This document shows, piece by piece, positions 1 through 64,000 of a DNA stretch of 64,000 nt. The translations under genes and the position numbers were made by a program. The DNA comes from Streptomyces hawaiiensis (GTDB lineage: Bacteria > Actinomycetota > Actinomycetes > Streptomycetales > Streptomycetaceae). The notes under the pieces were generated by a model, which was given only the letters and a program-made list of their open reading frames with translations, was not told the DNA's origin and did not search any database. Numbering within the stretch: the stretch's first letter is position 1; each line of letters starts with the position of its first letter. The stretch is taken from contig NZ_CP021978.1 of the NCBI RefSeq assembly GCF_004803895.1, positions 6,634,001 to 6,698,000 on the forward strand, read 5' to 3'.

Positions 1-107
1 CCGCGCGGAACCCACCACGGACCCGGCCTGACCCGACCCGCCGCGGTCCGCGGACGGTGGTCGGAATCCGGTCGTCCGCGACGGCCGGCCGAGCCTAGGG
101 TGCGGCC

Positions 108-797
108 ATGGACTGGAGTGCGTGGCACGGCAAGTACGACACGGCCGATTCCTGGATGGCGCGGCGCCTGCGGACCGTGCGGCAGCAGATCCGCCAGGCC
201 CTGGACGACGCCCCGGCCGGACCGCTGAAGGTGATCAGCCTGTGCGCCGGGGACGGCAGGGACCTTCTCCACGTCCTCGCCCGTCACCCCCGGCGCCACG
301 AGGTGCGGGCGAGACTGGTCGAACTGGACCCCCGCAACGCCGAGGCGGCCTCGGACACGGCACGCCGGGCACACCTGGACGGGGTCGAGGTGGTGACGGG
401 TGACGCCTCGCTCGTCGACCGGTACCAGGACCTGGCTCCCGCGGACCTCGTGCTGGTCTGCGGAGTGTTCGGCAACATCACCGACCCCGACATCGAGCGG
501 ACCATCGGCGCATGCGCCCAGCTGTGCAGGACCGGCGGCACCGTCGTCTGGACCCGGCACCGCGGCGAGCCCGACCGGGTGCCGCTGATCTGCGAGTGGT
601 TCGAGAGGGAGGGGTTCGAACCGCGGTGGCTGTCCGAACCGGAGGCCGGCTACGGCGTCGGGGTGCACCGGTTCGCCGGCACCCCTCGGCCGCCGCGCCC
701 CGGCCTGCGCATGTTCGAGTTCGTCGGCTACGACGTGCTGCGGACCCGCACCGGGACGGGAGGTGCCCCGCCCGCCCCTGATGCGACGCCGTCGTAA
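108..797 (+). CDS. Class I SAM-dependent methyltransferase
   Basis: 229 aa, Rossmann-type methyltransferase. Motif I is seen as SLCAGDGRD at about residues 44-52 and the acidic ribose-binding strand as VELDPRN (71-77), followed by a GDAS-type motif III. This arrangement is typical of small-molecule methyltransferases; no substrate-specific domain is visible. The start is an ATG with AGGG seven bases upstream. It stands alone with the amidase gene 200 bp downstream on the same strand. The substrate cannot be told from sequence. Confidence 0.85.
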   Translation: MDWSAWHGKYDTADSWMARRLRTVRQQIRQALDDAPAGPLKVISLCAGDGRDLLHVLARHPRRHEVRARLVELDPRNAEAASDTARRAHLDGVEVVTGDASLVDRYQDLAPADLVLVCGVFGNITDPDIERTIGACAQLCRTGGTVVWTRHRGEPDRVPLICEWFEREGFEPRWLSEPEAGYGVGVHRFAGTPRPPRPGLRMFEFVGYDVLRTRTGTGGAPPAPDATPS

Positions 798-995
798 TCA
801 CGCCGATTTTGCGGTCGTGGCGTACGGCCGGGTGAGCGACGGGGCGAGCGGCGAGAGAATGGTGAGGGCCCGGCAGCGAGCTCCGCGGACCGGAACGCTG
901 CCGAGGCAGGCAAGCTCCGAGATCAGGCACGCTCCCCAGATGTGATCGGACCGTCTTCAGACCGGCACGGACGCGCCGGAACGGAGGACTGACTC

Positions 996-2057
996 ATGGC
1001 CACCCCGCTCACCGCCGCCCGGCTCGTCGCCGCGTTGAAGGCCGAGGGCTGCGCCGTTCACGAGGTCACCGGCTGGCGCACCAACAACCGGAACCACAAA
1101 GGCCCTTGGGGCCCCGTGCACGGCGTGATGATCCACCACACCGTCACCGGCCCCGGCACGGACGTCGTCGGGCTGATCTTCCACGGCCACAGCGCCCTGC
1201 CCGGCCCGCTCGCCACCGGATGCGTCACCAAGGACGGCGTCGTCCACCTCACCGGCAACGGCCGGGCCAACCATGCCGGCGGCGGCGACGGCGACGTGCT
1301 CAACGCCGTCATCGGCGAGTCGTACGGCACGTACCCGCCCCCGACGCACGAGCACGACGGCTCGGCCGGCGCGGTCGACGGCAACGCCCGGTTCTACGGC
1401 TGGGAGTGCGAGAACAAGGGCGACGGCAAGGACCCGTGGCCGCCCGCCCAGTACGTCGCGATGGTCAAGGCCACCGCCGCGATCTGCCGCGCGCACGGCT
1501 GGGGCCGCAAGAGCGCCATCGGCCACCTGGAATGGAGCGACTGGAAGATCGACCCGCGCGGATTCGACATGGCGGGCTTCCGCCGTGACGTCGCCGACGC
1601 CCTGGCCCACCCGGCGGGCCGGTGGGAAGGAGAGGACCCCATGCCCCAGTACGTCAACCTCGGTGCCGCCGCGCGGTACCACCTCGCGCCCGGCGCCTGG
1701 GACTCGGTCGAGTTCACTGCGGAGTGGACCGACGAGACCGGCGACCACGCCACCGGAGGGAGCGTCTTCGCCCGCGGCCCGGCCCGCTTCAGCGGAACCC
1801 TCGGCCTCCACCTCGACGGTCTGCCCGTCGGCGCGGTCGTCCAGGCGCGCATGTCGGAGTACCAGGGTGACCGGCACCGCGCGGACCATCCGATCCACGA
1901 GATCGTCGGCACGGGCGGCGGCACCTTCGCGGTACTGCCCGTGACGAAGCGGATCGCGTCGGGCCGCAGCATGCGGGTGCGGCTGCTGAACCAGGCCCCC
2001 GTCCCGGTCACCGTCGCGAGCGCCGTACTGACCGTGCTCGTGTGGAAGGAGGCCTGA
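996..2057 (+). CDS. Amidase_2/PGRP-type N-acetylmuramoyl-L-alanine amidase with C-terminal beta domain
   Basis: 353 aa. Residues about 35-205 form a zinc amidase of the Amidase_2/peptidoglycan-recognition fold: VMIHHT near residue 45-49 gives the first zinc histidine, GHLEW gives H177 and IDPRG gives D186. This family cuts the amide between muramic acid and the stem peptide. No signal peptide or membrane segment is visible, as in phage endolysins, so export would need another route. Residues about 215-353 are an extra beta-rich domain, perhaps for wall or surface binding (inference). RBS GGAGG lies eight bases before the ATG. Confidence 0.85.
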   Translation: MATPLTAARLVAALKAEGCAVHEVTGWRTNNRNHKGPWGPVHGVMIHHTVTGPGTDVVGLIFHGHSALPGPLATGCVTKDGVVHLTGNGRANHAGGGDGDVLNAVIGESYGTYPPPTHEHDGSAGAVDGNARFYGWECENKGDGKDPWPPAQYVAMVKATAAICRAHGWGRKSAIGHLEWSDWKIDPRGFDMAGFRRDVADALAHPAGRWEGEDPMPQYVNLGAAARYHLAPGAWDSVEFTAEWTDETGDHATGGSVFARGPARFSGTLGLHLDGLPVGAVVQARMSEYQGDRHRADHPIHEIVGTGGGTFAVLPVTKRIASGRSMRVRLLNQAPVPVTVASAVLTVLVWKEA

Positions 2058-2257
2058 GCACCGGAAGGGCACACCGGGAGACGATCGCCCGCCTCGGCAC
2101 GTATAGCCCGGCATGAACCGAAGCGAGCCATGTCCGTTACGAGTTGAACGAACACGCGGCCCTGTGATTAGGGTGCGGGCGATGTTCTGCGCACACGCCA
2201 CTCCCTTACTCCCGGCCGGAAGAGGCGCCCTCGCCCTCAGTCGCTCCGGGAGGGCCC

Positions 2258-3379
2258 GTGAGTGACACGGTGACCCCGGTCCGCCCAGGGGCCGAAGCGA
2301 CCCGGGGCACGCGGACCAAGGAGCAGGACGCGGCGCCCCGCCCGGTCCGGCAGCGGGACGCGTTCTTCGACAACGCCAAGTACCTCGCGATCGTGCTCGT
2401 GGCCGTGGGGCACGCCTGGGAGCCACTGCGTCAGGGCAGCAGGGCCGTGACCGCCCTCTACATGCTCGTCTACGCCTTCCACATGCCGGCGTTCATCATC
2501 ATCTCCGGCTACTTCTCCCGTACCTTCGACGGCAGCCCGTCCCGCATCGGGCGCCTGGTCACCGGCGTCGCCGTCCCGTACGTGGTGTTCGAGACGGCGT
2601 ACACGTACTTCACCCGCTGGACCAGCCAGGACCCCGACCGCCCGGTCAGCCTGCTGGACCCCCTGTACCTCACCTGGTTCCTCGCGGCGCTGTTCGTCTG
2701 GCGGCTGACCACACCCCTGTGGCGGCTGGTGCGGTGGCCGCTCCCGCTCGCCCTGGTCATCGCGATGGCGGCGACGACCGCGCCGTCCATCGGCCACGAC
2801 CTCGATCTGCAGCGCACCCTGCAGTTCCTGCCGTACTTCGTGTGCGGTCTGCTGCTGCGGCCGGAGCACTTCCGGCTGGTGCGACGGCGCACGGTACGGA
2901 TCCTCGCCGTGCCGGTGGCCGTCTGCGCGCTGGGAATGGCGTACTGGGCGGTGCCGCGGATGGACTACGCCTGGTTCTTCCACGCCGACAGCGCCCGGGA
3001 GCTGGGCGTCCCCCTCTGGTACGGGCCGCTGATGACCCTGGCCGCCTTCGGCTGCTCCCTCGTCCTGGCCGGCTGCTTCCTCGCCTGGGTGCCCGGGCGC
3101 CGGACCTGGTTCACCGCGCTGGGCGCCGGCACCCTGTCCGGCTACCTGCTGCACGGCTTCGTCGCGCAGGCCGCGAAGTACGGGGGCTGGTACGAGCCGG
3201 CCTGGGTCCGCGGCCCCGTCGGCATGATCGCGGCCACCCTGGTCGCCGCCGTCGTCGTCACCGCCCTGTGCACACCGTCCGTACGGCGGGTCTTCCGCTC
3301 TGTGACGGAACCCGAGATGGCGTGGGCCTTCCGCGACACGGCCGCCACCCGGGCCGGGGCCCGTCGAGCCGCGCCCTGA
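2258..3379 (+). CDS. Integral membrane acyltransferase (acyltransferase family 3)
   Basis: 373 aa. After a charged 35-residue N-terminus there are about ten hydrophobic segments. The N-terminal DNAKYLAIVLVAVGHAWEP segment is the family signature, with H52 as the likely catalytic histidine. Members move acetyl or other acyl groups onto extracytoplasmic sugars or glycopolymers. The start is GTG with GGGAGG close upstream. The gene is monocistronic and converges on the small gene at 3456. The acceptor is unknown. Confidence 0.85.
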   Translation: MSDTVTPVRPGAEATRGTRTKEQDAAPRPVRQRDAFFDNAKYLAIVLVAVGHAWEPLRQGSRAVTALYMLVYAFHMPAFIIISGYFSRTFDGSPSRIGRLVTGVAVPYVVFETAYTYFTRWTSQDPDRPVSLLDPLYLTWFLAALFVWRLTTPLWRLVRWPLPLALVIAMAATTAPSIGHDLDLQRTLQFLPYFVCGLLLRPEHFRLVRRRTVRILAVPVAVCALGMAYWAVPRMDYAWFFHADSARELGVPLWYGPLMTLAAFGCSLVLAGCFLAWVPGRRTWFTALGAGTLSGYLLHGFVAQAAKYGGWYEPAWVRGPVGMIAATLVAAVVVTALCTPSVRRVFRSVTEPEMAWAFRDTAATRAGARRAAP

Positions 3380-3430
3380 CCGAACCGGCCCGCTGGAGAG
3401 ACAGCGCAGTGAGGCGGCGTGGACGGTGAA

Positions 3431-3452
3431 CCGGGGCCGGGACGGCCCCCGG
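3431..3452. terminator. Hairpin between convergent genes
   Basis: CCGGGGCC and GGCCCCCGG arms with a short loop lie between the acyltransferase stop (3379) and the stop of the small minus-strand gene (3456). Probably a bidirectional terminator. One base bulges and no U-tract is visible. Confidence 0.5.
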
Positions 3453-3455
3453 AGA

Positions 3456-3626
3456 TCAGTGCGCGCCGGTCTCGCGCGGGGTCGGGGCGACGCCGTTCAG
3501 TGCCTGGCTCATCTGGTGCTGGGTCTCTTCTGCCACCGCACGGGCCTCCTCGACGACGTCACCGCGTTCGCGTATGAGGCTCTCGTAGATCGGCAGTTCT
3601 TCGGTCCGGGTCGAGTCGGTTTTCAC
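3456..3626 (-). CDS. Small acidic hypothetical protein (56 aa)
   Basis: Read from a GTG at 3626, chosen because AGGA sits eight bases upstream; an ATG start farther out would cross unlikely sequence. The product begins VKTDSTRTEELPIYE and is helical and charged with no cysteine, signal peptide or membrane segment. It lies downstream of the leader-peptide gene at 3842-4072 on the same strand but beyond a strong terminator, so it is probably transcribed separately. Function unknown. Confidence 0.55.
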   Translation of the reverse strand: MKTDSTRTEELPIYESLIRERGDVVEEARAVAEETQHQMSQALNGVAPTPRETGAH

Positions 3627-3797
3627 AGTGCTGTTCCTATCGCTTCGCAGCCGGGATCTGAGGGGTCCGAGTAAGTCTGCGTCACGCCCGTTCACCGCGT
3701 TACCCACCCCCGTGGTGTCCAGATTTCCGTCACGTGCTTCGCAAATCCCCCACGTTTGCGGCCGTGACGGGCGAGAGTGCGCGGACGCGGATACGAA

Positions 3798-3827
3798 AGG
3801 GCCCCGGGAATCGCTTCCCGGGGCCCT
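3798..3827 (-). terminator. Strong hairpin terminator after the leader-peptide gene
   Basis: A perfect 13-bp stem (AGGGCCCCGGGAA paired with TTCCCGGGGCCCT) with a 4-nt loop begins 14 bases past the stop codon at 3842 on the minus strand and is followed by TTTCGTA in the direction of transcription. Confidence 0.8.
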
Positions 3828-3841
3828 CCGCGCGGATGTCG

Positions 3842-4072
3842 TCAGAGCGACGTCGTGTGCACGCCCGCGTTCGCGCCCGCAGCCGCGCCCTCCGGCGAGA
3901 GGACCGCCTGCACGGTGGCGCAGGCCTCGCCGGTCAGGGGGCCGACCAGGCCGGCGGAGAGGCCGCCCACGAGGCCCGCGGAGACACCGACGCCGCCCGC
4001 GTTGCCGCCGGCGACGGTGTCCAGGTCGGCGTCGGAGAGCTCGGCGGTGGCGACCCGAGAGGTGAGGTTCAT
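3842..4072 (-). CDS. Double-glycine-leader peptide (orphan RiPP/bacteriocin-like precursor)
   Basis: 76 aa from the ATG at 4072. Residues about 10-22 read AELSDADLDTVAGG, a textbook class II/A2-type leader ending in a GG cleavage site for a C39-peptidase exporter or LanM-type system. The presumed core of about 54 residues is rich in Gly, Ala, Val and Leu, has a single Cys and ends HTTSL. An AGGGA ribosome site lies nine bases upstream and a strong terminator follows. No modification enzyme, protease or exporter is encoded nearby, so the partner must be elsewhere or the peptide is an orphan. One Cys argues against a multi-ring lanthipeptide. Confidence 0.7.
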   Translation of the reverse strand: MNLTSRVATAELSDADLDTVAGGNAGGVGVSAGLVGGLSAGLVGPLTGEACATVQAVLSPEGAAAGANAGVHTTSL

Positions 4073-4460
4073 GGGGGTGTTTCCCTTCGCGTGAATGTCT
4101 CGCAATGGCGGTGAGCGCGAGCGAAACCGGAATCCGGGGACCGGGATTCCGTTCCGGCCGCTCCCGCCGTGCGCAGGATCAAAGCACTCCCCGGAGCGGA
4201 GAGCCAACCGCTCACCGGCGATGCGCGGCTCCGCTCCGCCACCGCCTTCACCCCTATGACCACGGGGTCACCGGATGCGCCCACTCCTTCACACAGCCCG
4301 TCGCCCGCCCGGGCGATAGGGCGTTGCGCCCCGATTCCCGAAGCGGGCACTTCGCCGCCAAGTGCCCACACCGGAGCCGGGACTCGGCGGCCGGCCGGAC
4401 GCCGCGCCGCCTCCCGGGGCGCGGTGTGCAGATGTGCTGGATGTTCGGGCCCCGTCCCCG
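4073..4460. other. Intergenic region upstream of the leader peptide
   Basis: 388 bp between the leader-peptide start and the stop of the CBS-domain gene. It should hold the promoter of the peptide gene. I see no convincing ORF, RNA or hairpin. Confidence 0.4.
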
Positions 4461-5483
4461 TCAGACCGCCGCGGCCGGCTGCATCAGGCGGGCCAGCAGG
4501 TCGTCCAGGGTGACCAGGCCGGTGAGCCGGCCGGAGCCGTCGCGCACCACGGCCAGGGACGACCGGCGGCGGCGCAGCACCTCGATCGCCTCGGCGACCG
4601 TGGCGGTCTCCGCCAGCTCGGGCACCGGCCGGGCGAGGTCCCGCGCGGTCGTGGCCCGCCCCCGGGGCCGGGCCACCAGGGCGTCCCGGGCGTGCACCGA
4701 GCCGAGGACGGCGCCGTTCTCCCGGACCAGCAGCCGGGTGCGGTCGTGCTCGGCGGCGAAGCGCAGCAGCGCGTCGAGGTCCGCGCCGCCCTCGACCCAG
4801 GTGATCTCGGCGGCCGGGATCCGCAGCGCGGCGACCGGTGTCTCCGGCTCGGTCAGCGAGCGGGTCAGCAGTTCTGAATCGGTCGCGCTGATCAGGCCCA
4901 GCCGCTCCGACTCCTCCACCAGGTGCGTCAGCTGCTCCCGGTTGTGCACCGAGGCCAGCTCGTCGCGCGGGGCCACGCGGCACAGCCGTACCAGGGCGTT
5001 GCTCACCCAGTTGAGCAGCCGGATCAGCGGACGTACGGCCCGCACCACGGCCCGGAAGGGCGGCGACAGCAGCATCGCCGAACGCTCCGGGTGGGCGATC
5101 GCCCAGGACTTGGGCGCCATCTCGCCGAGCACCATGTGCAGGAACACCACCACGACCATCGCCACGGCGAAGGCCACGCCGTAGCTGACGGCGCTGGGCA
5201 GGCCCAGTTTGTGCAGCAGTGGGTCGAGTTCGTGCGAGATCGCCGGCTTGGACACCGAGCCCAGGCCCAGCGTGCACACGGTGATGCCCAGCTGGGCGCC
5301 GGCCAGCATCAGCGACAGCTCGCGCATCCCGGCCAGGGCCGCCCCGGCGCCGCGCCGTCCCTCGGCCGCCGCCTTCTCCATGCGGTGCCGTTTGGCGGCG
5401 ACCAGCGCGAACTCGGCCGCGACGAAGAAACCGCTGCCGATCAGCAGCAGCACGGTCACGAAGACCGCCATCGGGAAACTCAC
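4461..5483 (-). CDS. CNNM/CBS-domain membrane protein (DUF21 family)
   Basis: 340 aa. An N-terminal DUF21/CNNM transmembrane region (about 1-190, opening with the GSGFFVAAEFALVA signature) is followed by a tandem CBS pair (about 205-335). Relatives are divalent-cation (mainly Mg2+) transporters or efflux regulators. There is no C-terminal CorC_HlyC domain, unlike its partner. The GTG start at 5483 overlaps the upstream stop by four bases (GTGA), so translation is coupled to the longer paralogue, and the two proteins may heterodimerise. Confidence 0.88.
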   Translation of the reverse strand: MSFPMAVFVTVLLLIGSGFFVAAEFALVAAKRHRMEKAAAEGRRGAGAALAGMRELSLMLAGAQLGITVCTLGLGSVSKPAISHELDPLLHKLGLPSAVSYGVAFAVAMVVVVFLHMVLGEMAPKSWAIAHPERSAMLLSPPFRAVVRAVRPLIRLLNWVSNALVRLCRVAPRDELASVHNREQLTHLVEESERLGLISATDSELLTRSLTEPETPVAALRIPAAEITWVEGGADLDALLRFAAEHDRTRLLVRENGAVLGSVHARDALVARPRGRATTARDLARPVPELAETATVAEAIEVLRRRRSSLAVVRDGSGRLTGLVTLDDLLARLMQPAAAV

Positions 5484-6814
5484 GCCATCTCCTCGGCTTC
5501 CACGAGCGGGCTGATCCGGACGCGGTCGGCCACGTGCCGGTCCAGCGTGCGGACGTCGATCAGGGCCCGGCCGCCCCCGGGCAGCTCGACCGTGACCCGG
5601 TCGCCGACCGTCGGGAAGCGGCCGAGCCGGTCCACGACCAGGCCGGCCACGGTGTCGTAGTCGTCGTCCTCCGGCAGCCGGACACCGGTCGCCTCGGACA
5701 CCTCGTCCACGCGGCGGCCGGCGTCCACCAGCCAGCCGTCGCCGTCCGCGACGGCGAGCACGGTGACCTGGTCGGACTCGTCGGCGATGTCGCCCACCAG
5801 CTCCTCGGCGATGTCCTCGTAGGTGACGATGCCCGCCACGCCGCCGTGCTCGTCGAGGACGACCGCGAACTCGTCGTCCTGCTCCCGCATCCGCGCCACC
5901 GCGTCGGGCAGCGCGAGCGTGTCCGGCAGCAGCAGCGGTCGCCGGGCCACCTCACCGGCCCGCGCGCCGGCCAGACGTGCGGCGGGCAACGCCATCAGTT
6001 CGCGCACGCCCAGCACGCCCACGATGTCGTCCGGGTGGTCGCCGAGCACCGGGTAGTTGGAGTGGCCGTGCCGGGCGATCAGACCGACCGCCTCCTCGGC
6101 GCCGGCGTCCTTGCGGACGAACACGGCGTCGGCGCGCGGCACCATCACCTCGTCGAGGGCGCGCTCGGAGAACTCCAGCGCGTGGTCCAGCAGCGCGGCG
6201 GTGTCCTCGGGCAGCTCGCCCCGCTCGTGGGACTCGCCGATCAGATGGCCCAGCTCCTCCAGCGTGGCGCCGTGGTGCAGTTCCTCGACGGGCTCGATCC
6301 CGGCCTTGCGCAGCAGCCGGTTGGCCGCGCTGTCGAAGATCCGTACCAGCGGGCCGACGACCTTCAGATACGCCAGTGTGGACGGGGCCAGCGCCTTCGC
6401 CAGGCGTTCGGGCACGGCGATGGCGAGGTTCTTCGGGGCGAGTTCACCCAGCACCATCTGCACGACCGTCGCCAGCACGAAGGCGAGTGCGACGGCGATG
6501 CCGCTGACGGCCGCGTCGGGCAGGCCGAGCCCCGACAGGGCGGGCCTGAGCAGCGCGGACACCGACGGCTCGGCGATGAAGCCGACCACCAGCCCGGTGA
6601 CGGTGATGCCGAGCTGCGCGCCGGACAGCATGAACGACAGCCGCTCCAGCACCCTGAGGGCACGGGCCGCCTTGCGGTCCCCGGCCTCGGCCTCACGGGC
6701 GAGGGTGAGCCGGTCGGCGGAGACGTAGGCGAACTCCTGCGCCACGAAGTAGCCGGTGCCGGCGGTCAGCACGAACACGGCGAGCAGGCCCAGCAGGGCC
6801 TCTGCGGCACTCAT
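5480..6814 (-). CDS. CNNM/CBS/CorC_HlyC-domain membrane protein
   Basis: 444 aa: DUF21 transmembrane domain (about 1-195, GTGYFVAQEFAYVSADR near the start), CBS pair (about 210-335) and C-terminal CorC_HlyC domain (about 350-430, DDYDTVAGLV motif). It is the full-length member of the hemolysin-like/CorC family linked to Mg2+ and Co2+ transport and is first in a two-gene operon with the shorter paralogue. I found no M-box or other metal riboswitch in the 237-bp leader. Confidence 0.88.
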   Translation of the reverse strand: MSAAEALLGLLAVFVLTAGTGYFVAQEFAYVSADRLTLAREAEAGDRKAARALRVLERLSFMLSGAQLGITVTGLVVGFIAEPSVSALLRPALSGLGLPDAAVSGIAVALAFVLATVVQMVLGELAPKNLAIAVPERLAKALAPSTLAYLKVVGPLVRIFDSAANRLLRKAGIEPVEELHHGATLEELGHLIGESHERGELPEDTAALLDHALEFSERALDEVMVPRADAVFVRKDAGAEEAVGLIARHGHSNYPVLGDHPDDIVGVLGVRELMALPAARLAGARAGEVARRPLLLPDTLALPDAVARMREQDDEFAVVLDEHGGVAGIVTYEDIAEELVGDIADESDQVTVLAVADGDGWLVDAGRRVDEVSEATGVRLPEDDDYDTVAGLVVDRLGRFPTVGDRVTVELPGGGRALIDVRTLDRHVADRVRISPLVEAEEMA

Positions 6815-7051
6815 CGAACACCACCCCGCCGTGTGCCGCGATCATGGGTGCCGTGGCGGGATGGTCGGGGACTGTGCCCCGGGGGGTCCGTCGCTCTGGC
6901 GGACAAGAACGTGCTCCTTACGTGCGGCGTGTCTCCGGTTCAACGCTGGTCGTCGCTCCGGTGTTCCCGAATTCTACGACCGTGTAGATCCAGCCGCCCG
7001 AGGGCACGGAAGCCAAGGCGTCCGTCGCCCACGCGGCCCTGCTTCCCCCCG

Positions 7052-8788
7052 TCAGCCCGCTGCGCGCACCGCCGCCTGCACATCCGTGCTCGACAGGGTC
7101 TGCGGCGACGCCGTGAACGCGCGCAGACGGATCCGGACACCCGGCCGGGGGAGCGGGAAGCGGCCCGCGGGAGGTCGGAGTTCATAGCGGGCGGTGCCGT
7201 GCGCGGGCAGGGTGCGCGGGCCCCGGACGACCCGCCAGTACGGGTCCATGCCCTGGCCGGTGGTCAGGGTGAAGTGCGGGGTGAGGGCCGTGTCGCCGGT
7301 GTTTGTGACCTGGAGGGCGAGGCGGGAGACGGTCGCCGCGGTGGGGTGCCGGGCCGCCGTGACCCGCATCCGCAGGGGCGGTGTGCCCGTCGCCGCCACG
7401 GCCGCGCAGGCCAGCGCCGGCGCCAGCAGCAGGGCCGTCGCGGCGATCCGCGCAGGGCGGCGGTGCGGCCCGGACAGCAGGCCGGGGCGAGGCTGCAAGG
7501 CCCTCGCGAACGCCGACGCCGGAGCGGTCACCGCCGCCGCCAGCCACAACGGCGTCATCAGCAGGTAGTAGCCGTCCTGCGACCGGGTCGCCAGGTAGAA
7601 GGCGCACCAGGGCAGTACGGTCGCGGCCGGGCCGAGCCGTCGTACGAACAGCACGAACAGCGCGAGCAGCCCGGCGAGGAGCAGCAGGCTCGCGTGGGAG
7701 TACCAGTCGAGCCGGTCGCTGCCGTCCGTCAGATACAGCGAGATGCCGACCACGCCCTGGCCGTGCAGCACCGCCCCCTGCGTCAGCGGCAGGGCGATCC
7801 CCGTGAGCCAGCGCCCCGGCTCGCTCACCACGAAGTACGCGTTGATCAGCAGCCACACGCCGGCCGCGGTCCCGGCGAACCTCGCCACCACCACCAGCGC
7901 CGCCGCCCGCCCGCCCAGCTCGCCGCGCCGCACGGCGTAGATCCCGGCCAGCAGGAACGGCGCCAGGAACCAGGGGAGTTGCTGCGCCGCGCACGCCACC
8001 CCCAGACACACGGCCCGCGCCAGACCCGCCGTCCCGAGCCGTCCGCCCTGACCGGTCCGGGTCCAGCGCACCACCACCGGCACCAGCAGTGCCAGCGCCA
8101 CGATCGCCGGGTAGCCGAGCCGCCCGTACGACGGCAGCATCCCGAAGCCCAGACACACCAGGGTCGCCGCCGACCGCCACGGCGCCGGCAGCATCCGCCA
8201 CAGCGCGACCGTCCCGGCGATCAGCGCGCCGGTGCTCACCGCCGTCGCCGGAGTGCCGCCGTGGCCCAGCCACAGAAACGGCACCGTCAGCAGCGGGGCC
8301 AGCGGCGGATAGCCGTAGGTGTAGTCGTAGCCGCCGGTCACCGTCGGGGTGAGGGCGACGCCGTGGCCGAAGAGCCAGGGCCACGGCTGCCCGTACACCG
8401 GATGCCCCGCGGCCAGTTCGCGCGCCGCCTGGGTGGTGAGGAGGGCCTCGTCGGAGCCGTTGTGGAGCATGATCCACGCGCACAGGGTGAGCGTCACGCC
8501 TGTCACCAGCACGCAACCGTCCACCCGGGCCAGCGACCGGGCCCCGCGGACGACCAGGGCCAGCACCCCGCACGCCAGGATCGAGGCGTAGCACAGCGAG
8601 ATCACCGCGGCCACGGCCGGCCGGTGACCGGCCGCCGACGTCCACACCGCCCGCGTGCCGATCAGCAGGCCGATGTCGGCGAGCAGGGTCAGGACGCGGT
8701 GCCACTGGGCCGGGGGAGCGGGCGCCGCCGACACCGCCGACTGCGTGCGCGGGCCGGGCACCACCAGCGTGGTTTCTGCCGAGTACAC
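7052..8788 (-). CDS. Polytopic membrane protein, GT-C/GT87-like glycosyltransferase candidate
   Basis: 578 aa with about ten or more hydrophobic segments and a soluble C-terminal beta-rich tail (about 480-578). The first large outer loop contains aromatic GYDYTYGYPPLAP-type sequence, like polyprenol-phosphate-dependent GT-C (DUF2029/GT87) enzymes. I did not find an unambiguous catalytic Asp pair, so the assignment rests on topology. Such enzymes mannosylate or arabinosylate lipids or proteins at the outer membrane face in actinobacteria. Confidence 0.6.
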   Translation of the reverse strand: MYSAETTLVVPGPRTQSAVSAAPAPPAQWHRVLTLLADIGLLIGTRAVWTSAAGHRPAVAAVISLCYASILACGVLALVVRGARSLARVDGCVLVTGVTLTLCAWIMLHNGSDEALLTTQAARELAAGHPVYGQPWPWLFGHGVALTPTVTGGYDYTYGYPPLAPLLTVPFLWLGHGGTPATAVSTGALIAGTVALWRMLPAPWRSAATLVCLGFGMLPSYGRLGYPAIVALALLVPVVVRWTRTGQGGRLGTAGLARAVCLGVACAAQQLPWFLAPFLLAGIYAVRRGELGGRAAALVVVARFAGTAAGVWLLINAYFVVSEPGRWLTGIALPLTQGAVLHGQGVVGISLYLTDGSDRLDWYSHASLLLLAGLLALFVLFVRRLGPAATVLPWCAFYLATRSQDGYYLLMTPLWLAAAVTAPASAFARALQPRPGLLSGPHRRPARIAATALLLAPALACAAVAATGTPPLRMRVTAARHPTAATVSRLALQVTNTGDTALTPHFTLTTGQGMDPYWRVVRGPRTLPAHGTARYELRPPAGRFPLPRPGVRIRLRAFTASPQTLSSTDVQAAVRAAG

Positions 8789-8883
8789 GCCGCAGGACGC
8801 TAATCGCCGCCGGTGAGCGGGGCCCGGAGGGAGGTGAAGATTCCGGTGTGATCCGGGTAAGCGGGCCTCTCGCCCCCCGGGCT

Positions 8884-8975
8884 CCCGGCCCCTCGGTCCC
8901 CGGCCCCTCGGTCCCCGGCCCCTCGGTCCCCGGCTCCTCGGTCCCCGGCTCCTCGGTCCCCGGCCCTCGGCCCTC
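8884..8975. repeat. 15-bp tandem repeat (minisatellite)
   Basis: Five full copies of a 15-bp unit (CCCGGCCCCTCGGTC; two copies carry CTCC for CCCC) run from 8884 to 8958 and decay into CCCTCGG copies up to about 8975. The array lies just beyond the stop codon of the nitrate reductase gene, in its 3' untranslated region. Confidence 0.85.
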
Positions 8976-8986
8976 GGCCCCGAAGG

Positions 8987-11900
8987 TCAGTACACGTCCC
9001 GCATGTACCGCTTGTCCGCCGCGAGTTGCTTCACATACGCGGCGGCCTCGGCCTCGCCCAGTCCGCCGTGCGCCATCGCGATGTCCCGCAGTGCCCGGTC
9101 CACGTCCTTCGCCATCCGGGAGGCGTCGCCGCAGACGTAGAAGCGGGCCCCGTCGCGCAGCCAGTGCCACAGCTCCGGCCCGTGCTCGCGCATCCGGTCC
9201 TGCACGTACACCTTCTTGCGCTGGTCCCGGGAGAAGGCGGTGTCCAGCCGCGTGAGGGTGCCCTCGTCGCGCAGCGCCGTCAGTTCGTCCTCGTAGTAGA
9301 AGTCCGTCGCCCGGTGCTGCTCCCCGAAGAACAGCCAGTTGGGGGCGCGGTGGCCGAGCGCCCGCCGCTCCTGCAGGAAGCCGATGAAGGGCGCCACGCC
9401 GGTGCCCGGGCCGACCATGACCATCGGCGTCGAGGCGTCGGCCGGGGGCCGGAAGTGCGGCGAGCGCTGCACGAACACCGGTACCTCCGTGTCCGGTTCG
9501 GCGTCCGCGAGGAACGGCGAGCAGACCCCGCCGCGCGCCCGGCCGTGCAGGCTCTCGTACCGCACCACGGACACCGTCAGCGACACCCGGTGGGGATCGG
9601 CCAGCGGGCTGGACGATATGGAGTACAGCCTCGGCTGGAGTTTGCGCAGCACCCCGGCCCACTCCTCGGCGCTCGCCCGCACCGCGTACTCGGTGAGCAC
9701 GTCCACGGTCTGCCGCCCCCAGCTCCACTGGGCCAGCCCGTCCTTGTTGTCCGGCCGCAGCAGCCTGCGCAACTCGTGCTTGTCCCGGGCCTGTTCGGCG
9801 ACGAAGCGGAGCAGGTCGGGGGTGATCCGGGTGATGTCGAGATGCCGGTGCAGCGCCTCGCCGAACGGCACCTCCCCGACACCGTCGACCGTCACGGCCG
9901 ACCCGGCGTCCACCCCGGTCACCGCCAGCCACTCCTCCACCAGGGCGGGCGCGTTGACCGGCCGCACACCGAGCGCGTCCCCGGCCTCGTACGCCAGGTC
10001 CGTACCGCTCGTGTCGAAGGTGAACCGCCGGACCTCCTTGCCCGCCCCGGCCCGGCTGAGCAGCCGGTTGCCGACGAGGCGGGCGGTGGTGACGGGCCTG
10101 GACCTCGTCCGGGGCTTCTCGGCCGGGACGTCGGACCGCTCGCCCAGCGCCGACAACACCTGGTCGAGCCACTCCCCGGCGGACGGCTCGAAGTCCGGCT
10201 CGCAGTCCGTACGCGGGGCCAGCCGCACCCCGCCCAGCTCGTCGAGCCGCGCGTCCAGCCGCCGCCCGTGGCCGCAGAAGTCGTCGTAGGAGGAGTCGCC
10301 GAAGGCCAGCACCGCGTACCGCACCCCGTCCAGCCGAGGGGCCCGCTCGCCGCGGAGCGCGTCCCAGAAGCCCGAGCCGTTGTCGGGTGCGTCGCCATCG
10401 CCGAAGGTGCTGGTGATGAACAGCAGGTCCGCCGTGCGGGCGAGCGCCCCGACATCGGCGTCGTCCATGCCGACGAGGGTCGTACGGTGCCCCGTCGAGG
10501 TCAGCCGCTCGGCGGTGGCGGTGGCGAACTCCTCGGCGTTCCCGGTCTGCGAGGCCCACAGCACGACGATCTCCCGTCCTGCGGACCGATCCTGCGGCGC
10601 CGCCGCCCCGGTTCGTGAGTACATGCCGGCCAGGACCCCGTTCACCCACAGCGCGTGCTCGGGGGAGAAGGGCGCGTCGGGCGGCAGCACCGGCACGCCA
10701 GGGGCGCCCGAGCCGAGCCCGGCGAGGAAACCGGTGAGGTACCGGCGCTCCTGGGCGGAGAGCACAGGGGGAGGGGAGGGTTCGAGGCCGAAGGGATTCG
10801 CGGTGCCGGGTGTCACCGTCGTGGGCGTCAGGGCCGGTGTCTCCGGTACGGGCGCCGCCACCTTCGCCAGCGACACCGCGCACACTTTGAACTCCGGCTG
10901 GAACGACAGCGGGTCCACCGCGTCGCTCGTCACCGCGTTGATGCTCAGGTACTCCCCGAACAGGTCGTTCCAGTGGAACGGCGCGAAACAGCACCCGGGT
11001 CGCACCCGGTCCGTCACCACCGCCGGCAGCACGGCCCGCCCGCGCCGCGAGGCGACCTCGACGAGATCACCGTCGGCGACCCCGAGCGCCGAGGCGTCCT
11101 GGGGGTGGAGTTCCACGAACGGCCCGGGGTTCAGTTTGGTGAGTTTGGCGACCTTCCCGGTCTTGGTGAGCGTGTGCCACTGGTGCTGGACCCGCCCGGT
11201 GTTGAGCACGAACGGATAGTCGTCGTCCGGCATCTCGGCGGCGGGCAGATGCGGCCGCGCGAAGAAGACCGCCCGTCCCGAAGCCGTCGGAAAGCGCAGC
11301 CCCTCTTCCCCCACGTACCGGATCGGATTGCGCTCCGGCCCGTCCTCCCGCGCGGCCGGCCACTGCACGGGAGTCTCCCGCAGCCGCTCGTAGGTGACCC
11401 CGCGCAGATCCCACCCCGTCTTCGGGTTCCGGAACCGCCGGATCTCCTCGAAGATCTGCTCGGCGCTGTCGTACGAGAACCCCTTCTCGTACCCCATCGC
11501 GCAGGCCACCTCGGCGATGATCCGCCAGTCGGCCATCGCCTCCCCGGGCGGGTCCGCGGCGGCCTGGGTCAGGGTGAGGTTGCGCTCGCTGTTGACGAAG
11601 ACACCCTCCGCCTCGGTCCACATCGCGCCGGGCAGGACGACATCGGCGTACGCGTTGGTCTCGGTGTCGGTGAACACGTCCTGCGCGACGACGAACTCGG
11701 CGGCCTCCAGCCCCTCGATGACCGTGCGGCGGTTGGCGACCGAGGCGACCGGGTTGGTGCAGATGATCCAGCAGGCCTTGATCTCCCCGTCGGCCATCTG
11801 CCGGAACATCTCGACGGTGCCCTGCCCGGCCCCGTCGGCCCGCAGCGTCCCCGGCGGCAGCTCCCACACCTCCTCGGTGAACGCCCGCTCCTCCTCGACG

Positions 11901-13009
11901 AGCACCGACCGCTGCCCCGGCAGCCCCGGGCCCATGTAGCCCATCTCGCGCCCGCCCATGGCGTTGGGCTGCCCGGTCAGGGAGAACGGCCCGGCGCCCG
12001 GACGGCAGATCGCGCCCGTCGCCAGATGCAGGTTGACCAGGGCGTTGGTGTTCCAGGTGCCGTGGGTGGACTGGTTCAGGCCCATGGTCCAGCAGCTCAT
12101 CCACCGCCGGCCCGCCGCGCCGATGATCCGGGCCGCCTCGCGCAGGTCGTCCTCACCGAGGCCGGTGATCTCGGCGACGGCCGCCGGGGAGTAGTCGGCG
12201 AGGAACCCGGGCAGCGTCTCCCAGCCCTCGGTGTGCGCGGTGACGAACTCCTCGTCGACCTGTCCACTCTCGTGCAGCAGACGCAGCAGGCCGTTCAGCA
12301 ACGCGAGGTCGGTCCCCGGCCTGATCTGGAGGAAGAGGTCGGCCTTCTCGGCGGTCGCGGTCCGCCGCGGATCGACGACGATCAGCTTGGCGCCCGCCTT
12401 GACCCGCTCCATCATCCGCAGGAACAGGATCGGATGGCAGTCGGCCATGTTCGACCCGATGACGAGGAAGGCGTCCGCCCGGTCGAAGTCCTCGTACGAC
12501 CCGGGCGGCCCGTCCGCGCCCAGCGACAGCTTGTAGCCGGTGCCCGCGCTCGCCATGCACAGCCGCGAGTTCGACTCGATCCGGTTCGTCCCCACGAACC
12601 CCTTGGCCAGCTTGTTCGCCAGGTACTGCGCCTCCAGGCTCATCTGTCCGGAGACGTAGAAGGCGACCGCGTCCGGCCCGTGTTCGTCGACGATCGACCG
12701 CAGCCGCGCGGCCGTCTCGGCGATCGCGTCGGCCACGGGCACCGGGACCGCCTCATCGCCCCGGTCGTCCCGCACCAGCGCGGTGGTCAGCCGCCCGGGT
12801 GCGGCCAGCATGTCGGCCGTGGTCGCGCCCTTGGTGCACAGCCGGCCCGCGTTCGCCGGATGCGCCTTGTCACCGGACGCCTTCAGCACCGTGCGCCGCC
12901 CGTCCGGGCCCGTCCCCACATCGAGCACCAGGCCGCAGCCCACACCGCAGTACGAGCAGACGGTGCGCACCCGCTGCGTCTCCTGCTGCGGCCGGGGGGT
13001 CGTGGTCAT
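8987..13009 (-). CDS. nasA: Assimilatory nitrate reductase fused to a CysJ-like flavoprotein
   Basis: 1340 aa. Residues about 10-690 are a molybdopterin oxidoreductase with an N-terminal [4Fe-4S] motif (C18, C21, C25, C58), a bis-MGD fold and a molydopterin dinucleotide-binding domain ending near '[15 protein letters not shown]'. Around residue 815 a flavodoxin domain begins ([14 protein letters not shown]), followed by FAD- and NADPH-binding domains of the sulfite reductase/CPR type ([12 protein letters not shown]) ending in RDVY. The fusion makes NADPH-driven nitrate-to-nitrite reduction self-contained. The promoter region has GlnR-like half-sites, and a modABC molybdate importer is encoded at 42-45 kb. 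Confidence 0.9.
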
Positions 13010-13032
13010 GCCGTCGACGGTACGAACATCCC

Positions 13033-13080
13033 GTTACGCAGGTGTCACATCGCTTGATCACGAGCAGTTACGCCCGTCAC
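13033..13080 (-). promoter_or_regulatory. GlnR-like half-sites upstream of nasA
   Basis: GTTAC-N6-GTCAC at 13033-13048 matches the spacing of Streptomyces GlnR boxes (gTnAC-N6-GaAAC). A second GTTAC/GTCAC pair with a 4-nt spacer lies at 13067-13080. The sites sit 24-71 bases upstream of the nasA start. GlnR control of nitrate assimilation is established in streptomycetes; the match here is by eye. Confidence 0.5.
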
Positions 13081-13203
13081 ACATCCGCCTTCCGGCCGTT
13101 GTGAGGGGCAATGAGGTGGCGGAGCGTGTCGCTGTTGGGCCGAACGGGTGACTCTGCGCAAGAATTGCCCGATGCAGACAGCGAGCGCGACCCAGGACGG
13201 AGC

Positions 13204-13599
13204 ATGCCGGTGAACAGCCACGATGTCACCGACGAACAGTGGGAGGGGCTCGCCCAGGTCGTACCGCTGCGGGGCCGGGACGCCTGGCCGTCCTCCGTCG
13301 GCCACCGGTCCATACCCGAGGCCGAGACGGAGACCCGCCGCCGTTTCGTCGTCCTGCGGGTGAACGTCTTCGCCGACGCCCGTGACGTCGCCGAGCGGCT
13401 CATGGCGGGCGTCCCCGTCCTCCTCGACCTCACCGGCGCGGAGACGGAGGTCGCCAAGCGGGTCCTCGACTTCAGCACGGGCGTCGTCTTCGGCCTGGCG
13501 AGCGGGATGCACCGGGTGGACCGCAACGTGTTCCTGCTGACGCCGGCGGGGACCGAGGTGACCGGGCTGATGGAGGGAGCGGGGCTCCCCGGGGTGTGA
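13204..13599 (+). CDS. SepF-like (DUF552) protein
   Basis: 131 aa from the ATG at 13204, picked because AGGA lies six bases upstream. The core (about 35-125) shows the SepF pattern: a V-L-R-V-N strand, helix with ARDVAERLM, VLLDL strand, then VLDFSTGVVFGL and VDRNVFLLTP. SepF anchors FtsZ to the membrane. The usual amphipathic N-terminal helix is not obvious, so this is more like the extra SepF-like paralogues (SflA/SflB type) of streptomycetes than the dcw-cluster protein. Confidence 0.75.
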   Translation: MPVNSHDVTDEQWEGLAQVVPLRGRDAWPSSVGHRSIPEAETETRRRFVVLRVNVFADARDVAERLMAGVPVLLDLTGAETEVAKRVLDFSTGVVFGLASGMHRVDRNVFLLTPAGTEVTGLMEGAGLPGV

Positions 13600-13683
13600 C
13601 CGCGGGGGTGACCGTAGCTCGATCGTAGGAAGCCCCCGGAGACGGAACGGTTCGTCCTGCCGGCGGAGCCCTACCGTCCGGAC

Positions 13684-14817
13684 ATGACACACCCCGCCCT
13701 CCCCGACCGCCCCCGCGTCACCGAACTGCGCCTGGCCGCCTTCACCACCCACCGCCGCGCCGCGTTCCCGCTCGGGCCCCTCACTCTCCTCGCCGGTCCC
13801 AGCGGCAGCGGCAAGACCAGCGCGCTGCGGGCGTACGAGGCCCTCGCCCGGCTCGGGGGCGGCGCCGAGCTCGGCGAGGCGTTCCCCGACCCCGTCGCCT
13901 GTGTCCCGGAACGGGCCCGGCCCGACGCGCAGCGCCGCCGCGGTTTCCGTATCGGCTGCACGGCCGACGGCCCCGCCGGCCCGGTCCGTCTCGACGTGGC
14001 CGTACAGGCCGAGCCCGAACTGCGCGTCGTGGGCGAGCGGTTGACGTCCGACGGGCTGATCCTCCTGGAGACCGCCCTGCGCGACCCGGGCAAGCGTGCC
14101 GTGCAGGCGGCCTGGCACACGGCCGGGCCGACGCCGGTGACCCGAGGGCCGCTCCCGGACGACCGGCTCGGCACCGCCCTGCTGCCGCTGCGCGTGGCCG
14201 GCAAGACACCCGGGCAGTGCAGGGTGCTGGCCGCCGCCGAGCAGATGGTCGTCGCCCTGCGCTCCGCCTTCGCCTGCGACCCGGAACCCGCCCGTATGCG
14301 CGGCCCCGTGGCGGCCGGCTCCGGCCGTCTCCTGGGCGGCTGCGGCAACCTCGCGGACGTGCTGTGGCGCACCCGCGCCGAGTGCGGGCGGCGGCACGCG
14401 CAGTTCGTGGCGGCGGTGCGGGCGGGGTGCGCGGGGCCGGTGGCGGACGTGCTCGCCCGGCTGGACGGCACCGGCACGGTCACCGCGGCCGTCGACCGGG
14501 GCGACGGCTTCCACACGGACCTGGGACGGCTCGGCCACGGCGAACTGCGCTATCTCGCCCTCGCGTTGGTGCTCTTCACCGGACCCGGCGTGCTGGAGGT
14601 CGACCCGGCCGGGGAGGTGCCCGCCGCGCTCCAGACGCTCACGGTCCTCGCCGACGGTTTCGACCGGGGCCTGGATTCGCGGCAGCGGCGGGAACTGCTG
14701 AGTCTCGCGGCCCGGATGTGCGAGCGGGGGCACATCCGGCTGCTCGGCGCGGTCAGCGACGGCTCCTGGGCCGCCGGGACGGAGGGAGCAGCGGTGGTAC
14801 ACCTGGACCGTGACTGA
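13684..14817 (+). CDS. P-loop ATPase (AAA/RecF-like), conserved hypothetical
   Basis: 377 aa. A Walker A motif GPSGSGKTSALRAYEAL is near residues 39-55, after a beta strand typical of ABC/RecF-class ATPases that sense DNA or overcoming-type nucleic acid structures. The rest fits an AAA_15/21-like fold with a late acidic strand (VLEVDPAGEVPAA), but no toxin domain is attached. It overlaps the MazG-like gene by eight bases, so the two are translationally coupled and may act together in nucleotide or phage-defence metabolism (inference). Confidence 0.65.
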   Translation: MTHPALPDRPRVTELRLAAFTTHRRAAFPLGPLTLLAGPSGSGKTSALRAYEALARLGGGAELGEAFPDPVACVPERARPDAQRRRGFRIGCTADGPAGPVRLDVAVQAEPELRVVGERLTSDGLILLETALRDPGKRAVQAAWHTAGPTPVTRGPLPDDRLGTALLPLRVAGKTPGQCRVLAAAEQMVVALRSAFACDPEPARMRGPVAAGSGRLLGGCGNLADVLWRTRAECGRRHAQFVAAVRAGCAGPVADVLARLDGTGTVTAAVDRGDGFHTDLGRLGHGELRYLALALVLFTGPGVLEVDPAGEVPAALQTLTVLADGFDRGLDSRQRRELLSLAARMCERGHIRLLGAVSDGSWAAGTEGAAVVHLDRD

Positions 14818-15169
14818 TCCACTGGACGCACCGCAGCCCGGCCCCCGCGGCGAACCCCTGGACGTGGCGACCCTGCAACGCCGGCTGGCCGCGTTCGCCG
14901 CCGCGCGGAACTGGCAGCCGTACCACACCCCCAAGAACCTGGCCGCCGCCCTCAGCGTCGAGGCGTCCGAACTGGTCGAGATCTTCCAGTGGTTGACGCC
15001 CGAGGAGTCGGCCCGGGTCATGGCCGACCCGGACACCGCGCACCGCGTCACCGACGAGGTCGCCGACGTGCTCGCGTATCTGCTCCAACTGTGCGAGGTG
15101 CTCGGCATCGACCCGCTGGCGGCGCTGGACGCGAAGATCGACCGGAACGAACGGAGGTTCCCCATCTAG
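14810..15169 (+). CDS. MazG-like nucleotide pyrophosphohydrolase
   Basis: 119 aa from a GTG at 14810 lying inside the preceding gene. The all-alpha NTP-PPase pattern is clear: EASELVEIFQW (EExxE-type metal site) and DEVADVLAYLLQL (second ExxD) flank the active site, as in RS21-C6/dCTPase-like MazG proteins that hydrolyse non-canonical or excess (d)NTPs to monophosphates. It ends just before a 198-bp AT-richer gap. Confidence 0.85.
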   Translation: MTDPLDAPQPGPRGEPLDVATLQRRLAAFAAARNWQPYHTPKNLAAALSVEASELVEIFQWLTPEESARVMADPDTAHRVTDEVADVLAYLLQLCEVLGIDPLAALDAKIDRNERRFPI

Positions 15170-15367
15170 CGGCACCGCCCCGCCGCCTGGAGCGGAAAAA
15201 TCCACTTGTACGCTACGTAATCAAATCGCGGCCCGAATCCGAATTGTTGTCCGAAGATTTCCGCCTTCCTCTGGCTTTTCGTCTCACACCCCTTCACTCT
15301 GGGTAGTGAACAAGGGAGTGCGGGCAGACGGACGCGCACAGCGCGTCGGACAAGACGGGGGCAGCGC

Positions 15368-15838
15368 ATGGACGCGGTGCGGCTCATCGTGACGAGCAGG
15401 CGGTCCCTGGCGGCGGGCGGCGACGCGCGGGAGACCCTGGCCGAGGTGTGGCAGGCGCAGGCCCTCGCGCAAGCCATAGGCAGCCGCCTCGCGGTCGCCG
15501 GACCTCCCGAACTGCGGGGCGAGGCGCTGGGGTTGACGGAGCTGGCGGGCCGGGGCTGCGGTGTCCTCGACCCGCCGGAACTGGCCCCCGGTGAGCTGCG
15601 GGCGGGCCAGCTCACCGAGTTGGGTGACGCCCGCCACACCCTGATGTACCTCGGTGGCCTCCTCGGCGAGGTCGGCATCGCCCTCGTCGCCCTGGCCAGC
15701 GCCGCCGACGACGAGGGCACGTACTGGCAGTGCATGGAGGCCATCGACGCTGCGGACGAGTCCCGCGACCGCGTCCTGGAAATGCTCCGCAGACTCGCGG
15801 ACCGGGAACAGACGATGCCGCAGAGGGAGGCGGGGTAA
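15368..15838 (+). CDS. DUF6099 family protein
   Basis: 156 aa, all-helical, starting at an ATG with GGGGGCAGCGC upstream. The composition and pattern (MDAVRLIVTSRRSLA start, TELGDARHTLMYLGGLLGEVG in the middle) match the Streptomyces family DUF6099, of unknown function. No catalytic motif, signal peptide or membrane helix. The upstream gap contains AT-rich sequence that probably holds its promoter. Confidence 0.7.
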   Translation: MDAVRLIVTSRRSLAAGGDARETLAEVWQAQALAQAIGSRLAVAGPPELRGEALGLTELAGRGCGVLDPPELAPGELRAGQLTELGDARHTLMYLGGLLGEVGIALVALASAADDEGTYWQCMEAIDAADESRDRVLEMLRRLADREQTMPQREAG

Positions 15839-16236
15839 GGGAGAGGGCACGGGGCCGGGCTCTTCCCGCGCCGGGGCGCCTCTGGTCGGAGCCCCGCCTC
15901 GACGGATCGCGCGTAGCCCAGCCCTGCGACCCGGCGTCGGCCCGGCCGGGCGAGGCTGAGCAGCTCGCTGCGGAGTACAGGCGAGTACAGACGCCTCCAG
16001 TCGTTCGAACGGGCCCCGGCGGCGGGCCCGGCTGCGGAACGCGCCCCCGGGCCGGGCCATCGACCGGGCCGTCCTGAAGGAATCGGGCGGCTGGGTGCCC
16101 GCGGCCGGCTGCCCGGGCGGTCTCCGGCGCCGCCGTTGAGCCGGTCGTCCGTGAATCGCCGGCGGGCCAGGGAGGGCGCCGGCGATTCCCCGGCAGATCC
16201 ACCGGCCGTTCCGGCGCCTGCCGTACCCGTCTGCGG
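15839..16236. other. Non-coding gap between convergent genes
   Basis: About 400 bp with no convincing gene. It contains a strong hairpin at 16153-16188 (separate entry) and otherwise only GC-rich sequence. Confidence 0.45.
16153..16188. terminator. 12-bp inverted repeat, bidirectional terminator candidate
   Basis: Perfect arms GAATCGCCGGCG and CGCCGGCGATTC with a 12-nt loop lie between the DUF6099 gene and the small minus-strand gene that converges on it. No U-tract, as is common in streptomycetes. Confidence 0.6.
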
Positions 16237-16404
16237 CTACTGCGGTCTGGGCTGATCCGCCTTGGATTCCATGGGCGGAAAACCCGCCTCCGACTGCAGA
16301 TCGGAGAGATCCGCGTTCAGCGCCGCCATCAGCTCCTCCATCTGCTGCAACAGCCCTTTCGGCTGCCCGGCACCGCCCTGCTGCGGCACGGTCTCTTCGG
16401 ACAT
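16237..16404 (-). CDS. Small hypothetical protein (55 aa)
   Basis: Start at ATG 16404 with an excellent GAGGAGG five bases upstream. The product begins MSEETVPQQGG and has an amphipathic Leu/Met-rich helix (LLQQMEELMAALNADLSDLQ), then an acidic, proline-containing tail. No signal peptide or cysteine. It is divergent from the LLM oxidoreductase gene. It could be a small regulator, an adaptor or a peptide precursor; nothing decides between these. Confidence 0.6.
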   Translation of the reverse strand: MSEETVPQQGGAGQPKGLLQQMEELMAALNADLSDLQSEAGFPPMESKADQPRPQ

Positions 16405-16644
16405 GACGGCCTCCTCGGCCCCCGGCCCCCGGGGAGGCCGACGCGGGTGACGCCCCGGTGGTCCACCCCCCGGTGCGGAAGCCGGGGGCTCCGGCTCCGC
16501 CCGAGCCAACGATCACCGTCGGGGCCGGTCACTGGCCCGGTCACCCGGGCCCCGCGGTATGGACGTAATTTCACCCGACCGGGGACCGGCCGGCCCTGGG
16601 GAGGCGACCTCGTGATCGCACACCCCGGCGTGCAGGATGGAAGC

Positions 16645-17568
16645 ATGGATCTTCGCATCTTCACCGAGCCCCAGCAGGGGGCCACCTACGACACTCTGCT
16701 CACCGTCGCCAAGGCCACCGAGGACCTCGGCTTCGACGCCTTCTTCCGTTCCGACCACTACCTCCGCATGGGCAACGTGGACGGCCTGCCCGGCCCCACC
16801 GACGCCTGGATCACCCTGGCCGGACTCGCCCGCGAGACCAAGCGCATCCGGCTCGGCACCCTGATGACCGCCGGCACCTTCCGGCTGCCCGGCGTGCTCG
16901 CCATCCAGGTCGCCCAGGTCGACCAGATGTCCGGCGGCCGGGTCGAACTCGGCCTCGGCGCGGGCTGGTTCGAGGAAGAGCACAAGGCCTACGGCATCCC
17001 CTTCCCCAAGGAGAAGTTCGCCCGCCTCGAGGAGCAGCTGGAGATCGTCACCGGCCTGTGGGCGACGGAGGCCGGCAAGACCTTCGACTTCCACGGCACC
17101 TACTACGACCTCGCGGACTCTCCCGCCCTGCCCAAGCCGGCGCAGCGCAAGATCCCCGTGCTCGTCGGCGGCCACGGCCCGTCCCGCACCCCACGGCTGG
17201 CCGCGAAGTACGCCGACGAGTTCAACATGCCGTTCGCCTCCGTCGAGGACAGCGAGCGCCAGTTCGGCCGGGTGCGCGCGGCCGCCGAGGAGGCGGGCCG
17301 CCGCGGCGACGAGCTGACGTACTCCAACGCCCTCGTCGTCTGCGTCGGCCGGGACGAGGCGGAGGTCGCCCGCCGGGCCGCCGCGATCGGCCGCGAGGTC
17401 GACGAGCTGAAGCTCAACGGCCTGGCCGGCTCCCCGGCCGAGGTCGTCGACAAGATCGGCCGCTACGCCGAGATCGGCTCCCGCCGCATCTACCTCCAGG
17501 TCCTCGACCTCGACGACCTCGACCACCTGGAACTGATCTCCGCGCAGGTGCGGTCGCAGCTGTCGTAA
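16645..17568 (+). CDS. LLM-class F420-dependent oxidoreductase
   Basis: 307 aa TIM-barrel bacterial-luciferase-like protein. Seen: an N-terminal DLRIFTEPQ strand, a DHYLRMGN segment, the family GGRVELGLGAGW motif (about 95-106) and VLVGGHGP (about 173). In actinobacteria this subfamily uses F420 rather than FMN; the substrate is unknown. The ATG at 16645 gives the usual family length. Confidence 0.85.
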   Translation: MDLRIFTEPQQGATYDTLLTVAKATEDLGFDAFFRSDHYLRMGNVDGLPGPTDAWITLAGLARETKRIRLGTLMTAGTFRLPGVLAIQVAQVDQMSGGRVELGLGAGWFEEEHKAYGIPFPKEKFARLEEQLEIVTGLWATEAGKTFDFHGTYYDLADSPALPKPAQRKIPVLVGGHGPSRTPRLAAKYADEFNMPFASVEDSERQFGRVRAAAEEAGRRGDELTYSNALVVCVGRDEAEVARRAAAIGREVDELKLNGLAGSPAEVVDKIGRYAEIGSRRIYLQVLDLDDLDHLELISAQVRSQLS

Positions 17569-17644
17569 GGGCCCGCCGAGCCGCCCTCCATAAACGAAGG
17601 CGCTGGTGGGCACAGGTGTGCGAAGCTGTGGGCGTCGTCCTGCC

Positions 17645-17675
17645 GAGCCCCCAGGATCACCCTTCCTGGGGGCTC
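17645..17675 (+). terminator. 11-bp hairpin between the LLM gene and hen1
   Basis: GAGCCCCCAGG pairs perfectly with CCTGGGGGCTC around a 9-nt loop, 77 bases after the LLM stop and 49 bases before the hen1 start. Likely the LLM terminator; if a promoter lies upstream of it, it would instead be a structured hen1 leader. Confidence 0.6.
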
Positions 17676-17724
17676 TCGCACGTACGGCACCGAAAACGTC
17701 CACCCAGCCGGAGAGGCCCTCCGC

Positions 17725-19188
17725 ATGTTCCTGACGATCACCACCACCGGCACCCCGGAACGCCCCGCCACCGACCTCGGCTACCTGCTGCACAAGCATC
17801 CCGACAAGGCACAGGCGTTCTCCACCTCCTACGGCACGGCTCACGTCCTCTACCCCGAGGCGGAAGCCCAGCGCTGCACGGCGGCGCTGCTGCTGGAGGT
17901 CGACGCGGTGGCACTGGTCAGGCGCGGCAAGGGCAAGGGCCGCGGCGGTGCCCCGGACGCGGCACTCGCGCAGTACGTCAACGACCGCCCCTATGCGGCC
18001 TCCTCCCTGCTCGCCGTGGCGCTGAGCGGCGTCTTCTCCAGCGCGATGAAGGGCGTCTGCAACGCCCGGCCACAACTGCCAGGCCAGGCCAGGCCGCTGC
18101 GCGTGGAGGTGCCCGCGCTGCCCGCCCGAGGCGGCCCCGACCTCGTACGGGGGCTCTTCGAGCCGCTCGGCTGGGCCGTCACCGCCGAGCCCGTGGCGCT
18201 GGACAGTGAGTTCCCCGAGTGGGGCGACTCGCGGTACGTGAGCCTCGTCCTGGAAGCGGACACGCTCACCCTCGCCGAGGCGCTGCGCCACCTCTACGTC
18301 CTGCTCCCCGTCCTCGACGACGCCAAGCACTACTGGGTCGCCCCCGACGAGGTCGACAAGCTGCTGCGCGCCGGAGAAGGCTGGCTGCCGGGCCACCCGG
18401 AGCAGCGGCTGATCACCAGCCGCTACCTCTCGCGCCGCTGGTCGCTGACCCGGCAGGCCACCGAGCGCCTGGAGCTGGTGCGGCTCGCGGAGACCGACGA
18501 CAGCGAGGTCGAGGAGATCGACAACGCGGTCGGGGCGGAGACCGAGGCCGAGGAGAAGCCGACCCCGCTGGCCGTGCGGCGCCGCGAGGCGATCGTCACG
18601 GCGCTCCGGCAGTCCAAGGCCGCCCGGGTTCTCGATCTGGGCTGCGGGCAGGGCCAGTTGGTGCAGACGCTGCTCAAGGACCCGGCGTTCACCGAGATCG
18701 TGGGGGTGGACGTGTCGATGCGGGCGCTCACCATCGCCTCCCGGCGCCTCAAGCTGGACCGCATGGGCGAGCGGCAGGCGTCCCGCGTCGAGCTCTTCCA
18801 GGGCTCCCTCGCCTACACCGACGTCCGGCTCAAGGGCTACGACGCCGCCGTGCTCAGCGAGGTCATCGAGCACCTCGACCTGCCCCGGCTGCCCGCCCTG
18901 GAGTACGCGGTGTTCGGCTCCGCGCGTCCGCGCACGGTCCTCGTGACCACCCCGAACGTCGAGTACAACGTGCGCTGGGAATCCCTCCCGGCCGGTCACG
19001 TCCGGCACGGCGACCACCGCTTCGAGTGGACCCGCGCGCAGTTCCGCGCCTGGGCCGAGTCGGTGGCCGAACGGCACGGCTACGGCGTCGAGTTCGTACC
19101 CGTCGGCCCGGACGACCCCGAGGTGGGGCCGCCCACCCAGATGGCCGTGTTCACGATGACCACCCCGAAGGAGGCGAAGGCGGCATGA
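17725..19188 (+). CDS. hen1: Hen1, 3'-terminal RNA ribose 2'-O-methyltransferase
   Basis: 487 aa. The N-terminal half (about 1-250) is the bacterial Hen1 N domain; the C-terminal half is the methyltransferase with SAM motif LDLGCGQGQLVQ (about 301-312), metal ligands in EVIEH (379-383) and a later GDHRFEW histidine. Hen1 methylates the 2'-OH of the terminal ribose of cleaved RNA before Pnkp religates it, protecting the repaired tRNA from being cut again. It overlaps pnkp by four bases (ATGA), so the two repair enzymes are co-translated. Confidence 0.95.
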   Translation: MFLTITTTGTPERPATDLGYLLHKHPDKAQAFSTSYGTAHVLYPEAEAQRCTAALLLEVDAVALVRRGKGKGRGGAPDAALAQYVNDRPYAASSLLAVALSGVFSSAMKGVCNARPQLPGQARPLRVEVPALPARGGPDLVRGLFEPLGWAVTAEPVALDSEFPEWGDSRYVSLVLEADTLTLAEALRHLYVLLPVLDDAKHYWVAPDEVDKLLRAGEGWLPGHPEQRLITSRYLSRRWSLTRQATERLELVRLAETDDSEVEEIDNAVGAETEAEEKPTPLAVRRREAIVTALRQSKAARVLDLGCGQGQLVQTLLKDPAFTEIVGVDVSMRALTIASRRLKLDRMGERQASRVELFQGSLAYTDVRLKGYDAAVLSEVIEHLDLPRLPALEYAVFGSARPRTVLVTTPNVEYNVRWESLPAGHVRHGDHRFEWTRAQFRAWAESVAERHGYGVEFVPVGPDDPEVGPPTQMAVFTMTTPKEAKAA

Positions 19189-21761
19189 CCGACGTACAGC
19201 AGGGGCGCGTGCTGCCCGTCACCGACCTGTCCCTGGTGGTGCTGGTCGGAGCCACCGGCTCCGGCAAGTCCACCTTCGCCCGTAGGCACTTCAAGCCCAC
19301 CGAGATCATCTCGTCCGACTTCTGCCGCGGTCTCGTCTCGGACGACGAGAACGACCAGAGCGCCACCAAGGACGCCTTCGACGTCCTGCACTACATCGCG
19401 GGCAAGCGCCTCGCGGCCGGCCGCCGCACGGTCGTGGACGCGACCAGCGTGCAGCCCGAGGCCCGCCGTCAGCTCATCGACCTGGCCAAACAGTACGACG
19501 TGCTGCCGATCGCGATCGTGCTCGACGTGCCCGAGGAGGTGTGCGCCGAGCGCAACGCCTCCCGCACCGACCGCGCCGACATGCCCCGCCGGGTCATCCA
19601 CCGCCACACCCGCGAACTGCGCCGCTCCCTCAGGCACCTGGAGCGCGAGGGCTTCCGCAAGGTGCACATCCTGCGCGGCGTCGACGAGGTCGAGCACACC
19701 ACGATCGTCACCGAGAAGCGCTTCAACGACCTGACCCACCTCACCGGCCCGTTCGACATCATCGGCGACATCCACGGCTGCGCCGCCGAACTGGAGGCGC
19801 TGCTGGCCAAGCTCGGCTACGTCGACGGGGTCCACCCGGAGGGCCGTACGGCCGTCTTCGTGGGCGACCTGGTCGACCGCGGCCCGGACAGCCCGGGCGT
19901 GCTGCGCCGTGTGATGGCGATGGTGAAGTCCGGCAACGCGCTGTGCGTGCCCGGCAACCACGAGAACAAGTACGGCCGTCACCTGCGCGGCCGCAAGGTC
20001 CAGCACACCCACGGCCTCGCCGAGACCATCGAGCAGATGGCGGGCGAGAGCGAGGAGTTCGTCGCCGAGGTACGGCAGTTCCTCGACGGCCTCGTCAGCC
20101 ACTACGTCCTCGACGGCGGCCGGCTCGTCGTCTGCCACGCCGGCCTGCCCGAGAAGTACCACGGCCGCACCTCCGGCCGGGTCCGCAGCCACGCCCTGTA
20201 CGGCGACACGACCGGGGAGACCGACGAGTTCGGCCTGCCCGTGCGCTACCCGTGGGCGGAGGACTACCGGGGCCGGGCCGCGGTCGTCTACGGCCACACC
20301 CCGGTGCCGGAGGCGACCTGGCTCAACAACACCATCTGCCTGGACACCGGCGCGGTCTTCGGCGGCAAGCTCACCGCGCTGCGCTGGCCGGAGCGCGAGC
20401 TGGCCGACGTACCCGCCGAGCGGGTCTGGTACGAGCCGGCGAAGCCGCTGCGCAGTGAGGCGCCCGGCGGGCACGACGGCCGTCCGCTGGACCTGGCCGA
20501 CGTACAGGGCCGCAGGGTGGTGGAGACCCGGCACCAGGGCCGCGTCTCGATCCGCGAGGAGAACGCGGCGGCCGCCCTGGAGGTCATGAGCCGCTTCGCG
20601 GTGGACCCCAGGCTGCTGCCGTACCTGCCGCCGACGATGGCCCCGACGGCCACGAGTCACATCGACGGCTACCTGGAGCACCCGGCCGAGGCCTTCGCGC
20701 AGTACGCGGCGGACGGTGTCGCGCGGGTCGTGTGCGAGGAGAAGCACATGGGCTCGCGGGCGGTGGCCCTGGTGTGCCGCGACGCCGAGGCGGCCCGCAA
20801 GCGCTTCGGCGTCGGGGGCACCTCCCGCTCGAGCGCAGCCGAGAGTGGGGGAGGACCCGGCGGTTCGCTCTACACCCGCACCGGCCGCCCCTTCCTCGAC
20901 GACGACGCCCTCACCGAGGAGATCCTCGACCGGGTGCGCACGGCGATCGGCGAGGCCGGCCTCTGGGAGGAGCTGGAGACGGACTGGCTGCTGCTGGACG
21001 CCGAGCTGATGCCCTGGTCGCTGAAGGCGTCCGGGCTGCTGCGCTCGCAGTACGCCGCCGTGGGCGCCGCGTCCGGAGCGGTGCTCCCACAGGCCCTGGG
21101 CGCCCTGCAGGGCGCGGCGGCGCGCGGTGTGGACGTGGCGGACCTGCTGTCGCGCACCGGCGAACGCGCCGCGGACGCGGCCGCGTTCACGCGGGCGTAC
21201 CGCCGCTACTGCTGGACCACCGACGGTTTGGACGGCGTCCGGCTGGCACCGTTCCAGATCCTCGCGGTCCAGGGGCGCAGCCTGGCCGGCCTGCCGCACG
21301 ACGAGCAGCTCGCCCTGCTCGACCGGCTCGTCGAGCACGACGGCAGTGGCCTGCTGCAGACCACCCGGCGGCTCTACGTCGACACCGCCGACGCGGAGTC
21401 GGTCCGCTCCGGCGTCGACTGGTGGCTGGAGATGACCGGCCGCGGCGGCGAGGGCATGGTCGTCAAGCCGGTCGGCGCGGTGGTCCGCGACGGCGAGGGC
21501 CGCCTGGTCCAGCCCGGCATCAAGTGCCGGGGCCGCGAGTACCTGCGGATCATCTACGGCCCGGAGTACACGCGCCCGGAGAACCTCGCCCGCCTGCGCT
21601 CGCGCTTCCTCAACCACAAGCGGTCCCTGGCGATCCGCGAGTACGCCCTGGGCCTGGAGGCCCTGGACCGGCTGGCCGAGGGCGAGCCGCTGTGGCGGGT
21701 CCACGAGGCGGTGTTCGGAGTGCTGGCGCTGGAGTCGGAGCCGGTCGACCCGAGGCTGTGA
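19185..21761 (+). CDS. pnkp: Pnkp, polynucleotide kinase-phosphatase-ligase for RNA repair
   Basis: 858 aa. Kinase domain with P-loop GATGSGKST (K28); calcineurin-like 2',3'-phosphatase from about residue 188 (GDIHG, GDLVDRG, GNHE motifs); C-terminal ligase/adenylyltransferase with the lysine motif EKHMG (K520). It heals 3'- and 5'-RNA ends and seals them in complex with Hen1. Odd feature: about 11 residues in the ligase domain (around 546-556, TSRSSAAESGG) come from an inserted 34-bp inverted-repeat element, in frame. Whether the ligase remains active is not visible. Confidence 0.95.
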   Translation: MTDVQQGRVLPVTDLSLVVLVGATGSGKSTFARRHFKPTEIISSDFCRGLVSDDENDQSATKDAFDVLHYIAGKRLAAGRRTVVDATSVQPEARRQLIDLAKQYDVLPIAIVLDVPEEVCAERNASRTDRADMPRRVIHRHTRELRRSLRHLEREGFRKVHILRGVDEVEHTTIVTEKRFNDLTHLTGPFDIIGDIHGCAAELEALLAKLGYVDGVHPEGRTAVFVGDLVDRGPDSPGVLRRVMAMVKSGNALCVPGNHENKYGRHLRGRKVQHTHGLAETIEQMAGESEEFVAEVRQFLDGLVSHYVLDGGRLVVCHAGLPEKYHGRTSGRVRSHALYGDTTGETDEFGLPVRYPWAEDYRGRAAVVYGHTPVPEATWLNNTICLDTGAVFGGKLTALRWPERELADVPAERVWYEPAKPLRSEAPGGHDGRPLDLADVQGRRVVETRHQGRVSIREENAAAALEVMSRFAVDPRLLPYLPPTMAPTATSHIDGYLEHPAEAFAQYAADGVARVVCEEKHMGSRAVALVCRDAEAARKRFGVGGTSRSSAAESGGGPGGSLYTRTGRPFLDDDALTEEILDRVRTAIGEAGLWEELETDWLLLDAELMPWSLKASGLLRSQYAAVGAASGAVLPQALGALQGAAARGVDVADLLSRTGERAADAAAFTRAYRRYCWTTDGLDGVRLAPFQILAVQGRSLAGLPHDEQLALLDRLVEHDGSGLLQTTRRLYVDTADAESVRSGVDWWLEMTGRGGEGMVVKPVGAVVRDGEGRLVQPGIKCRGREYLRIIYGPEYTRPENLARLRSRFLNHKRSLAIREYALGLEALDRLAEGEPLWRVHEAVFGVLALESEPVDPRL
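20821..20854. repeat. REP-like inverted-repeat insert inside pnkp
   Basis: 34 bp beginning CCTCCCGCTCGAGCG and ending GAGAGTGGGGGAGG, with complementary CCTCCC and GGGAGG ends. It resembles a small dispersed repeat that I recall from Streptomyces chromosomes. It lies in frame in the ligase domain, between the lysine motif and a TRTGRPF segment. Confidence 0.6.
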
Positions 21762-21919
21762 GCCGGGGGCCCACACGATTCCGGCCAGGCTTGTCCCGCC
21801 TGGGACGCTCCTGGCCGGACGTCGCCCTTCCGGTCCCATTCGTCCCTGGTTAACCGCTGGTTGCCGTGCTAACTTCGCTGGTCGGCCCAGACAGGTGAAC
21901 CGACTCAGGGGGAAAGTCG
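21762..21919. promoter_or_regulatory. Promoter region of the conflict-system operon
   Basis: 158 bp. It contains GTTAAC (21849-21854), then after 15 bases a TAACTT -10-like hexamer (21870-21875) in GCTAACTTCG context. A similar GTCAAC-N17-TAAGTT arrangement in GCTAAGTT context lies upstream of the hydrolase at 29107. Candidate promoter by eye only. Confidence 0.35.
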
Positions 21920-23437
21920 GTGCGGACAGGTACGGCGCCCGGCGAGTTCGGCGGCACATCCGGGCAGCAGCCGGGTTTCGAGCTGCTGTTACAGCTCACC
22001 GACGTCCTCTGCGAGCTGGGCTGCGTCGAGGACGCGCCGAGCCGGGTGCAGTTCGCCGGCCTCCTGGGCGGCCAGCTCCGCCGGCAGGTGGACATCCGCG
22101 GCGTCAAACTCCGCGAGGACGTGGTGAGTCTGGTGACCGCCGCGCTGAGCGTGGCGGGCGGGGAACACGTACTGGTCGGGGTGGTCCGCATCCTCGAGGG
22201 AGCCCCGGCCGGAGACGAACTCGACCGGCTGATCGCCCCTGCCCCCACCCTGGCCGGACCGCTGTCCAAGGACGACGAGAAGAGCGCACGCGTCGCGCTC
22301 TCCCGCGGCGACCTGCCCGCCGCACGATTACGGGACGGCCTGGCCGAGGAGCTCGCCGGCCTGGACCTCCCCGACGGACTCACCCCCGAGCAGCTGTTCG
22401 CACATCTCCTGGAATGGAACGTGCAGGAGGACGGCCTGCCGCCCGTGGTCCTGCTCCTCGACCACGCGGCCGCTCTTGCCGGGACCGTCGAGCACCGCCT
22501 CGCGCTGACCGGCTGGGTCGATGACTGGACCGGACGCGCGGGCCTGACCGCGCAGTTGGGCAGACGCCGGGACAGACGCGCGGCGGTGGTGTGGTCGCCC
22601 GACATCCCCCGCACCCTCGTCGTGGCCGTCGAACCGGCCCGGGACGGCAGCACGGACGTGGTCGTGCGGACCTGGACCAACGCGACCCCGGGGCGCTGGG
22701 ACCCGCGCCCCGGCGAGCCGGACACGATCCCCCTGGACGACCTCGGCCGCGCGGTGGACGAGGCGCTCCGGCACGGCACCCAACTCTGGCTGGTGCCGCG
22801 CGAACCGGATGCGGGCGGACGCCAGGAGCCGCCCGCGTACATAGAGTTCATCCTTCCGTACGATCTGATGAACCACGATGTGGCGGGGTTGACGTTCGCC
22901 ATAGGCGACGGTGAGCCCACTCCGCTCAGCCTGCGGTACGGGGTGCATCTACGCAGCCTGGAACGCATGCGTACGGACAACGCCGTGGTCCGGCAGCAGT
23001 GGCTGCGGCGTTGGGCGGCGCTGAAGCAGCACGGGATCACGGTGCACGCCTGGCGGGAAGCGGACGCCCGGCGGCTGCGCGCGTGGCAGATCGCGCTCGC
23101 CGGGGAATCCAGAAGGACGGCAGTGCTGTTGGACGCGCCGACCGGGGCACCGGCTCTGGAGGCACTCAAAGCGGCGATCGCGGAGGGGGTCGGGCTGGCC
23201 GTCTGGGACCGCAGAGGTGTGTTCAAAGAGGAGAGGCGCGAGGTGGTGACCGCGGTCTTCGCCGCCGTCACGCTGCCCGTCCAGCTTCCTTCCGTCATTC
23301 ACCGCATGCGTCTGAACGCCGAGAGCGGCGCGGAGGACGCGGTCCAGTATCTGGCCCGGAACGTCGGATTCCTGTGGGACGACCCCACACGTGTCGTCGA
23401 CCTCCAGGCCACCGACCCCGGCGATCTCGCCAGCTGA
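21920..23437 (+). CDS. VMAP-like conflict-system protein with N-terminal effector-associated domain
   Basis: 505 aa, GTG start with AGGGGGA six bases upstream. Residues about 20-105 form a small helical module with a REDVVSLVTAAL pattern, like the effector-associated domains (EADs) of actinobacterial conflict systems. The remainder, with YIEFILPYDLMNHDV (about 310) and a final cluster of beta strands and helices, resembles the VMAP-C region of vWA-MoxR-associated proteins. VMAP proteins relay signals within NTP-dependent immunity or death systems. Its C-terminal neighbour 16 bp on is the AAA ATPase of the set. Domain names rest on pattern memory; no catalytic site is visible. Confidence 0.7.
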   Translation: MRTGTAPGEFGGTSGQQPGFELLLQLTDVLCELGCVEDAPSRVQFAGLLGGQLRRQVDIRGVKLREDVVSLVTAALSVAGGEHVLVGVVRILEGAPAGDELDRLIAPAPTLAGPLSKDDEKSARVALSRGDLPAARLRDGLAEELAGLDLPDGLTPEQLFAHLLEWNVQEDGLPPVVLLLDHAAALAGTVEHRLALTGWVDDWTGRAGLTAQLGRRRDRRAAVVWSPDIPRTLVVAVEPARDGSTDVVVRTWTNATPGRWDPRPGEPDTIPLDDLGRAVDEALRHGTQLWLVPREPDAGGRQEPPAYIEFILPYDLMNHDVAGLTFAIGDGEPTPLSLRYGVHLRSLERMRTDNAVVRQQWLRRWAALKQHGITVHAWREADARRLRAWQIALAGESRRTAVLLDAPTGAPALEALKAAIAEGVGLAVWDRRGVFKEERREVVTAVFAAVTLPVQLPSVIHRMRLNAESGAEDAVQYLARNVGFLWDDPTRVVDLQATDPGDLAS

Positions 23438-23453
23438 GCTAGGAGGCTTCGGC

Positions 23454-24545
23454 ATGAGCGCACAGGAACGGACGGCCGCGGACGACTGGCGGGTCTTCCA
23501 CGCCACCGGACGCCCGCAGGGCACCCCGCCCGTGCTGCCCGACCCGCCGCCCTGGCGGAGGTTCCGTGGCGGTCCGGTCCAGGCCCCGCCCCCGGACGAC
23601 GCCGAGGCGGCACTGCGCCGGCTGGGCCCCGGCGGCCTCACCCCGCAGCTCGACGAGGAGCAGATAGAGACGGTCAACGCCGCCCTGCTGCTGCGCCGCC
23701 CGCTGCTGATCACCGGCCCTCCGGGCGTCGGCAAGTCGACGCTCGCCTACCTGATCTCGCGTGAGCTGGGGCTCGGCCGGGTACTCGAATGGAACGTGGT
23801 GAGCCGGACCAGCCTGCGGGACGGCTTGTACGTCCACGACGCCATGGGCCGTGCCCAGGCCATCGCCGCCTGGCAGGCCGGACTGCGGGACACGGCGCGG
23901 GCGGAGCCGGTGTTCGAAGACGACGAACAGAGCGTCAACTCCTCGGCCACGTCAAAGGATCGTCAACTTGCGCCGGTTATAGGCGAGTTCATTACACTGG
24001 GGCCCCTCGGTACCGCCCTGCTGCCCTACGACCGGCCCCGGGTGCTGCTCGTCGACGAACTCGACAAGAGCGACATCGACCTGCCGAACGACCTGTTGCA
24101 CGTTCTGGAGAATGGAAGTTATGAGGTTCCGGAGCTGGTGCGCGACGCCGCCGACGCGGCGAGCGTGCACACCAGCGACCCGGGGAGCCGGGCGGTGGTG
24201 CGCAACGGACGGGTCGAGTGCCGGGAGTTCCCGGTCGTGGTGATCACCAGCAACGGGGAGCGGGAATTCCCCGCCGCCTTCCGTCGTCGCTGCCTGCCGA
24301 TGGAGATGCACACCCCCACCCGGGAGCAACTACTGGCCATGGTGGAGGGCCATCTCGGGCTCCGGCCGCAAGGCACCGAAGACCTCGTCGACCTGTTCGT
24401 TCAGCGGGTCCAGGCGGGCGGAGTCCACTCCCTCGACCAGTTGCTCAACGCTGTCCAGATGACTACTGCGGGTGGTTTTCAGGCTGACGGTGACGGGCGT
24501 AAGCTCGTCGAACTGCTGCTCCGCGACCTCGCGAAGGGCCGCTGA
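23454..24545 (+). CDS. MoxR-type AAA ATPase of the conflict system
   Basis: 363 aa; the ATG at 23454 is fixed by AGGAGG seven bases upstream. Walker A GPPGVGKST (88-96), Walker B VLLVDELDKSD (about 198-208) and a sensor-like VVVITSNGEREFP follow the MoxR/AAA_5 pattern; the C-terminal half has the lid helices. A patch near residues 150-180 (EDDEQSVNSSATSKDR) has lower GC than its surroundings. The ATPase is the motor expected between a VMAP partner and a vWA partner. Its stop overlaps the next start by one base (TGATG). Confidence 0.85.
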   Translation: MSAQERTAADDWRVFHATGRPQGTPPVLPDPPPWRRFRGGPVQAPPPDDAEAALRRLGPGGLTPQLDEEQIETVNAALLLRRPLLITGPPGVGKSTLAYLISRELGLGRVLEWNVVSRTSLRDGLYVHDAMGRAQAIAAWQAGLRDTARAEPVFEDDEQSVNSSATSKDRQLAPVIGEFITLGPLGTALLPYDRPRVLLVDELDKSDIDLPNDLLHVLENGSYEVPELVRDAADAASVHTSDPGSRAVVRNGRVECREFPVVVITSNGEREFPAAFRRRCLPMEMHTPTREQLLAMVEGHLGLRPQGTEDLVDLFVQRVQAGGVHSLDQLLNAVQMTTAGGFQADGDGRKLVELLLRDLAKGR

Positions 24546-27500
24546 TGACCCGGGAGCGCGCATCCGGACCCGGCGACGGGGATCCCGCATCGGGATCGTC
24601 GCCGCCTCCTTCGGTGTACCCCGAGCCGCCCGCGGGCGAGCGCGGGGACCGGGGCCCGGCCGCTCCCGACCACTTCGTACCGCGCTGGCAGGAGTTCGCC
24701 GACGCGGTATGGCTCGCCGCGCACTGGAGCCGGTACGGCCGTCCCGGCGGCGCGGCCCAGGAGGCCCCGGTCCCGGAAGCGGACACCGCGGGCCCGCAGG
24801 ACGCCGAGACCGAACGACTGTCCCGGCCCGCCGCCGACGACGACGCACTCCCCGGCCCGCCCGCGGCCGACGCCGAGGACGCTTTCCCCGAGCCCCCGCC
24901 GGCCGGCCGCACCCCCGCCTCGATCCCCCTCGCCGACCGGGCTGTCTCCCGGGCCGCCGGCCGCTTCTCACCCCACCCCGAAGGCCGCTTCACTCTGCAC
25001 CTCGGGCCGCCGCTGCTGCCCCGGGCCGAACCCGACCCGTCCGGCCCCGGCCGCGTCACGGCCCTGCTCGCGCGAGCCCTGCACCACCTGGCCCGCCGCA
25101 TCCCGTCCCGCAGCAGCCTGGAGCTGGACGAGGAGACCACCGCCGAACAGGGCCTCGCCGACGGGCTGTGGATGCCGTTCCTGCGGCCCGCCCGGGTCTC
25201 CGCCTTCGACCTGGTGCTGCTGCTCGACGACGCGCCCACGATGCGGATCTGGGAGCAGAGCGCCGCACGCCTCGCCCGCGCCGCCGAGCACAGCGGCGCC
25301 TTCCGGAGCGTGCGCACGATCCGGGCGACCGTGCCGCGCACCGGCACCGCCACCCTGCGCTGGCCCACGGGCCGGGCCGTCGCCGACCCGGCCGAACTGC
25401 TCGACGGCCGGGGCAGCCGGATCTTCCTCGTCGTCACCGACGGACTCGCCCACGGCTGGGCCGCCACCGCCGCCGACGAACTCCTCGGCCGCCTCGCCCA
25501 CGCCGGCCCCACCGCTCTCGTCCACCTGCTGCCGCCGCACTTGCGCCACCGGTCCTCGCTCTACCCCTACCCGGCCGTCCTGGAGGCCGGAGGCTTCGGA
25601 GCGCCCAACGACGGCCTCGGGCACTGGGCGCCGCCCGGCGGCCCCGACCCGATGCGGCCGCTGCCCGAGGCGGGCGACGGCTCCGTCGCCGTCCCGGTGC
25701 TCTCCCTGAAGCCCGCCTCCCTCGCCGCCTGGTCCGATCTGGTCACCGGCGGGCGCGGCGTACGGCGGTCGCTGCCCGTGGTGCTGGCGGGGGCCCTGAG
25801 CAAGGGCGCCCCCGCCCCCGGTCTGCGCGCTCCGCGCCTCCCCCGTGCCGCCACCGCCGCCGTACGGCGCTTCTTCAGTCTCGCCACCCCCTCCGCCCGT
25901 CGGCTCGCGACCCAACTGGCCGCCATCCCCTTCGACTTCGACCTTGTCGAGCAGCTGCGCAGGCGGGTCATGCCGGAGACCGGCCCCGACCACCTCGCCG
26001 AGATCCTCATGGGCGGGCTGATCGATTGGGAGGGCGGAGAGCAGGGGCGCCCCGAGTTCGCCGAGGGTGTCCGCGAAGCGCTGCTCGCGACCACCACCCG
26101 CAGCCAACTCGCACGCACGGTCAGCGTGGTGGGCGAGCTGCCCGCCGCGGGCGAGCGGGGCGTCGCCCTGCGCGCCGCCCTGCACGACCCGCTGCGCACC
26201 AGGCTGCCCGACCCGGCCGAACCCGGCTGGGCGCGCAGCGAACTGGCCGTGATGCGAGCCCTGTCGGGCCCCTACTCCGAGCGGGCCAAACGCATCGAAC
26301 CGAACCTGTCCAGGCACGCGCCCGCCGCGGCCGTACAGGGGGAGAGCACCGCGTCCGCACATCCACCCCCACAGGTGAATAACCCGGGCGACACGACTCC
26401 ATCCAGCCCAGCGGACACTAACCCGAATTCGGAAATGTCCGATCTGACGGGAGAATCCGTGCCGTCTTCGACGGCCGGCGCGCACCGACAAGAGACCCCG
26501 GAGGCAGAGCCGCTCATGCAGAGCACCACGACCGCAACGCCGGCCCTACTGGTGAACGTCCCCATGCGTAACACCTCGTTCGTCGGCCGTCAGGCGCTGC
26601 TGAGGGCCGTGGAGGAGCAGCTCGCCGCCCAGGACACCGCGGCCGTGCTACCCAACGCCCTGCACGGCCTCGGTGGTGTCGGCAAGTCCCAGCTGGCGCT
26701 GGAGTACATCTACACCCACCCGCGCGAGTACCGGATCATCTGCTGGATCCCCGCCGAGCGCGAGAGCCTCATCCTGGCCGCGCTGTCCTCCCTCGCCTCC
26801 CAGCTGGGCGTCGCCCCGGCCGGCCAGGACAGCCTGGGCGCCGCCGCGGCCAACACCGCCGTGCCCGCCGTGCTGGAGGCGCTGCGCACCGGGACGCCGT
26901 ACGACAACTGGCTGCTGGTCTTCGACAACGCCGAGGACATCGAGGCGGTGCGCGGCTACTTCCCGCACAACGGGCCGGGCAAGGTCATCGTCACCTCCCG
27001 GAACCGGGGCTGGGAACGGGTGGCCACCTCGCTGCCGGTGAACGTCTTCGAGCGCGACGAGTCCATCGAACTGCTCCAGAAGCGCGCCAAGGACCTGCCC
27101 CGGGAGGACGCCGACCGGCTCGCCGAAGCGCTCGGCGACCTGCCGCTCGCCGTGGAGCAGGCGGGCGCCTGGCTCGGTGTCACGGGCATGGAGGTCGACG
27201 AGTACCTCGAACTGCTCGCCCAGCGCAGCCCGGAGATCCTCGAGATCGAGCAGAGCCCCGACTACCCGGTCTCCGTCGCCGCCGCCTGGGACATCTCCCT
27301 GGAGCGCATCAGGGAGAACAATCCGGGCGCCCGGCAGCTGCTCGACATCTGCGCCAGCATGGCCCCCGAGCCGATTCCGCGCTCGATCCTGCGCAGCAGC
27401 CGGGGCGTCAACATCACGCCGCAGGTCGACCCGATGCTGCGCGAGCCGATCAAACTGAACCGGGCCATCCGCGACCTCAGCCAGTTCTCCCTGATCAAGG

Positions 27501-29038
27501 TCGACCCGCGTGCGGGCACCCTGCAGATGCACCGGCTCCTCCAGACCGTGCTCCTCGCCAAGCTGAGCGAGGAGGAACGCGAGAGGATGCGGGACGCCGC
27601 CCACCAGCTGCTGTCCGCCGCCAACCGCGGCCCCTTCGGCTCCTCCCAGGAGTGGCGCGACTACCAGGCGCTGCTGCCCCACGTCCTCGCCTCCCAGGCC
27701 GTGACCAGCACCGACCCCTATGTGCGTGACCTGGTCTACGACACCATGTGGTTCCTCTACTACTGGGGCGACCACGAGAACGCAGCGGCCTTCGGCCGGC
27801 AGGCGTGGAGCGCGTGGCTCGCCGCCTCGGGCGAGGACGACATCTATGTCATCCGGATGACCAAGGGCTTCGCCTTCCTGCTGCGCCAGGTGGGCCAGAT
27901 CGCCGAGTCGATCCCGCTCACCGAGAAGGCGCTGGAGGTCTCCCGCCGGGTGCAGGTCGAGCCCGAGGAACTCATCGACTCCCTGTGCGAGATGTCCGAC
28001 GCCCGCCGGTACCAGGGCCGCTTCCAGGAGGCGCGGGACCTGGGCAAGGAGGCCACCGAACTGGCCCGGTCGCTCTTCGGTCCCGACGACCCGGCCACCC
28101 TGCGGGGCAGCCACAGCTGGGGCGTCGACCTGAGACTGTGCGGGGAGTTCAGGGAAGCACTGCCGCTCGACCAGGAGACAGCCCGCCAGCGTGACACGCT
28201 GTTCGGTGAGATGAGCTTCTTCACGCTCAACACCCTGCACTGCGTCGGCATCGACATGCGCGAGGCGGGCCGGTACCCCAAGGCGCGCGAATGGCAGGAG
28301 GACGTCTACCGCCGGGCGCTCAGCGCCCTCGGCGAGAAGCACCCCCTGACCTTGCGCATCGCCCGTGACCTCGGAGTCTGCCGCCGCCGGGACGGAGACC
28401 TCGCAGAAGGCGCCAAGCTCGCCGAGGAGACCCTGCGCAACTTCAAGTCCCGCTACGGCGACGAGCATCTCGACTCACTGACCACGGCGACCAACGTCCT
28501 TGTCGACCGGCGGCTGGCCGGGGACCTGGACGGCTCGTACCGGCTCGCGCAGTCCACCGTGGCCCGGCTGGTGCGGCGCATCGGCGAGAACCACGCCCAC
28601 ACCCTGGTGACCAGGGCGAACCTGGCCGCCACCGAGCGGGCCCTGGGCGCCCTGGACACCGCGCAGGAGCTGGAGGACGACGTGGTGCGGCGGCTGAGCG
28701 ACACGGTCGGAGCGCAGCACGTCATCACCCTCACCGTCGGCATCGGCCAGGCCAACACCGCCTATGCCCGGCTCGACTTCGAGCGGGCGCACGCGATCGA
28801 CTCCGCCAACCTGCCGCTGCTGACCGAGGTGGCGGGCGAGGACCACCCGCTCACCCTCTCCTGCACCTCCAACCTCGCCCTCGATCTGCGGGGCCTCGGG
28901 CGCGGTGAGGAGGCGGACGTGCTTCAGCGCAAGGCGGTGGAGGGCTTCGCCGCAGTGCTGCGCACCGACCACCCCTGGCTCCAGGCCGCCCGCCAGCGCC
29001 GCCGCATCGAGTGCGACATCGCTCCCATGCCCATGTGA
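24545..29038 (+). CDS. Giant vWA-like (SAV_2336-type) + NB-ARC STAND + TPR protein, FxsT-like
   Basis: 1497 aa. Residues about 130-560 resemble the SAV_2336 N-terminal/vWA-like module (FDLVLLLDDAPTM strand and metal site-like loop). After a Ser/Thr/Pro-rich, lower-GC linker (about 600-660) comes an NB-ARC ATPase: FVGRQ near 680, P-loop GLGGVGKS (708-715), LLVFDN Walker B (about 790) and a GDLPLAVEQAGAWL helix. From about 1000 to the end are tetratricopeptide repeats. The NB-ARC-TPR half is like FxSxx-COOH-system TPR proteins (FxsT). It is the third partner (vWA role) and sensor of the conflict system. An in-frame ATG at 26517 with GGAGG 11 bases upstream could give a short form starting at the NB-ARC part. 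Confidence 0.85.
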   Translation: MTRERASGPGDGDPASGSSPPPSVYPEPPAGERGDRGPAAPDHFVPRWQEFADAVWLAAHWSRYGRPGGAAQEAPVPEADTAGPQDAETERLSRPAADDDALPGPPAADAEDAFPEPPPAGRTPASIPLADRAVSRAAGRFSPHPEGRFTLHLGPPLLPRAEPDPSGPGRVTALLARALHHLARRIPSRSSLELDEETTAEQGLADGLWMPFLRPARVSAFDLVLLLDDAPTMRIWEQSAARLARAAEHSGAFRSVRTIRATVPRTGTATLRWPTGRAVADPAELLDGRGSRIFLVVTDGLAHGWAATAADELLGRLAHAGPTALVHLLPPHLRHRSSLYPYPAVLEAGGFGAPNDGLGHWAPPGGPDPMRPLPEAGDGSVAVPVLSLKPASLAAWSDLVTGGRGVRRSLPVVLAGALSKGAPAPGLRAPRLPRAATAAVRRFFSLATPSARRLATQLAAIPFDFDLVEQLRRRVMPETGPDHLAEILMGGLIDWEGGEQGRPEFAEGVREALLATTTRSQLARTVSVVGELPAAGERGVALRAALHDPLRTRLPDPAEPGWARSELAVMRALSGPYSERAKRIEPNLSRHAPAAAVQGESTASAHPPPQVNNPGDTTPSSPADTNPNSEMSDLTGESVPSSTAGAHRQETPEAEPLMQSTTTATPALLVNVPMRNTSFVGRQALLRAVEEQLAAQDTAAVLPNALHGLGGVGKSQLALEYIYTHPREYRIICWIPAERESLILAALSSLASQLGVAPAGQDSLGAAAANTAVPAVLEALRTGTPYDNWLLVFDNAEDIEAVRGYFPHNGPGKVIVTSRNRGWERVATSLPVNVFERDESIELLQKRAKDLPREDADRLAEALGDLPLAVEQAGAWLGVTGMEVDEYLELLAQRSPEILEIEQSPDYPVSVAAAWDISLERIRENNPGARQLLDICASMAPEPIPRSILRSSRGVNITPQVDPMLREPIKLNRAIRDLSQFSLIKVDPRAGTLQMHRLLQTVLLAKLSEEERERMRDAAHQLLSAANRGPFGSSQEWRDYQALLPHVLASQAVTSTDPYVRDLVYDTMWFLYYWGDHENAAAFGRQAWSAWLAASGEDDIYVIRMTKGFAFLLRQVGQIAESIPLTEKALEVSRRVQVEPEELIDSLCEMSDARRYQGRFQEARDLGKEATELARSLFGPDDPATLRGSHSWGVDLRLCGEFREALPLDQETARQRDTLFGEMSFFTLNTLHCVGIDMREAGRYPKAREWQEDVYRRALSALGEKHPLTLRIARDLGVCRRRDGDLAEGAKLAEETLRNFKSRYGDEHLDSLTTATNVLVDRRLAGDLDGSYRLAQSTVARLVRRIGENHAHTLVTRANLAATERALGALDTAQELEDDVVRRLSDTVGAQHVITLTVGIGQANTAYARLDFERAHAIDSANLPLLTEVAGEDHPLTLSCTSNLALDLRGLGRGEEADVLQRKAVEGFAAVLRTDHPWLQAARQRRRIECDIAPMPM

Positions 29039-29070
29039 CGGCCGTCAACTCCCCAAGCGCTACTGCTAAG

Positions 29071-29083
29071 TTGGTATCACCAA
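29071..29083. promoter_or_regulatory. TTGGT-ATC-ACCAA palindrome
   Basis: A perfect 5-bp inverted repeat with a 3-nt centre lies 24 bases before the hydrolase start, just after a TAAGTT -10-like hexamer at 29067-29072 (GTCAAC at 29044-29049). Candidate operator over the predicted transcription start. Confidence 0.4.
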
Positions 29084-29106
29084 AGCAGTCGTGTCACGGG
29101 GGGCGC

Positions 29107-30282
29107 ATGACGGCGGTCGTCTTCGTCCACGGGACCGGGGTCCGCGAGCCGGGCCTCTCCGCGCTGGTCGCACGGGTGACGGCCGGACTCGCCGCACAGC
29201 GTGACGGCCTGCGCGTCGTGCCCTACGCCTGGGGAGCGGCACACGGTGCCACGCTCGCGGCCGGTGGGGCGAGCCTGCCGCCCCGGTCCGGCACCACACG
29301 CGGTCTCGGCGAAGGCCCCGCGGGGCCGGCCCCGGGCGACGGGACGGCCGCGGCATGGGCCGCCCTCTATGCCGACCCGTACGCCGAACTGGCCCTGGCC
29401 GCCGCCGGATCCGGCCCGGCCGTCGAACGCCCGCCCGGCTCCGTACCGCCACAGCAGCGCATACGGGCGCTGCTCACCGCACTCGCCGCCCGAGGGGACG
29501 CACCCGCGGCCGGACTGGGCCCCGGACTGGCCCGGGCCGCCACCGACCTGGCCGCCCACCCCCTGCTCGGACCCGCCGCCGACGCCCTCGACCCGGCGGA
29601 CCTCGCCGCTCTCGCCGCCCGCTGTCTCACCGCACGCCTCATAGCCGACGCCCTCGACGCCGGCTCCCCGCTCGTTCCGGTCGGCGAGACCCGTGACGCC
29701 GTCACCGGCCGGATCGCCGAGGCCCTCGGCGCACCACCCCCGGGTACGGAGCGCGGGCTGCGCTCCGCCCTGCTGCGGACGGCCGGAGCGGTGGCAGCGC
29801 GCGCCGTCGAACGCCGCCGGCGGGCCCTCACCGAGGCCGCCCACCCCGCCGCCGGCGACATCCTGCGCTACCTGAGCCGGGGCGCGGCCTTCCGGGACGG
29901 CCTGCGCACCCTCCTCGCCGGCCTGGAGCCGCCCGTCGCCGTGGTCGGCCACAGCCTCGGCGGCATCATCGCCCTCGACACGCTGGTCTCCGCCCCGCTG
30001 CCCCAGGTCCGGCTCCTGGTGACGGCGGGCTCCCAGGGGCCCTTCCTCTACGAGTCGGGCTCCCTGCCGTCCCTCGAACACCCCACGCCCCTGCCGCCGT
30101 ACGTCCCCGCCTGGCTGAACCTGTACGACCCGCGCGATCTGCTCGGCTACCTCGGTGCGGGACTCTTTCCCGGCCGCGTCACCGATGTCGCCGTCGACAG
30201 CGGCCAGCCGTTCCCCGCCGCGCACAGCGCCTACTGGACGAACCCCGCCGTGTACCGCCACATCGTGGACCACCTGCCGTGA
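29107..30282 (+). CDS. Alpha/beta-hydrolase (lipase/esterase-like) of the conflict system
   Basis: 391 aa from the ATG at 29107 (GGGGGG just upstream). It opens with VVFVHGTGV (oxyanion loop) and carries the nucleophile elbow GHSLGG (about residue 283), with a later Asp/His region near NLYDPRD and HIVDH. A serine hydrolase acting on lipids or esters is likely. No signal peptide. It overlaps the caspase-like gene by four bases, so the two are co-translated. In STAND/VMAP-type systems such hydrolases are plausible effectors (inference). Confidence 0.75.
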   Translation: MTAVVFVHGTGVREPGLSALVARVTAGLAAQRDGLRVVPYAWGAAHGATLAAGGASLPPRSGTTRGLGEGPAGPAPGDGTAAAWAALYADPYAELALAAAGSGPAVERPPGSVPPQQRIRALLTALAARGDAPAAGLGPGLARAATDLAAHPLLGPAADALDPADLAALAARCLTARLIADALDAGSPLVPVGETRDAVTGRIAEALGAPPPGTERGLRSALLRTAGAVAARAVERRRRALTEAAHPAAGDILRYLSRGAAFRDGLRTLLAGLEPPVAVVGHSLGGIIALDTLVSAPLPQVRLLVTAGSQGPFLYESGSLPSLEHPTPLPPYVPAWLNLYDPRDLLGYLGAGLFPGRVTDVAVDSGQPFPAAHSAYWTNPAVYRHIVDHLP

Positions 30283-31406
30283 GCGGGCCGACGCCGTCCG
30301 TCGACCCCACCCGGGTGCACGCCCTCGTCGTGGGGATCGAGGCGTACGAGGCCGGGGACGCCTGGCGGCTGCCCGGCCCCGCCCGGGACGCCGTACGGTT
30401 CTGGCGCCTGCTGCGGGACGCCGGGGTGCCGGAGGAACAACTGCGGCTGCACCTGGCCCCGTCGGCGCCGTACGACTCGCCCGTCCCGTACCGGAGTGCG
30501 GACCGGGCGACCCTGCGCCGGGTCCTCGTCCGTGAACTGTCCCGGGCCCAGGGCGACGTGCTGTGGGTGTGGTGGGGCGGCCACGGCGTACTGGACAGGT
30601 CCGGGAGGCTCCGGCTGTTCTGCGCGGACGCGGGCGTCGACGACAAGGTGGCCATCGACCTGGACTCCGCGCTCGCCCGGTACGCGGGCGACGCCGTGCC
30701 CGGTCTGCGCGAGCAGATGTGGATCGTGGACGCCTGCGAGACGTTCGAGGAGGACCTCGCCTTTCAGGAGGCGCTGCCCGCCGACGCCCTGCCCGTGGGC
30801 CGGCCCGGGCACGCGCATCGGCAGACCGTGCTGCGCGCCGCCGGCCGGGGCAGGGCGGCGGCCAACGATCCCGTCCGTGCCACGGGCCTGTTCTCCGACG
30901 TCCTGCTCGGTCTGCTGGCCGACCGGGCGGCCGTTCTGCCCGCGCCACCCGATCCGGAGGAACTGTTTCCGGCCGTTCGGGCGCGCATCGCGGCCCTCAG
31001 GGACGAGGGCCGTACTCTTCAGCACCCCGAGATCCGGCTCCAGGGCGCCGACCGCACCGAGACCCTGCCCCCGGCCGGACCGCCCTCCGCGCCGCGGCCT
31101 CTCGCGGCGTTGCAGCGGGCGGTGGAGGCCCTGCTCGCCTACCCCCTGATGCACGACCCCGACGAACGGCAGACCGTCGTCGCCGCACTGAACCCCCGTG
31201 TCACAGCCGTACTGCGCCGCAACAGCAGGGCGCGCACCGACGTCGTCAACATCCTCGGCGGGCTCGCCCGGCGGAACCCGGAGGCGCTGCGCGACCTGTT
31301 CGACGCCGTGGTGTCCGTCGACGACGATCCGGAACTGAAGCACGAACTCGCCGCCGCACTGGACGCGTTGGCGCCCTCGTCGGCGCCTCGGCGTGATCGG
31401 CGATGA
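30279..31406 (+). CDS. Caspase-like peptidase with C-terminal effector-associated domain
   Basis: 375 aa. The N-terminal caspase fold (about 10-250) starts with a VHALVVGIEAY strand and has the catalytic pair in WWGGHG (H102) and WIVDACE (C153). Residues about 268-360 are a helical module with ARTDVVNILGGLA, resembling the N-terminal domain of the VMAP-like protein at 21920; I take both as effector-associated domains. The GTG start overlaps the hydrolase stop (GTGA). Likely the protease effector, activated through the EAD pair. The cleaved substrate is unknown. Confidence 0.85.
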   Translation: MSGPTPSVDPTRVHALVVGIEAYEAGDAWRLPGPARDAVRFWRLLRDAGVPEEQLRLHLAPSAPYDSPVPYRSADRATLRRVLVRELSRAQGDVLWVWWGGHGVLDRSGRLRLFCADAGVDDKVAIDLDSALARYAGDAVPGLREQMWIVDACETFEEDLAFQEALPADALPVGRPGHAHRQTVLRAAGRGRAAANDPVRATGLFSDVLLGLLADRAAVLPAPPDPEELFPAVRARIAALRDEGRTLQHPEIRLQGADRTETLPPAGPPSAPRPLAALQRAVEALLAYPLMHDPDERQTVVAALNPRVTAVLRRNSRARTDVVNILGGLARRNPEALRDLFDAVVSVDDDPELKHELAAALDALAPSSAPRRDRR

Positions 31407-31503
31407 TCAGTGGCGTGATCGTACGGTTTTCGCCCCGGGGGGTAATGGCCATGATGGAAAGACACGGGGCATCGCGTGCCACCGTGCGAGAAGGGGGAGC
31501 ATC

Positions 31504-31740
31504 TTGGACCAGCCGCCCGTTCTGCACCACGCCGGAGCCGCCGCACCTGAACCGGCCGTCGCCACGGCGGGGACCGACGTCTGGGAATCCGATCTGGCGG
31601 ACCTCGCGGCGCTGCCCCTGAGCGCCGTGGACGGTCTCCCCACCCTGCCCCCCACCACACGCCTGCTGACCGAGGTGCTGCGCGCCCGCAGCAGCATGAG
31701 GAGCGGTGAAGGAGGAGGCTCGGGCGCCCGAGCCGACTAG
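31504..31740 (+). CDS. FxsA-like precursor peptide (78 aa)
   Basis: Read from a TTG at 31504 with GGGGGAG four bases upstream. Alternative in-frame ATG at 31393 would run through the caspase stop and is unlikely. The middle segment DLADLAALPLSAVDGL has the Asp-Leu and LPL/V pattern I associate with FxsA peptides of the FxSxx-COOH system, but the C-terminus reads RSGEGGGSGARAD instead of F-x-S-x-x. It sits right before an HExxH peptide-modifying enzyme, from which a hairpin separates it. Probably that enzyme's substrate (inference). Confidence 0.6.
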   Translation: MDQPPVLHHAGAAAPEPAVATAGTDVWESDLADLAALPLSAVDGLPTLPPTTRLLTEVLRARSSMRSGEGGGSGARAD

Positions 31741-31764
31741 CCGCCGACCGTCCCGACGGCAGAG

Positions 31765-31795
31765 CCCCGGTGCGACACCCGTACGCGCACCGGGG
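31765..31795 (+). terminator. Hairpin between precursor peptide and HExxH enzyme
   Basis: A perfect 10-bp stem (CCCCGGTGCG with CGCACCGGGG) around an 11-nt loop starts 25 bases after the peptide stop and ends 38 bases before the enzyme start. It looks like a partial terminator or RNA-stabilising structure that would make more peptide than enzyme, as often seen in RiPP operons. Confidence 0.65.
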
Positions 31796-31833
31796 TCCCC
31801 GCATGTCCGCCAACCGACCGGAGGTCCGCGACG

Positions 31834-33531
31834 ATGACCAGCGAGCAGCACCTCGCCCCCTTCCGCATGCCGGACCGGCTCTTCGCGGAGCTGGCCGCCG
31901 GAGGTGGCTCCGCGGCGGCCGTCGCCTTCCTCGAACGGGCGGAACGGGCGCGGCGGTTGCTGCTCCTGCGCACCCTCCTCGGCCATCTCGACGCCCTGCC
32001 CACCCCCCTCACCCCGGTCGCCGAAGCCTGGCGGGTGTTCAAGGAGGCGGCCGAGAAGTCGCCTGAGCCGGTCGAACGCCTGCTGCTGGCCCCGCCGACC
32101 GGCGGCTGGATCTCCCACATGCTGCGCCGGGTCCACGGCACGGCCACCGGGCCGCCGCTCTGGGCGGAGGCGGGCCACCTGAGCGCGCTCGCCCTCTCGG
32201 CGTCCTTGCACGCGGGCACGGAGACGGTCTTCGATGTTGCGCTCACCGACGGGCGGCTGCCGCTGCCCGGACTCGGGATGGTCCAACTCCCCTACCCGAG
32301 AGAGGGCCTGGCGGTCGGCCGGGCCGCGACGGCCGGCGGGGAGCTGACGGTCGAGGGGCCGGGCCGCACGAACGGCTCGGTGCGGGTGATCTGCCGTCCG
32401 CTGCGGCAGCGCGCCGGCGCCGACGGGGACACCTGGCTCCCGCTGCGCACCCTGACCCACACCGGACCCGGCGGCGAGGCCGCCGTCACGGTCGTCCTCG
32501 AAGACCTCGACCCCTACCGCGATCTCGACGACCACCTGCCCCCCACCCGGCTCGACGAGGACGAGGCACAGGAGTGGCAGCGGTTGTTCGGCGAGGCCGC
32601 GCGGATCCTCGCCCGCCCGGGCAGGCCGGGCCCGGGGCGGGTCGACCCCGCCATGATCCGGGCGATCGTGCCCTTCGGGCGCACCGGCGTCAGCCCGCCC
32701 CCGCTGCCCTTCGTCCAGGTCTCGGCCTCCAGTGGCGACTCCTTCGGCGGCATGCTCATCGTCCGCCCGGCCTCCGCGCTCGCCCTCGCCGAGACCCTGG
32801 TGCACGAGCTCCAGCACAGCAAGCTGGCCGCCCTCCTGCACCTGTTCCCACTGCTGGAGGACGACCGGGCCGAGCGCTACTACGCGCCCTGGCGCACCGA
32901 CCCCCGCCACCTCACCGGCCTGCTGCACGGCGCGTACGCCTTCACCGGCGTCGCGGGTTTCTGGCGGGACCGGCTGGCCGGTGCGCGGGAGGCCGAGGCG
33001 GTCGAGCGCGCCGGCTACTTCTTCGCCCTGCGCCGGTTGCAGAGCCGTCTGGCCGTGCGCACCCTGCTGACCAGCGGCCGTCTGACCGTGCAGGGCCGCG
33101 CCCTCGTGTCGGGGCTCGCCGGCACCCTGGACGGCTGGCTGCGGGAGGAGGTCCCCCCGGCCGCGCTGAGCCGCGCCCGCACCGCCGCCGCCCTGCACCG
33201 CACCGAGTGGCGGCTGCGCAACGTGGTGCCCGCCCCGGTCGCCGCGCCGTCGGACCTCCGCTTCCGCCCCGACCGCACCTCTTGGCCGGACCTGCGCACC
33301 CACGGCCTCGCCACCCGCCCCGCCGCCCCGCGCACCGCCGACGAGCACCTCGCCGCCGGGGACGCGGCCGCCGCGCTCGTCCGGTACGCCGACGTCCTGG
33401 CCGACGCCCCGGCCGAGCCGCATGCCCTCGCGGGCTGGATCGTCGCCCGGACGATCCTCGAACCGGGCCGGGCCGCCCGCCGGATGCTCGCCCGGCCGGA
33501 AGAGCTGCTGGAGCCGTCGCCCCGGGTGTGA
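31834..33531 (+). CDS. HExxH-motif peptide-modification protein (TIGR04267-type)
   Basis: 565 aa, RBS GGAGGT eight bases upstream. The metal site is HELQH (H324-H328) within a helix, preceded by FGGMLIV and followed about 40 residues later by HLTGLLHGAYAF, which may supply further ligands. It matches my memory of the HEXXH-motif family, now described as 2-oxoglutarate/Fe-dependent peptide beta-hydroxylases acting on RiPP precursors and found near FxsA-type peptides. Absence of protease features supports a modification role. The adjacent 78-aa peptide is the candidate substrate. Confidence 0.75.
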   Translation: MTSEQHLAPFRMPDRLFAELAAGGGSAAAVAFLERAERARRLLLLRTLLGHLDALPTPLTPVAEAWRVFKEAAEKSPEPVERLLLAPPTGGWISHMLRRVHGTATGPPLWAEAGHLSALALSASLHAGTETVFDVALTDGRLPLPGLGMVQLPYPREGLAVGRAATAGGELTVEGPGRTNGSVRVICRPLRQRAGADGDTWLPLRTLTHTGPGGEAAVTVVLEDLDPYRDLDDHLPPTRLDEDEAQEWQRLFGEAARILARPGRPGPGRVDPAMIRAIVPFGRTGVSPPPLPFVQVSASSGDSFGGMLIVRPASALALAETLVHELQHSKLAALLHLFPLLEDDRAERYYAPWRTDPRHLTGLLHGAYAFTGVAGFWRDRLAGAREAEAVERAGYFFALRRLQSRLAVRTLLTSGRLTVQGRALVSGLAGTLDGWLREEVPPAALSRARTAAALHRTEWRLRNVVPAPVAAPSDLRFRPDRTSWPDLRTHGLATRPAAPRTADEHLAAGDAAAALVRYADVLADAPAEPHALAGWIVARTILEPGRAARRMLARPEELLEPSPRV

Positions 33532-33631
33532 GCCGGCCCCGTCGCGTTTGTCGTCGCCGTGACGAGAACTGGCGGTCACGGAAACGGGCGAGGAGCGCGT
33601 CAACGCGCCCTCCGATGGTGAGGATGGAGGC

Positions 33632-34855
33632 ATGGCATACCACGTCCACTCCGAGGCCGGGCGGCTGCGCCGCGTCATCCTGCACCGGCCCGATCTCGAG
33701 CTCAAAAGGCTCACCCCCAGCAACAAGACCTCGCTGCTCTTCGACGACGTGCTGTGGGTGCGCAGGGCCCGCGCCGAACACGACGGGTTCGCCGATGTGC
33801 TGCGCGACCGCGGTGTCGCCGTCCACCTCTTCGGCGACCTGCTGGCCGAGACGCTCGAGGTCCCGGCGGCCAGATCCCTCGTCCTGGAGCGGGTCTTCGA
33901 CGAGAAGGAGTACGGCCCGCTGGCCACCGACCCGCTCAGAGCCGCCTTCGAGAACCTGCCCGCGCGAGAGCTGGCCGAGGTCCTGGTCGGCGGCATGACG
34001 AAACGCGAGTTCCTCGACGTGCACCCGGAGCCGACCTCCGTGCGCTTCCACGTCATGGAACTGGACGACTTCCTGCTGGGCCCGCTGCCCAACCACCTCT
34101 TCACCCGCGACACCTCCGCCTGGATCTACGACGGCGTGTCCATCAACGCCATGCGCTGGCCCGCGCGGCAGCGCGAGACCGTGCACTTCGAGGCGATCTA
34201 CCGGCATCACCCGCTGTTCCGCGACGAGACCTTCCACGAGTGGTCGAAGGGGCAGGCCGACTACCCGTCCACCATCGAGGGCGGGGACGTGCTGGTCATC
34301 GGCAACGGGGCGGTGCTCATCGGCATGAGCGAGCGCACCACTCCGCAGGCGGTGGAGATGCTCGCGCACAAGCTGTTCGCCGCCGGGTCCGCCGAGACGA
34401 TCGTGGCCCTCGACATGCCCAAGCGGCGTGCCTTCATGCACCTAGACACGGTGATGACGATGGTCGACGGCGACACCTTCACCCAGTACGCGGGTCTCGG
34501 CATGCTCCGCTCGTACACCATCGAACCGGGCGTCGGCGACAAGGAGCTGAAGGTCACCGACCATCCGCCGGAGCACATGCACCGCGCCATCGCCGCCGCG
34601 CTCGGCCTCAACGAGATCCGGGTGCTGACCGCGACCCAGGACGTGCACGCGGCCGAACGCGAGCAGTGGGACGACGGCTGCAACGTCCTCGCCGTCGAAC
34701 CCGGGGTCGTGGTCGCCTACGAGCGGAACGCCACCACCAACACCCACCTGCGCAAACAAGGCATCGAGGTGATAGAGATCCCGGGCAGCGAGCTGGGACG
34801 GGGAAGGGGCGGGCCGCGGTGCATGAGCTGCCCGGTCGAACGGGATCCCGTCTAG
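33632..34855 (+). CDS. arcA: Arginine deiminase
   Basis: 407 aa, GGAGG before the ATG. Guanidino-modifying enzyme fold: an N-terminal [17 protein letters not shown] strand, FTRDT (residues about 154), EGGD (about 215), GDTFTQYAG (about 290), and the nucleophile in RCMSCP (C397). It converts arginine to citrulline and ammonia. An ornithine carbamoyltransferase follows 100 bp downstream, giving two of the three ADI steps; no carbamate kinase or antiporter is present. Confidence 0.93.
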
Positions 34856-34892
34856 GAGCCCGGGGAATCGGGCGGTCCAGGAGGCCCCGTAT

Positions 34893-34917
34893 AGACATGC
34901 TGTCTTTCGTATAGTAT
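34893..34917 (+). promoter_or_regulatory. AT-rich promoter/operator before argF
   Basis: The palindrome AGACA-TGC-TGTCT (34893-34905) is followed by TATAGT (34910-34915), a good -10 hexamer, in unusually AT-rich sequence 41-63 bases before the argF start. GTATAG occurs twice (34889 and 34909). Probable own promoter for argF. Operator function of the palindrome is inferred. Confidence 0.5.
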
Positions 34918-34955
34918 TCCAGGAGTCTGTGTCCCCGTATCCCTGGAGCGCCCCC

Positions 34956-35963
34956 ATGGCGACTGTCCCGACCGCCCTCGCCGGCCGCCACCTCGTCAAG
35001 GAGCTGGACTTCACCGAGGACGAGTTCCGCGCTCTGGTCGAGCTGGCCGCGGAACTGAAGGCCGCCAAGAAGGCCGGGGCCGAGACCCAGTACCTCCGGG
35101 GCCGGAACATCGCGCTGATCTTCGAGAAGACCTCCACCCGCACCCGCTGCGCGTTCGAGGTCGCGGCCGCCGACCAGGGCGCCTCGACCACCTACCTCGA
35201 CCCCTCCGGGTCCCAGATCGGGCACAAGGAGTCGGTCAAGGACACGGCGCGGGTGCTGGGCCGGATGTACGACGCGATCGAGTACCGGGGCGACAGCCAG
35301 CAGAAGGTGGAGGAGCTGGCGGCGCACGCCGGTGTCCCCGTCTACAACGGGCTCACCGACGACTGGCACCCGACCCAAATGCTCGCCGACGTGCTGACCA
35401 TGACCGAGCACTGCGCCAAGCCGCTGACGGAGACCGCCTTCGCCTACCTGGGCGACGCCCGCTTCAACATGGGCAACTCCTACCTGGTCACCGGCGCCCT
35501 GCTCGGCATGGACGTCCGGCTCGTCGCACCGAAGGAGTACTGGCCGGCCCAGGAGGTCGTCGACCGGGCCCGCGCGCTCGCCGCGACCAGCGGCGCCCGC
35601 GTCACGCTCACCGAGACGGTGGACGAGGGGGTCCGCGGCGCCGACTTCGTCGCCACGGACGTCTGGGTCTCCATGGGCGAGCCGAAGGAGGTCTGGGCCG
35701 AGCGCATCGCCGCCCTCGCCCCGTACGCCGTGACCATGGACGTCCTGCGGGCCACCGGGAACCCGGACGTGAAGTTCCTGCACTGCCTGCCCGCCTTCCA
35801 TGACCTCGGCACCAAGGTCGGCCAGGAGATCCACGCGGCGCACGGCCTGGAGTACCTGGAGGTCTCCGACGAGGTTTTCGAGTCGGCCCACTCGGTCGTC
35901 TTCGACGAGGCGGAGAACCGGATGCACACCATCAAGGCGGTCATGGTGGCAACCCTTGCCTGA
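34956..35963 (+). CDS. argF: Ornithine carbamoyltransferase
   Basis: 335 aa from the ATG at 34956, with GGAG seven bases upstream. Carbamoyl-phosphate site STRTR (about residue 58-62), [11 protein letters not shown] (about 140-150) and the ornithine/HCLP motif HCLPAFHD (about 275-282) are intact. Placed after arcA it is most likely the catabolic arcB-type enzyme of the deiminase pathway, though it can also serve arginine biosynthesis. No other arg genes are nearby. Confidence 0.93.
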
Positions 35964-35980
35964 CCCCTCGCGAACAGTCC

Positions 35981-36448
35981 TTACGCCGACGGACGCCGCT
36001 GAGCCGGCATCACGGGCAGTCTGAACCAGACCGCCTTGCCGGACTCGGTCGGCCGGTGCCCGCAGGAGGAACTCAGGGTGCGGATCAGCAGCAGCCCGCG
36101 CCCGTGCTCCTGCCAGGGGTCGGGTGGTCCGCCGGCCGGGCAGGTGAGGTCGCCGGGCGGGGCCGGGTCGGTGTCGTGCACCTCGACCTGGCAGCCCGAC
36201 GGCATCAGCTGCACGACCAGCTCGATCGGCGTCTCGCCCGTGGTGTGCTCCACGGCGTTGGCCACCAGCTCCGCCGTGAGCAGCTCCGCGGTGTCGCAGT
36301 CCGCCCCGTGCTCCAGCTCGGCCAGCGCCGTACGGACCAGGGCACGGGCCACGGGCACCGCCGCTGCGGTGTGCGGCAGCGCGATGCGCCAGGAGGCGGG
36401 AGCTGAGGAGAGTTCGTACACGGCGGGTCCGTTCATGGAGCAGGACAT
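35981..36448 (-). CDS. RsbW-like ATP-binding protein (HATPase, anti-sigma type)
   Basis: About 155 aa. It has the GHKL fold of Streptomyces single-domain kinases: N-box ELVANAVEHT (about 68-77), a later DTDPAPP strand and GRGLLLIRTL. Such proteins phosphorylate or sequester anti-sigma-antagonist partners. Two in-frame ATGs fit (36448 and 36436) and neither has an ideal Shine-Dalgarno; the first lies in a perfect 7-bp inverted repeat. Convergent with argF. Confidence 0.8.
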   Translation of the reverse strand: MSCSMNGPAVYELSSAPASWRIALPHTAAAVPVARALVRTALAELEHGADCDTAELLTAELVANAVEHTTGETPIELVVQLMPSGCQVEVHDTDPAPPGDLTCPAGGPPDPWQEHGRGLLLIRTLSSSCGHRPTESGKAVWFRLPVMPAQRRPSA

Positions 36449-36454
36449 CCTGCT
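36439..36454. promoter_or_regulatory. Inverted repeat over the start of the RsbW-like gene
   Basis: AGCAGGA-CA-TCCTGCT, a perfect 7-bp palindrome with a 2-nt centre, covers the first ATG and the putative ribosome site. It could be an operator or an mRNA hairpin masking the start. Confidence 0.35.
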
Positions 36455-36677
36455 TTCAACCTTACGAATGGTACGGCGCCGCTCTCCGGAGACGTCCGAG
36501 GGGCACCGCCGGAGGCGCCTTCGCCCCCTTGCCGGACGGCTTACCCAGGTGAACGCGGTGCCGCGCACAGCTGCTCCCGCCGTTACGCCGGTGTGGACGA
36601 TCTGTGACGGATGTAACCGGCCCAGGTCACGCCGGGCCCACATCGAAGTCCTACCCGGACGGTCTATCGCGCACTCA

Positions 36678-36704
36678 TGACGACAGTCACGGATGAGTGA
36701 TAGC
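36678..36704 (+). promoter_or_regulatory. Shared promoter/operator element, copy 1 (PaaX-type candidate)
   Basis: TGACGACAGTCA (36678-36689, itself TGAC-N4-GTCA) and, nine bases on, GATAGC (36699-36704), then a CTTCGG tail. The same arrangement with the same spacing lies upstream of the acyl-CoA dehydrogenase gene at 48857-48883. Here the GATAGC ends 52 bases before the enoyl-CoA hydratase start. A CACTCAT/ATGAGTG inverted repeat (36672-36699) frames it. Confidence 0.65.
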
Positions 36705-36756
36705 TTCGGGGGGTAGAGCTCAGTGAGGCAGTGCCCGCCCGAGGAGGCCGCACGTC

Positions 36757-37584
36757 ATGAGTCCCTTCACCGGCTCCGCCGTCCGCACCCCCGGCTGGGA
36801 GCATCTGCGCGTCGAGGTCGCCGACGGCGTCGCGACCGTCACTCTGGCCCGCCCCGAGAAACTCAACGCACTCACCTTCGGCGCCTACGCCGACCTGCGC
36901 GACCTGCTCGCGGAGCTGTCCCGGGAGCGGTCCGTACGGGCCTTGGTGCTCGCCGGCGAGGGCCGCGGCTTCTGCTCCGGCGGCGACGTCGACGAGATCA
37001 TCGGCGCGACCCTGAGCATGGACACCGCCCAGCTCCTCGACTTCAACCGGATGACCGGCCAGGTGGTCCGCGCGGTCAGGGAGTGCCCGTTCCCGGTGAT
37101 CGCGTCGCTGCACGGCGTGGCGGCGGGCGCCGGAGCGGTCCTCGCCCTGGCCGCGGACTTCCGCGTCGCCGACCCCACCGCCCGCTTCGCCTTCCTCTTC
37201 ACCCGCGTCGGCCTCTCCGGCGGCGACATGGGCGCGGCCTACCTCCTGCCCCGGGTCGTCGGCCTGGGCCACGCGACCCGCCTGCTGATGCTGGGCGACC
37301 CGGTCCGGGCCCTGGAGGCCGAGCGCATCGGCCTGATCAGCGAGCTGACGGAGGAGGGCCGGGCGGACGAGACCTCACAGCGACTGGCCCACCGCCTGGC
37401 CCAGGGCCCGGCCCTGGCGTACGCCCAGACAAAGGCGTTGCTGACGTCGGAACTGGACATGCCCCTCGCGGCCTCGATCGAACTGGACGCCTCGACCCAG
37501 GCCCTCCTGATGACGGGGGAGGACTACGCGGAGTTCCACGCGGCGTTCACCGAGAAGCGCCCTCCCAAATGGAGCGGACGGTGA
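36757..37584 (+). CDS. Enoyl-CoA hydratase/isomerase family protein
   Basis: 275 aa crotonase-fold protein; RBS GAGGAGG upstream. The oxyanion-hole loop GRGFCSGGDVD (about 68-78) and HGVAAGAGAVLALAADFR (about 117-134) are clear. The active-site segment reads GGDMGAAYLLPR. First gene of a two-gene operon whose second gene starts in its stop codon. With the aminobenzoyl/salicylyl-CoA enzyme it should act on ring-cleavage or dearomatised CoA esters (context inference). Confidence 0.85.
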   Translation: MSPFTGSAVRTPGWEHLRVEVADGVATVTLARPEKLNALTFGAYADLRDLLAELSRERSVRALVLAGEGRGFCSGGDVDEIIGATLSMDTAQLLDFNRMTGQVVRAVRECPFPVIASLHGVAAGAGAVLALAADFRVADPTARFAFLFTRVGLSGGDMGAAYLLPRVVGLGHATRLLMLGDPVRALEAERIGLISELTEEGRADETSQRLAHRLAQGPALAYAQTKALLTSELDMPLAASIELDASTQALLMTGEDYAEFHAAFTEKRPPKWSGR

Positions 37585-39947
37585 CCGCTATCCCCTCAGG
37601 GGCGGCGCGGGGAACCGCGCGACAAGCCACGACGCACCCGCAGCCGCACCACAACACCGGCCACCCCCTGCGCGTGGCGGTCATCGGCGGCGGCCCCGGC
37701 GGCCTCTACGCCGCCGCCCTCCTCAAACGCCTGGACCCGGAACGGGACATCACCGTCTGGGAACGCAACCCCCCGGACAGCACCTTCGGCTTCGGCGTGG
37801 TCCTCTCCGACGAAACCCTCGGCGGCATAGAACACGCCGACCCCGAGGTCCACGAGGCCCTCCAGCAGCACTTCACCCGCTGGGACGACATCGACATCGT
37901 CCACCGCGACACCCGCCACACCTCCACAGGACACGGCTTCGCGGCCCTGGGACGCCAGCGCCTCCTGGAGATCCTCCACGCCCGCTGCCGCGCCCTCGGC
38001 GTCGCCCTCCGCTTCCACACCGAGGCCCCGGACGACCTCACTCGGACCCACGACCTGGTCATCGCCGCGGACGGCGTACACAGCACCACCCGCGAGACCC
38101 ACGCGGACGTCTTCCGCCCCCGGGTGACGGCCCACCGCTGCCGCTACATCTGGCTCGCCGCCGACTTCCCCTTCGACTCCTTCCGCTTCGAGATCGCCGA
38201 GACCGAACACGGCGTGATGCAGCTCCACGGCTACCCCTACGCACCCGACGCGTCGACGGTGATCGTCGAGATGCGCGAAGAGGTCTGGCAGACGGCCGGT
38301 TTCGACGAGCTCGACGAAGCGGAGTCGATCGAGCGCTGCGCCAAGATCTTCGCGGAGGCACTCCGAGGCCGCCCCCTGAAGTCGAACAACTCCACCTGGA
38401 CGACGTTCCGCACGGTCGTCAACGACCGCTGGTCGCACGGCAACCTCGTCCTCCTCGGGGACGCCGCCCACACCGCACACTTCTCCATCGGCTCCGGCAC
38501 CAAGCTCGCCGTCGAGGACGCGCTGGCCCTGGCCGCCTGCCTGGAGGAGCGGGACACACTGCCCGAGGCGCTGGCCGCCTACGAGGCCGAGCGGCGCCCC
38601 GTCGTCGCCTCCACGCAGCGTGCGGCACGGGCCAGTCTGGAGTGGTTCGAGAACCTCGGCCTGTACCTGGACCAGCCGCCCCGCCAGTTCGCCTTCAACC
38701 TGCTCACCCGCAGCCGCCGCGTCACGCACGACAATCTCAGGCTGCGCGACGCCCGCTTCACGGAGTCGGTGGAGCGCGAGTTCGGCTGCCCGCCCGGCAC
38801 GCCCCCGATGTTCACACCGTTCCGGCTGCGCGGACTGACCCTGCGCAACCGGGTCGTCGTCTCGCCCATGGACATGTACTCGGCGGCCGACGGCGTCCCC
38901 GGCGACTTCCACCTCGTCCACCTGGGCGCGCGGGCGCTGGGCGGGGCCGGGCTGGTGATGACCGAGATGGTGTGCGTCAGCGAGGAGGGCCGGATCACGC
39001 CCGGCTGCGCCGGGCTCTACACCGGCCGGCAGGCCGAGGCCTGGAAGCGGATCACGAACTTCGTGCACGACCGGGCCCCCGGCACCGCGATCGGCGTGCA
39101 GCTCGGCCACAGCGGCCGCAAGGGCTCCACGAAGCTGATGTGGGAGGGCATGGACGAGCCGCTTCAAGAGGGCAACTGGTCGCTCGTGGCCCCCTCGGCG
39201 CTCCCGTACAAGGGGTTCAGCCAGACGCCGCGCGAGCTGTCCCGCGCCCAGCTCACCGATGTGCGCGAGCAGTTCACGGCGTCCGCCGTCCGCGCCGCCC
39301 GGGCCGGCTTCGACCTGCTCGAGCTGCACTGCGCGCACGGCTACCTGCTGTCCGGGTTCCTCTCCCCGCTGACCAACCGGCGCACCGACGCCTATGGAGG
39401 CACCCTGGACAAACGGCTCCGCTTCCCGTTGGAGGTCTTCGACGCCGTACGCGACGTGTGGCCCGGGGAGCGGCCCATGACCGTCCGCATCTCCGCCACG
39501 GACTGGGCCGAGGGCGGGACGACCGCCGAGGACGCCGTCGAGATCGCCCGGGCCTTCGCCACGCACGGCGCCGACGCGATCGACGTGTCGACGGGCCAGG
39601 TCGTGGCGGACGAGCGGCCGGAGTTCGGACGGTCGTACCAGACGCCGTTCGCGGACCGGATCCGCCACACCACCGGCATCCCGGTGATCGCGGTCGGCGC
39701 GATCTCCTCCTGGGACGACGTCAACTCCCTGATCCTGGCGGGCCGCACCGACCTCTGCGCCCTCGCCCGCCCCCACCTCTACGACCCCCACTGGACCCTG
39801 CACGCGGCGGCCGAGCAGGACTACACGGGCCCGGGCGCGACCTGGCCGGCCCCCTACCGCGCGGGCAGCCGCCGCCCCCAGACGGGCCGCACGGACGCCC
39901 CCAAACCACGGCTGAGCCTCGGAAGCGGCGGCGCACAGGGCGGTTAA
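37581..39947 (+). CDS. Bifunctional aryl-CoA (2-aminobenzoyl-/salicylyl-CoA) monooxygenase/reductase
   Basis: 788 aa from the GTG at 37581, which has GGAG six bases upstream and overlaps the preceding stop (GTGA). N-terminal FAD monooxygenase: GGGPGGLYAAALLKR near residue 35, DG motif near VIAADGVHS, GDAAHTAHFSIGSG near residue 295. C-terminal half (about 400-765) is an Old Yellow Enzyme/NADH:flavin oxidoreductase TIM barrel (LTNRRTDAYGG motif). This fusion is known as 2-aminobenzoyl-CoA monooxygenase/reductase and as salicylyl-CoA 5-hydroxylase/oxidoreductase. The RidA gene in the other half of the regulon favours the amino substrate. Confidence 0.88.
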   Translation: MTAIPSGAARGTARQATTHPQPHHNTGHPLRVAVIGGGPGGLYAAALLKRLDPERDITVWERNPPDSTFGFGVVLSDETLGGIEHADPEVHEALQQHFTRWDDIDIVHRDTRHTSTGHGFAALGRQRLLEILHARCRALGVALRFHTEAPDDLTRTHDLVIAADGVHSTTRETHADVFRPRVTAHRCRYIWLAADFPFDSFRFEIAETEHGVMQLHGYPYAPDASTVIVEMREEVWQTAGFDELDEAESIERCAKIFAEALRGRPLKSNNSTWTTFRTVVNDRWSHGNLVLLGDAAHTAHFSIGSGTKLAVEDALALAACLEERDTLPEALAAYEAERRPVVASTQRAARASLEWFENLGLYLDQPPRQFAFNLLTRSRRVTHDNLRLRDARFTESVEREFGCPPGTPPMFTPFRLRGLTLRNRVVVSPMDMYSAADGVPGDFHLVHLGARALGGAGLVMTEMVCVSEEGRITPGCAGLYTGRQAEAWKRITNFVHDRAPGTAIGVQLGHSGRKGSTKLMWEGMDEPLQEGNWSLVAPSALPYKGFSQTPRELSRAQLTDVREQFTASAVRAARAGFDLLELHCAHGYLLSGFLSPLTNRRTDAYGGTLDKRLRFPLEVFDAVRDVWPGERPMTVRISATDWAEGGTTAEDAVEIARAFATHGADAIDVSTGQVVADERPEFGRSYQTPFADRIRHTTGIPVIAVGAISSWDDVNSLILAGRTDLCALARPHLYDPHWTLHAAAEQDYTGPGATWPAPYRAGSRRPQTGRTDAPKPRLSLGSGGAQGG

Positions 39948-39957
39948 TATCCGGGGC

Positions 39958-40908
39958 ATGGCGTTGAGCGTGGAGGACGTGGACCGGTTCGAGGCCTTCA
40001 GGCCGCGCCTGGAGGCCGTGGCCTATCGGCTCCTCGGGTCGGCGAGCGAGGCCGAGGACGCCGTGCAGGAGACGTTCCTGCGCTGGCAGGGCGCCGACAC
40101 CGACCGCATCGAGGTCCCCGAGGCATGGCTGACGAAGGTGCTCACCAACCTGTGCCTCAACCAGCTCACCTCGGCCCGTGCGCGGCGCGAGACCTATGTG
40201 GGCCAGTGGCTTCCCGAGCCGCTGCTCGCCGGGGACCCCATGCTCGGGCCCGCCGACACCGCCGAGCAGCGTGAATCGGTCTCGTACGCGGTGCTCGTGC
40301 TGCTGGAGCGGCTCTCCCCGAACGAGCGGGCGGTGTACGTGCTGCGGGAGGCCTTCGACTGTCCGCACCGGGAGATCGCCGAGATCCTCGACATCACCGA
40401 GGCCGCCAGCCAGCAGATCCTCCACCGCGCGAAGAAGCACATCGCGCAGGGCAGGGCCCGCACGCGCACCGAGATCGACGACGCCGCCGCGCGCCGGATC
40501 ATCGACGAGTTCCTCGCGGCCGCCGCCAGCGGCCGGACCGAGCCGCTCGTGCGGCTGCTCACCCAGGACGCCGTCTCGGTCGGCGACGGCGGCGGGAAGG
40601 TCCCGGCCCGTGCCAAGGCGTTCGAGGGTGCCCTCGCGGTCGCCACGTTCATGCGGGGCCTGTTCAAACCGGGCAAGGCCAAGCGCGCCCTGGTCGGCGG
40701 CTCTCCCTCGGTCTACGCGTCGACCGCCAACGGCGACCCCGCCGTCGTGGCCGTCCTCGACGGCCGCGTCATCGGCGTCATGTGCCTGGAGGTCACCGCC
40801 GACGGCATCGCGGCGTTCCGCAACCAGGTCAACCCCGACAAGCTGGAACGCGCGACCCGGCGATGGGCCGCCGGCGACCACGGGGACCCCCTGTTCGACG
40901 CCTTCTGA
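39958..40908 (+). CDS. sigJ: ECF41-type sigma factor (SigJ-like)
   Basis: 316 aa. Sigma-2 region (about 10-75) and sigma-4 region (about 105-165) are followed by a SnoaL-like extension (about 170-290) with DGGGK (from residue 210) and NPDKL near 283, the hallmarks of ECF41 in which the C-terminal domain acts as a fused anti-sigma. A WLPEPL motif sits between the two sigma regions, also typical. Ten bases after the monooxygenase stop; the next gene on this strand is an FAD oxidoreductase. Confidence 0.9.
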   Translation: MALSVEDVDRFEAFRPRLEAVAYRLLGSASEAEDAVQETFLRWQGADTDRIEVPEAWLTKVLTNLCLNQLTSARARRETYVGQWLPEPLLAGDPMLGPADTAEQRESVSYAVLVLLERLSPNERAVYVLREAFDCPHREIAEILDITEAASQQILHRAKKHIAQGRARTRTEIDDAAARRIIDEFLAAAASGRTEPLVRLLTQDAVSVGDGGGKVPARAKAFEGALAVATFMRGLFKPGKAKRALVGGSPSVYASTANGDPAVVAVLDGRVIGVMCLEVTADGIAAFRNQVNPDKLERATRRWAAGDHGDPLFDAF

Positions 40909-40920
40909 GCTGACCGATCC

Positions 40921-40942
40921 CGATGTGAGGTGCTTCACATCG
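40921..40942. promoter_or_regulatory. CRP-like palindrome CGATGTGA-N6-TCACATCG
   Basis: Perfect 8-bp arms with a 6-nt spacer contain TGTGA-N6-TCACA, the core of CRP-family sites. It lies between sigJ and the oxidoreductase gene, 81-102 bases before the latter's start. It could bind the Streptomyces Crp or an FNR-like relative. No ECF41 promoter (TGTCA...CGTC) is clear. Confidence 0.5.
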
Positions 40943-41022
40943 CGTTCCTGTCAGGAAACGGCGGGCCGCCCGGTTCAAGGGTCGAGTCCGCTGGAGACAG
41001 CCGTCATGACAGGAGTCACGCC

Positions 41023-42240
41023 ATGCAGCACCGCATCGTCGTCCTCGGAGCCGGCTACACCGGAGCCACCGCCGCCGGGCGCCTCGCCAGGCGGCTGCAC
41101 CGCGAAGACGTCGCCCTCACTCTCGTCAACGCCGAGCCCGACTTCGTCGAGCGCGTCCGGATGCACCAGCTCGCATCCGGCCAGGACCTCGCGCCCCGGC
41201 CCCTCGGCGAGATGTTCGCGGGCACCGGTGTCACCCTGAAGCAGGGGAAGGTCACCGCCCTCGACGTCGACCGCAGGACCGTCACCGTCGCCGCCCTCGG
41301 CGCCGACGGCACCGGGGAGCCCAGGGAAGAGGAACTGGAGTACGACACCCTCGTGTACGCCCTCGGCAGCGGCTGGAACGACCAGGGGGTGCCCGGTACC
41401 GCCGAGCACGCCCACGAGATCGCCGGTCGTCCCGGAGCGCTCCGGCTGCGCGAGCGCCTGGCCGGCCTGGCCGCCGGTGAGCCCGTGGTCGTGGTCGGCG
41501 GCGGCCTCACCGGCGTGGAGGCCGCGACCGAGATCGCCGAGGCCCGCCCCGACCTCGACGTCGCCCTCGCCGCCCGCGGCGGCCTCGGCGACTGGCTCTC
41601 CGCCAGGGGCGCCCGGCATCTGCGCAAGGTCTTCGACCGGCTCGGCATCACCGCCCACGAACACACCGCCGTCACCGCCGTCGAAGCCGACCGCGTCACC
41701 ACCGCCGACGGCACCACCCTCCCGGCCGCGGTCACCGTCTGGACCACGGGTTTCGCCGTCCACCCGATCGCACAGGCCACCACCCTGGACGTCACCGGCA
41801 CCGGCCTGATCGTGGTCGACCGGACCATGCGTTCGGTGTCGCACCCGGACGTGTACGCCATCGGTGACGCGGCCCTGGTGAGGGGTCCCGCGGACAAGCC
41901 CCTGCGGATGTCGTGCGCCTCGGGCATCCCCACCGCCTGGCAGGCCGCCGACTCCATCGCGGCCCGTCTGACCGGTGGCAAGCTCCCGGACGTGCCGCTG
42001 CGCTACTTCAACCAGTGCGTCTCGCTGGGCCGCCGGGACGGCCTGATCCAGTACGTCACCGCCGACGACCGCGCCGTCCGGGCAGCCCTGACCGGCCGGT
42101 TCGCCGCGCTCTACAAGGAACTTGTCTGCAAGGGCGCGGCCTGGGGCGTCGCCCACCCGACGGTCCTGCCGGTCCGGCGCCGCCGCGTCGTGCGTGAGGC
42201 CGTCGTCCCGGAGGGCTCGCCGGTCAGGGCTGCGGCCTGA
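41023..42240 (+). CDS. NAD(P)/FAD-dependent oxidoreductase (NDH-2-like)
   Basis: 405 aa, AGGAG seven bases before the ATG. Rossmann FAD site VVLGAGYTGATAAGRLARRL at the N-terminus, a second GGGLTGVEAATEIAE for NAD(P)H near residue 156, and FAD-contact DVYAIGDAA near 280. It resembles type II NADH dehydrogenases, but I see no C-terminal amphipathic anchor, so it may be soluble. Downstream of sigJ and probably an ECF41 partner gene (ECF41 clusters usually hold an oxidoreductase). Confidence 0.85.
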   Translation: MQHRIVVLGAGYTGATAAGRLARRLHREDVALTLVNAEPDFVERVRMHQLASGQDLAPRPLGEMFAGTGVTLKQGKVTALDVDRRTVTVAALGADGTGEPREEELEYDTLVYALGSGWNDQGVPGTAEHAHEIAGRPGALRLRERLAGLAAGEPVVVVGGGLTGVEAATEIAEARPDLDVALAARGGLGDWLSARGARHLRKVFDRLGITAHEHTAVTAVEADRVTTADGTTLPAAVTVWTTGFAVHPIAQATTLDVTGTGLIVVDRTMRSVSHPDVYAIGDAALVRGPADKPLRMSCASGIPTAWQAADSIAARLTGGKLPDVPLRYFNQCVSLGRRDGLIQYVTADDRAVRAALTGRFAALYKELVCKGAAWGVAHPTVLPVRRRRVVREAVVPEGSPVRAAA

Positions 42241-42251
42241 CCCGCGGGGAT

Positions 42252-43334
42252 TCAGACCGGGTAGGCGTGGGTCTGTGTCGCCTTCACCGTCGCCCAGACC
42301 TCCGCGCCCGGGTGGAGGTCGAGCTCGGCCGCGGCGACCGTCGTGAGGTCGGCGGCGAGGGGGAGGCCACCGGTGAGGTCGGCCCGGATCTGGTCGCCGT
42401 GGGTCTCCAGGCCGACCACCTCGCAGCGCCACAGGTTGCGGGCGCTGGAGCCGGTGGGCCGGTCGCGGTGGAGGGTGACCGCCCCGGGCGGGAACGCCAC
42501 GAAGACCGGGCCGGACAGGACCTCCGTGGTGGTGAGGACCGGCCCGTCGGCGAGGCGGACGGCGTGACCGTCGGCCTCGCCCCGGTAGAGGTTCAGGCCG
42601 ACCAGCTGCGCGATGTAGTCCGTGCGGGGGTGGCGGGCGATGTCGGCCGGGGTGCCCTCCTGGACGACCCGGCCGTGCTCCACGACCACCAGCCGGTCCG
42701 CCAGCACCATGGCGTCGAGCGGATCATGGGTGACGAGCACGGCGACCGCCTCGAAGTCGGCCAGATGGCGCCGGAGCCGGGCGCGGACCTCCAGACGGGT
42801 GCGGGCGTCCAGCGCCGCCAGCGGCTCGTCGAGGAGCAGCAGCCGGGGGCGGGTCGCCAGGGCCCGGGCGAGGGCGACGCGCTGGGCCTGGCCGCCGGAG
42901 AGCCTGCGCGGCTTGGCGCCGGTGTGCGCCGCGAGGCCCAGGCGATCGAGCCACTCGGCGGCCTGCGCCCTGGCCTCAGCCTTGCTCGCGCCCTGGCAGC
43001 GGGGGCCGAAGGCGACGTTGTCGAGGGCTGTGAGGTGGGGGAAGAGCAGGTAGTCCTGGAAGACGACACCGACGGGGCGGCCCTCCGGCGGCGTACGGTC
43101 CAGCTCCGTGCCGTCCAGCCGCAGATGGCCGCCGGAGAGCGGAGTCAGGCCGGCGAGGGCGCGCAGCGCGGTGGTCTTGCCGGCGCCGTTCGGCCCGAGC
43201 AGGGCGACGACCTCGCCGGGCGCGACGGCCAGCGCCACGTCGAGACGAAAGCCGCCGCGGTCCACGACGAGACGGGCGTCGAGTCCGTCCGTCGCGGTGC
43301 CGGCGTGTGCGTGCTGCTCGTGGGTCTCGGTCAT
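42252..43334 (-). CDS. modC: Molybdate ABC transporter ATP-binding protein
   Basis: 360 aa. Walker A GPNGAGKTT near residue 45, signature LSGGQAQR near 143, Walker B LLLLDEPLAALD, then a C-terminal TOBE-type domain (about 290-360). It powers ModB to import molybdate captured by ModA. Last gene of the modABC operon. The ATG overlaps the modB stop by four bases. Confidence 0.9.
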   Translation of the reverse strand: MTETHEQHAHAGTATDGLDARLVVDRGGFRLDVALAVAPGEVVALLGPNGAGKTTALRALAGLTPLSGGHLRLDGTELDRTPPEGRPVGVVFQDYLLFPHLTALDNVAFGPRCQGASKAEARAQAAEWLDRLGLAAHTGAKPRRLSGGQAQRVALARALATRPRLLLLDEPLAALDARTRLEVRARLRRHLADFEAVAVLVTHDPLDAMVLADRLVVVEHGRVVQEGTPADIARHPRTDYIAQLVGLNLYRGEADGHAVRLADGPVLTTTEVLSGPVFVAFPPGAVTLHRDRPTGSSARNLWRCEVVGLETHGDQIRADLTGGLPLAADLTTVAAAELDLHPGAEVWATVKATQTHAYPV

Positions 43335-44182
43335 CCGGCACGCATCCAGCGGTCACGCAACCCGGCGAGCACCGCGACCGACACCGCCAGCAGCACCAGG
43401 CTGAGGGCGATGGCTGCCTCCGGGTCGCTCTGCAGGGCCAGGTAGACGGCCAGGGGCATGGTCTGTGTACGGCCGGGGAAGTTGCCGGCGAAGGTGATCG
43501 TCGCGCCGAACTCGCCGAGGGCCCGCGCCCAGGCGAGGACCGCGCCCGCCGCGATGCCCGGCGCGATCAGCGGCAGTGTGACCCGGCGGAACGCGGTGAA
43601 GCGGGACGCCCCCAGGGTGGCGGCCGCCTCCTCGTAGCGAGGGTCGGCGGCCCGCAGGGTGCCCTCGACGCTGATGACGAGGAACGGCATCGCCACGAAC
43701 GCCTCCGCGATCACGACCCCGGCGGTGGTGAAGGGCAGCGTGATCCCGAACCACGAGTCGAGCCACTGCCCCACGATGCCGTTGCGGCCGAGCGCCATCA
43801 GCAGCGCCACACCGCCGACGACCGGAGGCAGGACGAGGGGGAGCGTCACCAGGGCGCGTACGAGGCCGCGGCCGGGGAAGTCGACGCGGGCCAGCAGCCA
43901 GGCCAGCGGCACGCCGATGACCAGGCTGGCCGCGGTGGCCGCCGTGGCGCACAGCAGGGACAGCCTGAGGGCCTGCCACACGTCCGGACTGGTCAGCTGC
44001 TCGGGCAGGCTGTGCCACGGGGTCCGCACGAGCAGGGCGATCAGCGGCACGATCAGGAAGGCCAGGCCGATCAGCGCGGGGAGCAGCAGGGGCAGCGGGA
44101 CGCCCGTCCGCACGCGCCGACGCCGCGGGCCGCCCCGGAGGGTGCCGGCCGTTTCGCGGGATTTGGCGGTCGGGGAGGTCAC
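43331..44182 (-). CDS. modB: Molybdate ABC transporter permease
   Basis: 283 aa with about six membrane segments and the permease EAA-type loop (VEGTLRAADPRYEEAAATLGAS) near residue 185. GTG start overlaps the modA stop (GTGA). Type-I ABC permease of the ModB class. Confidence 0.9.
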   Translation of the reverse strand: MTSPTAKSRETAGTLRGGPRRRRVRTGVPLPLLLPALIGLAFLIVPLIALLVRTPWHSLPEQLTSPDVWQALRLSLLCATAATAASLVIGVPLAWLLARVDFPGRGLVRALVTLPLVLPPVVGGVALLMALGRNGIVGQWLDSWFGITLPFTTAGVVIAEAFVAMPFLVISVEGTLRAADPRYEEAAATLGASRFTAFRRVTLPLIAPGIAAGAVLAWARALGEFGATITFAGNFPGRTQTMPLAVYLALQSDPEAAIALSLVLLAVSVAVLAGLRDRWMRAG

Positions 44183-44994
44183 GGCTTGAGGAACCCGGCC
44201 CCGCTCAGGACCTTCTGGCCCTCGGCGGATCGCACCAGCGCGATGAACGCCTTGGCCGCCCCGGCGTTCCTCGCGTCCTTGAGCAGGGCGATCGGGTAGT
44301 CGTTGACGGCGTCGGCGGATTCGGGGAACTCCACGCCCGCCACCTTGTCGCCCGCCGCGTGGACATCGCTCTTGTAGACGACGGCGGCGTCGGCCTCCTT
44401 AAGCTCCACCTTGGTGAGCGCGGCCTTGACGTCCTGCTCGTAGGAGACGGGTGTGAGCTTCAGCCCGCTCGCGTCGAGGGCCTTGTGAGCGGCGGCGCCG
44501 CACGGCACCTCCTTGTCGCACAGCACGACCTTCAGGTCCGGTGCGGTGAGGTCCTCCAGGGAGGAGACGTGGTGCGGGTTGCCCGGCAGGGTGGCGATCT
44601 CCAGCTTGTTGCGGACGAAGGTCACGGGCGGGCCCGAGGCATCTTCGGCGTCCGTGACGATCTTCATCGTCTTGGGGCTGGCCGAGGCGAAGACATCCGC
44701 CGGGGCGCCTCCGGTGATGCTCGCGGCGAGGGAGTCGCTGCCGCCGAAGCTGAAGGTGACCTTCGTGCCGGGGTGCTCCTTCTCGAACCGCTCGCCCAGC
44801 GTCGTGAAGCTCTCCTTCAGCGAGGCCGCGGCGAAGACGGTCACCTCACCGGAGAGCTTGCCCGACCCGGAGGAGTCCGGCTTCGCGGAGGAGTCCGCGC
44901 CGGACGACGAGCAGGCACCCAGGGCCAGCAGGGCGGCGGCTGCCACCGCGGCCCCCTGGAGCGGGCGGCGGTTCCGGCGCACGGTTGGGGTCAT
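44179..44994 (-). CDS. modA: Molybdate-binding lipoprotein
   Basis: 271 aa. A signal peptide of about 25 residues ends in the lipobox LGACSS, so Cys is lipidated and the protein sits on the outer membrane face. The mature part has the ModA features ASLKESF, SFGGSDSLAASITGGAPADVFASAS and VEFPESADAVNDYPIALL. A GTG one codon upstream (44997) has a better-spaced GGGAG (7 bases) than the ATG; either start leaves the product essentially the same. Serves the molybdenum need of the nitrate reductase at 9-13 kb. Confidence 0.9.
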   Translation of the reverse strand: MTPTVRRNRRPLQGAAVAAAALLALGACSSSGADSSAKPDSSGSGKLSGEVTVFAAASLKESFTTLGERFEKEHPGTKVTFSFGGSDSLAASITGGAPADVFASASPKTMKIVTDAEDASGPPVTFVRNKLEIATLPGNPHHVSSLEDLTAPDLKVVLCDKEVPCGAAAHKALDASGLKLTPVSYEQDVKAALTKVELKEADAAVVYKSDVHAAGDKVAGVEFPESADAVNDYPIALLKDARNAGAAKAFIALVRSAEGQKVLSGAGFLKP

Positions 44995-44997
44995 CAC

Positions 44998-45421
44998 GGT
45001 TGCGCTCCCTCTGCTGGGCATGCGCCGATGATAATGCCGCAGCTGCGAGGGGAAAGTCCCCTGTGGGTTCGCATGAGCCGGAAGCGGGATCCCTGGGGGT
45101 GGCATGTGCGTTTGTACAGAACGGCGCTGCCGTTTCCGGCCGCGCCGCCGGAGACGGCCGGTCCGTCCCTGTGACTGCCGGACCCGGGCCGCGGATCCCG
45201 TGCCGCCGAGCCGACGCTGCTGGGCGCGCCCCGCGTCGGCGGCCGAGGCCCCCGTGCTCGGGGCGGGGCCGGGCCCGGCGCGCGGTTGCCGGCGGTCGCG
45301 GTGGGCGGCGCGCGGAGAACCCGCGCCCGGCGCTGCGTGCGGCAGGCCGATGGCAGGGCCGCCGCGAGGACGGGGCACGCCGCGTCCGGGCGCGGTCCGT
45401 GCGGCTCGGCTGAGAGGCCGG
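44998..45421. other. Intergenic region upstream of modA
   Basis: About 420 bp without a convincing gene. It contains the 5-bp inverted repeat AGGGG-AAAGT-CCCCT at 45048-45062 and an AT-richer ATGATAATG patch near 45028-45036 where the mod promoter probably lies. No molybdenum riboswitch recognised. Confidence 0.4.
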
Positions 45422-46213
45422 CTACCTGTCGCGATACCCGTGCCCGTGGTGCTCCAGGGCCCAGCGGCCGAGGAGCGCGCCGCCGTAGACGACGTAGCCC
45501 ACGCCGATGAGCCAGGACTCCACGACGAGGACCACGCCGACCGCTCCGTAGCTGATGGCGTTGGTGACGATGAGGGGGGTGAAGACGAAGTAGGAGAACA
45601 TGCGCAGGCCGCCCAGCCCCAGCACGGTGGCCACCGCCCCCGGGAGCAGATCGCGCCAGCGCACCTGTCCGCCCAGCAGGAAGTGCTGCCCCCACCAGAA
45701 GAACAGCACGCCGGACGCCGCGCTCAGCGCGATCCGCTCCGGCCCCGAGGCCAGGCCCCGCGTCTGCACCTCCTGGTACAGGTACGCGGTCACCGCGATC
45801 ATCCACACCGCCTGCCGCCAGACCCGGTGCCACGGGCCCGACGGCAGGCCCCAGATCCGTTCGTAGCCGTTCTGCACACTCCCGCCGAACGCGACGCCGA
45901 AGACGGCGAGCGCCACCGCGCCGAACACGCTCGTGGTGCCGATGACCTTGCGCGGCGGGCTGATGATGTCCGTCAGCACCCGCGCGGACCGCCCGGACAG
46001 CCCCATCCCGTCGGCCAGCCACGAGGCGAACCCGCCCCGCCCCAGGGGGTCGGCGGCGGCGACCACGATCAGCAGCGGTGCCAGCGTGACCAGGGCGAGC
46101 GTGGCGAACCCCATGGCCCGGTGCAGCAACTCCACCTCGCTGCCCTGCCGGACGAGGGTGTGCGCGCCGGCCCGCTCCCACCCGCCGCGCACCGAGCGCC
46201 CCCACCGCCTCAC
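45422..46213 (-). CDS. YihY/BrkB-family inner-membrane protein
   Basis: About 263 aa from a GTG at 46213; there is no ATG and GTG 46327 (301 aa) is an alternative, so the start is uncertain. Six membrane helices, beginning with a hydrophobic stretch just after ELLHRAM, then IGTTSVFGAVALAVFG, and GAVGVVLVVESWLIGVGYVVYGGAL at the end. YihY/BrkB (once annotated ribonuclease BN) has no firmly established function. Confidence 0.7.
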   Translation of the reverse strand: MRRWGRSVRGGWERAGAHTLVRQGSEVELLHRAMGFATLALVTLAPLLIVVAAADPLGRGGFASWLADGMGLSGRSARVLTDIISPPRKVIGTTSVFGAVALAVFGVAFGGSVQNGYERIWGLPSGPWHRVWRQAVWMIAVTAYLYQEVQTRGLASGPERIALSAASGVLFFWWGQHFLLGGQVRWRDLLPGAVATVLGLGGLRMFSYFVFTPLIVTNAISYGAVGVVLVVESWLIGVGYVVYGGALLGRWALEHHGHGYRDR

Positions 46214-46365
46214 GGGAGCCGGTCCGAGCGGGCGCCTGCCGTCCTCGGTGGTGTGGTGACGGTCATCCCTCGGTCCGCCTCCCGGTGTGCGCTCCGTCCA
46301 CTCGCGGACATCGTTTGACCGTTCCACAGCGGAGCAAACGCGGCAAACCGGGCGGTGTGCGGAGG

Positions 46366-47178
46366 TCAGAGCCCCACGAACTCCGCTCCCGCGTCCCGCA
46401 GCCGCTCGTGCAGCCCCCGGAACACCGCCGACGAGCGGACCCCCGGCCAGTCGGCGGGAAGCAGCTCGGACGGCAGGCCCGGGTCGGTGTAGGGGAGGTG
46501 GCGCCAGGAGTCCAGGGCGAGGAGGTAGTCCCGGTATGCCTCCTCGGCCGGGGTGTCCTCGCGCTTCTCCCACTCGTGCAGCACGCGCGCGTGGCGGTCG
46601 AGGAACGCCTCGTGCTCCTTGGCGACGGCCGCCAGGTCCCACCACCGGGCGACGGCCTCGGCGGTCGGGGTGAAGCCGAGGTGGTCGCCGCGGAAGAAGT
46701 CGACGTACGCGTCCAGCCGCAGCCGCTGGAGCGTGTGCCGGGTCTCCTCGTAGAGCCGCGCGGGCGCGATCCACACGCCCGGAGCGGCCGTGCCGAAACC
46801 GAGCCCGGCCAGCCGGGAGCGCAGTACGTGCCGCTTCTGCCGCTCCGACTCCGGCACGGAGAACACCGCGAGCACCCAGCCCTCGTCCTCGGGCGGAGCC
46901 GAGGCGTAGATGCGGCGGTCACCGTCGTCGAGCAACTGGCGGGCGTCCGGGGACAGTTCGTACCCGGCCGCGCCCTGGGCGGTGCGGGCGGGCACGAGCA
47001 GTCCCCGTCTCTTGAGCCGCGAGACGGAGGAGCGTACGGACGGGGCGTCCACGCCGACCGCCGCGAGCAGCCGGATCAGTTCGGCGACGGGCACGGGGCC
47101 CGTCGCGAAGCGGCCGTACGCGCCGTAGAGCGTGACGATGAGAGACCGTGGTGCATGCTGGTCGGACACGTTGATCAT
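46366..47178 (-). CDS. PaaX-family transcriptional regulator
   Basis: 270 aa. N-terminal winged helix (about 10-85, with APSVRSSVSRLKRRGLL as recognition helix) and the PaaX effector domain (GFGTAAPGVWIAP, DLAAVAKEHEAFL). PaaX proteins repress phenylacetyl-CoA and similar aromatic-CoA operons and are relieved by aryl-CoA. It lies 15 bases after the aryl-CoA ligase gene on the same strand, so it is co-transcribed and probably autoregulated from the shared promoter. Confidence 0.88.
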   Translation of the reverse strand: MINVSDQHAPRSLIVTLYGAYGRFATGPVPVAELIRLLAAVGVDAPSVRSSVSRLKRRGLLVPARTAQGAAGYELSPDARQLLDDGDRRIYASAPPEDEGWVLAVFSVPESERQKRHVLRSRLAGLGFGTAAPGVWIAPARLYEETRHTLQRLRLDAYVDFFRGDHLGFTPTAEAVARWWDLAAVAKEHEAFLDRHARVLHEWEKREDTPAEEAYRDYLLALDSWRHLPYTDPGLPSELLPADWPGVRSSAVFRGLHERLRDAGAEFVGL

Positions 47179-47193
47179 CTTAGGTCGTACGGA

Positions 47194-48804
47194 TCAGTCC
47201 CGGTCGCCTTCCGGTACCCCGTGGGCGCGCAGTCTGAACCGCTGGAGCTTGCCGGTGGCCGTGCGCGGCAGCGCGTCCAGGAAGACGATCTCGCGCGGGC
47301 ACTTGTACGGCGCCAGCTCGCTCTTCATGAAGGCGCGCAGCGCCTCGGCGTCCCGCCGCGCGCCCTCCTTGAGGACGGCGAAGGCCAGCACGACCTGCCC
47401 GCGGGCCTCGTCGGGCCGCCCCACGACCGCCGCCTCCACCACGTCCGGGTGCCGCAGCAGCGCGTCCTCCACCTCGGGGCCGGCGATGTTGTACCCGGCC
47501 GAGATGATCATGTCGTCGGCGCGGGCGACGTAGCGGAAGTAGCCGTCGGGGTCGCGGACGTAGGTGTCGCCGGTGATGTTCCAGCCGTCGCGCACGTAGT
47601 CCCGCTGCCGCGGATCGGCGAGGTACCGGCAGCCGACCGGTCCGCGTACGGCGAGCAGTCCCGGCTGCCCGTCGGGTACGGGCCGGCCGTCCGCGTCCTG
47701 CACGCGCGCGTCCCAGCCCGGCACGGGAACGCCCGTGGTCCCGGGCCGGATCCGGTCGTCGGCCGCGGAGATGAAGATGTGCAGCAACTCGGTGGCGCCG
47801 ATGCCGTTGATGACGCGCAGGCCCGTGCGCTCGCGCCAGGCCTGCCAGGTGGCCGCGGGCAGGTTCTCGCCGGCCGAGACGCAGCGGCGCAGCGAGGAGA
47901 CGTCGTACCCGTCGAGCTCGTCGAGCATCGCGCGGTACGCCGTCGGCGCGGTGAACAGCACGGAGACCCGGTGCCGGGCGATCGCGGGGAGCAGCTGCCG
48001 GGGGCCCGCCTGTTCGAGCAGCAGGGCACTCGCGCCGGCCCGCAGCGGGAAGACCACCAGCCCGCCGAGACCGAAGGTGAAGCCCAGCGGGGGGCTGCCC
48101 GTGAACACGTCGTCCGCGCCGGGCTTCAGGACGTGCCGGGAGAAGGTGTCGGCGATCGCCAGGACGTCCCGGTGGACGTGCATACAGCCCTTGGGGCGGC
48201 CGGTGGTGCCGGAGGTGAAGGCGATCAGCGCCACGTCGTCGGCCGCCGTCGCCACGGCCTCGTACGGGGTGCCGGGCGCCGGGCGGTTGAGGAGGTCGTC
48301 AGGGGCGTCACCGCCGTAGGCCGTGATCCGCAGGCCGGGGATCTCGGCCTTGGCGAGGTCGTCGACGGCCCGGATGTCGCACAGGGCGTGCCGCACCCGC
48401 GCGATCTCGCACATCGTGCTCAGCTCGTGCGGGCGCTGCTGGGCGAGCACCGTGACCGCCACGGCCCCCGCCTTCAGCACCGCCAGCCAGCAGGCCGCGA
48501 GCCAGGGCGTGGTGGGGCCGCGCAGCAGCACCCGGTTGCCGGGGACGACGCCGAGTTCACCGGTGAGCAGATGCGCGACGCGGTCCACGCGGGCGCGCAG
48601 AGCGCCGTACGTCCACGGCTCGCCGGTGGCGGTGAGGAACGCCGGGCGGTCGTCGGGCGGGCCGTGCAGCAGCTCGGCGGCGCAGTTGAGCCGTTCGGGG
48701 TAGTGCAGCTCCGGCAGATCGAAACGGAGCTCGGGCCATTGGTCCGGGGGTGGCAGATGGTCCCGGGCGAAGGAGTCGACGTGGGCCGTGCCCCGTGGAT
48801 GCAT
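47194..48804 (-). CDS. Benzoate-CoA ligase family enzyme (aminobenzoate/salicylate-CoA ligase candidate)
   Basis: 536 aa; ATG at 48804 with AAGGGGG eight bases upstream. ANL-superfamily adenylating enzyme: TSGTTGRPKGCMH P-loop (about 190), ATE-LLH region GIGATELLH (about 327), WNITGD (about 420) and the catalytic Lys in PRTATGKLQR near 515. It would activate an aromatic acid to its CoA thioester, the first step before the bifunctional monooxygenase at 37.6 kb. Confidence 0.85.
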   Translation of the reverse strand: MHPRGTAHVDSFARDHLPPPDQWPELRFDLPELHYPERLNCAAELLHGPPDDRPAFLTATGEPWTYGALRARVDRVAHLLTGELGVVPGNRVLLRGPTTPWLAACWLAVLKAGAVAVTVLAQQRPHELSTMCEIARVRHALCDIRAVDDLAKAEIPGLRITAYGGDAPDDLLNRPAPGTPYEAVATAADDVALIAFTSGTTGRPKGCMHVHRDVLAIADTFSRHVLKPGADDVFTGSPPLGFTFGLGGLVVFPLRAGASALLLEQAGPRQLLPAIARHRVSVLFTAPTAYRAMLDELDGYDVSSLRRCVSAGENLPAATWQAWRERTGLRVINGIGATELLHIFISAADDRIRPGTTGVPVPGWDARVQDADGRPVPDGQPGLLAVRGPVGCRYLADPRQRDYVRDGWNITGDTYVRDPDGYFRYVARADDMIISAGYNIAGPEVEDALLRHPDVVEAAVVGRPDEARGQVVLAFAVLKEGARRDAEALRAFMKSELAPYKCPREIVFLDALPRTATGKLQRFRLRAHGVPEGDRD

Positions 48805-48856
48805 ACGGTTCGCCCCCTTGGCGTGGTGGGCTCGCCCCTGGAGCGTATCGTGTTGG

Positions 48857-48883
48857 TGACGACAGTCAACGGTCCGCGATAGC
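48857..48883 (+). promoter_or_regulatory. Shared promoter/operator element, copy 2
   Basis: TGACGACAGTCA (48857-48868), nine bases, then GATAGC (48878-48883), followed by CTCGG. Identical core and spacing to copy 1 at 36678. On the minus strand the same DNA reads TTGACT-N16-TACGCT, a fair -35/-10 pair for the ligase gene, so one site could control both directions. Confidence 0.65.
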
Positions 48884-48931
48884 CTCGGAGTGGCCCAGCC
48901 GGAACGCAGGGTGGCGGAGAAGGGACCGGCG

Positions 48932-50113
48932 ATGACCGCATTCTCGCTCGAACCGGCACAACTCGCCTGGTGCGCCGAACTGCGCACCCTCGCCGCGGAA
49001 CGGCTCCGCCCGTTGGCGGACAAGGGCGAACCGGGGCATGTGAACCGCGCCCTGGTCGCCGAACTCGGCGGCCTCGGACTGCTGGGGCGCCTGTTCACCT
49101 CTGGTGCGCTCGACCTGTGCCTGATGCGCGAGTCCCTGGCCTACGCCTGCACGGAGGCCGAGACGGCCCTGGCCCTCCAGGGCCTCGGCGCCCACCCGGT
49201 CCACGCCTACGGCACCCGGGCACAACGCACCCACTGGCTCCCCGGGGTCACCGACGGCACGGCGATCGCGGCCTTCGCGCTGAGCGAGCCGGGGGCGGGA
49301 TCGGACGCGGCTGCGCTGGAGCTGAGGGCGGAGCCGGACGCCTCACCGGGCGGCCGGGCACCGGCCGGTGCGGCACTCACCGCCGCCCCCGACGGCACCG
49401 CCCGCTGGCGCCTCACCGGAGAGAAGTGCTGGATCTCCAACGCCCCCGAGGCGGACTTCTACACCGTCTTCGCCCGGACCACCCCGGATTCCGGGGCCCG
49501 CGGCGTGACCGCCTTCCTCGTGCCCGCCGACCGGCCGGGCCTGACCGGCCGCGGACTCGACATGCTCTCGCCGCACCCCATCGGCGCCCTCGGCTTCGAC
49601 GCCGTGCCCGTGACGGCCGACGACGTGCTCGGTGAGGTCGACCGCGGCTTCCGGGTCGCCATGGGGACGCTCAACCTGTTCCGGCCCAGCGTCGGCGCGT
49701 TCGCCGTCGGCATGGCCCAGGCGGCTCTCGACGCGACCCTCGCCCACACCGCCGGGCGGGACGCCTTCGGGGGCAAGCTGCGGGATCTGCAGACCGTCGC
49801 GCACCAGGTCGCCGAGATGGCCCTGCGCACGGAGGCGGCCCGGCTGATGGTTCACGCGGCGGCATCCGCGTACGACGCGGCCTCCCCGGACGTGCCCCGA
49901 CGCTCCGCGATGGCGAAACTGCTCGCCACCGAGACCGCGCAGTACGTCGTCGACGCGGCCGTCCAGCTGCACGGCGCCCGTGCCCTGCAACGCGGCCACC
50001 TGCTCGAACACCTCTACCGGGAGGTGCGCGCCCCGCGCGTCTACGAGGGGGCCAGCGAGGTGCAACGCGGCATCATCGCCAAGGAGTTGTACGCCCGTCA
50101 GGAGGCCCCGTGA
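48932..50113 (+). CDS. Acyl-CoA dehydrogenase family protein
   Basis: 393 aa. FAD-dependent acyl-CoA dehydrogenase: ALSEPGAGSDA (about 113-123), KCWISNAPEADFY (about 167), a GRDAFGGKLRDLQTVAHQVAEM helix (about 270-292) and the C-terminal VQLHGARALQRGH-LLEHLYREVRAPRVYEGASE pattern with the usual base region. It would desaturate a cyclohexene or open-chain acyl-CoA made from the aromatic substrate. Coupled to RidA (GTGA). Confidence 0.87.
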   Translation: MTAFSLEPAQLAWCAELRTLAAERLRPLADKGEPGHVNRALVAELGGLGLLGRLFTSGALDLCLMRESLAYACTEAETALALQGLGAHPVHAYGTRAQRTHWLPGVTDGTAIAAFALSEPGAGSDAAALELRAEPDASPGGRAPAGAALTAAPDGTARWRLTGEKCWISNAPEADFYTVFARTTPDSGARGVTAFLVPADRPGLTGRGLDMLSPHPIGALGFDAVPVTADDVLGEVDRGFRVAMGTLNLFRPSVGAFAVGMAQAALDATLAHTAGRDAFGGKLRDLQTVAHQVAEMALRTEAARLMVHAAASAYDAASPDVPRRSAMAKLLATETAQYVVDAAVQLHGARALQRGHLLEHLYREVRAPRVYEGASEVQRGIIAKELYARQEAP

Positions 50114-50508
50114 GCACCGAGCGCGTCAATCCGCCCGAGCTGTCCCCGCCGGCCGGCTTCTCCCACGCCGTCGTGGCGTCCGGGTCACGGGTGGTGTTCC
50201 TGGCGGGGCAGACCGCCCTCGACACCGACGGCAAGGTGGTCGGCCGCACCCTGCCCGAGCAGTTCGGCAGGGCCCTCGCCAATCTGCTGGCCGCCCTCAC
50301 CGCGGCCGGCGGCACACCGTCCGACCTGGCCCGCGTCACCGTCTACGCCACGGACGTCGAGGCGTACCGCACGCACGCGGCCGAACTGGGCCGTCTGTGG
50401 CGCGAGTCGGCGGGGCGCCACTATCCCGCCATGGCGGTCGTCCAGGTCGTCCGGCTGTGGGACGCGGAGGCGATGGTGGAACTGGACGGCTTCGCGGTCC
50501 TGCCGTAG
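50110..50508 (+). CDS. RidA-family imine/enamine deaminase
   Basis: 132 aa. RidA/YjgF trimer fold: FSHAVVASGSRVVFLAGQTALD at the N-terminus and RVTVYATDVEAY mid-protein; the substrate Arg equivalent is in the RLWDAEAMVEL region (YjgF R105 region). It hydrolyses enamine/imine intermediates to ketones and ammonia. Its translation is coupled to the acyl-CoA dehydrogenase (GTGA), which points to a nitrogen-bearing substrate, consistent with 2-aminobenzoyl-CoA and not salicylyl-CoA. Confidence 0.85.
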   Translation: MSTERVNPPELSPPAGFSHAVVASGSRVVFLAGQTALDTDGKVVGRTLPEQFGRALANLLAALTAAGGTPSDLARVTVYATDVEAYRTHAAELGRLWRESAGRHYPAMAVVQVVRLWDAEAMVELDGFAVLP

Positions 50509-50543
50509 AGCGACCGTCGTGCCGCAGTGGAGCGGCCCTCCGG

Positions 50544-50738
50544 TCAGGCCGCGACGGCCAGCCCCTGTGCCGTCGCCCGGCGCGGCTGCACCACGCGCCC
50601 GTCCGGCAGCAGTTCGCCGGTGTCGTCGAAGACGACCGTCCCGTCACACAGCAGGCTCCAGCCCTGCTCGGGGCGGGCCGCCACGACGTGCGCGGCGGGG
50701 GAGTCGGTCGCGGGGCACAGGGGCTGGTGGGCACACAT
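50544..50738 (-). CDS. DUF5999 family protein (64 aa)
   Basis: Starts at ATG 50738 with GGAGG six bases upstream. The product begins MCAHQPLCPATD, with two cysteines, and continues WSLLCDGTVVFDDTGELLPDG with a third. This matches the small Streptomyces family DUF5999 that I recall; function unknown. Divergent from the leader ORF at 50780. Confidence 0.75.
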   Translation of the reverse strand: MCAHQPLCPATDSPAAHVVAARPEQGWSLLCDGTVVFDDTGELLPDGRVVQPRRATAQGLAVAA

Positions 50739-50779
50739 GGCGCACCTCCACGTCGGCAGGGCCATCCGAAGGATTTCGT

Positions 50780-50845
50780 ATGACGCGTACAGACAGACCA
50801 TCCTCCCGTCCCGAACTCATCGGAACGGCCCGGCGGGAAGCGTGA
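50780..50845 (+). CDS. Possible 21-aa leader peptide
   Basis: A 21-codon ORF (starts MTRTDRPSSRPELI, five arginines) with AAGGA six bases before the ATG. It ends 22 bases before a perfect 10-bp hairpin and lies 140 bp upstream of the secreted protein gene. Could be a leader peptide in a translational or transcriptional attenuator, or chance; no homologue known to me. Confidence 0.3.
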   Translation: MTRTDRPSSRPELIGTARREA

Positions 50846-50867
50846 CACGCCCAGGACATTCCCAGGA

Positions 50868-50895
50868 CGGCTCCGCGACGGCCGGCGCGGAGCCG
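50868..50895 (+). terminator. Hairpin 1 in the DUF6299 leader
   Basis: Perfect 10-bp arms CGGCTCCGCG and CGCGGAGCCG with an 8-nt loop, directly after the 21-aa ORF and a CCCAGGAC direct repeat. Terminator- or attenuator-like. Confidence 0.5.
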
Positions 50896-50910
50896 CCGCC
50901 GAAAGGGTGA

Positions 50911-51426
<516 letters not shown>

Positions 51427-51540
51427 ACGCACGAAGGTGAACGGATCGGCGGGCGACCCGGACCCGGGAAGCCCGCCGATCCTGTTTAATTGCGAGGTCT
51501 ATGCAACAACATGGCTAGAGCAACAAGGGTGTGAGGTCAC
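51427..51540. promoter_or_regulatory. Promoter region of the peptide/metal ABC operon
   Basis: Short AT-rich patch: GTTTAATTGCGAGG, then GCAACAA twice (51503-51509 and 51520-51526). TTGCGA at 51489 could be a -35 element. The repeats may bind a regulator. No clear Zur or Fur box here. Confidence 0.35.
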
Positions 51541-53127
51541 ATGTCGACCCGTCGGATACGAGGGGCCGCCGTCACGGCGGCGCTGGCCGCGGCGGTCACC
51601 GCCTGCTCGGCTCCCAGCGGCGGCTCGGGCGACGGCAAGTCCGCGGGGTCGGTCGTGCTCGGGGTGGCGTCCGAGCCGGACACCCTCAGCCCGCTGCTCG
51701 GCTACGGCAAGGACGGGAACTCCAAGATCTTCGACGGGCTCCTCGCCCGCGACGCCGACCTGAGGCTGAAGCCCGCTCTGGCGGCCGGACTGCCGAAGAT
51801 CACCGACGGCGGCCGCACCTACACCTACACCCTGCGCGACGGGGTCGAGTTCAGCGACGGCGAACCGCTGACGGCCGCCGACGTCGTCTACACGTACCGG
51901 ACCGCCCTCGACCCGAAGACCAACAACACCTTCAAGAGCGAGCTGGACGCCGTCAAGGACGTCCGGGCGAACGGCGACCACCAGGTCGTCTTCACCCTCA
52001 AGTACCCCTACGCCCCCTTCGCCGCCCGCACCGTGCTGCCCGTCGTCCCCGAGCACATCGCCGGCGAGCAGGACCCCAACACCGGCTCCTTCAACACGAA
52101 GCCGGTCGGCACCGGGCCGTACGTCCTCGCCGGCTGGAGCAAGGGCGAGAAGCTCACCTTCAAGGCCAACCCCCGCTACTGGGACGGCGAGCCGAAGGTG
52201 AAGACCTTCACCATGGCGGTCATCGGCGACGACAACGTGCGCGCCACCCGCCTGCGCTCCGGCGACCTCGACGGCGCGGTCCTCCCGCCCAACCTCGCCG
52301 CCACGTTCCAGGGCGACGACGCCAAGCGCACCTACGAGGCCCGGTCCTACGACTTCCGGGCCGTCACCCTCCCCACCGCGAACCAGGTCACCGGCGACCG
52401 CGCGATCCGGCGGGCCCTGGACGCCGCCGTGGACCGCGAGGCCATGGTCGACAAGATCCTCGACGGCGCGGGCCGCCCGGCGTACGGGCCGCTGCCCGTC
52501 GACGACCCCGCCTTCACCGAGGACATCGAGCGCGCCAAGGACCTCGGCAAGGCCGAGAAGATCCTTGACGAGGCCGGCTGGAAGCCCGGCAAGGACGGCA
52601 TCCGCGCCAAGGACGGACAGCGGGCGTCCTTCGACCTGCTCTACCCCTCCGGCGACAAGGTCCGCCAGGACCACGCCCTCGCCTACGCCTCCGACGCCAA
52701 GAAGGCCGGCATCGACGTGCGGGTGGAGAGCGCCACCTGGGAGGTCATCGAACCGCGCATGAAGGACGACGCGGTCCTCGCGGGCTTCGGCAGCACCGGC
52801 GACCCCGACTTCGGCCTCTACACCCTGCTGCACTCCTCCCTCGCCGGCGACGGCTTCAACAACATGGCCCGCTACGACAACCCCGCCGTGGACCGGGCCC
52901 TGGACGACGGCCGCCGCGGCCAGGACCCGGCCGAGCGCGAGTCCGCCTACGACAAGCTGCAACGCGCCCTGGTGCAGGACCCTGGCTACACCTTCCTCAC
53001 CCACATCGACCACCTCTACGTCCTGGCCGACCGCTGGGAGGGCCTGAACACCCAGCTGGAGCCGCACGAGCACGGCTTCGCCAGCGGCCCCTGGTGGAAC
53101 ATCGAGGACTGGCAGCCGAAGAAGTGA
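51541..53127 (+). CDS. ABC transporter substrate-binding lipoprotein (Dpp/Opp/Nik family)
   Basis: 528 aa. A short N-terminal signal (VTAALAAAVTACSAP) ends in a lipobox Cys. The mature part is an SBP_bac_5 family protein: GLLARDADLRLKPALAAGLP and LTAADVVYTYRTALDPKTN motifs. Bind oligopeptides, nickel, or metallophore complexes. First gene of a five-gene ABC operon in which every junction overlaps. Substrate not decided by sequence; context with ArsR and His-rich genes suggests a metal or metal-ligand complex. Confidence 0.88.
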   Translation: MSTRRIRGAAVTAALAAAVTACSAPSGGSGDGKSAGSVVLGVASEPDTLSPLLGYGKDGNSKIFDGLLARDADLRLKPALAAGLPKITDGGRTYTYTLRDGVEFSDGEPLTAADVVYTYRTALDPKTNNTFKSELDAVKDVRANGDHQVVFTLKYPYAPFAARTVLPVVPEHIAGEQDPNTGSFNTKPVGTGPYVLAGWSKGEKLTFKANPRYWDGEPKVKTFTMAVIGDDNVRATRLRSGDLDGAVLPPNLAATFQGDDAKRTYEARSYDFRAVTLPTANQVTGDRAIRRALDAAVDREAMVDKILDGAGRPAYGPLPVDDPAFTEDIERAKDLGKAEKILDEAGWKPGKDGIRAKDGQRASFDLLYPSGDKVRQDHALAYASDAKKAGIDVRVESATWEVIEPRMKDDAVLAGFGSTGDPDFGLYTLLHSSLAGDGFNNMARYDNPAVDRALDDGRRGQDPAERESAYDKLQRALVQDPGYTFLTHIDHLYVLADRWEGLNTQLEPHEHGFASGPWWNIEDWQPKK

Positions 53128-54116
53128 CCCGCCTCCCCTGGGGAGCGATGGCACGGCTGGCGGGACGGCGGGCCCTGTTCGCCGTCCCCGTCCTGCTCGT
53201 CGTCACCTTCGGCGTGTTCGCCATCGCCGCCGCCTCCCCGTTCGACCCCGTCAAGGCGTACGCCGGCACCTCCGCGCTCGGCGCCGACCAGCAGACCCTG
53301 GACCGGCTGCGCGAGAACCTCGGCGTGGACCAGCCCTTCGCCGCCCGCTGGTGGCACTGGCTGACCTCCGCGCTCAGCGGCGACCTCGGCCACTCCGGCG
53401 TCATGCGGCAACCGGTCGCCCAGGTCATCGGCGAACGGCTCGTGTGGTCCGCGCTGCTCTGCGCGGTCGCCTTCGCCGCCGCCGTGCTGGTGGGCACCCT
53501 CCTCGGCGTGCTCGCCGCCCGCCGCCCCGGCTCGCTCGTCGACCGGACCGTCACCTCCCTCGCCTACACCCTGGAGGCGGCACCCGTCTTCTGGATCGCG
53601 CTGCTCGCCATCTGGCTGTTCGCCCTCCAGTGGGACGTCCTGCCGGCGGGCGGCCTGACCGACACCGGCAGCGAACAGGTCACGCCCGGCCAGGTCACGA
53701 GCCATCTCGTCCTGCCCGCCGGCGTCCTCGCCGTGTCCCAACTGCCGTGGTTCACCCTGTACGTACGCCAGGGCGTCGGCGACGCCCTGGCGGAGGACCC
53801 CGTCCGCGGCGCCCGGGCCCGGGGCTTGAGCGAACGCACCGTCCTGCTCGGCCACGCCCTGCGCTCCGGGCTCCTGCCGGTGCTCACGCTCATCGGCTCC
53901 CGCGTCCCCGAACTCATCACCGGGGCGCTGCTGGTGGAGAGCGTCTTCAGCTGGCCGGGCATCGCCGCGGCCACCGTCGAGGCGGCCACCGCCGTCGACT
54001 TCCCGCTGCTCGCCGCCCTGACCACCCTGGCCACCGCCGCCGTCCTCGCCGGGAACCTGCTCGCCGACCTGCTCTACGGACTGTTCGACCCGAGGGTGAA
54101 GCTCAGTGACATGTGA
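53124..54116 (+). CDS. ABC permease (DppB-like)
   Basis: About 330 aa from the GTG at 53124, overlapping the substrate-binding protein's stop (GTGA). Six or so membrane helices, with the family EDPVRGARARGLSERTVLLGHALRSGLLP loop near residue 225 that contacts the ATPase, and an N-terminal LGVDQPFAARWWHWL periplasmic segment typical of DppB/OppB. Confidence 0.88.
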   Translation: MTRLPWGAMARLAGRRALFAVPVLLVVTFGVFAIAAASPFDPVKAYAGTSALGADQQTLDRLRENLGVDQPFAARWWHWLTSALSGDLGHSGVMRQPVAQVIGERLVWSALLCAVAFAAAVLVGTLLGVLAARRPGSLVDRTVTSLAYTLEAAPVFWIALLAIWLFALQWDVLPAGGLTDTGSEQVTPGQVTSHLVLPAGVLAVSQLPWFTLYVRQGVGDALAEDPVRGARARGLSERTVLLGHALRSGLLPVLTLIGSRVPELITGALLVESVFSWPGIAAATVEAATAVDFPLLAALTTLATAAVLAGNLLADLLYGLFDPRVKLSDM

Positions 54117-55005
54117 CGCACCGGCGCCCGCCGGCGCCCCGCAGAAGACCGCATGGCGGTCGCACGGACCGAAGCGCCGCTCCACCCGCGCCCTGCGCGT
54201 GCGCACCTCCGCCGTGCTGGTGGCCGCGACCGTCCTCGCCGTGCTGCTCGTGCCGCCGCTGGTCCAGCTCGACCAGCAGGCCGTCGACCTCGCCGCCAAG
54301 CTGCGAACGCCGTCCTGGTCCCACCCGTTCGGCACCGACGACGTCGGCCGCGACCTGCTGCTGCGCTGCGTCTACGGCCTGCGCGTCTCGCTGCTCGTCG
54401 GAGTGGCGGCGGCGCTGACCGCGACCGTCGTCGGCACAGCGGTGGGCGCGGCCGCCGGGGCGCTGGGCGGGTGGGCCGACCGGGCCCTGATGCGGGTGGT
54501 CGACACGTTCTCGTCCGTGCCGCATCTGCTGCTCGGCATCTTCATCGTCGCCATGTTCCGCCCCGGGGTGTGGCCGGTGGTGATCTCGGTCGCGCTGACC
54601 CACTGGCTGTCCACGGCCCGGATCGTCCGTGCCGAGGTGCTGTCGCTGCGGTCGCGGCCGTACGTCGACGCCGCCGTCTCCGGCGGGGCGTCCCGGTGGC
54701 GGGTGGCCGTACGGCACCTGCTGCCCGCCGTCCTTCCCCAGGCCGCGCTCGCCGCCGTGCTGATGGTGCCGCACGCCATGTGGCACGAGTCGGCGCTGTC
54801 CTTCCTCGGACTCGGGCTGCCCACGCACACGGCGAGCCTCGGCACCCTGATCCAGAGCGCCCGCGGCTCGCTCCTCGCCGGCCAGTGGTGGCCGACCCTC
54901 TTCCCGGGCCTCCTCCTCATCGTCCCGACCCTCGCCATCGCCGGACTCGCCGGGGCCTGGCGGGAGCGGATCCATCCCCGTCACCGATCGGAGCTGATGC
55001 TGTGA
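54106..55005 (+). CDS. ABC permease (DppC-like)
   Basis: 299 aa from a GTG within the previous gene (11-base overlap). N-terminal cytoplasmic segment, then about five or six helices. The loop after the second helix pair, HPFGTDDVGRDLLLR, and the YVDAAVSGGASRWRVAVRHLLPAVLP EAA-like loop identify DppC/OppC. Confidence 0.88.
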   Translation: MTCDAPAPAGAPQKTAWRSHGPKRRSTRALRVRTSAVLVAATVLAVLLVPPLVQLDQQAVDLAAKLRTPSWSHPFGTDDVGRDLLLRCVYGLRVSLLVGVAAALTATVVGTAVGAAAGALGGWADRALMRVVDTFSSVPHLLLGIFIVAMFRPGVWPVVISVALTHWLSTARIVRAEVLSLRSRPYVDAAVSGGASRWRVAVRHLLPAVLPQAALAAVLMVPHAMWHESALSFLGLGLPTHTASLGTLIQSARGSLLAGQWWPTLFPGLLLIVPTLAIAGLAGAWRERIHPRHRSELML

Positions 55006-55988
55006 GCGCCGGCATGGATGTCACCCCTGTGCTGTCCGTCCGCGGGCTCTCCGTGCGGTTCCTGATGCCCGCGGGGCGCCGTGTCGCCGCCGTCACCGAC
55101 GCCCGGTTCGACGTGGCACCCGGCGAGTGCCTGGCCCTGATCGGGGAGAGCGGCTGCGGCAAGTCCGTGCTGGCCTCCGCCCTGCTCGGGCTGCTCCCCG
55201 GCAACGCCCAGACCGCCGGCTCGGCCCTCCTCGGCGGCCTGGACCTGCTCACGGCCGACGAGCGGACCCTCGCACGCACCGTGCGAGGGCGGCTCATCGG
55301 CCTCGTCCCGCAGAGCCCGGCCGCCCACCTCACCCCGGTCCGCACCGTCCGCTCCCAACTGGAGGAGACCGTCGCGGCGTTGACCGCGACCCGGGGGCGC
55401 GCCGCCCTGCGGACCGCCGCCGAGGCCGCCGCCGAACGGGCCGCGTTCCCCGCGGACCACCTCGACCGCCACCCCCACCAGCTCTCCGGCGGACTCGCCC
55501 AGCGCGCCGCCACCGCCCTCGCCCTGGTCGGCGACGCGCCCCTGCTGCTCGCCGACGAACCGACCACCGGCCTCGACCGCGATCTGGTGGACCGTACGGT
55601 CGACGAACTGCGGCGGCACGTCGACGACCCGGGCGAGGGCGGCCGCGGCCGGGCCCTGCTGATGATCACCCACGATCTGGCGGCCGCCGAGCGCATCGCC
55701 GACCGGGTCGCGGTCATGTACGCCGGACGGATCGTCGAACTCGCCGACGCCGCCGCATTCTTCGGCTCGCCCGGGCCCCGCCACCCGTACAGCCGCGGCC
55801 TGCTCCAGGCCCTGCCCGAGCGCGCCTTCACCCCCATCCCCGGCATGCCGCCCGAGCTCGGCGCGCTTCCGGCCGGCTGCGCCTTCGCCGCCCGCTGCGA
55901 CCGGGCCACCGGCACCTGCGCCGCCCCGCCGCCCACCGGCACCGTCGCCTGCCACCACCCGTACGTGCCGGAGGACGTCCGTGCTTGA
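55002..55988 (+). CDS. ABC ATP-binding protein (DppD-like)
   Basis: 328 aa; GTG start overlapping the permease stop (GTGA). Walker A GESGCGKS (about 49-56), signature LSGGLAQR (LSGGQ variant), Walker B LLLADEPTTGLD and the C-terminal oligopeptide-transporter extension with a Cys-rich CAFAARCDRATGTCAAPPP (probably an iron-sulfur or zinc site, as usual for DppD-type). The cysteine pattern is intact. Confidence 0.88.
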   Translation: MSAGMDVTPVLSVRGLSVRFLMPAGRRVAAVTDARFDVAPGECLALIGESGCGKSVLASALLGLLPGNAQTAGSALLGGLDLLTADERTLARTVRGRLIGLVPQSPAAHLTPVRTVRSQLEETVAALTATRGRAALRTAAEAAAERAAFPADHLDRHPHQLSGGLAQRAATALALVGDAPLLLADEPTTGLDRDLVDRTVDELRRHVDDPGEGGRGRALLMITHDLAAAERIADRVAVMYAGRIVELADAAAFFGSPGPRHPYSRGLLQALPERAFTPIPGMPPELGALPAGCAFAARCDRATGTCAAPPPTGTVACHHPYVPEDVRA

Positions 55989-56634
55989 ACTGCGTTCCAT
56001 CACCGCCGGATACGCCGGGAACGCCCCGGTGGTCCGGGACGTGTCGCTGACCGTCGCGCCGGGCGAGTCCGTCGGCCTGCTCGGACCGAGCGGCTGCGGC
56101 AAGTCCACCCTCGCGCGGGTCGCGGCCCTGCTGCACCGCCCCGACTCCGGCACCCTGCTCCTCGACGGCGAGCCCGTGCGGCGCTGGCGCCACCGTGCCC
56201 CGCGCGACCGGCGCACCGCCTTCGGGATGGTCTTCCAGCAGGCCAGGCTCTCCGCGGACCCGCGGCTGCCGCTCACCGACCTGATCGCCGAGCCCCTGCG
56301 CGCCACCGGCCGCCGCAGGGAAGTCCCCGGCCGGGTCGCCGAGTTGGCCCCCGTCGTCGGCCTCACCCCCGACCTGCTGACCCGGCGGCCGCACGAGGTC
56401 AGCGACGGGCAGCTGCAACGCGCCTGTCTCGCCCGGGCGTTGGTGCTGCGCCCGCGCCTGCTGGTGTGCGACGAGATGACCGCGATGCTCGACGCCTCGA
56501 CGGCCGCCGCCCTGGTCGCGGCCGTCGAGGACTACCGGGCCGCGACCGGCGCCGCCCTGCTGGCCGTCGGCCACGACCGCGTCCTGCTGGAGCGCTGGTG
56601 CGACCGCACCGTCCACTGGGGCGGCCTGACCTGA
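55981..56634 (+). CDS. ABC ATP-binding protein (DppF-like, short)
   Basis: 217 aa; GTG start eight bases inside the DppD-like gene. Walker A GPSGCGKST, Walker B LLVCDEMTAMLD. The signature is VSDGQLQR instead of LSGGQ, and the C-terminal oligopeptide extension is absent, so it is shorter than DppF (about 320 aa). It probably pairs with the DppD-like protein, with one degraded ATP site (inference). Confidence 0.82.
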   Translation: MLELRSITAGYAGNAPVVRDVSLTVAPGESVGLLGPSGCGKSTLARVAALLHRPDSGTLLLDGEPVRRWRHRAPRDRRTAFGMVFQQARLSADPRLPLTDLIAEPLRATGRRREVPGRVAELAPVVGLTPDLLTRRPHEVSDGQLQRACLARALVLRPRLLVCDEMTAMLDASTAAALVAAVEDYRAATGAALLAVGHDRVLLERWCDRTVHWGGLT

Positions 56635-56640
56635 GAGGCG

Positions 56641-56952
56641 CTACTCCTGCGCGTGCCGGATGGCGTCCAGCACGATGTGCGCCACGTGGTCGTCGGTGAG
56701 GGTGTACCGCGTCTCGCGGGCCTGACGCCGGGCGGTGACGATCCGGGAGGTGCGCAGCACCCTCAGGTGCTGGGAGACCAGCGGCTGGCTCACGCCCAGG
56801 GCCGCCACCAGTTCATGGACGTACTTCCCGCCGCCCGACAACTCGCGCACGATGCCCAGCCGTACGGGGGAGGCCAGAGCGCGCAGCAGCTCACTGGCCG
56901 CCTGCAGGGTCGGGTCCGGCTCGTCCGTCGGGTGAGAGGGCGTCGTTGTCAT
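56641..56952 (-). CDS. ArsR/SmtB-family metal-sensing repressor
   Basis: 103 aa winged helix. The recognition helix is QPLVSQHLRVLRT. The C-terminal alpha-5 helix has D87-x-H89, H100 and E103, the exact spacing of the SmtB/CzrA zinc site (D-x-H-x10-H-x2-E). No Shine-Dalgarno precedes the ATG. A TAATGT -10 (minus strand, 56959-56964) lies seven bases upstream of the A of ATG, so the transcript is predicted to be leaderless. Stops six bases from the ABC operon end (convergent). Confidence 0.87.
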   Translation of the reverse strand: MTTTPSHPTDEPDPTLQAASELLRALASPVRLGIVRELSGGGKYVHELVAALGVSQPLVSQHLRVLRTSRIVTARRQARETRYTLTDDHVAHIVLDAIRHAQE

Positions 56953-56978
56953 ATGCGCACATTAGCATGTGACAACGA
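56943..56978 (-). promoter_or_regulatory. Large palindromic ArsR operator over its own start
   Basis: TCGTTGTCATATGC (56943-56956) and GCATGTGACAACGA (56965-56978) are complementary except one base, with an 8-nt spacer. It spans the arsR -10 element and start codon: an ideal autorepression site. Confidence 0.75.
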
Positions 56979-56984
56979 TTTCCA
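56970..56984 (-). promoter_or_regulatory. Zur-box-like element 1
   Basis: TGACAACGATTTCCA fits TGnnAAnnnTTnnCA, the pattern of the actinobacterial Zur box (S. coelicolor consensus core TGAAAATCATTTTCA; about 11 of 15 bases agree). It overlaps the outer arm of the ArsR operator, -18 to -32 from the arsR start. Confidence 0.45.
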
Positions 56985-57013
56985 GTTCACTCCCTCGCCG
57001 GGGGCGGAACCTG

Positions 57014-57313
57014 TCAGTGGTCGTCCCAGTGTCCCTCGTGGGCGGCGTGGCGGTGGCCGTCGTGCACGTAGTCCGTGTGGTCGTCGTGGCGTACGGCCAG
57101 ATGGCCGCAGTCGTCACCGTGCTGGTGGTCGTGGTTCCGGTGCACCGCGTGGCCGCCGTTCGCGCACTCGTCGGCGTGGTCCTCGTGCATCCGGTGGATG
57201 TGGCCGTCGTGGGCGTAGTCGGTGTGGTCGCCGTGGGGGAAGGCGAGGTGGCCGCAGTCGTCGCCGTGGGCGTGCGCGTGGTCCTCGTGGGTGATGTGCT
57301 CGGCGGTGGTCAT
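57014..57313 (-). CDS. Histidine-rich metal-binding protein with internal repeats
   Basis: 99 aa, start at ATG 57313 with GAGGAG seven bases upstream. 27 histidines, four acidic CxxH-type spots: two tandem units of about 45 residues share HGDDCGHLA, DHTDY-HDGH and HxxHE elements. No signal peptide, so an intracellular zinc/nickel-binding store or chaperone is likely. It precedes arsR in the same direction by 61 bp and shares promoter motifs with it. Confidence 0.8.
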   Translation of the reverse strand: MTTAEHITHEDHAHAHGDDCGHLAFPHGDHTDYAHDGHIHRMHEDHADECANGGHAVHRNHDHQHGDDCGHLAVRHDDHTDYVHDGHRHAAHEGHWDDH

Positions 57314-57374
57314 GGTGGTGCTCCTCGTGTGTGCTGGTGGCCGCCCGAGGTGCTTCGGTCGGGCGGGCATGGCG

Positions 57375-57409
57375 ACATTAACATATAGCGATCCCTGCAT
57401 GTATTGTCG
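57375..57409 (-). promoter_or_regulatory. Promoter/operator of the His-rich gene
   Basis: ACATTAACATAT (57375-57386) matches ACATTAGCATGT in the arsR operator (56959-56970) at 10 of 12 bases. On the minus strand CGACAA (57404-57409) and TATATG (57382-57387) with a 16-base gap form a candidate -35/-10. An inverted CGACA/TGTCG pair frames the region. Confidence 0.5.
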
Positions 57410-57473
57410 GAGTGCCCGCCCCCACCCGCCACCCGGAGCGGGTGCACGAGTGAATCGCCGGGCCAGGGGGCTT

Positions 57474-58232
57474 CTAGCGCACCGCCACGACCACGCAGCT
57501 GTCGCCGTACTGCCACACCGGGCCGGCCGTGCCGAAGCCCGCCTGCCGGAGCAGCTCGAGGTGGGCGGAGAGGGAGAGTCCGGCGGGGGTGTCGAGGGGG
57601 GCTTCGCGGCGGCGGCGCTCGGCCAGGAGGTCGGTCAGCTCCGGGTCGTCGCCGACCGCGGCCCACCAGGAGCCCCAGTCCTCGTGCGCGAACGCCCGCT
57701 GCCGGGCGGCCCGGCAGCGCCCGACATGGGCGGCGATCCCGGCCGGGCCGGTCTCGCCCTGGGGGAGATGGTCACCGTTGACGAGGACGCCTCCGGGACG
57801 CAGCAGCGCGGCGAGCTGCCGGTAGGTGTCGAGCAGGGTGTCGCGGTCGAGGTAGTGCAGGGCCGTCGTGGAGACCGCCGCGTCCAGGGGCCGGTCCAGA
57901 TCCAGGGCCCATACCCAGCCGGGCGCGCCGATCTCCGCGTCGACGTAGCGGGCCGCGTCCGGGTGGTGGGTGCGGCCCAGCTCCAGCAGCAGGGGATCCC
58001 GGTCCACGGCCACGATCTCGGCGTCCGGCAGCCGCCGGATCAGCCGGGCCGCGAGGGAGCCGGGCCCACAGCCCAGGTCCACGACGAGGGGCGGGGTCAC
58101 GCGCCCCGCCGTGACGTGCTCGACGACATCGGCGATCACCGTGAACCGCTCCTCGCGGTCGACGGCGTACCGCTGCTGCTGGAGCTCCCAGCGCTCCACC
58201 CATCGCTCCGCCGTCGCCATGCTCAGCCCCAT
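57474..58232 (-). CDS. Class I SAM-dependent methyltransferase
   Basis: 252 aa. Motif I VVDLGCGPGSLAARL (about 49-63), motif II DRDPLLL, motif IV LDAAVSTTALHYL and motif V-type GGVLVNGDHL. Start is the first of two ATGs (58232; 58220 is also possible). Lies between the metal-regulated genes and the PLP/sulfur operon, with a Zur-box-like palindrome 57 bp upstream. Substrate unknown; could modify the product of the sulfur operon (inference). Confidence 0.8.
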   Translation of the reverse strand: MGLSMATAERWVERWELQQQRYAVDREERFTVIADVVEHVTAGRVTPPLVVDLGCGPGSLAARLIRRLPDAEIVAVDRDPLLLELGRTHHPDAARYVDAEIGAPGWVWALDLDRPLDAAVSTTALHYLDRDTLLDTYRQLAALLRPGGVLVNGDHLPQGETGPAGIAAHVGRCRAARQRAFAHEDWGSWWAAVGDDPELTDLLAERRRREAPLDTPAGLSLSAHLELLRQAGFGTAGPVWQYGDSCVVVAVR

Positions 58233-58288
58233 CCGGTCGCGCCACCTCGCCGTCTCGCACCTGACTCATTCCGGTCCGAGCCTACAGG

Positions 58289-58303
58289 TGGAAACGGTTC
58301 CCA
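58289..58303 (-). promoter_or_regulatory. Zur-box-like element 2
   Basis: TGGAAACGGTTCCCA, a 7-1-7 near-perfect palindrome of the form TGnnAAnnnTTnnCA, lies 57 bases before the methyltransferase start, at the end of the desulfurase gene's downstream gap. Agrees with the Zur pattern at fixed positions, less well at the centre. Confidence 0.45.
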
Positions 58304-58322
58304 TTACGCCTGGTCGGCGGTG

Positions 58323-59519
58323 TCACGGGAGTGAGGCGAGAACCGACAGCAGCCGGTCGATCTCCTCAACCGTGTTGTACACATGCAGACTCACCCGCAC
58401 CGAACCGGTCTTCTCGCCCGCGTCACCCTGGCAGTGATGGTCGGAGCGGACCATGAACCCGTGGCTGAACAGGATGAACCCCAGGTCGCCCGAGTCGATG
58501 GCGCGGTGCCGCAGAGTCACGATGCCCTGGCGGCGCTGCACGGTCGTGTCGGCGGCCAGGCTGAGCGGGCAGCCGAGGATCTCGTAGGCGTCCAGCCGGC
58601 GCAGCCCCTCGGTGAGCCGGGCCGCGAGGTCGGCCGTCCAGCGCTCGATCCGGTCGACACCGGCCGCCTCCAGCCAGTCCAGGGCCGCTTCGAGCGAGGC
58701 GATGCCCACGGTGTTCGGGGTGCCGCTCCACCCGCCGGGCACGAACGCCGGCCCGCGCGCCTGCCGGGCCCACACCGCCCCGGAACCGGGCAGGGCCAGC
58801 GCCTTGTGCCCGGAGAACACCACGAAGTCGACATCCAGCTCCGCCACGGACACCGGCAGATGACCGACGCTCTGCGCGGCGTCCAGACAGATGACCGCGT
58901 CCGGGCCGACGGCCTCGCGGATGCGCTGCACGTTCATGTCGCTGCCGTAGACGTGGTGCACATGAGTGGTGGCGACGAACCGGGTGCGCGGGCCCGCCCG
59001 TTCGGTCAGCGCCCGGTGGTCGTAGTCCCCGGAGCCGCTCTGGTACGGCATCGGCACCACCCGGACGTGCACGCCCTCCCGGTCGAGCAGCCGCTGGACC
59101 TCCAGCCAGGGCGTGATGTTGGCCTGGTGGTCGGCGTCCGGTACGACGATCTCGTCGCCGTCGCGCAGGAAGCCCGGCAGCCAGTCGCGGGCGATGCTGC
59201 GCAGCCCCTCGGTGGTGCCGCCGGTGAAGTGGACGGCGGAGTGCTCCGGCCGGTCGTCCCCGAGGAACCGGGCCACGCGCCCGCGGGTCCGCTCGACCAG
59301 CTCCGTGGTGCGGTTGGCCCAGGTGTAGGTGCCGCGCGCGGCGTTGGCGTTGGACGTGGTCAGATACGTCTGCACGGCGTCCAGGACGGCCTGCGGCTTC
59401 TGTGCCGTGGCCGCGCTGTCCAGGTACGCCAGCTCGGGGTGCCCGGTGACGATGGGGAACTGGGCGCGCAGCGCCTGCTGCCACGGGCGCGGATCCTCGC
59501 GGGTGATCGGTGCGGTCAT
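58323..59519 (-). CDS. Class V aminotransferase, SufS/CsdA-like cysteine desulfurase
   Basis: 398 aa. PLP enzyme with GGTTEGLRSIA, an HQANITPW segment, the Schiff-base lysine in SGHKALALPGSG and the sulfur-accepting cysteine in RSDHHCQGD (C363, same place as E. coli SufS C364). It would take sulfur from cysteine. ATG at 59519, five bases after the preceding gene's stop. Third gene of the sulfur/PLP operon; no suf genes nearby, so a specialised role is likely. Confidence 0.85.
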   Translation of the reverse strand: MTAPITREDPRPWQQALRAQFPIVTGHPELAYLDSAATAQKPQAVLDAVQTYLTTSNANAARGTYTWANRTTELVERTRGRVARFLGDDRPEHSAVHFTGGTTEGLRSIARDWLPGFLRDGDEIVVPDADHQANITPWLEVQRLLDREGVHVRVVPMPYQSGSGDYDHRALTERAGPRTRFVATTHVHHVYGSDMNVQRIREAVGPDAVICLDAAQSVGHLPVSVAELDVDFVVFSGHKALALPGSGAVWARQARGPAFVPGGWSGTPNTVGIASLEAALDWLEAAGVDRIERWTADLAARLTEGLRRLDAYEILGCPLSLAADTTVQRRQGIVTLRHRAIDSGDLGFILFSHGFMVRSDHHCQGDAGEKTGSVRVSLHVYNTVEEIDRLLSVLASLP

Positions 59520-59524
59520 GCCGG

Positions 59525-60844
59525 TCAGTCCCGCACCAGGGGCGCGCCCGCGTCCCGCCAGGCGATGATGCCGCCGGCCAGGCTGCGCACGTCCGGGTGG
59601 CCCATCCGGGTCAGCAGCGCCGCGTACCGGGCGGACTGCTCGCCCACCGGGCACGCCAGCAGGACCGGCTGACGGCGGCTGAACGGCAGCCCGCCCCGGA
59701 CGAGTTCGGCGAACAGCTCGTCGACGATGTTGACCGATCCGTCGATGTGCAGCGCCGCGTAGGCGTAGGAGCTGCGCAGGTCGACCACGAGGGGCCGGTC
59801 GGTCTCGATCCAGCGCCGGGCCTCGGCCACGGTGACCGACGGCGCCTCGCCGACCTCGGCGTCGGACAGGTCGGCCGGCGAGTTCTGCCGGGGCGGCCGG
59901 CCCAGCAGATCGGGCCGCCGCTGCCGGACGTAGCTCAGATAGCTCTCCACCCGGTCACAGACGATGAACACCGCGGTCCGCCGCTCCTGCGACTCCTCCT
60001 CCAGCGCCCGCAGATGGCGGACGGCGCCGAAGTAGGCGGCGCCTCCGGTGGGCCCGCCGAGGATGCCGCAGCGGCGGTTCAGGGTCAGCATCCCCTCGAT
60101 CGCCTCGTCGGCACTGACCGACTCCATCGTGTCGTACGTCTCCGGGTCGAACAGGCCGACCTCCTGCACCTCGTCGATGGTGCGGATCCCCGGGATGAAG
60201 TCGGACTTGGCCGCGACCAGACCGACCACCCGCACGGACGGGTCCTCCTCCCGCAGGGCGCGGGCGACCCCCGTGGAGGAACCGGCCGTGCCCACGCAGG
60301 CGACGAACCAGTCCGGGACCCGGCCGTCCAGGTCCTTGACGATCTCCGGCCCGGTGCCGGTGAGATGGGCCTCGGTGTTGCGCGCGTTGAAGTACTGGTC
60401 GGTGTGCAGATAGGCGCTGCCCGAAGCGGACAGCGTCCGGTGGAAGAGGGTCAGCGGATCGTCCGTGGCGGTCGGGTCCAGGCACTCGCTCTGCCCCGGC
60501 AGCTCCTCGATCTCCGCGCCGAGCAGCAGCAGGAGGTCCTTGATCTCCGGGACCCGCATCCGGTTGGTGACGCTCTTGAAGCCCAGGCCGTGCATGCCCG
60601 CGATGACGGCGAGGGCCTTGGCCGTGTTGCCGCTGGACAACTCGACCACCTGACTGCCCTGTTCGACCGCCTCGGCGAGCAGGGGCTCCGCCATGCTCCA
60701 GGCGGCCCGGTCCTTGACCGAGCCGAACGGGTTGAGCATTTCGAGCTTGGCGTACAGATCGATGGTGCGCAGGCCGTGCACCGCCGGGTCTATCCGCACC
60801 AGAGGGGTGTTGCCTATCGCCTCGGTGATGCTGTCGTACCTCAC
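59525..60844 (-). CDS. Cysteine synthase-type PLP enzyme fused to rhodanese
   Basis: 439 aa. Residues 1-320: fold-II PLP enzyme with GNTPLVRI, the PLP lysine in GSVKDR (K44), SSGNTAKALA and GGPTGGAAY. It resembles CysK/SbnA-type enzymes. Residues about 345-439: a rhodanese domain with active-site loop CPVGEQS (C398). A sulfurtransferase fused to a cysteine-synthase-like enzyme is unusual. GTG start overlaps the decarboxylase stop (GTGA). Confidence 0.85.
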   Translation of the reverse strand: MRYDSITEAIGNTPLVRIDPAVHGLRTIDLYAKLEMLNPFGSVKDRAAWSMAEPLLAEAVEQGSQVVELSSGNTAKALAVIAGMHGLGFKSVTNRMRVPEIKDLLLLLGAEIEELPGQSECLDPTATDDPLTLFHRTLSASGSAYLHTDQYFNARNTEAHLTGTGPEIVKDLDGRVPDWFVACVGTAGSSTGVARALREEDPSVRVVGLVAAKSDFIPGIRTIDEVQEVGLFDPETYDTMESVSADEAIEGMLTLNRRCGILGGPTGGAAYFGAVRHLRALEEESQERRTAVFIVCDRVESYLSYVRQRRPDLLGRPPRQNSPADLSDAEVGEAPSVTVAEARRWIETDRPLVVDLRSSYAYAALHIDGSVNIVDELFAELVRGGLPFSRRQPVLLACPVGEQSARYAALLTRMGHPDVRSLAGGIIAWRDAGAPLVRD

Positions 60845-62307
60845 TGAGCTCCCCTCAAGGGCGTGATCGGCCAGAACTGGTCGTCCAGGCACCAGCGCCA
60901 CGCGTCGCCGTCCTGCCAGGCGGCGACCTTGCGGGCGGCGGGCTGGTGCTGGGCGCGTGTGGCGTGGAAGTCCATGGCGTAGCCGGCGGTGTTGGCGAAG
61001 GCCAGCAGGTCGCCGGGTTCCGGGCGGCGCGGCAGGAACACCGTGCGCCGGGTGATCAGGTCGGTCTCCAGGCAGAGGCTGCCGAAGAGGTGCACGGCGA
61101 CGGGCCCTCCGCCCGGACCGGCTCCGCCGCGGGGGATGACGACCGGGTCCATCAGCACCCCGTGGTCCTCCAGGGCGATGTCGTCCGCCTTCGCGGCCAG
61201 CCGTACCAGCAGTTCCCCGCCGGTGTCCTGGGCGCGGACCTCCAGGACCCGCGCCAGCGTGAGTCCGCACTGGTCCAGCAGTGCCCGGCCGGGCTCGGTG
61301 TGCAGGTCGTACAGGTGCTCCAGCAGCAGCGCGGCCAGCGGGCGCCCGCCCAGCGAGGCGGCGGGCTGGGCCAGCAGCTCGTCCAGGTAGGCGGCGCCGG
61401 CGACGGACCGGTGGGCGGGGTAGAGACCGAGCGTGCCGCGCAAAGTGCCGGACTCGTTGCGCAGCCCGTAGCCGTGCCCGCCCCAGGTCAGCGGGGGGCG
61501 CCGGCCGAGGACGGCTTCGGTCAGCCCGGTCGTGTACGCCTCCCAGTGCTCCCGCTCGGCGAGGTAGCTGATGCCGAACCCGCCGCCGATGTCCACGGCC
61601 CGCGGCCGCAACCCCCGGCTCCGGCACAACTCCAGTGCGGCCAGGCTCCCTTCGAGGGCGGTCGCCTTCTCCGCGACGCTCGTCGTGTCCAGATGGAAGG
61701 CCACCCCCGCCGGATCGACCGCGTCGGCATGCCGCTCCGCCGCCTCCAGCAGCAGCTCCAACTCCCCTACGGGCGTGCCGAAGCGGCTGCGCCGGCTCAG
61801 CACTTTCACGCCCGTCGTCTCGAAACCCGACAACCGCAGCAGCACCCGCACCGGGGCGAGCGCGTGCTTGCGGACCAGGGTGGCGAGCTGGTCCAGCTCG
61901 GCGACGGCATCGACGCTGACCGTGACGCCCGTACGCGCCGCCAGCCACAGGAACTCGGGGTTCTTCGGCCCCGTGGCCGTGATCCGGCCGGCGCCGAAAC
62001 CGGCACCCAGCGCGTGCTGCAACTCACCCAGCGACGCGACGTCCACGCCCGCGTCCGTCGCGGCGAGCCGCCGCAGCAGCGCACTGGACCGGTTGGCCTT
62101 GTGGGCGTAGAAGACCTGCCCCGACAGATGGTGCGCCCGGTACACCGACCGGAACCGCTCCAGGTTCTCGGCGATCTGGTCCGGCACCACGACGTGCAGG
62201 GGTGAGCCGAGCCCGTCGGTGAGCGAGTGCAGCGTGTTCTGCGCCGCCACGAGCGACCTCAGTCGTGGCTCCAGCCGCGGTTCGAGATACAAGGGCCGGC
62301 CGTCCAT
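60841..62307 (-). CDS. Y4yA-type fold-III PLP decarboxylase
   Basis: 488 aa, ATG at 62307 with AGGAGGGGGAG upstream. Alanine racemase/LysA-like fold III: PLP lysine in FYAHKAN (K70), DIGGGFGISY (about 245) and the C-terminal beta domain LFGSLCLETDLI. Looks like diaminopimelate/ornithine decarboxylases but with family features of Y4yA proteins, found beside a cysteine-synthase homologue in Rhizobium NGR234. First gene of the operon. Substrate unknown. Confidence 0.8.
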   Translation of the reverse strand: MDGRPLYLEPRLEPRLRSLVAAQNTLHSLTDGLGSPLHVVVPDQIAENLERFRSVYRAHHLSGQVFYAHKANRSSALLRRLAATDAGVDVASLGELQHALGAGFGAGRITATGPKNPEFLWLAARTGVTVSVDAVAELDQLATLVRKHALAPVRVLLRLSGFETTGVKVLSRRSRFGTPVGELELLLEAAERHADAVDPAGVAFHLDTTSVAEKATALEGSLAALELCRSRGLRPRAVDIGGGFGISYLAEREHWEAYTTGLTEAVLGRRPPLTWGGHGYGLRNESGTLRGTLGLYPAHRSVAGAAYLDELLAQPAASLGGRPLAALLLEHLYDLHTEPGRALLDQCGLTLARVLEVRAQDTGGELLVRLAAKADDIALEDHGVLMDPVVIPRGGAGPGGGPVAVHLFGSLCLETDLITRRTVFLPRRPEPGDLLAFANTAGYAMDFHATRAQHQPAARKVAAWQDGDAWRWCLDDQFWPITPLRGAQ

Positions 62308-62780
62308 GCGCGCTCCCCCTCCTGAGGCCGCCGCACCCGGCATCCGGGCACGTCGGACACTCCCCGCGTTTCGCCGTATAGCCCATATCCATTCTTCGGT
62401 CGCTTTACGCCCTGTAAGGCCCGGGCCTGTCCCGTTGCCGGTGTGAAGCGGATCACGGGCCGCACCCGCAGCGCGCGCCGGGCGCGAGCCGACGGCATCC
62501 GCCGAGCGGCCGAGCACCCTCGCCGTTACCGGGTCGCGCCGTTCGCCGCCGTAACGGGAGAAGCGGTCGTCCTCGTCGTCGACGAGGGGGACATGGTGGG
62601 TCGGATCCGACGTGCCAGGAGCGTGAGCGGGCCCGGCGGCGCATGCCGCTCCTCGCGGAGACCGTGAGCCGTCCGCCCCGGGTGCGGTGGCGGCGTCACG
62701 GTCGCCATCGGCCGCACACATGCGCGTCCCCTGCCGGGGTACCCCGGCCGAAACCGGCACCGAACCGTCCGAGGAGGGAC
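62308..62780. promoter_or_regulatory. Divergent promoter region
   Basis: 473 bp between the PLP operon and the mannose-6-phosphate isomerase-like gene. On the minus strand a CTATACGG motif (62375-62381 region) in AT-rich sequence could be the -10 of the PLP operon. The inverted repeat CCGTTAC-N21-GTAACGG spans 62523-62557. No gene. Confidence 0.4.
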
Positions 62781-63854
62781 GTGGACTGGCATCCGCTGCG
62801 GCTGACCACCCCCGTCAAGCAGCACGTCTTCGGCGGGCGGGCCATCGCCGAGCGGCTGGGTCGCACCGGCCTGCCCGACGGCCCGATCGCGGAGACGTGG
62901 GAGGTCAGTGACGTCGACGGTGACGCCTCGGCCGTCCTCGACGGCCCCCTGGCCGGGCGCACGCTGGGCCACATCATGGCCGAGCACGCCGAGGAACTGC
63001 TGGGACCGCACCCGCGCCCCGGCCCCCGCTTCCCGCTCCTCACGAAGTTCATCGACGGCAGCCGTCCGCTCCCGGTCCATCTGCACGCCGACGACGCCAC
63101 CGCCCGGCGGCTGGAGGGCGAACCCAACGGCAAGACCGAGGCCTGGCACGTCCTGGACGCCGCCCCGGGAGCCACCGCCCTGGTCGGCGTACACCCCGGC
63201 GTCGACCGCGACGGCCTGCACCGCGCGCTGCTCGCGCAGGGCTTCGACGCGGTCATGCGCCGCCTGCCGGTCCGCGCCGGCCAGACGGTCTACGTCCCCG
63301 GCGGCACCCTGCACAGCTTCGGTCCGGACACGCTCGTGTACGAGATCGAGCAGACCTCCGACATCCAGCAGCACGCCATGCGCAGCCACATGGAGGACGG
63401 CTCGCCCGTGCCCGACCGGGAGTGGCACACCAACCTCGCCCGCCTCCTCGACGAGTGGCGCCCCGAGCCCCGGCCCGAGTTCCACCCGGGTCTGAGTATC
63501 CCCCTGGACGACGGCGTCGCACGCACGGTGCTCTGCGCCGGCCCGCACTTCGCCCTCGAACGCTGGGCCGCCGGCACCAGGACGCCCCTGGTGCACACCT
63601 TCTCCACCGTGCGGATCCTCACCAACGTCGGCTCCCCGGTCACCGTCACCTCCGGCCCCTGGACCGGCCCCCTGGACCGCGCCCGCACCCTCCTCCTGCC
63701 CGCCGCCCTCGGCGAGGTCCGCGTCCAGGGCCCCGCCGACGTGCTGATCGGCTACGTCCCCGATCTCCACCGCGACATCCGCGCCCCGCTCCTGGCCGCC
63801 GGTCACGGCCCTGCCGCCGTCGCCGCCCTCGGCGAGGGGCTCGGTCCGCGGTAG
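62781..63854 (+). CDS. manA: Type I mannose-6-phosphate isomerase-like protein
   Basis: 357 aa from GTG 62781 (GAGGAGG just upstream, short spacing). Cupin-type phosphomannose isomerase: PLPVHLHADD (zinc His) near residue 96-105, GKTEAWHVL near 116-124, and a PGGTLHSF catalytic region near 172-180 with a later YEIEQ. It interconverts mannose-6-P and fructose-6-P. Divergent from the PLP operon. ManA is a zinc enzyme, the only link to the metal theme (inference). Confidence 0.83.
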   Translation: MDWHPLRLTTPVKQHVFGGRAIAERLGRTGLPDGPIAETWEVSDVDGDASAVLDGPLAGRTLGHIMAEHAEELLGPHPRPGPRFPLLTKFIDGSRPLPVHLHADDATARRLEGEPNGKTEAWHVLDAAPGATALVGVHPGVDRDGLHRALLAQGFDAVMRRLPVRAGQTVYVPGGTLHSFGPDTLVYEIEQTSDIQQHAMRSHMEDGSPVPDREWHTNLARLLDEWRPEPRPEFHPGLSIPLDDGVARTVLCAGPHFALERWAAGTRTPLVHTFSTVRILTNVGSPVTVTSGPWTGPLDRARTLLLPAALGEVRVQGPADVLIGYVPDLHRDIRAPLLAAGHGPAAVAALGEGLGPR

Positions 63855-63971
63855 CACGGCGGTGACATTCGGGACGGATCCGTAGCAGGCGTACAGGGCA
63901 ACGGATGCGGGGGGTGGCGGGTCGTACGGGGGGCAAGGGCTGAAGCCCGCGCATTCGACTGGGGGAAACCC
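63855..63971. other. Intergenic gap before the last ORF
   Basis: 117 bp; GGGGGAAACCC before the ATG at 63972 is a possible ribosome site. No hairpin evident. Confidence 0.35.
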
Positions 63972-64000
63972 ATGGGGGAGACCATGCAGATCCGTGACCG
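63972..64000 (+). CDS. Partial ORF cut by the window end
   Basis: ATG at 63972 with GGGGGA five bases upstream; only MGETMQIRD is visible. A second ATG four codons later is an alternative. Identity cannot be judged. Confidence 0.35.

Follow-up and report, generated by a model that had tools for sequence, protein, structure and literature searches.

A decarboxylase, rhodanese-fused CysM-like enzyme, desulfurase and methyltransferase gene set in Streptomyces: a possible zinc-linked route to a small sulfur compound

Results

Gene set and layout

The window (the whole 64,000-nt stretch of Streptomyces hawaiiensis DNA analyzed) contains four consecutive minus-strand genes, denoted D, C, S, and M, with the following features in and around them:

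62360..62419, minus strand: element upstream of D, GGGCGTAAA ... CTATACGGC, kept among the D upstream regions aligned or listed
60841..62307, minus strand: D, Y4yA-type PLP (fold III) decarboxylase, 488 aa (Pfam Orn_Arg_deC_N, 95.5 bits)
59525..60844, minus strand: C, CysM-like PLP beta-replacement domain with a C-terminal rhodanese domain, 439 aa (PALP, 184.7 bits; Rhodanese, 58.8 bits)
58323..59519, minus strand: S, SufS-like class V cysteine desulfurase, 398 aa (Aminotran_5, 256.7 bits)
58289..58303, minus strand: Zur-type 7-1-7 box TGGGAACCGTTTCCA, between S and M, 71 nt before M
57474..58232, minus strand: M, SAM-dependent methyltransferase, 252 aa (Methyltransf_25, 49.7 bits)
57014..57313, minus strand: small His-rich protein, 99 aa, with no family match (associated)
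56970..56984, minus strand: Zur-type box TGGAAATCGTTGTCA, before the ArsR-type gene
56641..56952, minus strand: ArsR/SmtB-type metalloregulator, 103 aa (NF033788, 79.9 bits, above the cut-off; associated)

The D and C genes share 4 nt, the GTG start of C overlapping the stop of D; the gaps are 5 nt from C to S and 90 nt from S to M. Coordinates and domains agree with the original prediction, which had described a decarboxylase, a rhodanese-fused beta-replacement enzyme, a desulfurase, and a methyltransferase in line. The tight junctions that it had read as co-transcription were confirmed for D-C-S, and from this spacing the three genes are presumably transcribed together. M has its own Zur-type box and is probably under a separate promoter. 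The conserved element upstream of D was not a Zur box.

Family assignment of D, C, and S

D was 30–33% identical to plasmid proteins annotated as Y4yA family, over 92–96% of its length. K70, EPGR, and C-x-E (C412, E414) were invariant in 13/13 aligned D proteins; we take K70 to be the fold-III catalytic lysine and C412/E414 to be the C-x-E motif. No pathway was given in the examined passages of the literature that names Y4yA. The solved structures closest to C by sequence were of CysM/OASS-B (3dwg and 3dki among the matches), and C scored below the cut-offs of the cysKM model (177.5 bits, cut-off 344), the CysM model (173 bits, cut-off 413), and the SbnA equivalog (145.8 bits, cut-off 349.95). 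Its K44 and rhodanese C398 were invariant in 13/13 aligned proteins, and the rhodanese-loop motif was present at 80/80 loci. AlphaFold modeled C with low confidence (mean pLDDT 58.8); the model is uninformative on a sulfur relay and was left unused. The best NCBIfam match of S was the SufS subfamily (263 bits, below the cut-off of 475). S is shorter than SufS by about 20 residues and keeps the catalytic lysine and cysteine of SufS (K239 and C363) which, like H131, D213, Q216, R358, and R375, were invariant in 13/13 aligned proteins. By regular-expression motifs, the S cysteine was matched at 78/80 loci, the PLP-lysine of C at 74/80, and the D motifs at 68/80 and 74/80.

Conservation across relatives

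In a genome-context search for the gene set, D, C, and S were joined at all 80 related loci, and M lay within 10 kb of them at 78. S. coeruleorubidus (L053) and S. viridochromogenes (L059) are among the carriers. Independent occurrence in relatives, which would have counted against the original prediction, was thus not what we observed for D-C-S, and its description of the set as non-standard holds for a conserved set. Because the arrangement is conserved in relatives, it does not reflect chance. At three of the 80 loci, genes for an ATP-grasp ligase and for an MFS protein lie between S and M.

Among 392 genomes of the genus, C was found in 93, M in 96, and both in 90, with M in this M/C co-occurrence counted at ≥299 bits, a cut placed by eye where the scores show no sharp gap. 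Six genomes, all without C, had M matches of 237–267 bits. Matches to M below this range belong to a separate paralog family. Six genomes had M above the cut without C: in one the contig ends, in another the cluster is decayed, in a third M is broken, and the other three had no such explanation.

Zur-type boxes

The original prediction had mentioned a Zur-like box beyond the set, which we located at 56970–56984, before the ArsR-type gene. The box between S and M (58289–58303) is a second one, absent from that prediction. It first surfaced in a wider scan, followed by a tailored palindrome and then by the pattern TGRNAAYNRTTNYCA, which was composed post hoc, after the M box had been seen, and was checked by a whole-genome scan for the identity of its other sites. 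Exact matches numbered two in the window and none in 100 shuffles. The whole genome had seven exact sites, the M box among them; the genes behind these sites encode four binding proteins of metal-uptake type (ZnuA-like, a second AztC/ZnuA-like, NikA-like, and FecB-like; family matches all below curated cut-offs), the ArsR-type regulator, and M, and one site had no clear target.

An exact box preceded M at 59 of 78 loci, and none preceded C or S (0/80 each). Of 4000 random 250-nt windows drawn from these loci, the boxes themselves included, 49 had an exact box. As a rough control, exact boxes were found before 1/9 ManA-like genes, 0/9 AcDH genes, 0/7 genes of the importer binding protein, and 0/24 genes of the His-rich protein. 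No Zur box preceded D in this window, and a box with ≤1 mismatch preceded D at 6/79 loci (vs. 74/4000 random windows). Zinc control of D-C-S may therefore be absent, since D rarely has a box.

Against the ChIP motif published for S. coelicolor, the M box has 4/11 mismatches, and against an older motif 2/10; the znuA site of the same genome has three and one, respectively. Given these mismatches, the reading of the M box as a Zur box depends on the other sites that accompany it. Scans with the ChIP motif and with an AT-rich variant, limited to the region before D, gave little. Genome-wide, the ChIP motif had 103 sites at ≤1 mismatch (control, 18), six of them exact; of these, L162, L167, and L168 were examined. 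The box scan, which left out L194 and L195, found no Zur-type box at ≤1 mismatch in L190 and L191, and one site at 1 mismatch each in L193 and L196, the latter also with one iron-box-like site.

Zinc-linked neighbors

Zinc-regulon markers (ZnuA-like, Fur-family regulator, COG0523, bL28, bS14, bL31B, bL32, and His-rich) were present in the fetched flanks of 30/80 loci vs. 0/40 arbitrary 20-kb stretches (P = 7e-7), although the marker queries were partly chosen from the same loci and, the 80 loci being related, 30/80 overstates the number of independent cases. When the His-rich protein was left out, markers remained at 11/80 loci vs. 0/40 (P = 0.015). Together with the box before M, the marker counts support the hint of zinc regulation in the original prediction. 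The ArsR/SmtB-type regulator was found at 13/80 loci.

The His-rich protein was near the cassette at 24/80 loci, in varied places and on varied strands; 16 of these loci are closely related to the window. It was rejected as an obligatory part, being present in 14/23 genomes without D vs. 9/14 with D. Its adjacency alone is notable.

Transport candidates

The ABC importer at 51541–56634, placed in the neighborhood by the original prediction, was rejected as a partner. Its binding protein occurred in 7/14 genomes with D and 8/23 without (Fisher P = 0.49), and at 8/80 loci (flanks of ≤10 kb per side), all close relatives of the window; the importer is accordingly treated as a bystander. Zur-boxed NikA-like proteins encoded elsewhere in the genome tracked D weakly: the family was found in 8/14 genomes with D and 9/23 without (P = 0.33), and the closest ortholog of L199 in 6/14 and 3/23, respectively (P = 0.057). 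An exporter was absent at 77/80 loci when searched by similarity to the MFS protein of the other three. At locus L189, a gene for a DHA2-type exporter lies near the set and has an exact Zur-type box.

Discussion

Proposed pathway

We give a probability of about one-half to the reading of D-C-S-M as a set of biosynthetic genes linked to the zinc-starvation (Zur) regulon, with a small sulfur-containing amine or thioether as the most likely product. Judging from families and residues, S would convert cysteine sulfur to persulfide, the rhodanese domain of C would accept this sulfur, and the CysM-like domain would attach it to an activated serine unit at the beta-carbon. Loss of the alpha-carboxylate through D would then yield a cysteamine-type (aminoethanethiol) unit, and M, directly behind the Zur-type box, would methylate the product or a precursor at low zinc. 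C would have to act on an acceptor other than free phosphoserine or acetylserine, because with cysteine sulfur fed by S these would net only cysteine. The product is perhaps used as a zinc ligand, either secreted or internal. The route to a thio-compound or metallophore-like product of the original prediction is likely; its being a metallophore and its product being other than cysteine are what we infer.

The SbnA-SbnB-SbnH module of staphyloferrin B forms 2,3-diaminopropionate and then an ethylenediamine unit. By analogy, the cassette would thus correspond, with sulfur in place of nitrogen, to the SbnA-SbnB-decarboxylase module, the source of diaminopropionate/ethylenediamine units in known metallophores. 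A narrower and tentative proposal, which we hold to be rather doubtful, is a dedicated thiol-type, aminoethanethiol-based zincophore made by this sulfur version of the module, in which rhodanese fusion and desulfurase recruitment would have replaced nitrogen donors, as used for iron, by sulfur donors that suit zinc.

Alternative explanations

The cassette could instead belong to an internal sulfur or thiol pathway that takes over from zinc-dependent steps when zinc is scarce, as a low-molecular-weight thiol or sulfur-relay branch with no secreted zincophore. We consider this unlikely. Mycothiol enzymes require zinc, which would provide such a need; zinc-sparing ribosomal protein paralogs are among the neighbors, and no exporter or importer was found that tracks the cassette, but the ATP-grasp ligase and MFS protein between S and M and the Zur-boxed DHA2-type exporter of L189 suggest export in some lineages. 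A nitrogen-type metallophore, with C acting like SbnA (an amino nucleophile on phosphoserine) and S standing in for SbnB as a transaminase- or lyase-like helper, would fit the kinship of D with Y4yA decarboxylases that adjoin SbnA/SbnB, and the SbnA model does match C at 145.8 bits. CysM models score higher (173 bits), however, C carries a rhodanese domain and SbnB is missing at 83/83 loci, and the desulfurase cysteine of S is retained in 13/13 aligned proteins, which makes this explanation improbable.

A pathway for copper or another soft metal is very unlikely in the face of the Streptomyces regulatory and neighborhood evidence, which favors zinc, even though at two loci of another family, which have no Zur-type box, a protein with an HMA (CopZ-like) domain is encoded between S and D. 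Least probable is ordinary cysteine biosynthesis: C and S do come from superfamilies of cysteine metabolism, but the set occurs in only 93/392 genomes of the genus, has a decarboxylase as fixed partner and mostly also a methyltransferase, and, in the matches listed, scores below all cut-offs for cysteine synthases and desulfurases.

Significance

A zinc-linked cassette would be present in about a quarter of the sampled genomes of the genus (93/392). It was not recognized in the open-access literature searched. If the product is a thiol zinc ligand, bacterial metallophores would gain a new chemical class, and the module swap would be an example of a switched donor atom; if the cassette belongs to internal sulfur metabolism, it would reveal an unsuspected link in streptomycetes between a lack of zinc and the handling of sulfur.

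Comparison with known systems

The CysM of M. tuberculosis uses protein-bound sulfur from the sulfur carrier CysO. C resembles it in having a CysM-type domain, whereas the candidate carrier in C is the fused rhodanese domain and the partner is a SufS-like enzyme.

Zur-controlled small-molecule routes of actinomycetes are represented by EDDS in Amycolatopsis japonicum and coelibactin in Streptomyces coelicolor (PMC6103462). The cassette would resemble these routes in its proposed Zur control; a difference is that coelibactin is described as non-ribosomal.

The likeness to SbnA-SbnB-SbnH lies in a PLP beta-replacement enzyme that adjoins a fold-III PLP decarboxylase. Unlike the staphyloferrin B module, the cassette lacks SbnB and has a rhodanese domain and the desulfurase S, and it has Zur-type boxes near M and no iron boxes. 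In a tblastn comparison, the rhodanese domain and S were present at 83/83 D-clade loci and SbnB at 0/83 (the D of L189, which carries an in-frame stop codon, was scored as present). Y4yA/SbnA loci had rhodanese or S in 0/11, SbnB in 10/11, and MATE in 9/11. The Y4yA/SbnA/SbnB clusters came from Streptomyces (L041–L047) and from plasmid records of Mycobacterium avium, Agrobacterium vitis, Sulfitobacter, and Nocardia farcinica, and their decarboxylase is of the same family as D, with about 30–40% identity. Iron-box-like sites were found at ≤4 mismatches in six of the seven Streptomyces sister clusters, with no Zur-type box, and no iron box was found among the 80 D-clade loci. Judged by predicted functions, the difference between the sister clusters and D-C-S is a sulfur-for-nitrogen module swap.

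Gene set and conservation

A cassette of four genes, comprising a Y4yA-type PLP decarboxylase (D), a CysM-like PLP enzyme fused to a rhodanese (C), a SufS-like cysteine desulfurase (S) and a SAM-dependent methyltransferase (M), is real. The genes are transcribed in the order D, C, S, M.

Genes of the cassette and their family matches.
62307-60841, minus strand: D, Orn_Arg_deC_N
60844-59525, minus strand: C, PALP and Rhodanese
59519-58323, minus strand: S, Aminotran_5
58232-57474, minus strand: M, Methyltransf_25

D and C overlap by 4 nt (GTGA), and gaps of 5 nt and 90 nt separate C from S and S from M. Among the matches listed (for C, the best 25 of 34), none of the four proteins reached a curated NCBIfam cut-off. 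Past M come a small His-rich protein, an ArsR-type regulator and then, on the plus strand, an ABC importer. A mannose-6-phosphate-isomerase-like gene (62781-63854) is divergent from D; 9 of 80 loci had such a gene close to D.

The host genome is a single contig of 8.88 Mb, and the nearest relatives of D in a scan of named genomes were from Streptomyces. In a first sample, D orthologs with >60% identity were present in 14 of 37 genus genomes vs. 0 of 24 others. Relatives of D in named genomes comprised 293 stretches; the counts below use the best 80, all inspected. The gene set described in the original prediction was borne out: C and S followed D on the same strand in 80/80 loci, and M was within 10 kb in 78/80 (of the two exceptions, L088 stops at a contig end and L102 does not). 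Rhodanese-bearing C was found in 93 of 392 genus genomes (limit 1e-120; weakest accepted match, E = 2e-249, with the gap between them empty). M orthologs (at least 299 bits, a cut chosen by eye) were found in 96 of these genomes, 90 of them shared with C (Fisher test, P = 4e-77, ignoring kinship). In the phylum sample, C occurred in 5 of 396 genomes: three of the same genus (host included) and two of another family in the same class. A decayed copy (L177, genome G132) has a D fragment adjoining an S remnant; M is present there and C was not found. A NifS/IscS-like cysteine desulfurase, recognized by eye, lies near the cassette of Streptomyces aidingensis (L084:15818-16909).

Alignment of 13 family members showed that the PLP lysine, EPGR and C-x-E of D, the PLP lysine, CysM-type arginine and rhodanese cysteine of C, and the PLP lysine, active cysteine and both substrate arginines of S are all kept. 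These positions were assigned by comparison with SufS and CysM proteins of solved structure and from general enzymology.

Association with zinc

The Zur motif of S. coelicolor determined by ChIP is tGaNNatSatNNtCa, and an older actinobacterial motif is taaTGaNAANNNTTNtCANta (PMC5472717). The 7-1-7 palindrome before M is closer to the older motif (2 of 10 mismatches) than to the ChIP form (4 of 11); the znuA-like site of the host differs at 1 of 10 and 3 of 11 positions, respectively. A 10/10 palindrome core, starting 69-100 nt before M, was found in 58/78 loci; the background was 40 of 8000 random 130-nt windows, some containing these very sites. Exact boxes (pattern TGRNAAYNRTTNYCA or the published one, ≤250 nt before a gene) preceded M in 59/78 loci, ArsR in 9/13, D in 1/79, and C and S in 0/80 each, and occurred in 49 of 4000 random windows. 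D has no Zur box in the window; a different conserved element lies upstream of it. Overall, 74 exact matches to the pattern fell within the 80 loci (1.6 Mb) vs. 0 in controls (0.8 Mb).

Pattern TGRNAAYNRTTNYCA was devised post hoc, with the M box already seen. It matched seven sites in the host genome (control pattern, 0): upstream of one ZnuA/AztC-like gene with an ABC ATPase behind it, another AztC-like gene, a NikA-like and a FecB-like binding protein (the latter a weak match), ArsR and M, and one without clear target; all family matches of these genes were below curated cut-offs. Its recovery of metal-uptake genes provides an independent check. Two of the sites fall inside the window, 1.3 kb apart. 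Elsewhere in the genome, two NikA-like binding proteins (L199 and L162) have Zur-type boxes at their start or immediately before it and are possible zincophore importers. Imperfect repeats resembling each other (ACATTAxCATxT), spotted by eye, precede the ArsR-type and His-rich genes (56955-56985 and 57370-57392); they may be ArsR operators adjacent to the Zur-type box.

Zur regulon families include znuABC, yciC/COG0523 and ribosomal protein paralogs (PMC6103462). Such families recur next to the cassette in varying arrangements.

Zur-regulon families beside the cassette in loci of relatives.
L083: ZnuA-like binding protein, Fur-family regulator
L087: ZnuA-like binding protein, Fur-family regulator, ATPase
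L084, L109: Fur-family regulators
L077, L107, L125: COG0523, bL28, bS14, bL31B
L096: COG0523, bL28, bS14, bL32
L106, L110: bL31B
L109, L124: bL32

The Fur-family protein of L083, the one scanned, had Fur/PerR matches only, below cut-off. Zinc markers other than ArsR were present in 30/80 loci, and in 11/80 when the His-rich protein was also excluded, vs. 0/40 controls (arbitrarily placed 20-kb stretches from five relatives and the host); many loci are close kin, so these counts do not represent independent events, and 16 of 24 His-rich cases belong to the window's own clade. The original hint of zinc is supported, more strongly than first claimed. A link to the neighbouring ABC importer was unsupported, and this importer is a bystander; no transporter was shown to track the set.

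Proposed pathway and variant loci

S would take sulfur off cysteine and hand it, as a persulfide, to C through its rhodanese domain. C would bond the sulfur to an activated serine unit at the beta-carbon, decarboxylation by D would leave an aminoethanethiol unit, and M would methylate when zinc is short. The acceptor of C is the weak point, because free phosphoserine would merely regenerate cysteine.

In 3 of 80 loci (L096, L112 and L124), S and M are separated by an MFS protein and an ATP-grasp ligase, which hints at an amide-bonded, exported product in those loci; the ligase passes the PRK07206 cut-off and matches dapdiamide synthase more weakly. In L189, from another family, exact Zur-type boxes lie upstream of a methyltransferase beside S and of a DHA2-type exporter whose start is 4.6 kb ahead of D; D carries an in-frame stop. 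In the related L190 (12063-13172) and L191 (5022-6311), likewise from another actinobacterial family, a protein whose sole family match is a C-terminal HMA (CopZ-like) domain lies between S and D, and neither locus has a Zur-type box. In Streptomyces scabichelini, the region immediately preceding D (L070:4783-9707) encodes an NRPS and a methyltransferase, with a Zur-type box (1 mismatch); at a guess, this NRPS locus is coelibactin-like.

Comparison with known systems

No D-C-S-M set was recognized in the available portions of the literature on Y4yA, Zur, EDDS, zincophores, rhodanese/cysteine synthase clusters and Sbn enzymes (including PMC6103462, PMC5472717, PMC3973906, PMC10486106 and PMC12161575). 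S lacks about 20 residues that SufS has.

We compared 11 Y4yA-type cluster loci (7 Streptomyces, 4 plasmid records) with 83 D-clade loci (the 80 above and another 3, which come from two genomes outside the family). In the former, the decarboxylase accompanies an SbnA-like protein lacking rhodanese, with SbnB in 10/11, MATE in 9/11 and S in 0/11, whereas the D-clade had rhodanese and S in 83/83 and SbnB, MATE and TauD in 0/83. The Streptomyces sister clusters (L041-L047) are arranged as D2-SbnA-SbnB-TauD-MATE, although L042, which is short, showed no MATE, and most have a NikA-like importer; with their iron-box-like sites, they probably encode an uncharacterized iron metallophore.

With the iron-box consensus as query, iron-box-like sites were found in 6/7 of these clusters at ≤4 mismatches and 7/7 at 5, and in none of the 80 D-clade loci or 40 controls; Zur-type boxes (≤1 mismatch) were absent from all 7. 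Together, the box and enzyme contrasts separate two Streptomyces branches, SbnA/SbnB chemistry among iron boxes vs. sulfur-type enzymes among zinc genes, a module swap that would agree with hard and soft donor preferences.
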